From IMG/VR virus record IMGVR_UViG_3300028925_001701, positions 1 to 24,167 of that record: DNA of 24,167 nt; one strand, written 5' to 3'. The notes under the pieces are model-generated. The model was not told the origin of the DNA, ran no database searches, and worked only from the letters and a program-made list of their open reading frames with translations. A program made the position numbers and the translations under genes. The number at the start of each line of letters is the position of its first letter. Position 1 is the stretch's first letter. This document shows positions 1 through 24,167 of the stretch, piece by piece. The stretch comes from a virus.

Positions 1-29
1 ACGACAAACTTATCCCGAATCCCGACATA

Positions 30-169
30 AAAAAAAGCCCGACTGAACGGGCTTTAACTCGTGGTTACTTATACTCGCGGAATCTCTCTGTGCCTCATTG
101 GGCTGTGAGCAATTTGCTCCTTTGTTGTTGAGTCTTCCCTACATGTCAGATAAGTAATGCACTTAACGT
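30..169 (-). ncRNA. candidate ~140-nt phage small RNA
   Basis: A near-consensus leftward promoter (176-203) lies about 115 nt upstream of a strong leftward terminator (31-55), with no credible ORF between; the longest ATG frame with any context encodes only 9 residues. The predicted RNA would run from about 169 to about 30 and contains a GAGCAA-A-TTGCTC hairpin (107-119) directly after an AAAGGAG purine stretch. Promoter and terminator are read directly; that the RNA exists is inference. I do not recognise it as a member of any known RNA family. It could also be the untranslated start of a longer transcript that reads through the terminator. Confidence 0.45.
31..55 (-). terminator. intrinsic terminator, leftward
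   Basis: Arms AAAGCCCG (34-41) and CGGGCTTT (48-55) form an 8-bp stem with a 6-nt loop. On the minus strand the stem is followed directly by a run of T (complement of the A run at 29-36), so it is a good rho-independent terminator for leftward transcription. The + strand has no T-run, so it is one-directional. Confidence 0.8.
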
Positions 170-175
170 ACCCTA

Positions 176-203
176 ATTATATCAACTGTCTACAAAATGT
201 CAA
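176..203 (-). promoter_or_regulatory. sigma70-like promoter, leftward
   Basis: On the minus strand: TTGACA (complement of 198-203), 16-bp spacer, TATAAT (complement of 176-181). Both hexamers match consensus perfectly, which makes this the strongest promoter I can see in the window. The expected start is near 169, and the only thing downstream before the terminator is the untranslated stretch. Confidence 0.7.
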
Positions 204-327
204 CACATCATTCATATTGTTTTTCTGGGGATCTTCCCGGAGATCCAACCCGGTTTATCCTGTGTGTGTTATGTTTGTGTTAGTTCCTGCACTTGGCAAG
301 TAATCCCGACAGCCCGACTCCCGACAT

Positions 328-350
328 AAAAAACCCGACACTAGGTCGGG
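328..350 (-). terminator. intrinsic terminator after the 85-aa gene
   Basis: CCCGAC (334-339) and GTCGGG (345-350) form a 6-bp G+C-rich stem with a 5-nt loop, followed on the minus strand by six T. It lies 23 bases past the stop of the leftward 85-aa gene and ends that transcript. Its arms are made of the same CCCGAC unit that is repeated nearby. Confidence 0.8.
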
Positions 351-372
351 CTTGGTAGTTAGGTTTAGTTAT

Positions 373-630
373 TTACTTTAACGATACTTCATTAGATATC
401 TTAGTAACTATATCCTTTACTATCTTCTGGTCGTATGGCACTAACAAAGCTATAGCTAATTTGTCAGCTATGCCCTGCTTAATATCAGCCATGTCTTTAT
501 ACCACAGAGCTATTGTTTTCATATCCTTATAGTTCTTCTCTTTCGTTGCTACGACCATTGCAGCCTCTGTTCTAATACATAGTCCTACCATCATTTGATT
601 GACTATTGCGTCTTGTTCAAATCTTCTCAT
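373..630 (-). CDS. hypothetical protein, 85 aa
   Basis: I do not recognise this protein. It is a small, probably helical soluble protein with no signal peptide, cysteine cluster or clear motif; a Met-rich N-terminal helix (about residues 10-30) and a charged middle are the visible features. An AAGGAGAAGTA ribosome binding site precedes the ATG at the right distance, a plausible promoter lies just upstream (661-688), and a terminator follows the stop. This makes it a complete single-gene transcription unit. That it is the only coding gene in 1.1 kb of repeat-rich, otherwise non-coding DNA suggests an early phage function, but no specific role can be assigned. Confidence 0.75.
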   Translation of the reverse strand: MRRFEQDAIVNQMMVGLCIRTEAAMVVATKEKNYKDMKTIALWYKDMADIKQGIADKLAIALLVPYDQKIVKDIVTKISNEVSLK

Positions 631-660
631 TACTTCTCCTTATAAATAGATTGAACATTT

Positions 661-688
661 AATATATCATAATGGGTACAAATTGCAA
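661..688 (-). promoter_or_regulatory. promoter of the 85-aa gene
   Basis: On the minus strand TTGCAA (683-688) and TATATT (661-666) are separated by 16 bp, about 30 bases upstream of the start codon. The match is moderate and the surroundings are AT-rich. Confidence 0.4.
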
Positions 689-792
689 CTCTAGTTAATA
701 TAGCCCAGATCCGCAGCTAATTACCGGGTGGATCTATTCCTGGACTGTGTTGTTGTGTGTTATATTGTGTGTATGGTCTACAACAACCTGAC

Positions 793-831
793 CCGATTGA
801 TTATCCCGACACCCCGACTACCGACCCGACT
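793..831. repeat. CCCGAC repeat cluster (third of three)
   Basis: Four to five close copies of CCCGA(C/T) occur within about 39 bases. The other two clusters lie at about 11-41 and 304-339. Spacing between copies is irregular (about 7-14 nt), so this is not a simple tandem repeat. On the minus strand the units supply four GGG runs. Confidence 0.65.
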
Positions 832-951
832 GTTAAGCCATTGTGTCTAGCTTTTTTATTTAGCGAGTGATCAAGAGACAAGGGTAATGCGATTAACTTA
901 CAAAATCCCTGCATATAAATACATTACATTATATTAATTAGTTACATTATG

Positions 952-992
952 TTGACTATAATGCTTGACATGTTAGATACATAATGTATCAT
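952..992 (+). promoter_or_regulatory. early rightward promoters with palindromic operator
   Basis: Two overlapping sigma70-like promoters are visible: TTGACT (952-957) with TAGATA (974-979), spacer 16; and TTGACA (965-970) with TATCAT (987-992), spacer 16. The perfect inverted repeat GATACATAATGTATC (976-990: 7-bp arms, 1-bp centre) overlaps both -10 boxes, where a repressor would block polymerase. The hexamers and palindrome are seen; operator function is inferred. Confidence 0.5.
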
Positions 993-998
993 TAGATA

Positions 999-1128
999 GT
1001 GAGGTTAGCACATAGAAGAGGTAAGCTATTAAATGATACCTGTACTCTACTTTCAGCAAACTACTATATAGTCGGCAAAGCTTAAAAACCTTTGAAAGTA
1101 ACAAACGAGATTATAAACAAAGCCTCAC
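999..1128 (+). promoter_or_regulatory. potentially structured 5' leader
   Basis: Transcription from the second promoter should begin near 999. GTGAGG (999-1004) can pair with CCTCAC (1123-1128), enclosing AGGTA/TACCT (1019-1023 with 1037-1041) and TACTTTCA/TGAAAGTA (1048-1055 with 1093-1100). This gives a closed multi-branch fold just before the ribosome binding site at 1151-1156. I recognise no known riboswitch; chance pairing in AT-rich DNA remains possible. Confidence 0.35.
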
Positions 1129-1161
1129 ACTTTATTAACCATACATATAAAAGGAGTAATT

Positions 1162-1548
1162 ATGGGAACAAGAAGTAATATAGCTGTAGAACAGCCAAAC
1201 GGAGAGGTAGTAGTAGCTTACTGCCATTATGATGGATACCCGGAATACAATGGTCAACTATTAAACGACCATTACAACACCACCAAGAAAGCACAAGACC
1301 TTGTTAATCAAGGCTATTTTTCTAGTCTTAAAAAGACTGTTGCAGAGTCCATTGAAGATAGAGTCCACAAAGATAAACCATTTACATATCCAAACTTAGA
1401 CGCTTATCTAGAAGATGTACAGTTTGATATTGAATGGATCTATATCTATAAAGATAATCAATGGCTTGTTAGTAAAGCACCAGTCAGAAAAGCAAGTTAC
1501 TTAAAACCTTTATGGTCTGTACTTGCAAGACAAGAGGTGTCAGCATGA
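1162..1548 (+). CDS. conserved phage protein, MGTRSNI family
   Basis: The N-terminus begins MGTRSNIAVE and continues with a YCHYDGYPEYNG segment (about residues 20-31) and a hY...LL...G pattern. This matches a widespread phage and plasmid family of unknown function that typically opens with MGTRS(N/L)I and carries a CHWDGYP-type motif. The aromatic, histidine- and aspartate-rich motif could be a binding or catalytic site, but I know of no demonstrated activity. The start is fixed by AAGGAG at 1151-1156. It is the first gene of the rightward small-gene operon, placed behind a possible structured leader. Its stop overlaps the next start (ATGA), so it is probably translationally coupled to the following gene. 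Confidence 0.85.
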   Translation: MGTRSNIAVEQPNGEVVVAYCHYDGYPEYNGQLLNDHYNTTKKAQDLVNQGYFSSLKKTVAESIEDRVHKDKPFTYPNLDAYLEDVQFDIEWIYIYKDNQWLVSKAPVRKASYLKPLWSVLARQEVSA

Positions 1549-1643
1549 ACAACCAATATCCAAACCCAATACCAAAGCATTTACGTTATTTATCTGAATG
1601 GCGTTTGCATGCTTTATTTAATTTATTCAAAGAGGGATTTTAA
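1545..1643 (+). CDS. micro-protein, 32 aa
   Basis: ATG at 1545 overlaps the previous stop as ATGA, and AGAGGTG lies upstream at ribosome-binding distance. The product starts MNNQYPNPIPKHL and ends FNLFKEGF. It has a proline-rich head and a short amphipathic tail, with no recognised domain. Overlap with the upstream gene, a good Shine-Dalgarno sequence and exact fit to the next start support it as real. Its last codons are part of an 18-nt block repeated at the end of the next gene. Confidence 0.55.
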   Translation: MNNQYPNPIPKHLRYLSEWRLHALFNLFKEGF

Positions 1644-1648
1644 TCATG
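1631..1648 (+). repeat. 18-nt intercistronic repeat, copy 1
   Basis: AGAGGGATTTTAATCATG carries the Shine-Dalgarno, the stop of the 32-aa gene and the start of the 53-aa gene. An identical copy lies at 1795-1812 at the next gene boundary. Confidence 0.85.
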
Positions 1649-1807
1649 AACATAAATAATTTAGAAAAAGAAATACTTAAAGCTATTGATATAGAAAGAC
1701 AAGAACTGCGTAATAACTTTAGGAATTGGGAAACTATTGAAGAAAGCCTTATAGATTTAGAAAACTTTACCTGTAAATTATTTACAGAATATAGAGAGGG
1801 ATTTTAA
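1646..1807 (+). CDS. small helical protein, 53 aa
   Basis: ATG at 1646 follows the previous stop by two bases, with AGAGGG upstream. The product starts MNINNLEKEILKAI and is rich in Glu, Leu, Ile and Asn with heptad-like spacing, so it is probably a short coiled coil or helical hairpin. It ends in REGF, like the KEGF end of the 32-aa protein. No family is recognised. The packed context between two other small genes supports coding. Confidence 0.6.
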   Translation: MNINNLEKEILKAIDIERQELRNNFRNWETIEESLIDLENFTCKLFTEYREGF

Positions 1808-1812
1808 TCATG
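1795..1812 (+). repeat. 18-nt intercistronic repeat, copy 2
   Basis: Identical to 1631-1648: Shine-Dalgarno AGAGGG, the codons for Gly-Phe, stop and next ATG. It initiates the 115-aa gene. Confidence 0.85.
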
Positions 1813-2157
1813 TCAACATATTACCGACCAATCGAACCAATACCATTACAAAAAATCAAGGATAGCGTAGGCTTACAAGACCAAGAGTTTACTGTTGTTG
1901 AAGATGAGGATAAAACTTATTTTACCTGCGGTGGACATTGTATCCATTACGCTACTGATAATAACGACAATGTAATTGATCTGTTTAGATATGGTGGCAA
2001 CCATGCAGATAAGATCTTAGATCCATTAGAGTGCGAGTTTGGGATTGGCTTTGTTGACGAGTATGAAGATGAGTATGATGATTACTGCCATCCTGGTACT
2101 GGCGTAATACAGATTAACTTTTCTGATTTACTTGATAGAGAGCAAAACAATGATTGA
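1810..2157 (+). CDS. acidic hypothetical protein, 115 aa
   Basis: I do not recognise this protein. It is strongly acidic, with a DEYEDEYDDY run near residues 83-92. A CGGHCIHY segment (about residues 40-47) puts two Cys and two His close together, which could bind a metal. It has no signal peptide or membrane segment. Acidic small early phage proteins are often DNA mimics or inhibitors of host factors, but that is only a class-level idea here. The start is set by the 18-nt repeat. The stop overlaps the start of the next gene by eight bases. Confidence 0.7.
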   Translation: MSTYYRPIEPIPLQKIKDSVGLQDQEFTVVEDEDKTYFTCGGHCIHYATDNNDNVIDLFRYGGNHADKILDPLECEFGIGFVDEYEDEYDDYCHPGTGVIQINFSDLLDREQNND

Positions 2158-2521
2158 AGAATCTAAAAAACAAAAGCACAGTCTAGTTATTGGTTGTGAA
2201 ACAGTTGGAAAAGTCGGACACTTTAGAAGTGGTGGCATTTTAGTAGCTTTAGCTGATGATGATTTTAACGCTGAATATAATGATTTTGTAGAAAATGGTT
2301 ATTGCCATATACATAACCCGAGAATGTCAGATTGGGACTCAAAAATTTGGAACTGTTTTGAATTTGGAGAATATGAAGATATACAAAAGCCTAAAGATTT
2401 AATTGGTAAGAGTATTTGTATTCATGACGGAGATCCAATGGAAGAAGAAGACAGAATAGTAACAATTAATTTTATTGAAACTGTTGAAGAATATTTTGGC
2501 TATAAAAAGGAGCAAGACTAA
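2150..2521 (+). CDS. acidic hypothetical protein, 123 aa
   Basis: Unrecognised. The ATG at 2150 is preferred over an upstream in-frame TTG at 2132 because AGAGAG lies at suitable spacing and the overlap with the upstream gene is short. The protein is acidic (several D/E clusters, including DDDFNAEYNDF and MEEEDRI) with one CHIH segment near residue 60. It resembles its upstream neighbour in charge and size and in having a Cys/His patch, but I see no clear sequence homology. It ends TAATG with the following gene, a typical coupled junction. Confidence 0.7.
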   Translation: MIEESKKQKHSLVIGCETVGKVGHFRSGGILVALADDDFNAEYNDFVENGYCHIHNPRMSDWDSKIWNCFEFGEYEDIQKPKDLIGKSICIHDGDPMEEEDRIVTINFIETVEEYFGYKKEQD

Positions 2522-2691
2522 TGAAACATTATAAATGGAAAACTGTAACAGGAGAAGAAGGTATTATTGAAGCTGATAATCTTTTAGATCTGATTAAGCA
2601 TGTAAATCTTATTCTTATGAATAAACATAGTTACCACTTAGACGAATTTATTAGCATAGAAGAACTTAACGAGGTATCTGATGTCAGTTGA
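2521..2691 (+). CDS. small protein, 56 aa
   Basis: ATG at 2521 overlaps the previous stop (TAATG), and AAGGAG precedes it. The product starts MKHYKWKTVTGEEG and is probably a small alpha/beta domain: a short strand region followed by two helices with hydrophobic spacing around residues 20-50. No family is recognised. Coupling on both sides and codon use like its neighbours support a real gene. Confidence 0.6.
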   Translation: MKHYKWKTVTGEEGIIEADNLLDLIKHVNLILMNKHSYHLDEFISIEELNEVSDVS

Positions 2692-2767
2692 TACCGCCTT
2701 CTACATTACCATTGCAATCTATATCATAGTCTATTTACTGAGTGAGCCTGTAGCACCAGACGAATAA
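2681..2767 (+). CDS. single-span membrane micro-protein, 28 aa
   Basis: ATG at 2681 overlaps the end of the 56-aa gene, with GAGG eight bases upstream. After MSVDTA comes an uninterrupted hydrophobic stretch of about 14-15 residues (FYITIAIYIIVYLL), then the acidic tail SEPVAPDE. That is the layout of a minimal one-span inner-membrane peptide with an acidic end. Its role is unknown; membrane micro-proteins of phages include lysis regulators and superinfection-exclusion factors. It closes the operon. Confidence 0.5.
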   Translation: MSVDTAFYITIAIYIIVYLLSEPVAPDE

Positions 2768-2785
2768 CTAAAACCTTGTACAATT

Positions 2786-2841
2786 AGAAGTAATTTGTTA
2801 TATTCCGATTAAGGCATAGTTTGATTTAACAGATTACTTCT
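2786..2841 (+). terminator. long stem-loop at end of early operon
   Basis: AGAAGTAATTTGTTA (2786-2800) pairs with TAACAGATTACTTCT (2827-2841): 15 bp including one G-U wobble on the + strand RNA, with a 26-nt loop. There is no T-run after it, so it is not a classical terminator. It lies between convergent genes and could block or stabilise 3' ends. Part of the loop, AAGGCATA (2811-2818), can also pair with TATGCCTT (2865-2872). Confidence 0.45.
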
Positions 2842-2861
2842 CAACTCCTCTCAAAAATTAG

Positions 2862-3488
2862 TTATGCCTTTTCTTCTTTACCAGTCCAACCTTCCTCAAA
2901 TTTCTCTTCTTCTTCCTTATCAGTCATAGTATCTATATCTTCTTGGATTTGTTCCGGGACTGGATCCGGTGATTTATTTTCTAGACTAGCCTCCACAACA
3001 TTACCCAGCAGCTGCGATAACCTGGCTTCTACTTCATCCCGACTCATTTGATCCACCTTGCCAAACATTACCTCTTTACGATCTACAATTAAGCCCCCGA
3101 CTTTTAAAAGCGAGTTCTGGGCAGATATGGCCGCGTTAAAAGACCCCGCCTCCATTGCCTTATCACGAATATCATAAAGATCCTGGACTGCCCGATCATA
3201 ATTGAGTTCGTACTTCTTCTTGGCCTCGTTCATAAGATAGTTATATTCTTTACGAATAATAGGCTTGTTCATGAGTTTGTTTGCGGCCTGACGAGGTGAT
3301 GTGTAACCGGCTTTGTAGGCACATTCCACTAATGATAGTCTTGGATTATTAACTGAGATCCAGATAAAGTTGCGTTGTCGTCTGTTGAGGGAGTTGTCGA
3401 GATTACAATACTCTATGGGAGCTTCTTCCTCAGAAGAGATTATAGGTTCATATTCTAAGTTATTTTTTCTATATCCCATGTTGTGCAT
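2862..3488 (-). CDS. terminase small subunit-like protein
   Basis: Residues about 34-85 (RRQRNFIWISVNNPRLSLVE onward, with AYKAGYTSPRQAANKLMNKP) match the helix-turn-helix domain of the small-terminase family with the 'AyrAGYs...A..Ll.nP.v' signature. A helical oligomerisation region (about 86-130) and an acidic, Pro-rich C-terminal tail follow. In the packaging motor this subunit binds the pac or cos DNA and hands it to the large subunit. The length, 208 aa, is usual. Oddities: the large subunit is not next to it, and no Shine-Dalgarno precedes the ATG. An ATG three codons later is possible too. A host-type or phage regulator with the same fold is a less likely alternative. Confidence 0.75.
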   Translation of the reverse strand: MHNMGYRKNNLEYEPIISSEEEAPIEYCNLDNSLNRRQRNFIWISVNNPRLSLVECAYKAGYTSPRQAANKLMNKPIIRKEYNYLMNEAKKKYELNYDRAVQDLYDIRDKAMEAGSFNAAISAQNSLLKVGGLIVDRKEVMFGKVDQMSRDEVEARLSQLLGNVVEASLENKSPDPVPEQIQEDIDTMTDKEEEEKFEEGWTGKEEKA

Positions 3489-3549
3489 ATTAGAGTAGAA
3501 GTAAGTTTTAAATAATACCTACCCCCACTTTACCCTAAAGTGTATTGTG

Positions 3550-3579
3550 AGGATACTTGAAGAGTCTATAACTAGTCAA
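3550..3579 (-). promoter_or_regulatory. candidate promoter for the terminase-like gene
   Basis: On the minus strand TTGACT (3574-3579) and TATCCT (3550-3555) have an 18-bp spacer, about 60 bases upstream of the start codon. The -10 match is moderate. An independent promoter here would let the gene be expressed apart from the methyltransferase genes upstream. Confidence 0.4.
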
Positions 3580-3679
3580 GTAGTATCTCATATATTTAGT
3601 AAGTTTCTTTCATTCCCTTGTGACAAAAATGAAAAAAATACAATAATCGTCAAAAGCCTATTCTTATCATGTTTTTAGC

Positions 3680-3712
3680 TGTCATGACATTATGACAATA
3701 ATAGACAATAAT
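3680..3712. repeat. palindrome and GACAATAAT direct repeats
   Basis: The perfect palindrome TGTCATGACA (3680-3689) is followed by another TGACA and two copies of GACAATAAT eleven bases apart (about 3693-3712), just after the stop of a leftward gene. One helical turn between copies suggests protein binding. The function is unknown. Confidence 0.4.
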
Positions 3713-3952
3713 CTATTTGTTAGCAGTATTGTCAATATATTGTGCTAAAAGCTCATCAACCAAGTCTGCAAGATCTTTATCTTTGTACTCCAAACTTAGT
3801 TGTGAGATACAAAAACTTAAACTTGCTAAGATTATATTAAGACGATCTTCACCCCGATAAACCATGTGATCAAACATAGTATCTAATCTGTGTATTACTT
3901 CCTGGAGTGAGGGCTTACCCATCTTGTCTTTAATTTCAACAATCTTTGGCAT
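3713..3952 (-). CDS. hypothetical protein, 79 aa
   Basis: Unrecognised small helical protein starting MPKIVEIKDKMGKPS. It has no membrane segment or cysteine motif; the C-terminal part (KDLADLVDELLAQYID) looks like an amphipathic helix. I chose the ATG at 3952, with a weak GGTAAG upstream; a GTG five codons earlier (3967) is possible but has no ribosome binding site. The gene follows the zinc-ribbon gene in the leftward methyltransferase operon with a gap of about 30 bases. Confidence 0.6.
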   Translation of the reverse strand: MPKIVEIKDKMGKPSLQEVIHRLDTMFDHMVYRGEDRLNIILASLSFCISQLSLEYKDKDLADLVDELLAQYIDNTANK

Positions 3953-3984
3953 ATCGCATCTTACCACGATAATTTAAACAAAAG

Positions 3985-4167
3985 CTAATACTTCAACCTA
4001 GCTGGTATAACCTGTGCCCATTCACAATCATCACAACAACGGCCTTGATTAATAGGCTCAGCATTATTACCATGCTCCCAAACCACCTGACCGTCTTTGT
4101 TCTTTACAGGTTTGATGTAGCCATTACAGATACTACACTTGACCTTGTTAAGCTTTGTTACCTTCAT
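3985..4167 (-). CDS. zinc-ribbon protein, 60 aa
   Basis: The start is the ATG at 4167, inside the last codons of the methyltransferase gene and in a different frame. The frame stays open upstream, but that part only shadows the methyltransferase. The product has CSIC near residue 11 and CCDDC near residue 44, separated by a GQVVWEHGNNAEPINQGR segment. This is a treble-clef or zinc-ribbon layout with four metal-binding cysteines, ending in VIPARL. Similar small W-x-x-G-(H/N)NA-x-P...GRCCD proteins are common in marine phages, with unknown function. The 20-base overlap suggests translational coupling with the methyltransferase. Confidence 0.75.
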   Translation of the reverse strand: MKVTKLNKVKCSICNGYIKPVKNKDGQVVWEHGNNAEPINQGRCCDDCEWAQVIPARLKY

Positions 4168-5344
4168 AATCCATATTCTGAAAAATATGTTTGATAACTG
4201 CAACTGTCCAACCATTACCAAGCATTTTATATCTTTGTGTGTTAGACACATGGTTTGTGTAATCATCTGGGACTGTTTGCAATCTTTCACACTCTTTAGG
4301 AGTAAGCTTACGCCAATGTAGTTCGTCAACACTATCCCATTCATGCCTATCATAAGATCCTCTGCCACCAGATCTAACTGTTTTAGACTTCTCTCGCAGT
4401 TTTGACTCTTCAACCACCACACTATCTTTACCAACTGTTGTTATAGCGTTTGACTTATCATCTTTACGAAGTTCAAGCATCTGTGTTGTCTTATTTGCTA
4501 CAGAAATACCGTCTTTATCCATTCTTTTACCTTTATTATCATAGGCTCTGCCTCGAAATGCGCCACCTGTAACTACCTTTGGCTCTCTGTTACCACCTTG
4601 ACAAGTGTTTACAGTAGGAGACTTACCATCTTGGCTGTAGACTCTTTTAAGTATGTCATGTCCGTTAATATCAATAGCAGTTCCTACTTGTATAGGTTTA
4701 TTGACCAACTGCCGTCTTGATTTCTTTTTGTATTGTTCAACACTAGCACCTTTGTAGTAGTTAGCATCAATGCAATGTGATTTATCCCTCTCACTATTAA
4801 AGTTATCTTCCAATATATCCTTAAGCACTATGCCTTGATCTTCGGGCTCTTGTATTCCTGGAATGTTAGTCCAATAAAACCTTTGTCTTGATTGAGCACT
4901 TAGTAGCGAACTGTTTATAAAAATAGGCTCTATGCCAAAAGCTATCTCTGGATAACACTCTGAGACTTGTTGGGATATAACCTGTAAGAACTCCTTTTTC
5001 ATTCTTACATTCTCTAACAAGAAGTATCTAGGCTTTATTTCTTTTAATAAGCGAATGAACTCAAAGAACAATGCAGATCTAGGGTCATCAAAAGCAAGCT
5101 GTTTACCTGCAAAACTGAAACCCTGACAAGGAGAACCAGCTATTATTAGATCTACATCTTGATAATCTTTAGCATCTAAGTTGCAAATATCCCCTACTTG
5201 GACAATATCTGGGTAGTTAGCCTGACTGACTTTAATAGCATATTTATCTATTTCACTTGCATAATACTTTTCTACTGGTATACCAAGCTGATCAAGTGCA
5301 ATCCGACCACAACTCATGCCGTCAAATAAACTTAGTACCTTCAT
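4148..5344 (-). CDS. DNA (cytosine-5)-methyltransferase
   Basis: This enzyme transfers a methyl group from S-adenosylmethionine to C5 of cytosine in a DNA target. Visible motifs in order: I, LSLFDGMSCG (residues 4-13); IV, SPCQGFSFAG (71-80) with catalytic Cys73; VI, ENV (111-113); VIII, QSRQR (151-155); a target-recognition region of about 165-340; then RKLTPKECERLQTVPDDY (345-362) and motif X, GNGW (376-379). At 398 aa the length is normal and all catalytic parts are present. No restriction endonuclease lies nearby, so it is an orphan enzyme that probably protects phage DNA from host restriction. Its start overlaps the stop of the preceding 67-aa gene (ATGA) and has no own Shine-Dalgarno. 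The recognition sequence cannot be read from the protein. Confidence 0.93.
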   Translation of the reverse strand: MKVLSLFDGMSCGRIALDQLGIPVEKYYASEIDKYAIKVSQANYPDIVQVGDICNLDAKDYQDVDLIIAGSPCQGFSFAGKQLAFDDPRSALFFEFIRLLKEIKPRYFLLENVRMKKEFLQVISQQVSECYPEIAFGIEPIFINSSLLSAQSRQRFYWTNIPGIQEPEDQGIVLKDILEDNFNSERDKSHCIDANYYKGASVEQYKKKSRRQLVNKPIQVGTAIDINGHDILKRVYSQDGKSPTVNTCQGGNREPKVVTGGAFRGRAYDNKGKRMDKDGISVANKTTQMLELRKDDKSNAITTVGKDSVVVEESKLREKSKTVRSGGRGSYDRHEWDSVDELHWRKLTPKECERLQTVPDDYTNHVSNTQRYKMLGNGWTVAVIKHIFQNMDYEGNKA

Positions 5345-5544
5345 ATAATAGAATCTAAACTATTATCCTCGTTATAAAAATTCATTAGCTCGTTTTGTGG
5401 ATCATAGCTCCCCATACCTACATTAATTATGTGGTATTTTTTGTATGATTTTAGAACTGAATCAGTTTTTTTATTATTGTAATCATCTACAGCTTGTTCA
5501 TAAGCTAGCCTCATCATCATGTATAAATCGTTTGTTCTACCCAT
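5341..5544 (-). CDS. hypothetical protein, 67 aa, leading the methyltransferase operon
   Basis: Unrecognised. It is a small polar protein starting MGRTNDLYMMMRLAYEQAVD, with a helical N-terminal half and an Asn/Asp/Tyr-rich C-terminus. A GAGAGG ribosome binding site lies six bases before the ATG, and a good promoter (5598-5626) lies about 55 bases upstream. The ATGA overlap with the methyltransferase start means that enzyme is probably translated by coupling from this gene. This makes the small gene a likely control element for methyltransferase level, whatever its own protein does. Confidence 0.7.
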   Translation of the reverse strand: MGRTNDLYMMMRLAYEQAVDDYNNKKTDSVLKSYKKYHIINVGMGSYDPQNELMNFYNEDNSLDSII

Positions 5545-5555
5545 TTTTTACCTCT

Positions 5556-5587
5556 CTTTGTTACTTTATGTAATTTACTTTGTTACT
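5556..5587. repeat. 10-bp direct repeats in divergent promoter region
   Basis: CTTTGTTACT occurs at 5556-5565 and 5578-5587, exactly 22 bp start to start, with GTAATTTAC (a GTAA/TTAC inverted repeat) between them. They fall in the leader of the leftward transcript and near the -35 region of the rightward one. They are candidate operators. Confidence 0.45.
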
Positions 5588-5602
5588 GCTTGTAGACATT
5601 AT
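5574..5602 (+). promoter_or_regulatory. candidate rightward promoter for the nuclease operon
   Basis: TTTACT (5574-5579) and CATTAT (5597-5602) are separated by 17 bp. The -10 box overlaps that of the leftward promoter, so the two would compete. The match is moderate and AT-rich sequence makes false hits easy. Confidence 0.35.
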
Positions 5603-5626
5603 ACATAATATAAGTTAATATACAAA
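5598..5626 (-). promoter_or_regulatory. leftward promoter for the methyltransferase operon
   Basis: On the minus strand TTTGTA (5621-5626), 17-bp spacer, and a perfect TATAAT (5598-5603). It drives the 67-aa gene and the methyltransferase. Confidence 0.5.
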
Positions 5627-5648
5627 CTATAAACACATAGGAGTAATT

Positions 5649-5843
5649 ATGAGTAAAAAAGAAGTAACTATATCTGACATCATTGACGAAGTAGTTAATT
5701 ATACAAACCCATCTAAGGAAGACTTAGAGAAACAGATAGAACAAGATAAGATTAATTATCATATATGGCAGTGTGGTGTTGCTATTAAAGAACTACAGTT
5801 AGCAGTTGATGAATTGGCTGTAAAAAATAAGGAGGCATCATGA
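5649..5843 (+). CDS. hypothetical protein, 64 aa
   Basis: Unrecognised small acidic helical protein starting MSKKEVTISDIIDEVV. Residues about 22-60 could form a coiled coil (EDLEKQIEQDK ... ELQLAVDELAVKNKE). The ribosome binding region AGGAGTAATTATG is identical over 13 bases to that of the first gene of the other early rightward operon (1150-1164), which suggests a shared strong early initiation signal. The stop overlaps the next start (ATGA) behind AAGGAGG, a tight coupled junction. Confidence 0.75.
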   Translation: MSKKEVTISDIIDEVVNYTNPSKEDLEKQIEQDKINYHIWQCGVAIKELQLAVDELAVKNKEAS

Positions 5844-6055
5844 GTCAAGTAGATCAACATGACGAGCTTCGTGCTGAACTTTATGAAGATCTATTGGATC
5901 TAACAGAAAAAGCACAAGACTTAGGCGTACCAGAAGTAGTCTGGTTCGGCATAACTTTCTTTACACAAGTAGCACTAGATTGTGCGCCAAGTGTAAAAGA
6001 AGGTAGGCATTTAGTTAAAGAAGCTGTAAAGACTGTAAGGAAGGATACCTCATGA
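5840..6055 (+). CDS. hypothetical protein, 71 aa
   Basis: Unrecognised. The start is well defined by AAGGAGG seven bases upstream and by the ATGA overlap. The protein begins MSQVDQHDELRAELYEDLLD. A moderately hydrophobic middle, EVVWFGITFFTQVALDC (about residues 32-48), could be a buried helix rather than a membrane span because acidic and basic residues flank it closely. It ends ATGA-coupled to the nuclease gene and may be a partner of that nuclease. Confidence 0.7.
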   Translation: MSQVDQHDELRAELYEDLLDLTEKAQDLGVPEVVWFGITFFTQVALDCAPSVKEGRHLVKEAVKTVRKDTS

Positions 6056-6936
6056 AGTTACCACAAATACTAGAAGAACAGCCACATGTGGTAGTGGGAG
6101 ACGCTTATTATTTCCCTAACATGTCTAATAACTTTTATCACAGTAGTCCAGGAATATCCTCATCTAGCATTAGAAGGTTTAGTCAGAGTCAGCTACATGC
6201 TTTAGAAGAAGTTATTGAGCCAACCTCTGCTATGAACTTTGGATCTGCTGCACATTCCTTGATTGTTGAGGGAGAAGGAGCTTTCTTTAGTGATGTAGTA
6301 ACTATAACCGGATCTCCATACACTGCTAGTAACAAAGCTTTAAAGCAGGAAAGTCTTGCTAAAGGTTTAACTGTTATTAATGAGAAGGACAAAGATACCA
6401 TATATAGCATGTCTAACAGTTTAGTACCAGAAGCTAAAGCCTATCTAAACCCATATAAAGACTATCCACAGGTCTTTGATTCACCCTACGAGGTGTCTAT
6501 ATACTGGTTCGAGAATGGTTTGTTGTGTAAAACCAGGTCAGATGTAATTTTAAATCCATTTGATAAACCACACGGAAAGAATGCTATAGTGCTTGTAGAT
6601 TACAAAACTACCATTGATTGTTCTGTAAAGGGTTTTACTAACTCTTGTAGAAGATACTCTTATGATCTACAGGCCGCTTGGTATAAACGTGGTTTTGAAA
6701 GTGCAGGGTTTGAAGTACATGACTTTGTATTTGTTGCACAAGAAAAGAAACCACCTTATGCAAACAAACTGTTCAAAATGAATCATACCGACATGGAAAT
6801 GGGTTGGAACTTTTTAAGTGATTACTTAGAAGATTACAATGCAGTATTAAATGGCGCACCAACTACAATTTATAACAGTCCTAACGTTGTAGATCTTGAT
6901 ACTGGTAGTTTTTACAGAGAAGAAAGTGATGAATGA
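6052..6936 (+). CDS. PD-(D/E)XK exonuclease, RecB/RecE type
   Basis: This is a phage recombination exonuclease of the RecE C-terminal/DUF3799-like group of the RecB nuclease clan. Visible motifs: FGSAAHSLI (63-71) with His68; Asp164 in the TRSDVI segment; VDYKTT (182-187), giving Asp183 and Lys185 of the D-x-K core; and the RecB-type Q-x3-Y motif, QAAWY (207-211). Enzymes of this kind resect double-stranded ends 5'-3' to expose single strands for annealing. A Sak4-like ATPase and a DUF669 SSB lie on the opposite strand 0.5 kb away, which supports a recombination role. At 294 aa it is a normal length. It sits third in a coupled rightward operon, and its stop overlaps the next small gene. Confidence 0.85.
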   Translation: MKLPQILEEQPHVVVGDAYYFPNMSNNFYHSSPGISSSSIRRFSQSQLHALEEVIEPTSAMNFGSAAHSLIVEGEGAFFSDVVTITGSPYTASNKALKQESLAKGLTVINEKDKDTIYSMSNSLVPEAKAYLNPYKDYPQVFDSPYEVSIYWFENGLLCKTRSDVILNPFDKPHGKNAIVLVDYKTTIDCSVKGFTNSCRRYSYDLQAAWYKRGFESAGFEVHDFVFVAQEKKPPYANKLFKMNHTDMEMGWNFLSDYLEDYNAVLNGAPTTIYNSPNVVDLDTGSFYREESDE

Positions 6937-7069
6937 AGAATTAAACAAAGAGATAGCTAAGTATGAGGAGCAGATAGTTTGGCTTAAAGAAATGCTAAAA
7001 CAAACTGAAGATAACTTATTTTGTGCAAAAGTTACCAATAAACTAAAGGAACTAGAAAATGACGGATAA
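6929..7069 (+). CDS. small coiled-coil protein, 46 aa
   Basis: ATG at 6929 lies inside the end of the nuclease gene (8-base overlap, other frame), and the stop lies inside the start of the DUF3310 gene (11-base overlap). The product starts MNEELNKEIAKYEEQ and has clear heptad spacing of Leu/Ile with many Glu and Lys, i.e. one long coiled-coil helix. It fills an otherwise empty gap in a tightly packed operon, which supports it as a real gene. Confidence 0.6.
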   Translation: MNEELNKEIAKYEEQIVWLKEMLKQTEDNLFCAKVTNKLKELENDG

Positions 7070-7280
7070 TGTAAACCACCCACCACACTATAAGAAAGGC
7101 TCTATCGAATGTATTGATATTATAGAGGCCATGCTTACTCCCGAAGAGTTTAAAGGTTATTGTAAAGGCAACTCAATTAAATATATTTATAGAGAAGATC
7201 ACAAAGAAGCTAACCTAGAAGATATAGACAAAGCAGTTTGGTATCTAACCAGGCTCCGTAATAAAATGGTGAACCTGTGA
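7059..7280 (+). CDS. DUF3310 family protein
   Basis: The protein starts MTDNVNHPPHYKKGSIECID and has the family's VNHPxHYxxGxIExID opening, a central F..Y..GN.iKYi.R segment (GYCKGNSIKYIYRE, about residues 33-46) and a closing DI.KA.WYL.RL. These define the small phage DUF3310 family, often labelled as nucleotide-kinase-like, though I know of no demonstrated activity. It is common in the nucleotide-metabolism and replication regions of tailed phages. The full length of 73 aa is typical. AAGGA precedes the start within the overlapping small gene. Confidence 0.88.
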   Translation: MTDNVNHPPHYKKGSIECIDIIEAMLTPEEFKGYCKGNSIKYIYREDHKEANLEDIDKAVWYLTRLRNKMVNL

Positions 7281-7375
7281 TGAACAGGTTTTATATTTTA
7301 GTAGACAAATTTTTAGAATGGTCGTTTCAAAGAACTGAGAATAAGTTATCAAGGAAAAGCAAAAGATTGCATTAA
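7280..7375 (+). CDS. basic micro-protein, 31 aa
   Basis: The ATG shares one base with the previous stop (TGATG), typical of coupled translation; GGTGA is the only Shine-Dalgarno-like element. The product starts MNRFYILVDKFLEWSFQ and ends in a Lys/Arg/Ser-rich tail, so it is a short amphipathic helix with a basic end. The stop lies two bases before the bidirectional terminator. Support is positional only. Confidence 0.4.
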   Translation: MNRFYILVDKFLEWSFQRTENKLSRKSKRLH

Positions 7376-7402
7376 AAAAGGGGCTTAACGCCCCTTAGTT
7401 TT
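7374..7402. terminator. bidirectional terminator between convergent operons
   Basis: AAGGGGC (7378-7384) and GCCCCTT (7390-7396) form a 7-bp stem with a TTAAC loop. T-runs follow on both strands: AGTTTT on the + strand and TTTTTTAAT on the minus strand. It ends the nuclease operon and the Sak4/SSB operon together. Confidence 0.85.
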
Positions 7403-7413
7403 AACACCTTTAC

Positions 7414-7872
7414 TTAAAAAGGTGGCACTGCCTCTCTAGGTGGAGTCATGTCAGCATCAGCTTCTGGCAAATACAATCGGATCTTCGTCTTCTTAGTATT
7501 CACAACACCATTATCACCTTGAAACTGATCATCAACTTGTTCAGTCTTTATAATCAATCTCTTACCAACAAAATCACCGTGGTCTTCTGGATACTTTTTA
7601 AAGCCAACAGCCTTAGTAAGCCTAGTAAATATCTCAGTACTTATACGCTTGTTGTCTTCATTAGCAGCCCAAAGGTTGTACCACTCTATATGATCACGAT
7701 ACTTACCGCCATCTAATTGATACGTAACCTGCAAAGTCCAGTTACCTGCTTTGGATTTATACTTATCCGTTGCAATAACTTGTGCATTATGTTCTCCATC
7801 AGGCGCAAGAGTTGCGGCCGAGGACATTTCCTCTATATTATCAAAAAATTCTACATCATTAAAATCAGACAT
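7414..7872 (-). CDS. DUF669-type single-stranded DNA-binding protein
   Basis: The 152-aa protein has the layout of the DUF669 family: an N-terminal DGEHNAQVIATDKYKSKAGN segment (about 25-44), a strand-rich core with WYNLWAANEDNKRISTEIFTRL, and a final acidic tail. These proteins are usually encoded next to an AAA/RecA-like ATPase and are thought to act as phage SSBs with an OB-like fold. The C-terminus (PEADADMTPPREAVPPF) ends in PPF, like the DDDIPF tip of bacterial SSB that recruits partners. It follows the Sak4-like gene with no gap and has AGGAG seven bases before the ATG. Confidence 0.8.
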   Translation of the reverse strand: MSDFNDVEFFDNIEEMSSAATLAPDGEHNAQVIATDKYKSKAGNWTLQVTYQLDGGKYRDHIEWYNLWAANEDNKRISTEIFTRLTKAVGFKKYPEDHGDFVGKRLIIKTEQVDDQFQGDNGVVNTKKTKIRLYLPEADADMTPPREAVPPF

Positions 7873-8586
7873 TTATTTCTCCTTTTTGTCATTGATTAAC
7901 GTAAACCCTAACTTCTCAATTAGAGCACTTATATTTGGCTTCTCGAAGTTTTCGAGTTTTCCACTACGATCTTTAGCTTGATAGCCTTGACCAAATGTAG
8001 TTTGTAGCCACCTAACCTGCACATTCTTACCATCCTCATCTTGATCTTCAATGATTCGTAAAGCAAGAACCTCGTCAAAGAAGTATGTAATTTTAGCTCC
8101 TAACTTAGTCCCGACCATTGCTGGTGCATGTCTAAGAACGCCGTCATCATTTACTACATCTTCCTTGCAAAGAAATAACACGTGCATATTTAGATCTCTA
8201 AAAGCACGCATTAAATTTGTTACAGATTCCTGGACATTACCATAAGCCATTCGTGGATCTTTGCTACGAGATTTCTCCCATGTCAATAAGATCTCGCTTA
8301 TTTCAGAAACTGAATCTAAGCACACAGTGTCATATTGTAATTCTCCAGACTTCAAAGCATCATGCAGTTGCATAACTTCAGACGCTTCTTTTACTTCTAT
8401 AGCTTCCACATTGCTTGCATCTTTAATAGATAACAAACCAGCCTCGGCACTTATTACAAGAACCTTGCCTGGAGCAGTTTTAGCTAAAGTTGTTTTACCC
8501 GCTCCAGCCATTCCATACACCAAGATTTTTGCACCTTGGTTCTGAACTAACTTATGCGGAGATACTATTCTATTTGATAATTCCAT
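7873..8586 (-). CDS. Sak4/RecA-like phage ATPase
   Basis: This 237-aa protein belongs to the AAA_24/Sak4-like group of phage RecA-fold ATPases that promote single-strand annealing together with an SSB. Walker A is GMAGAGKT (25-32) and Walker B lies in YDTVCLDSVSE (85-95). The start at 8586 is chosen because AAGGAG precedes it; the frame stays open upstream but crosses the promoter region. Transcription begins in the divergent region 8587-8688, and the SSB gene follows directly. With the RecE-like nuclease at 6052-6936 it completes an exonuclease/annealing ATPase/SSB set. Confidence 0.85.
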   Translation of the reverse strand: MELSNRIVSPHKLVQNQGAKILVYGMAGAGKTTLAKTAPGKVLVISAEAGLLSIKDASNVEAIEVKEASEVMQLHDALKSGELQYDTVCLDSVSEISEILLTWEKSRSKDPRMAYGNVQESVTNLMRAFRDLNMHVLFLCKEDVVNDDGVLRHAPAMVGTKLGAKITYFFDEVLALRIIEDQDEDGKNVQVRWLQTTFGQGYQAKDRSGKLENFEKPNISALIEKLGFTLINDKKEK

Positions 8587-8614
8587 TCTCAATCTCCTTT
8601 TAATTAAAATTAAC

Positions 8615-8643
8615 TTGCATATTATATAACACATAGATACAAT
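8615..8643 (+). promoter_or_regulatory. rightward promoter of regulator/primase operon
   Basis: TTGCAT (8615-8620), 17-bp spacer, TACAAT (8638-8643). The -10 box lies inside the first TACAATATGT repeat, so a protein bound there would block it. Confidence 0.55.
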
Positions 8644-8650
8644 ATGTAAA
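8621..8650 (-). promoter_or_regulatory. leftward promoter of Sak4/SSB operon
   Basis: On the minus strand TTTACA (8645-8650), 18-bp spacer, and a perfect TATAAT (8621-8626). It overlaps the rightward promoter completely. The -35 box overlaps the first TACAATATGT repeat. Confidence 0.5.
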
Positions 8651-8670
8651 ATATTATTTTTACAATATGT
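8638..8670. repeat. TACAATATGT direct repeats (candidate operators)
   Basis: Two exact copies, at 8638-8647 and 8661-8670, are 23 bp apart start to start. Each has ACA/TGT half-symmetry, and between them lies the AT-rich inverted repeat TAAAATATTATTTTTA. The first copy overlaps elements of both divergent promoters. The adjacent HTH protein is the natural candidate binder. Confidence 0.5.
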
Positions 8671-8688
8671 TGAAAAAAAGGAGAAGTA

Positions 8689-9036
8689 ATGACGAACGTC
8701 AACAAAGAAGATCAGACATGGCAAGCCAATTATTATTTTAGGACAAAAACACTAGCAACTAAAAAACTAAAGGAATTTGAAACTATGGGAATAAAACCAA
8801 ACCACACCGACAGGAAGGTTAAAAAGTATTCGCTAAGAGATTACATAGAATTTTTAGGACAAAAAGAAGCTGCGATAAAGTTTGATTGTTCTGAAGCATC
8901 ATGTAAGTCCTGGAGATATGGATACAGACAACCTACTATTAATCAAGCAAAACAAATTATACGAGCTACTGACGGCAGATTAGATTATGAATCTATTTAC
9001 GGATCTGTCTCACAAATTTTAGAAACAGAAGCCTAG
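8689..9036 (+). CDS. Cro/YdaS-like helix-turn-helix regulator
   Basis: Residues about 48-105 (SLRDYIEFLGQKEAAIKFDC, then SEASCKSWRYGYRQPTINQA, then a KQIIRATDGRLDYESIYG end) follow the plan of Cro/YdaS-type repressors: helix 2 AAIKFD, turn, recognition helix around EASCKSWRYG, then a helix and the 'ATDGRL' ending common after these HTHs. The N-terminal 45 residues are basic and unrecognised. AAGGAG lies six bases before the start. The gene sits beside a divergent promoter pair carrying a repeated 10-mer, which fits a regulator controlling its own operon and the Sak4/SSB operon. DNA binding is inferred from fold and place only. Confidence 0.7.
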   Translation: MTNVNKEDQTWQANYYFRTKTLATKKLKEFETMGIKPNHTDRKVKKYSLRDYIEFLGQKEAAIKFDCSEASCKSWRYGYRQPTINQAKQIIRATDGRLDYESIYGSVSQILETEA

Positions 9037-9037
9037 A

Positions 9038-11161
9038 GTGTTTCAGCTGAATGTAACTGAGGACGACACATCCTTAGAGCAAGCACTTGCCTACTATGAT
9101 GATGGTTATAATGTTGTTCCCTTACAAAGATCTAACAAAAAACCACCACCTTTCCTTGGTAGTTGGGAGCAGTATAAAGAGACTAGACCCGATAGAACCC
9201 TTGTAGAATCATGGTTTAAGGACAGAGACAACCTTCAAGTTGCTTTAGTTTGCGGTAAGTTTGTAGTCGTTGATGCTGACTCTCCAGAAGCTATGGATTG
9301 GGTTGAGAAGAATCTGCCTGCTTGTCCATTTAAAGTTATAACTGGTAAAGGTATGCACTACTATTATAACAATCCACAAAATTATACTACCTTTGCTACA
9401 AGACGAACTAACGATACTCCTATAGAAAGATTGATAGATATAAGAGGAATGGGTGGCTTAATAATAGCACCATGGAATAGACATGCTAATGGTCAAGTAT
9501 ATAAACCAGTTACTTTTACAGATTGGAAAATATTTGACCACAATGATCTACCAGACTTTACAGAAATTGAGTTTCAAAAAATTACAGGCGTTCCTAAAAC
9601 TGAGACAGGAATACAAACTGCACCTTTTTCATTAGATGGTGTGCTGGAAGGATCAAGAAATGATGGGGCTGCAAGAATAGCTGGCTACCTTATTTCTAAA
9701 AATGTTAATTTAGAATTTGTAAAGATCTTTCTACAAAACTGGAACAAAAATAACAATCCACCATTAGCACAAAAAGAAATAGACTTGGTAGTTGAAAGTG
9801 TCAAAAGCACACATGATAGAAAAAATAAGATAGCACCATTGTTTATACAAGCTACAGAATCTATACAAAAACCTAAAGATTTATTTAATCCACCAGGGTT
9901 ACTAAAAGATATGTTTGAATTTTGTGAAGAGATAGCACAAGTACCACAACCAGAGTTATCACTCATAGGAGCGTTAGCATTAGCTAGTGTCACCTGCGGC
10001 CGTATCTATAGAACTAACATGAATAACTTTTCATCTATGTATTTTATGGGTATAGCTAAGTCTGGACAGGGTAAAGAAAATATTAAAACATTTGTAGAAA
10101 GTGTATTAAATGCTAGTGACCATGAAAAGCTTGTAGTAGGAGATGGTTATACATCAAGCGGTGCTGTGCATTCTGTTTTAAAGATGAGGCCAACACAAAT
10201 TACTGTTATGGATGAGTTTGGTAAAAGGCTAGAAGCAATAGGTGCGTCAGGTAATACTAATAAAGAAGATGGCATACAAACACTTATGGAAGCATGGGGT
10301 CGTTGTCATGGTGTATTAAGACCAGATAACTACTCTTTAATGAATGTGCAGGAAAACTATAAAGAACAAATGATGAGCAGGGTAACGCATAAACCAGCCA
10401 TAACCTTAGTTGGACTGTCAGTACCAAAGAATTTTTACAATGCCTTGAATGGTGGCAGGATTGCAGACGGATTCCTAAATCGTTTTGTAGTCGTTGAGTC
10501 TACTGAACCAAGAAGAGTAGGTGAGTTAAAAAAATATAAATCACCACCTATCTCTATTGTTAATTGGGTAAATTACATTAGAAGACAAAGAGGATCTATG
10601 AGTGATCTATCCAGAGACAATGCAGAGATGGATTTGAATCAGATAGTATTAAAGTTTGATAAGGAATCAGAAGAGGTCTTGCAAGACTTTGCACGTGAGA
10701 TAGTTAAAAGACAAGATATACTTGAAAAAGATAACCTAGAGCCACTTCTAAGCCGTTCTAAAGAGAAAGCTATGCGTTTGTCTTTGTTATGCACCTTGGC
10801 ATCTCATCCTGACGCTACAATGATTACAGGAGATGTTACTCGTTGGTCTGTAGATTTTATAAGATACTACGATTTAGTCTTTATAGAAGCTTGTAGAGAT
10901 AAGGTGGCTAGTAGTGCTACAGAATCTAAGATTAAACAGGTATTGTCTTTTATTAGATCCAGGAATGGTGAAGGTATATCTAAACGTGAGGTCGATAGAC
11001 ATGAACTTTTCCGTAGTATGAAGTCTTATGAAGTAAAAGAGATTATTGAAAGGTTAAAGAATGCAGGCGAAATACAAGAAGTTGAGATAAAAATTGGTGG
11101 TAAAGGCAGACCAGCTAAAAGGTTTGTCGCTGTAGATCCTACCTTCTTTGAGGATAATTAA
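9038..11161 (+). CDS. bifunctional prim-pol / helicase replication protein
   Basis: A 707-aa replication protein. Residues about 14-160 form an archaeo-eukaryotic-type primase-polymerase (Prim-Pol) domain: VVVDADS (76-82) with metal ligands Asp79/Asp81, TGKGMHYYY (102-110) with His107, and LIDIRGMGGLIIAP (132-145) with Asp134. A PriCT-like linker, EGSRNDGAARIAGYL, follows (204-218). From about 290 a DUF3987-like P-loop helicase region has GIAKSGQGKE (338-347) as Walker A and ITVMDEFG (388-395) as Walker B. Walker A ends in Glu instead of Ser/Thr. The C-terminus looks like a winged helix. The start is GTG, one base after the regulator's stop. It probably primes and unwinds the phage origin. 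No separate DNA polymerase is in the window. Confidence 0.88.
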   Translation: MFQLNVTEDDTSLEQALAYYDDGYNVVPLQRSNKKPPPFLGSWEQYKETRPDRTLVESWFKDRDNLQVALVCGKFVVVDADSPEAMDWVEKNLPACPFKVITGKGMHYYYNNPQNYTTFATRRTNDTPIERLIDIRGMGGLIIAPWNRHANGQVYKPVTFTDWKIFDHNDLPDFTEIEFQKITGVPKTETGIQTAPFSLDGVLEGSRNDGAARIAGYLISKNVNLEFVKIFLQNWNKNNNPPLAQKEIDLVVESVKSTHDRKNKIAPLFIQATESIQKPKDLFNPPGLLKDMFEFCEEIAQVPQPELSLIGALALASVTCGRIYRTNMNNFSSMYFMGIAKSGQGKENIKTFVESVLNASDHEKLVVGDGYTSSGAVHSVLKMRPTQITVMDEFGKRLEAIGASGNTNKEDGIQTLMEAWGRCHGVLRPDNYSLMNVQENYKEQMMSRVTHKPAITLVGLSVPKNFYNALNGGRIADGFLNRFVVVESTEPRRVGELKKYKSPPISIVNWVNYIRRQRGSMSDLSRDNAEMDLNQIVLKFDKESEEVLQDFAREIVKRQDILEKDNLEPLLSRSKEKAMRLSLLCTLASHPDATMITGDVTRWSVDFIRYYDLVFIEACRDKVASSATESKIKQVLSFIRSRNGEGISKREVDRHELFRSMKSYEVKEIIERLKNAGEIQEVEIKIGGKGRPAKRFVAVDPTFFEDN

Positions 11162-14100
11162 AGTATTGGTCTACCAGCTACTTTTTCTGCAAAGTCTAAA
11201 CGATCTTGTGACATAGGATCATCAGGTAAACCGGTTGATTGAACATCAGGTAGACTTGGTAATTGTTTGATTGGTGCCGTTACTTGATTTCTCAGTTGTT
11301 GGAACATGTTGAATCCTTCGTCAGTTGCACCTTCTACATCATTATCTGTGATACCGATTGCTGTTGCGCCTAAACCTAAACCTTGGTCAATTAAGTTAGC
11401 AGCTCCAGAAGCAAAAGGTACTAATTCTCCATCCACATATCTTAATCCTGCTTGCCTAGCTGCTGTATTAAATAGTTTTATTGCTGTTGCAATAGATCCT
11501 TGATCTGTTTTTGCCATTAGACTTACAAAAGTTCTGTTTGTAAATAAAGCTCTTACTAAAGCCAAGCTTGTTAATACAGGTAAAGTAGACAATGGAGCAA
11601 AAACAATACTAGCAGCAATACCAGCAGCTATTAGACCACCAGCCCCGCCACTTCTACCAGATTCACCTATAGTCAATACATCTACCTCTTTTTGAAAGTT
11701 TCTTAATCCTTTAGCTATATCTCTACCAAACATAGCTTCTAGAGTTTCATCACCATAAGAGTCTAAAGCTGTTTTGAGGTTCTGATGTTTAAATAAATCC
11801 GTAATCTTACCTTTGCCATTAAAGTCTATAGATTTAGCTAAAAGCTTTTGCATACTAGCTTGTTGAATACTATTAAATACTTCAGGAGTATCTTTTAATG
11901 TTTCTTTTAATAACCTTATGTTCTCAGCAGATCCAGGTCTAAATATTTTATTAACTGTTTCTTCTATACCTGCTTGTGGTAGTTGAGATATGGCCCTGTT
12001 TGCTTCAAATCTAGCTCTTTCTTCTGAAGCTTTTGCCAAGTCTTCAAGACCATCAATAAAAGCTCTACCTTGCGCTTCAGCATTAAGACCTTGACTTGCA
12101 TTTTTAACAGTAAAATTATTGACTAAGTTCTTAAGTGCTTGAGGTTTTAAATTGGGCTTAATCATATTTAATTGATTAATTGTCTGTAGTACACGAGTTC
12201 CTGATTGTTGTCCTGTTGCTGAGTTAGTAAACAAAGAATCAAACTTGCCTGCATTTTCCATATCAAACTTCAACATTGATCTTGCAAATTGTGTAAAGTC
12301 TACATCTGTTAAACCATCTTTTGTCGCACCTTGAAAAGCATCTGCAAACAATCTGTTTTTAAGTTGTGCTTTTAAAGAATTTTCAGTAGTTATTTTTTCA
12401 CCAGCTTCATTAAGTTTAGTTTTGCCAATCTTATCTAGGTATTCGTCATAATCACGCAAACCTTTAAATATGTTGTTAAGTTGTGTATTACTACCTTTTA
12501 GTATGGCTTCTGAATAAACTTTGTCTGCATTTATAGATCCCTTTCTTGCATTTGAAATAAGTTTATCCATTTCTAAAGTATCAAAAGGTTGCATTCTTTC
12601 AAAATGACTTTTGTTTGCATCTCTTAAATCGTCTATTGCTCTTTTTATTACTTTTACATCTTTAGGCATCAACCTAAATCCAGAGTTTGCCAATGCTTGA
12701 TTTATTACTTTATTACCATCTTGTGCAAGTTCAGTAAGTATGCTGTCACCATTATTAAGACTTACACCATTTTTCATGTTGTAATCATCAAGAGTTCTCA
12801 TAACATCTGTAAGTAATTTTCTTTCGTGTGATGACCCAATAACTTCTGTTGTAAAATCTCTAATGTTACTTATATCGTTTCTAATTTCTTGTAGATTTAT
12901 ACCTGGAGCATCGCCATCAACAGCATCTTTTGCTCTTTTAGACATATTAGCTAATATTCCATCTAATTGTTCTACAAGACCACCAGATATCTCTTGTCCC
13001 GGTTGTTTTAACTTCCAAAAATTACCACTGTCTTTGTATGAGGCAACAAGATCTTGTGCAACTCTTACATGTTTAAGAATTACTCCATTAATAGCCTTAT
13101 TTATAACTCTAGCTTTGTTTGCTTCAGTTTCTGTTTTAGGCCCTGTAAATAATGGATTACCACGGCCATCAATTTTTACATTATCTGGACTTGCTATGTC
13201 TAAAAACTTTTGATCTACAGCTCTGTATCTTTCTCCACTAGCCCTTGTAACTGCTCCTCTTGCAGAACTTAAGGTATCTTTCAGTGTTTCACCAAAAGCA
13301 AACCTTGAAGGTACATTGCCATAGTTACTAACTTCTAAAACATCAGCTCCAATATCTTTAAGTAATTTTTGTAAAGCAGTAGTGACATCTTGCTCGTCAA
13401 GTCTTAGTTTTTGTAGCGCAGCATTTACTGACTCATCTAATCCTTCTTTTGATGACTCGGACATATATGAATTAAGTGCAGTTCTTTCTTTTTTTATACC
13501 AGTTAAAATGTAATCTAACTCTGCTCGTAAAGCTGCAGCATTAGCAACATCTCTGTTGTTACCAATAACTTGTTCAGCAAACTGTTGATACTTACCAGGC
13601 AACATTCTGCCCAAAGTTGTTTGTGATGGTATTGCACCACGAGAAAACTCATAATCAAATTTTTTAACTTTGCCATCTTTTATAGCTTTTTTAATTTCTT
13701 TCTCAGTTGCCTCTTTCCCGAGGCTTTCGTCAAGTTTTGCAACATCATTCCAACTTCTGTTTTTAGACATTTGATATACAATTCTTTGATTTTCTATTGG
13801 TGCTCTTTTGCCTAAAAACATTCTATAAACTTTTGCTGGCAGTTCACCAAATATACCTTGACCAGCAGACCCGATAATAAACTCTTCCATCCCTAAATCT
13901 ATTAACTCATCACGATCCTGTAACTGAAAACCCTCTAAAGTGTCAAGATATTCTTCACCACCTTTACCAATAGAAGAAGCGGCACCAGCCACGAAAGTAT
14001 TAGCTAATGGTTTTCTTTTGCCAAACAAAGTTGTAAATGCTTTTAAAATTTTAGTTTGAGGCATAAAAGCAACTATAGTTGAAACTACAGGCCCTGCTAT

Positions 14101-14577
14101 ACCGCTTAAATCAGCCGCATCTCCAGTTTTTAGGTTGAAGCTATTTTCATCAATAATAGTATTTAAATTGATAGTTGAGCCATCTTGTAATTTTCTTTGT
14201 TGTACAGGTTGTCCAAGTAACTCCAAACCGTAAGGTGTTAAAGCAAGTTGACCTTTTGTATTTCTTATATAACCAGCAGTACCAACTTCATTTTCCATTA
14301 TGTCTTCTTGTTCTGTAGGGGATTTTGATTTTTTTACTTTGGTAAAAAGCTGATCTAAAACTTTATTTTCCTCTGTCAATTTTTCAGCTCTACCAAGTTT
14401 TTGTCTTAAATCTTGTAGATTGACACCAGTTTCATAATCAAAGTAAAGCTCATCATAAAATGGCGATACAGCACCTTTAGCCATTTCTGCTCTTACTTTT
14501 TTTCTTGCTTCGTCTTCTGTCTGTGCGTCCATTATTTGTGAGACACCTGGAGCTATATTGACTCTAAATCTTGGCAT
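11158..14577 (-). CDS. large internal virion/ejection-type protein, 1139 aa
   Basis: No specific family is recognised. The protein is mainly helical, with long coiled-coil-prone stretches (about residues 330-900) and many Asn, Lys and Glu. Two hydrophobic regions stand out: about 155-185 (AGPVVSTIVAFMPQTKILK...) and a stronger one at about 975-1015 (GGLIAAGIAASIVFAPLSTL followed by PVLTSLALVRALF), which could form a membrane hairpin. Size, helicity, membrane-type segments and place at the end of the late operon are those of large internal core or ejection proteins of short-tailed phages, such as T7 gp16. This role is inferred. Its start overlaps the upstream stop (TAATG); its stop overlaps the stop of the convergent primase gene. 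Confidence 0.75.
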   Translation of the reverse strand: MPRFRVNIAPGVSQIMDAQTEDEARKKVRAEMAKGAVSPFYDELYFDYETGVNLQDLRQKLGRAEKLTEENKVLDQLFTKVKKSKSPTEQEDIMENEVGTAGYIRNTKGQLALTPYGLELLGQPVQQRKLQDGSTINLNTIIDENSFNLKTGDAADLSGIAGPVVSTIVAFMPQTKILKAFTTLFGKRKPLANTFVAGAASSIGKGGEEYLDTLEGFQLQDRDELIDLGMEEFIIGSAGQGIFGELPAKVYRMFLGKRAPIENQRIVYQMSKNRSWNDVAKLDESLGKEATEKEIKKAIKDGKVKKFDYEFSRGAIPSQTTLGRMLPGKYQQFAEQVIGNNRDVANAAALRAELDYILTGIKKERTALNSYMSESSKEGLDESVNAALQKLRLDEQDVTTALQKLLKDIGADVLEVSNYGNVPSRFAFGETLKDTLSSARGAVTRASGERYRAVDQKFLDIASPDNVKIDGRGNPLFTGPKTETEANKARVINKAINGVILKHVRVAQDLVASYKDSGNFWKLKQPGQEISGGLVEQLDGILANMSKRAKDAVDGDAPGINLQEIRNDISNIRDFTTEVIGSSHERKLLTDVMRTLDDYNMKNGVSLNNGDSILTELAQDGNKVINQALANSGFRLMPKDVKVIKRAIDDLRDANKSHFERMQPFDTLEMDKLISNARKGSINADKVYSEAILKGSNTQLNNIFKGLRDYDEYLDKIGKTKLNEAGEKITTENSLKAQLKNRLFADAFQGATKDGLTDVDFTQFARSMLKFDMENAGKFDSLFTNSATGQQSGTRVLQTINQLNMIKPNLKPQALKNLVNNFTVKNASQGLNAEAQGRAFIDGLEDLAKASEERARFEANRAISQLPQAGIEETVNKIFRPGSAENIRLLKETLKDTPEVFNSIQQASMQKLLAKSIDFNGKGKITDLFKHQNLKTALDSYGDETLEAMFGRDIAKGLRNFQKEVDVLTIGESGRSGGAGGLIAAGIAASIVFAPLSTLPVLTSLALVRALFTNRTFVSLMAKTDQGSIATAIKLFNTAARQAGLRYVDGELVPFASGAANLIDQGLGLGATAIGITDNDVEGATDEGFNMFQQLRNQVTAPIKQLPSLPDVQSTGLPDDPMSQDRLDFAEKVAGRPIL

Positions 14578-16520
14578 TAGAGATTAATGTCAGTAATTGG
14601 TTGTGAATCAGCTCCGCCAACACCTGTTTGTTCTCCAAACCTAGCTCTTGCTGTATCTGCCTGAGAAGCATAAGTATCTATGCCCAGTATGCTTTGTAAA
14701 CTTGGTAACATTTTAGTGTAGAAATCTTGCCCATAAGCTCCTTGAAGCATTAAGAATTGACTACCAGTTTGTATATTGTTATATCGCTCACTATTTGATT
14801 CTGCTAATCCACGTCTTGATTCTCTGAGTTTACCTAAGACTGAATCTACATTTTCAAATAAAGATAAATCACCAAAAACTTTTTCAATTATTACTCTGTC
14901 TTTGTCTGATATTGTTCTTCCTGATTCGCCCAATATAGCCTGAAGATTTTTTTGTTTCACAACTTCAGTCAAAGCTTTAACCTTGGAGTCTGCTGATTGA
15001 CTATCGAAGTCTTTTCCCATACCAGCAAAAGCAAACCCTGCATCTACCGCACGGGCAAAAAGACCTTGAAGACCACCAACAGGCTCACCCTTCGCTTGTG
15101 CTTCTACTATTATCTCTATTGCATAATCAACAAACCCTACACCAGCTAAACCGCCTTTAAAATCGGTAATATCTCTTTTAATCTTATTATTATATTCAAC
15201 TACTTCTTTTGCTTTCATTATGTCCGGTTTGTTATCAGCAATAGCCTTTGCCCTTCCTACTGCCCCAGCAATCTCTAACTCTCTGTCAAACTTCTTCTGT
15301 TCTTGTGCTTCTAATAAGTCTCTAGCTGCTCTTTCTTCACCAGCTTTAGCTGCTCCTGAAGCAAGCCCTTCACCCATTTGTCCTGTTCTTACTAGCTCAC
15401 CACCTACATTTCTAATAAAGTCTAAGAATCTGTCAGAGCCAAATAGTCCAGTAGTTTCTTTTGGTACTCGTGGTGTTTTTGCTGTATCTCTGTCAACTTT
15501 TGATAAATCAAGTTCAGGTAAATCTACTGTAGGTAAATCAATTTTCGGATCAAACTTTTCTTGTGTTTCTAATAATGATTCTGTCTCTGTTTTATCTACA
15601 TCGACTAAAGATTCTATTGGTGTTAAATCTTCTAATGCTTTTGCAATAGTTGGATCTTGTAACAATCTGCCCTCTACTAAAGGAAAACCAAATTCATCTT
15701 TATCAATTATATTTTTTTCAAATTCAAGCCTTCTTGCTTCTTGTTCAGCACGACCAACGCTACCAATATCATATAGTTGGCCTACTGATTCTCCGCTTGT
15801 AACAGGTGTAAATGTTGGTAATTCTTCTATTACACTAGGTTGATCAATAAGCGATGGAGAGTCTTCTGTTATAAGAGAAGCTGTAGGGGTATTAATATCC
15901 TCTATATCTTTAGTAAAATCTTGTACTTCAGACATAGATCTGTTTAAAATTTTAGACAAATCTTCATTTGTATAACCTCTCCTAGCTATTCCAGACTGAT
16001 CAATACCAGAAAAAAAACCAGCATCACCTCCTGGTCTTCCAGATAATGTTGTAGGATCATTAGGAAATCTTTGACTAGGAAATATATCTTTTGATGCAAA
16101 ATCAGGAGTATCGTATGATCTTTCTGAAAACCCAGAACCAACACCTCTTAGTGTGTTGATTAAACCTTCGCCAATTTGTCCTGCAAAATCTAAACTCAAA
16201 CCACCTACATCTCTTATACCAGATAAAGGCGTTAAATAATCTGGTAAAGGTTGTCCAAATTCAAACAAAGAAGGTTCTGTAGATGAAAATTTTACTTTTC
16301 TTTCACCTACTACTTGTCTAAATACTTCTTCTGTTGCAGGACTATAGCTAACATCTGGATTCTCTATTAAGGCCTCTAAAGCTACAATGTCTGTTGTTCT
16401 TAATATAGGTAACAATTTTTTTTCATCTATGTATTCTATATTTCCTTGTGCATTTGTGTAGTAAAAAGGATTTTCTGCCTCACCACCACCTGCGAACATT
16501 TTACGATTCATAAAGTTCAT
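14577..16520 (-). CDS. putative internal virion protein, 647 aa
   Basis: The N-terminus has MFAGGGEAENPFYYTN, a Gly-rich opening often seen in virion proteins of marine podovirus-like phages. Residues about 1-360 are polar and probably disordered or extended. From about 365 the protein is helical, with a Gly/Ala stretch (RNVGGELVRTGQMGEGLASG) and an alanine/glutamate coiled-coil region. An ILGESGRTISDKDR segment near residues 525-540 recurs in similar phage proteins. There is no signal peptide. It is translated by TAATG coupling after the 863-aa gene and before the 1139-aa gene, and is probably part of the same ejection complex. The function is inferred from context. Confidence 0.7.
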   Translation of the reverse strand: MNFMNRKMFAGGGEAENPFYYTNAQGNIEYIDEKKLLPILRTTDIVALEALIENPDVSYSPATEEVFRQVVGERKVKFSSTEPSLFEFGQPLPDYLTPLSGIRDVGGLSLDFAGQIGEGLINTLRGVGSGFSERSYDTPDFASKDIFPSQRFPNDPTTLSGRPGGDAGFFSGIDQSGIARRGYTNEDLSKILNRSMSEVQDFTKDIEDINTPTASLITEDSPSLIDQPSVIEELPTFTPVTSGESVGQLYDIGSVGRAEQEARRLEFEKNIIDKDEFGFPLVEGRLLQDPTIAKALEDLTPIESLVDVDKTETESLLETQEKFDPKIDLPTVDLPELDLSKVDRDTAKTPRVPKETTGLFGSDRFLDFIRNVGGELVRTGQMGEGLASGAAKAGEERAARDLLEAQEQKKFDRELEIAGAVGRAKAIADNKPDIMKAKEVVEYNNKIKRDITDFKGGLAGVGFVDYAIEIIVEAQAKGEPVGGLQGLFARAVDAGFAFAGMGKDFDSQSADSKVKALTEVVKQKNLQAILGESGRTISDKDRVIIEKVFGDLSLFENVDSVLGKLRESRRGLAESNSERYNNIQTGSQFLMLQGAYGQDFYTKMLPSLQSILGIDTYASQADTARARFGEQTGVGGADSQPITDINL

Positions 16521-19111
16521 TAACTTTGTCCTTGTCTTGGAGCCATAGCACCATAAGCACTAAATGCTGCACCTAGTCCTGCTGCTGTTGGATCTGTTGG
16601 CATACCATACTGTGAATCAATCTGTGAGCCAGATGCTTGATAACCAGGTAGCATAGAACCAATCTGTCCAAGTGTTTGCATTGGTCTGTACTGTTGTCCT
16701 ACTTGCTGTTCAAATATTCTACCTAAACCAGTTTCAGCAATGCCTCTTCCAGTAGTACCATATCTTGATAGCTCGCCTCTTTGACCTGCTCTTAGACCTT
16801 CTTGAGTTGAGCCTATTCCACTCATTTGACCACCATAGCCAGCTAACTGTTGTCCTAGATTAGATGCAGCACTTCCTCTGCCTAAACCAATACCCATAAG
16901 TCCTTGTGCTCCAGTTCTTTTTGCTTGTTGTTGTCTAGCAAATTCACCTAACCCAGTTTGTTGTGCGCTTTGGAAACCTTGTGATCTTATATTACCTAGT
17001 GCTTGCGCTAAGCCCTTACCTAAGGACTCTCTACGCTCACCTGCTCCAAGTCTTGCTCTACTGCCACCAAATGCACCAGAACTGATCTCATTAGCTCTTG
17101 AGGCTATATCTTGCTTGTCACCAGACTTCATTACATCATCTATAGTTTGTTGTACTACTTGATCTTCATAAGGATTGTAGAACTGTTGTGTCATACTTGG
17201 ATCATAACCACCCATAGTATCTTTAAAGATCTCTTCTGCTTGTGAATAGTATGGATCTTGTAGCTCTTCAGCTCTTCTTGATTGTGATATAGCTTGATTT
17301 ACCAAGTCTCTATTTTGTTGTAAGAATGGTTCAAAACCACCAAGTCCAGCTACAGCTTGTTTTCTAGACAATAACTCTAATGGTGATAGTCCAGCTGTTT
17401 GTTGTAATGGTACTTCACTGCCAATAAGGTTTGATCCAGCTTGTTGTAACTGATTGTAGAAACCTGGAGAGTCTTCTGTGCCGAAGTATAAAGATCTAAG
17501 TAATGGATCTCCTACTTGCTCAGATGTTGCTTGTTGTAGCAATACTGGATCTATTTGATTCGGGCCAGTAGGCATTTGTGTTTGTGTTGAATCTGGCGTA
17601 CTTACACCTGTAATTCCAGGCATGGGTGTTGTAAAACCGGGTGGTATATCTGACACATAACCAGGGGTGCCTATACCTGTTATGGCTTGTTTATCTGGGT
17701 TATTGCCGACACCTTGACCTAATGTATTTCTAAAATCGTCAAGGTTAATATATCCTGGCATACCCGGTAAACCTGCATCTGGAGTGCCAATTTGTGTTGG
17801 TCTTCCTTGCCCTATAGAAGTTATACCTCCACCAGGGCCGCCTATTGATGGTGGCATTGGTGGTCTACCCATACCTGGTCTTTGCACTATTGGTGCAGCA
17901 GGCATTTGTCTTGGATCAAAAGACGGGCCTTGCTCGTTAAAGTTAGGATTACCGCCAAGATATTGAACGGGGTCAGGCTCTGGCATTACCAATTCAGATC
18001 CTGTATTGCCAAGTGGTAGCTGTTGGTTTATTTGATTTTGTGATAAACCTTCTATTCTTTTTTGCATATCTGCAAATCTTGATTCAAAAGCAGACATATT
18101 TGGGACTTGTGGCTGTGGAATATTTATACCACTTTGTATTTCCTCTATAAGCTTTTGTCTATCAAACGAAGGTAAGTCTTCTTTTCTAGCATAACCAGAC
18201 ATATCTTGTGGTTTGTTACCTTCTAATGTCTTTAATCTATTTTGAAGCTGACTAGGATCAAACTGAGGCATATTTTGCATTCTGTCTTGTAAGCCTGCTA
18301 TACCACTTTGTAAATTAGACGGATCAAACTGTGGTCTATTCTTGTTTTGTTCAATCATCTGTCTAAGATTAGAATCGTCAAACTGAGGCATATTACCTAA
18401 TCTATCTTCTAAACCACCTATCTGAGATTGTAATTGACTAGAATCAAACTGAGGTATGTTACCTATTTGTTGTTTATTTGCTTCTATCATTTGTCTTATA
18501 GAAGAGTCATCAAACTGAGGCATGTTACTAAATTGATCTTGTAGCCCACCTATTTGTGACTGTAAACCACTTGCGTCAAACTGAGGCCTATTTTTATTCT
18601 GTTCAATCATTTGCCTTAGATTAGAATCGTCAAACTGAGGCATGTTGCTGAACTGGTCTTGCAATCCACCTATTTGTGATTGTAATTGGGAGTCATCGAA
18701 TTGAGGTATGTTTTTAAATTGTTCTTGTAGACCACCTATTTGTGATTGTAAGCCTGATGAATCAAAACTAGGTCTGTTAGCATTCTGTTCAATCATACTT
18801 CTTAAAGCTGAGTCATCAAAACCTGGACGTTGACCTATTGAGGTTATTTGATCTCTTAATGCCGTATCATCGTAAATTGGTCTGTTTTCTAAATCATCTC
18901 TAGTAGCAAACTGATTAGGATCAAACGAAGGTATGTTACCTATTTGTTCTTGTAATCCACCTATCTGTCTTTGTAAGTTACTTGGATCAAAAGCTGGTTG
19001 TGGCATAAATCCACCACTTACTCTAGGATCTGACTTACCACCACCTGCACCACCTATAGATTTAGGTCTGCCAATAGGAGCCATAATAGAACTTAAGTTA
19101 AATTTAGGCAT
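16520..19111 (-). CDS. repeat-bearing virion protein, 863 aa
   Basis: The protein has three parts. Residues 1-40 are a Gly-rich head. Residues 41-302 are thirteen short repeats beginning FD or YD, spaced 17-22 residues apart (mostly exactly 18 or 22). A Pro/Gly-rich hinge (about 330-530) leads to a helical C-terminal domain. That domain has a QQFYNPYEDQVVQQTIDDV segment and a GAFGGSRARLGAGERRE segment, a pairing I associate with structural proteins of marine phages. The end is Gly/Gln-rich. It is probably an internal virion or tail-associated protein, but no enzyme motif is visible. TAATG overlaps join it to both neighbours. Confidence 0.75.
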   Translation of the reverse strand: MPKFNLSSIMAPIGRPKSIGGAGGGKSDPRVSGGFMPQPAFDPSNLQRQIGGLQEQIGNIPSFDPNQFATRDDLENRPIYDDTALRDQITSIGQRPGFDDSALRSMIEQNANRPSFDSSGLQSQIGGLQEQFKNIPQFDDSQLQSQIGGLQDQFSNMPQFDDSNLRQMIEQNKNRPQFDASGLQSQIGGLQDQFSNMPQFDDSSIRQMIEANKQQIGNIPQFDSSQLQSQIGGLEDRLGNMPQFDDSNLRQMIEQNKNRPQFDPSNLQSGIAGLQDRMQNMPQFDPSQLQNRLKTLEGNKPQDMSGYARKEDLPSFDRQKLIEEIQSGINIPQPQVPNMSAFESRFADMQKRIEGLSQNQINQQLPLGNTGSELVMPEPDPVQYLGGNPNFNEQGPSFDPRQMPAAPIVQRPGMGRPPMPPSIGGPGGGITSIGQGRPTQIGTPDAGLPGMPGYINLDDFRNTLGQGVGNNPDKQAITGIGTPGYVSDIPPGFTTPMPGITGVSTPDSTQTQMPTGPNQIDPVLLQQATSEQVGDPLLRSLYFGTEDSPGFYNQLQQAGSNLIGSEVPLQQTAGLSPLELLSRKQAVAGLGGFEPFLQQNRDLVNQAISQSRRAEELQDPYYSQAEEIFKDTMGGYDPSMTQQFYNPYEDQVVQQTIDDVMKSGDKQDIASRANEISSGAFGGSRARLGAGERRESLGKGLAQALGNIRSQGFQSAQQTGLGEFARQQQAKRTGAQGLMGIGLGRGSAASNLGQQLAGYGGQMSGIGSTQEGLRAGQRGELSRYGTTGRGIAETGLGRIFEQQVGQQYRPMQTLGQIGSMLPGYQASGSQIDSQYGMPTDPTAAGLGAAFSAYGAMAPRQGQS
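18206..18991 (-). repeat. 13 coding repeats of 18 or 22 residues
   Basis: FD (once YD) starts occur at residues 41, 63, 80, 98, 116, 138, 160, 178, 200, 222, 244, 262 and 284. Two unit types alternate irregularly: a long form (FDxSxLQSQIGGLQDQFSNM + PQ) and a short form (FDDSNLRQMIEQNKNRPQ). DNA copies are visibly diverged, so selection is on the protein pattern. Confidence 0.85.
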
Positions 19112-20115
19112 TATGCTACACCTATATCGTTATAGTTTTCAAATACTTTCATAAGTTGATCCATATTTTGTGCACCTTTTTTTCTATTAGGTTTTCCATT
19201 AGGTGTCATTTCTAAACCTGTTTCTGTTTTAGTTACTTTAAATCCGCCTAAACCATTGTTAGCTGCTGAAGTCATTACAAACTCACCATCACTTAACATA
19301 GCTGCTATATCATCACTTGTTCCTGTGCCCGGACCTACTGAAGGGCCGCCCATACGCATGTCTAGTTCTTGTAGTCCGCCCGCAGCTGCATTTTTTCTTA
19401 CACCTAAATCAAAACCTTGAAACGTTTTTGCTGGCATTAAATCTGGTCTTATTGACTGTCTTATGTCTTTCATACCACCTTCTTTCTTCTTATAATCTTC
19501 TTTAACAGCTTTACCATATAAAGCAGCCATTGCTAGCATTGCAGGACTTAACCCACCAACACCACCTTCTTCACGTCTTGCTGCTCTTGAGTTAGAACTT
19601 CCCGTTATATCTGCAATCATATCAGGAGTTTTCATTCCAAAAAAACTACCACCAGTCTGATCAGTAGGTGTGTCTCCACCGCTACCCCCAAATAATCCAC
19701 CTAGTCCAGCTCTAAATTTACCACCAGACCCAAAAAATTTACCTGTAGTTGATGAAGCAGCTCCTTTACCAAGTAGCCCGCTCAATGGGCCAACACCTCC
19801 CAAACCAGCAATACCAAACCCAATAGCTGCAATAGGTGCTATTTTCTTAACTACTTTCTTTAAACTTTTACCTAGCTTTTTAAGGAACCCAAACTCAGCC
19901 ATACCTGTAATTGGGTTGATAGACATACCTTCGCCCACAGTATATTCATTTGGATCTAGTCCAGCAGACATCATTTCTTGTTGTATTATTTGTTGTGTTT
20001 TTGGAGAGATAACTGGTGGGACTACCATTTCTCCTGGTGCTACGTGGGCAAGCATACTATCTTCGTTTCTACCTAATCCTGCTATGCCTGTACCTGAGTT
20101 GTCTATTCTATTCAT
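19111..20115 (-). CDS. putative virion/ejection protein with cationic-hydrophobic helix
   Basis: Two short motifs near the ends, DSMLAHVAPGEMVVP (about residues 19-33 here) and GTSDDIAAMLSDGEFVM (about 250-270), belong to a pair common in tail-region or internal proteins of marine phages. Between them FLKKLGKSLKKVVKKIAPIA (about 77-96) is strongly cationic and amphipathic and runs directly into a hydrophobic Gly/Ala stretch; a Gly-rich, low-complexity region follows. Such a segment could insert into a membrane during DNA ejection. I chose the ATG at 20115; an in-frame TTG at 20121 lies closer to the AGGA ribosome site and is possible. The function is inferred. Confidence 0.7.
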   Translation of the reverse strand: MNRIDNSGTGIAGLGRNEDSMLAHVAPGEMVVPPVISPKTQQIIQQEMMSAGLDPNEYTVGEGMSINPITGMAEFGFLKKLGKSLKKVVKKIAPIAAIGFGIAGLGGVGPLSGLLGKGAASSTTGKFFGSGGKFRAGLGGLFGGSGGDTPTDQTGGSFFGMKTPDMIADITGSSNSRAARREEGGVGGLSPAMLAMAALYGKAVKEDYKKKEGGMKDIRQSIRPDLMPAKTFQGFDLGVRKNAAAGGLQELDMRMGGPSVGPGTGTSDDIAAMLSDGEFVMTSAANNGLGGFKVTKTETGLEMTPNGKPNRKKGAQNMDQLMKVFENYNDIGVA

Positions 20116-20122
20116 GCTCAAA

Positions 20123-20830
20123 TTATTCCTGTAAACATTTTAACCAAAATACTAATAAGTATCTATCTCCTGATTCTACTGCAAGTCCTCTGTGCATGTG
20201 AGTAAAACTCGGAAAAATAAGAGCGTGGCCTGTAGGCAATGGCTCAACTGTACCACGTTTCAAAAACTCAGTTCCGCCACCTTTATACTTTCCAGTGTTC
20301 AAAGGAACTACCATACTAATATCAGCACTAGCATCATGATGCCATGCGCCTTGTTTTTTATCCCTTAAATTATAGTTGGCTATTTGTATTGCACCATCAT
20401 CTACGTGCCTATTCCAAATATTCAAAAATATAGGATTGCCTATAGTATATATCGTTTGCATAAGAGATTGGTAGACTTCAGGGCAATTATCTTGAAAAGT
20501 TATTTCAGGTATTTGGCGCAAATCATCTTCTTCTGGGTTAGGTTGAAAGCCATAATATGCTTCTAAGTGCTTCATTTCGTCTAATAATATGCCACAAAAC
20601 TTTTCTGAAAAGAAAGGCACCGTGTAAACATCTTTAAGTGGTTCTTTTATTATATTGTCTAGTTTTGTTTCTTTTAATGGTTTAGTACCGTTATCTTCAT
20701 AGAAATTAACTATAGGTTGTATAGAATCTTTTACAGCATTAAACGTATCTTTGTTAATATACCAATCACTTGGGTATGCTAATAATAAGTTTTGCAACTT
20801 GTATTCTTTTTGTTCTGCTAGCTGTACCAT
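20123..20830 (-). CDS. 2OG-Fe(II) oxygenase, prolyl-hydroxylase-like
   Basis: The C-terminal half carries the full iron and co-substrate set of a 2-oxoglutarate/Fe(II) dioxygenase: His164-x-Asp166 in WHHDAS, distal His213 in HMHRGLAV, and Arg223 in GDRYLLVFW for 2-oxoglutarate, on a strand-rich jelly-roll core. The N-terminal 110 residues are less conserved. The likely reaction is hydroxylation of a protein side chain or other substrate with release of CO2 and succinate. The substrate is unknown; lying inside the structural operon, it may modify a virion protein or a host target late in infection. The start overlaps the upstream gene by 13 bases. GAAAG lies very close to the ATG, so initiation may depend on coupling. 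Confidence 0.85.
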   Translation of the reverse strand: MVQLAEQKEYKLQNLLLAYPSDWYINKDTFNAVKDSIQPIVNFYEDNGTKPLKETKLDNIIKEPLKDVYTVPFFSEKFCGILLDEMKHLEAYYGFQPNPEEDDLRQIPEITFQDNCPEVYQSLMQTIYTIGNPIFLNIWNRHVDDGAIQIANYNLRDKKQGAWHHDASADISMVVPLNTGKYKGGGTEFLKRGTVEPLPTGHALIFPSFTHMHRGLAVESGDRYLLVFWLKCLQE

Positions 20831-21186
20831 CTTTCAACACCAAATCCTGTAATGTTCTCAGTTACGTTTACAGTAACGTTGCCATCAGTAGTAACAGTAA
20901 CATTACCTAGTTGAGCTTGCATTTCATAGCCAGTATCAAGACCTCTTTTTTCAACGTCAATCCATCTGTTTCCTGTGTACACTTGTAAAACATCTATACT
21001 GGTATTCCATATAATGCTACCCGGATTAAACTGCAAAGTATTTTTATCTGCTTCATTTATCTGACGCGTGTTATCTAAATCTACTGCACCAAGGTTTATT
21101 TCTAATATTCTAATTAGTCTATTAAAAACATCAGAAGTAACAGTATCAGATGCAATAGGTAATTGCGTTTGTAATATTTTACTCAT
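20818..21186 (-). CDS. small virion-type protein, 122 aa
   Basis: Not firmly recognised. The N-terminal half is helical (SDVFNRLIRILEINLGAVDL). The second half is strand-rich, with FNPGSIIWNTSIDVLQVYTG (about residues 53-72), a segment resembling 'Gsi.yNt.t..l.vy.g..W..v' motifs of phage tail-fibre or adhesin-type proteins. Threonine/valine-rich repeats (NVTVTTDGNVTVNVTENITG) follow. The start overlaps the stop of the beta-rich protein (ATGA). It is likely a minor tail or fibre component, with moderate certainty. Confidence 0.7.
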   Translation of the reverse strand: MSKILQTQLPIASDTVTSDVFNRLIRILEINLGAVDLDNTRQINEADKNTLQFNPGSIIWNTSIDVLQVYTGNRWIDVEKRGLDTGYEMQAQLGNVTVTTDGNVTVNVTENITGFGVERWYS

Positions 21187-23051
21187 CGCCTACCATCTGG
21201 TTTTATATCTATACGAGTAGCTCCTAACCTCCATCCTATTGATAAATTACCATCTGCTGTTGCATTGTCATCAGATTCAAATCTAAGCACTATTTGTCTT
21301 GATCTACAACGAACAAAGGCTTGTTGCGTAGATGAAGTAATTGCATTAGTTGAATTAATTACAAGTGAGTCTCCAGGAAAATTTCTAGTTTTTAACACAA
21401 TATTGACATTACCATTGTTGTTATCTTGTAAAAATTTGTAGTCTGGTATTATTCTTTTTAAGAAAGAAAATTGTTCACCATCTCCTATGTCTAAATCAGA
21501 GCTTTCTATAAATACATTAGTCATTGGAGAGCCATCATCATCAAAACCTTCTTCATGTTTATATAAGAAACCATCGCTTGTAGCTCTTGGGAAATTAACA
21601 ATACCTGAATCAAGCCATGCAGTTCTTGATAATTGTCCATAGAACCATAGTCCTTCTACATAGTTATACATGACATATCTGTCTACTTCAGTTGCACTGG
21701 CTGAACAATAGAACCAACCTACTTCACTTTTATCTTTTATAGTAAAAGAATTTATTTTAAATGATTGACCAAGGTTTACATCACCAAAAACGTAGTTATG
21801 TACTGAACATGGTAAAGTTTGCACACTACCATTGTATGAATAAAAGTTGTTATAACTCATCCAATAAACTCCACTAGGAGTTGTTATTGCGGCCTTAGGG
21901 CCTATCAAACCTGTGCCTTCATTAATTAAATTAATTCCAAAAGTAAATGGAGGCCCTATAAATTGCATACTATATAAAGCAGTATCAGTCCAAACTAATG
22001 TTTCTTGTCTTGCTTTAACACCACCAATAATAGATGAACCAGAAGATAGCCTAAGTGATCCTGCTGTGTTGGTTGATAATGGCTCAAAGTCTAAAGCGTT
22101 TTCTTGATCACTAAAAGCTATAAGCATTGGATCTACAACTCCAGTTCGTGTAGAACCTAATATAGGATCAGATCCTAATACAATAAGATGTCTATCTTTT
22201 TCAGATGTAATTACTTGTAATCCTTTAGTAGGAACTAAGTTAGCTCCAGATATGCCTGACAAAGCCACAGCTCTTGCGCCTACACCGTCTTCTTCAGTCC
22301 ATTTAAAAATACCAGAAGATCTTTGGTTTATCATCAGATCTTCACCAAAGTTATCATGTGTCCATAGTCTTAACTGGTTTGTTTCACTAAGTGCAGATGT
22401 ACTACCAAAAGTTCCTTCTCCCCATCCGTTAGCACTCCAACCAGTACCAGCTACATATACATCTAAACCAACATTTACTTGATAAACACCAACTACAGAT
22501 GAGCCACCGTTGTTACTATCAGATGCGTTAGCAGTAACTGTAGATCCTGCTGTATCTTTAGCAGTAATTTTATAACTGTTAGCATTCACAACCGTATCTA
22601 TTTGGTACTCTTGATTTAAAACAGCAGCAGTAACTAACCCACCTAAACTAGCAGCACCGCTAAATGTTACAAAATCATTTTGCACAGCACCATGAGCTGT
22701 ATCTGCAACGGTAATTATTGAACTGCCATTAGACCCAGCAAATACTACATCGCCAGCAGAAGTTGTAGATCTTATTGGCGTAATGTCATTAAAAGAATCA
22801 CCAGCCTCTATATAATATTTTAAATGTGTTCCTACTCCTAAAAACTTTGTGCTCTCAAGAGATATCCATGCGTGTAAGGCTCTAGCACTTCCTAGATAAG
22901 TATTTGATGTTTCTTTTTCCCAGCCACCAAATTTTTCTGGTCTGCCTTTTCTAAATCTAACTAAATTACAATCAAACCAACCGCCTTCGTTATCGTAAGC
23001 TGTGCCTTCTCTATTAATACCTGGCTTAAATGTAATTTTCTGTAACGGCAT
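21183..23051 (-). CDS. beta-rich tail-region structural protein, 622 aa
   Basis: The ATG at 23051 is preferred over one at 23081 because GAGG lies six bases upstream and the protein then opens MPLQKITFKPGINREGT, as such proteins usually do. It is rich in strands, Gly, Ser, Thr and aromatic residues. It contains repeated blade-like segments of the type LRLWTHDNFGEDLMINQRSS and GVYWMSYNNFYSYNG that suggest a beta-propeller or beta-helix, plus a Thr/Ser/Val insert (about 80-190) like a carbohydrate-contact domain. It may correspond to packaged-DNA stabilisation/tail accessory proteins of P22-like phages (gp10), which also have blade-like repeats, but the similarity is weak. It follows the endolysin gene by one base. 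Confidence 0.65.
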   Translation of the reverse strand: MPLQKITFKPGINREGTAYDNEGGWFDCNLVRFRKGRPEKFGGWEKETSNTYLGSARALHAWISLESTKFLGVGTHLKYYIEAGDSFNDITPIRSTTSAGDVVFAGSNGSSIITVADTAHGAVQNDFVTFSGAASLGGLVTAAVLNQEYQIDTVVNANSYKITAKDTAGSTVTANASDSNNGGSSVVGVYQVNVGLDVYVAGTGWSANGWGEGTFGSTSALSETNQLRLWTHDNFGEDLMINQRSSGIFKWTEEDGVGARAVALSGISGANLVPTKGLQVITSEKDRHLIVLGSDPILGSTRTGVVDPMLIAFSDQENALDFEPLSTNTAGSLRLSSGSSIIGGVKARQETLVWTDTALYSMQFIGPPFTFGINLINEGTGLIGPKAAITTPSGVYWMSYNNFYSYNGSVQTLPCSVHNYVFGDVNLGQSFKINSFTIKDKSEVGWFYCSASATEVDRYVMYNYVEGLWFYGQLSRTAWLDSGIVNFPRATSDGFLYKHEEGFDDDGSPMTNVFIESSDLDIGDGEQFSFLKRIIPDYKFLQDNNNGNVNIVLKTRNFPGDSLVINSTNAITSSTQQAFVRCRSRQIVLRFESDDNATADGNLSIGWRLGATRIDIKPDGRR

Positions 23052-23052
23052 A

Positions 23053-23496
23053 TTAAACCTCGTGCCACTCCTTTCCTGCAAAAAGTAAAGCTTCTGCTTC
23101 TCTACGTCTTATAAGACCTTCTAATACTTTACCATTCGCTTTATTCCATCTTTTAATTTGTTCAGGTACATCTTCGTAATCACCTGCATTTATAACTTTT
23201 AACATAGTAGAAGAGTTAAGATTGCCACCACCTAAATTAAATGTCCAAGATACTAAAGCATCAAATTGATGTTGATCTAAAGCAACTGTAACTGCCTTAT
23301 CAACTATATCTTCAAACTTAGAAATATCTTCTAGTAATAATTCTTCTGCTCTTGCTTTAGATATAGACATACCCATTTGTATTCCATGGGTGCTTCCGTA
23401 ACCTATGGTTGCAACTCCCGCGGCGCATAAATAAGAATTTAATTCACAACCTTCAAACTTTTTAATTAACGATAAACCTTCTTGTGATATCTTCAT
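23053..23496 (-). CDS. endolysin, GH24 lysozyme with Cys in the triad
   Basis: A 147-aa phage lysozyme that cleaves the glycan strands of peptidoglycan. The GH24 triad is Glu15-x8-Cys24-x5-Thr30 in KKFEGCELNSYLCAAGVATI, where Cys replaces the usual Asp. A second Cys lies at Glu+2 (Cys17), the same arrangement as P1 Lyz, whose active-site Cys is held in a disulfide until release from the membrane. The C-terminal half has the usual NLGGGNLNSSTML and RRREAEALLF segments. AGAGGA before 23496 supports this start. An upstream ATG at 23559 with its own AAAAAGG would add 21 residues including a Cys and a weakly hydrophobic helix. No holin is visible in the window. Confidence 0.88.
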   Translation of the reverse strand: MKISQEGLSLIKKFEGCELNSYLCAAGVATIGYGSTHGIQMGMSISKARAEELLLEDISKFEDIVDKAVTVALDQHQFDALVSWTFNLGGGNLNSSTMLKVINAGDYEDVPEQIKRWNKANGKVLEGLIRRREAEALLFAGKEWHEV

Positions 23497-23500
23497 ATTT

Positions 23501-23881
23501 TTATTCCTCTGTAATTGTAGTAACTGTTCTATAATACACAACAACTTCTTTAAGTTCATTTATATACCTTTTTAATTCTTGCATGTTATAAGCCATAATT
23601 TCATAATCTGGTATTGTCATTGCTAAAAATACCAACTCACCTTCTTGTTTTTCTATTCTTGCTAACTGATCTTCCCAGTTATCAGGAGTTACTACAATCC
23701 ACATAGGTTCTTGCAAATCAATCTCTCTAGGCATGACCGGTTGCACTATTTTTCTTTCTAGTGGCTTTGCTGTAACTTCTATCTGCTTAGTTGGAATTAG
23801 GCTGCAACTGCAAACCATCATCAAGAGAGTCAACTGTACCGCTAAGTTTTTCGATTTCTTCCATAATATGTTTTGTACCAT
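23501..23881 (-). CDS. outer-membrane spanin lipoprotein (o-spanin)
   Basis: The N-terminus has basic residues (WKKSKN), a hydrophobic stretch (LAVQLTLLMMV) and a lipobox-like VCSC near residues 23-26, as expected for a lipoprotein cleaved by signal peptidase II. The rest has a PREIDLQEPMWIVVTPDNWE segment and a C-terminal helix (NMQELKRYINELKEVVVYYR). I associate this layout with o-spanins of marine phages. The gene starts inside the 3' part of the i-spanin gene in another frame, the Rz/Rz1-type overlap. Its AAAGGAAG site is good. Together with the i-spanin it would fuse inner and outer membranes at lysis. Confidence 0.75.
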   Translation of the reverse strand: MVQNILWKKSKNLAVQLTLLMMVCSCSLIPTKQIEVTAKPLERKIVQPVMPREIDLQEPMWIVVTPDNWEDQLARIEKQEGELVFLAMTIPDYEIMAYNMQELKRYINELKEVVVYYRTVTTITEE

Positions 23882-24167
23882 TATTTATCTTCCTTTCCAT
23901 TTTTATTGGATCTGCAAGAATTTTTGCAGATAGTTCATAGTTCTGTATGAATTTTGTGTATCTATTTAATTCTCTTTGTGCTGCTTGGCTTTTGAGACTT
24001 AATTCATTTAATTGTCCTGATTGTAATTCAAAATCAGCTTGAATAGACTTGATTGCTTCTTCTTGTGTAGCTATTGCTCCTTCTAGTAGTGCATTATTCT
24101 TAGACAGTATTTGATTTTGATTATATAAATAATAAGAACTTAAGCCTAAAACTAATATAATTGCTAT
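23787..24167 (-). CDS. inner-membrane spanin (i-spanin), 5' end cut by window
   Basis: An open frame enters from the right edge and ends at 23787, giving 126 residues. It starts inside a membrane segment (IAIILVLGLSSYYLY), then a long polar coiled coil (LSKNNALLEGAIATQEEAIK onward). A segment YTKFIQNYELSAKILADPIK followed by MERKINNGTKHIMEEIEKLS resembles the 'KP..iErriN.gT..v...iE..T' end of marine-phage Rz-like proteins. The last 95 bases overlap the o-spanin gene in a different frame. It is partial; the start codon and N-terminus lie outside the window. Confidence 0.75.
   Translation of the reverse strand: MAIILVLGLSSYYLYNQNQILSKNNALLEGAIATQEEAIKSIQADFELQSGQLNELSLKSQAAQRELNRYTKFIQNYELSAKILADPIKMERKINNGTKHIMEEIEKLSGTVDSLDDGLQLQPNSN

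Follow-up and report, generated by a model that had tools for sequence, protein, structure and literature searches.

Does an endolysin gene that combines the cysteine spacing of phage P1 Lyz with two possible in-frame starts encode one protein or two, and would the longer form be controlled as in P1? This question is raised by the right end of a virus record of 24,167 bases (IMG/VR record IMGVR_UViG_3300028925_001701), the whole of which was analyzed and is called the window in the following. A preliminary description of the sequence had suggested that the phage may make both a plain and an export-controlled enzyme.

Lysis genes at the right end of the window

The right end carries genes for an i-spanin, an o-spanin and a GH24 endolysin, all on the minus strand, for which we delineated the following features.

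23787..24167, minus strand: i-spanin gene, cut by the window edge; the related sequence L489:7720-8112 matches phrog_739, Rz-like spanin (E 3.7e-10)
23501..23881, minus strand: Rz1-like o-spanin gene; phrog_812 (E 1.2e-11), lipoprotein-type N-terminus by eye
23567..23573, minus strand: AAAAAGG, predicted ribosome-binding site of the upstream start, formed by spanin Leu-Lys-Arg codons, 7 nt before the ATG at 23559
23053-23559, minus strand: open reading frame of the long endolysin form, 168 aa from the ATG at 23559
23497..23559, minus strand: in-frame N-terminal extension of 21 residues, a predicted amphipathic helix (long-form residues 3-17) and a variable linker, from comparison and an AF2 model
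23538-23536, minus strand: codon of the extension Cys8 (long-form residue 8), the third Cys
23505..23509, minus strand: GAGGA, predicted ribosome-binding site of the downstream start, formed by the last spanin codons and preceding the ATG at 23496
23053..23496, minus strand: short endolysin form, 147 aa, GH24/T4-type lysozyme (PF00959) with E15-C24-T30 and Cys17 at Glu+2

The i-spanin gene overlaps the 5′ end of the o-spanin gene, and the 3′ end of the latter overlaps the endolysin extension in a different frame. The preliminary description had overlooked that 59 of the 63 extension bases (23501-23559) lie within the o-spanin gene. In this phase, every extension codon has a spanin wobble base as its second base. 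The endolysin gene is followed by one for a virion protein (phrog_3287 match). In the relative L489, small membrane proteins encoded about 6 kb upstream gave weak holin matches (phrog_4898, E 1.8e-4 and 2.9e-4), which allows the short form to be a classic enzyme released by a holin.

Several other genes were noticed in passing. The window encodes a 2OG-Fe(II) oxygenase-like protein amid its virion genes (20123-20830, minus strand; phrog_61, E 2.3e-29). On the viral contig of the relative L424, a CHASE2 plus adenylate/guanylate cyclase gene (78-1841; PF05226, E 1.6e-24; PF00211, E 4e-14) is located directly upstream of the lysis cassette, and L417 (61-1836) has a copy of similar appearance. L489, a contig of the same type, encodes CsgF (PF10614, E 2.3e-14), CsgG (PF03783, E 3.4e-48) and a FecR-domain protein (PF04773, E 2.7e-10) at 2726-5743, a few kb ahead of the spanins. 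A role of phage curli pores in lysis has been proposed (PMC9004378).

The short form is a complete GH24 lysozyme

The endolysin matches the PF00959 profile above its cut-off (E 2.6e-48), which assigns it to the GH24/T4-type phage lysozymes. Its catalytic triad follows the E-x8-C/D-x5-T pattern as worded for GH24 lysozymes in PMC3556154, here with Cys in the middle position. In short-form numbering the codons are E15 (23454-23452), C17 (23448-23446), C24 (23427-23425) and T30 (23409-23407). Comparison with P1 Lyz (NC_005856), which has Cys13 in a hydrophobic N-terminal segment followed by Glu42, Cys44 and Cys51, bore out the earlier reading that Cys24 replaces the catalytic Asp and that Cys17 lies at Glu+2 with identical spacing; the cysteine pattern of the P1 Lyz type, at the catalytic position and at Glu+2, is thus present.

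In the AF2 model, computed with 60 sequences (whole-model mean confidence 91.9), the lysozyme part is confidently predicted. Its best structural matches were the soluble phage lysozymes 9kbs (Z 23.7) and 9kbq (Z 23.5; rmsd 1.2, 142 residues aligned), compared with Z 19.0, rmsd 2.1 and 143 aligned residues for P1 Lyz (1xjt). As the structure 8app (AbLys1) aligns from model residue 1 (rmsd 3.2), a helix at the N-terminus may occur in other enzymes too.

The upstream frame is kept open where the lysozyme follows in frame

A search of the window and 486 fetched loci for the spanin tail yielded 146 distinct tail sequences. The source lists comprised the best 80 of 595, 357, 585, 566 and 598 relatives; class sizes are therefore not natural frequencies, and distinct sequences are not independent of each other. 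Tails were classed by how far the lysozyme motif lies from the spanin stop; an open frame was not a condition. The lysozyme is adjacent and in frame at 65 loci (class I) and adjacent in another frame at 9, 67 loci have no such lysozyme, and 5 lie at a contig edge. The 9 and the 67, which share the same spanin tail, served as 76 controls, and the contig-edge loci (1 open) were left out of the counts. The window was merged as a duplicate and stands outside the 146, its overlap codons being the same as in L084 and L087.

The extension frame is open over 13 codons at 64 of the 65 class I loci but only at 2 of the 76 controls (2/9 adjacent out of frame, 0/67 without the lysozyme). When the spanin tail was randomly recoded with synonymous codons, the frame stayed open in 3.4% of trials. 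L444, the only locus of class I with a closed frame, has an ATG directly behind its stop. Extensions in class I span 19-24 codons. The upstream frame is thus conserved in relatives wherever gene order and phase match.

Both the start and the ribosome site within the spanin gene are maintained. The upstream ATG with its AAAAAGG, adding 21 residues with a third Cys, is present as the preliminary description had stated. Among class I loci the start codon is ATG in 54 and GTG in 5 (59/65), and the other 6 have an ATG four codons on; included in the class are five loci without ATG or GTG at the usual place, L444 with its stop in the extension frame among them. In 5 loci the spanin has Ser or Gly in place of Asn at the start, with codons that leave a GTG; a Thr there, as in 6 loci, abolishes the usual extension start. 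In L448, L463, L466, L482 and L484, all class I, CAG stands at the usual start and an ATG comes four codons downstream (K-M-W-L-C); the catalytic position in these five is occupied by Asp instead of Cys.

A 4-base ribosome site precedes the upstream start in 49/65 class I loci. The Arg codon that forms it is AGG in 49/65 class I loci vs 19/76 controls (p 1.9e-9). The last spanin Val, for which GTA or GTG would create a stop in the extension frame, is GTT or GTC in 65/65 vs 22/76. A Lys codon is AAA rather than AAG, which would change Lys to Arg in the extension, in 65/65 class I loci, tighter than protein selection alone needs.

The downstream start is equally stable. An ATG with a 4-base ribosome site occurs in 65/65 class I loci, and all 60 aligned long-form sequences have the corresponding M22. 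The gene therefore has two in-frame starts, each with its own ribosome site, and both are conserved. Were the long form alone made, nothing would hold the downstream ATG and its site in place; with the extension and both starts kept in relatives, both a short and a long endolysin are probably made.

Synonymous change is reduced in the overlap

At conserved spanin residues of class I, synonymous codon diversity fell from 0.444 in the 24 upstream columns to 0.156 in the 12 columns of the overlap (p 4.6e-5), compared with 0.482 and 0.516 in the controls; at the lysozyme start of class I it was 0.332 (14 columns). An earlier set of 29 loci gave the same direction for the overlap codons. We also followed the mean nucleotide difference along the 39 class I loci in register (21-residue extension, 168-residue long form). 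It was 0.253 for the spanin upstream, fell to 0.127 near the ribosome site and 0.071 across the helix, and rose to 0.262 in the linker; the lysozyme gave 0.176 and 0.312. The pattern was the same in a looser set of 51. Only the helix and its ribosome site show this dip, an argument against a junction inherited from a recent common ancestor.

A tree was built by a quick method from 210 columns of non-overlapping spanin DNA for 139 of the 141 tails, short rows being dropped. The class changes 13 times on the best tree, and 4 changes are forced by well-supported branches. That tree gives 13 independent pairs that differ in class, and in all of them openness follows the class (13:0). Greedy pairing on all branches gave 13:0 in its four commonest outcomes and 12:0 in the fifth shown (9 runs). 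On well-supported branches, 3 or 4 of 4 pairs were in favor and none against, 4 being too few for significance. The Arg AGG trait gave 6-8 pairs for and 1 against.

The extension is predicted to form an amphipathic helix

Because the overlap phase places spanin wobble bases at the second codon positions of the extension, the residue types encoded there can be compared between classes. At six stop-free wobble positions, T (Leu/Ile) outnumbers C (Ser/Thr) by 357:20 in class I and by 185:104 in the controls (odds ratio 10); five of the six pass 0.05 singly, ext7 having p 0.22. At helix position 8, codons for Cys/Ser vs Phe number 59:6 in class I and 11:29 in the controls. These counts were pooled over related sequences, so that p values overstate independence. 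The comparison of classes shows selection, as far as sequences can tell, on the extension frame, its start, its ribosome site and the helix pattern.

The AF2 model has a helix at residues 3-17 and a loose linker of low confidence (pLDDT 78 for residues 1-10 and 60 for residues 11-20). By our own reckoning at 100 degrees per residue, one side is made up of Leu3, Leu6, Leu7, Ile10, Leu13 and Leu14, and the opposite side of Lys4, Lys5, Cys8, Glu11, Gln12 and Gln15. The Glu and Gln remarked on in the preliminary description are indeed there, together with Lys. The helix moment is 0.63 over residues 3-13; hydrophobicity and moment are modestly above those of open recodings (median tail fractions 0.245 and 0.14). 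The segment thus has the hydrophobic and the basic/polar face of an amphipathic helix, both apparently under selection, in a short helix that holds Glu and Gln. From these features we infer that the extension would bind the membrane.

The cysteines do not support control of the P1 type

Cys17 is present in 62 of the 64 readable long forms (2 Val; L444 has no readable long form), and position 24 is Cys in 56 and Asp in 8. Position 8 varies, with Cys in 37, Ser in 21 and Phe in 6, and so the N-terminal Cys on which an export-controlled form would depend is not conserved. Cys8 is missing from 27 long forms, 22 of which have Cys17 as well as Cys24; conversely, 5 of the 8 Asp24 long forms, one related group, carry Cys8. 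Since Cys8 is often absent where Cys17 and Cys24 are kept, exchange of the P1 type is unlikely to maintain the extension.

Nor did we find a SAR-like transmembrane segment: the 16-mer hydropathy within the first 60 residues of the window long form reaches at most 1.01, compared with 2.26 for P1 Lyz, and the transmembrane score TM19 of the long form of one relative (L489) peaked at 0.39. The earlier interpretation accordingly divides: its dual start is backed by the comparison, in which openness, start codons, both ribosome sites and reduced synonymous change agree, and its P1-like export-controlled form is not, with Cys8 variable and the helix far less hydrophobic than the SAR segment.

We also looked at the Cys pair in the wider family, using endolysin residues 36-147 as the query because earlier patterns had included IKKFEGCE and were hence biased. 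Among the best 80 of 357 relatives, C17 was found in 61/77 readable loci (16 Leu) and C24 in 76/78 (2 Asp). A larger set of 322 loci, consisting of endolysin relatives from such best-80 lists and of named phage records, was clustered at 80% identity into 153 clusters: 42 with both Cys17 and Cys24, 44 with Cys24 only, 13 with Cys17 and Asp24, 48 with Asp24 and no Cys17, and 6 others (odds ratio 3.5, p 9e-4). The association gave p 0.16 at 65% identity (84 clusters) and p 1.0 at 50% (27 clusters). We considered Cys17 and Cys24 as a linked switch and rejected this, the association being weak and fading with divergence. In 40 of the 42 Cys/Cys clusters the N-terminus is not hydrophobic. The extension Cys, located on the predicted polar side and exchanged with Ser, is very unlikely to be a redox switch. 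A putative direct bond between Cys17 and Cys24 in the released short enzyme is possible.

Interpretation and alternatives

We regard it as reasonably probable that one gene with two in-frame starts yields a soluble lysozyme and a second form with a membrane-binding helix; both proteins and the binding are deduced from sequence. Translation from start 2 (23496) would produce the soluble lysozyme with nothing added. Start 1 (23559), which lies within the o-spanin gene but in a different frame, would place a helix that is basic and amphipathic (MNLKKLLxIIxxLL), joined by a short linker, in front of it. The helix may bind a membrane face, be it that of the inner leaflet until the holin triggers or that of envelope membranes once it has. 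It would thereby place part of the enzyme at the membrane, with a presumed role in where or when the enzyme acts.

Among the alternatives, the same selection data could reflect an oligomerization segment, in which Leu3, Leu6, Ile10 and Leu13 form a heptad with 3-4-3 spacing and long forms pair. Two-form endolysins of Gram-positive phages can form heteromers (PMC9430671). The helix provides about two heptads only, and the short forms lack the segment. Lysozymes with the GH24 endolysin fold are known to act as monomers, and we consider this explanation unlikely. A still smaller chance is given to the view that the upstream start only tunes endolysin translation by coupling to spanin translation, with the extension as a by-product. 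The position of start and ribosome site inside the spanin gene fits this, as does a Lys codon kept although Lys to Arg would be mild; a coupling device, however, requires no fused frame, and would leave the preference for Leu/Ile over Ser/Thr and for Cys/Ser over Phe without a reason.

Low variation might also arise from a DNA or RNA signal, such as a late promoter or an RNA fold, or from a recently shared junction. The region is unusually uniform, and TATATAAATG at the upstream start resembles some phage late promoters. Yet TATAAAT varies while ATG/GTG mostly stays, flanks a few codons off are diverged, and the avoided stops are not explained by a signal. No conserved RNA pairs were detected in 27 sequences (window fold z +0.94), and a scan for sigma-70-type promoters, that type only, gave no match; such an origin appears very improbable. 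Slightly less credit still goes to each of two further readings. One is that the frame is open merely through the conserved spanin tail, which supplies nearly all extension bases and whose protein is conserved. This had been our first view and was dropped, as control loci with the same tail are mostly closed; moreover, synonymous change is reduced in the in-frame loci only. Holin tails beside a lysozyme offer a contrast: where the lysozyme lies in frame behind the holin tail (23 of 39 distinct loci), in-frame and other loci looked alike in openness by eye, without a statistic. Holin-tail loci such as L012 and L016 have a stop-free stretch ahead of the enzyme, e.g. VQLFRSILEHL, with no selection visible by eye. 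The other is a redox-controlled SAR endolysin like P1 Lyz, in which the extension Cys frees the catalytic Cys24 from its bond with Cys17. The shared spacing and the Cys8 of the window and of 37/64 long forms speak for it; the losses of Cys8 beside an intact Cys pair, its presence beside Asp24, the low hydropathy and the Cys/Cys clusters without a hydrophobic N-terminus speak against it.

Comparison with known systems

With P1 Lyz the window endolysin shares the GH24 fold, the E-x8-C-x5-T triad and the Cys at Glu+2. In contrast to P1 Lyz, a SAR endolysin activated by disulfide isomerization, it has no SAR or transmembrane segment and its extension Cys is not conserved; in addition, its second start gives a form without that Cys. 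The protein phiCbK gp104 is a soluble endolysin with a catalytic Cys and no SAR (PMC3556154), illustrating that a catalytic Cys need not mean SAR regulation; its spacing differs, and the passages on it mention no extension. The Cys pair at Glu+2 and Glu+9 is therefore no sign of P1-type regulation.

In fold and sequence the short form resembles soluble GH24 enzymes, namely P22 lysozyme (2anv) and the Acinetobacter phage lysozymes 9kbq and 9kbs. We know of no report of a spanin-embedded start for soluble GH24 endolysins of the P22 type or of Acinetobacter phages. Nor did we find such a start in the literature searched, which was largely that outside subscription journals.

Should both forms be made, this uncultured phage group would have a dual-coded spanin/endolysin junction and a lysozyme form with a membrane helix, which, if true, falls outside the standard holin and SAR models. 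Gene callers may pick either start and overlook the other form. As a tentative proposal, which we think somewhat less likely to hold than not in its full extent, such an amphitropic endolysin could represent a third placement mode in Gram-negative lysis, between soluble and SAR enzymes: the helix would be encoded out of frame in the o-spanin gene, the soluble form would come from the internal start, spanin and endolysin would share selected codons, and the ratio of the forms would help to set lysis.

A parallel in gene design is provided by Lys170, LysIME-EF1, CD27L and Ms6 LysA, two-polypeptide endolysins with an in-frame internal start, a type reported as frequent in Gram-positive phages (PMC9430671). 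The likeness lies in a single gene whose two starts share one frame and are each preceded by a separate ribosome site, known here from the sequence. The examples named in that paper come from phages of Gram-positive bacteria and mycobacteria, and their short form usually lacks a catalytic domain. In the window, by contrast, the shorter product comprises the entire lysozyme, to which the longer one adds a helix of 21 residues whose codons lie within the spanin gene.
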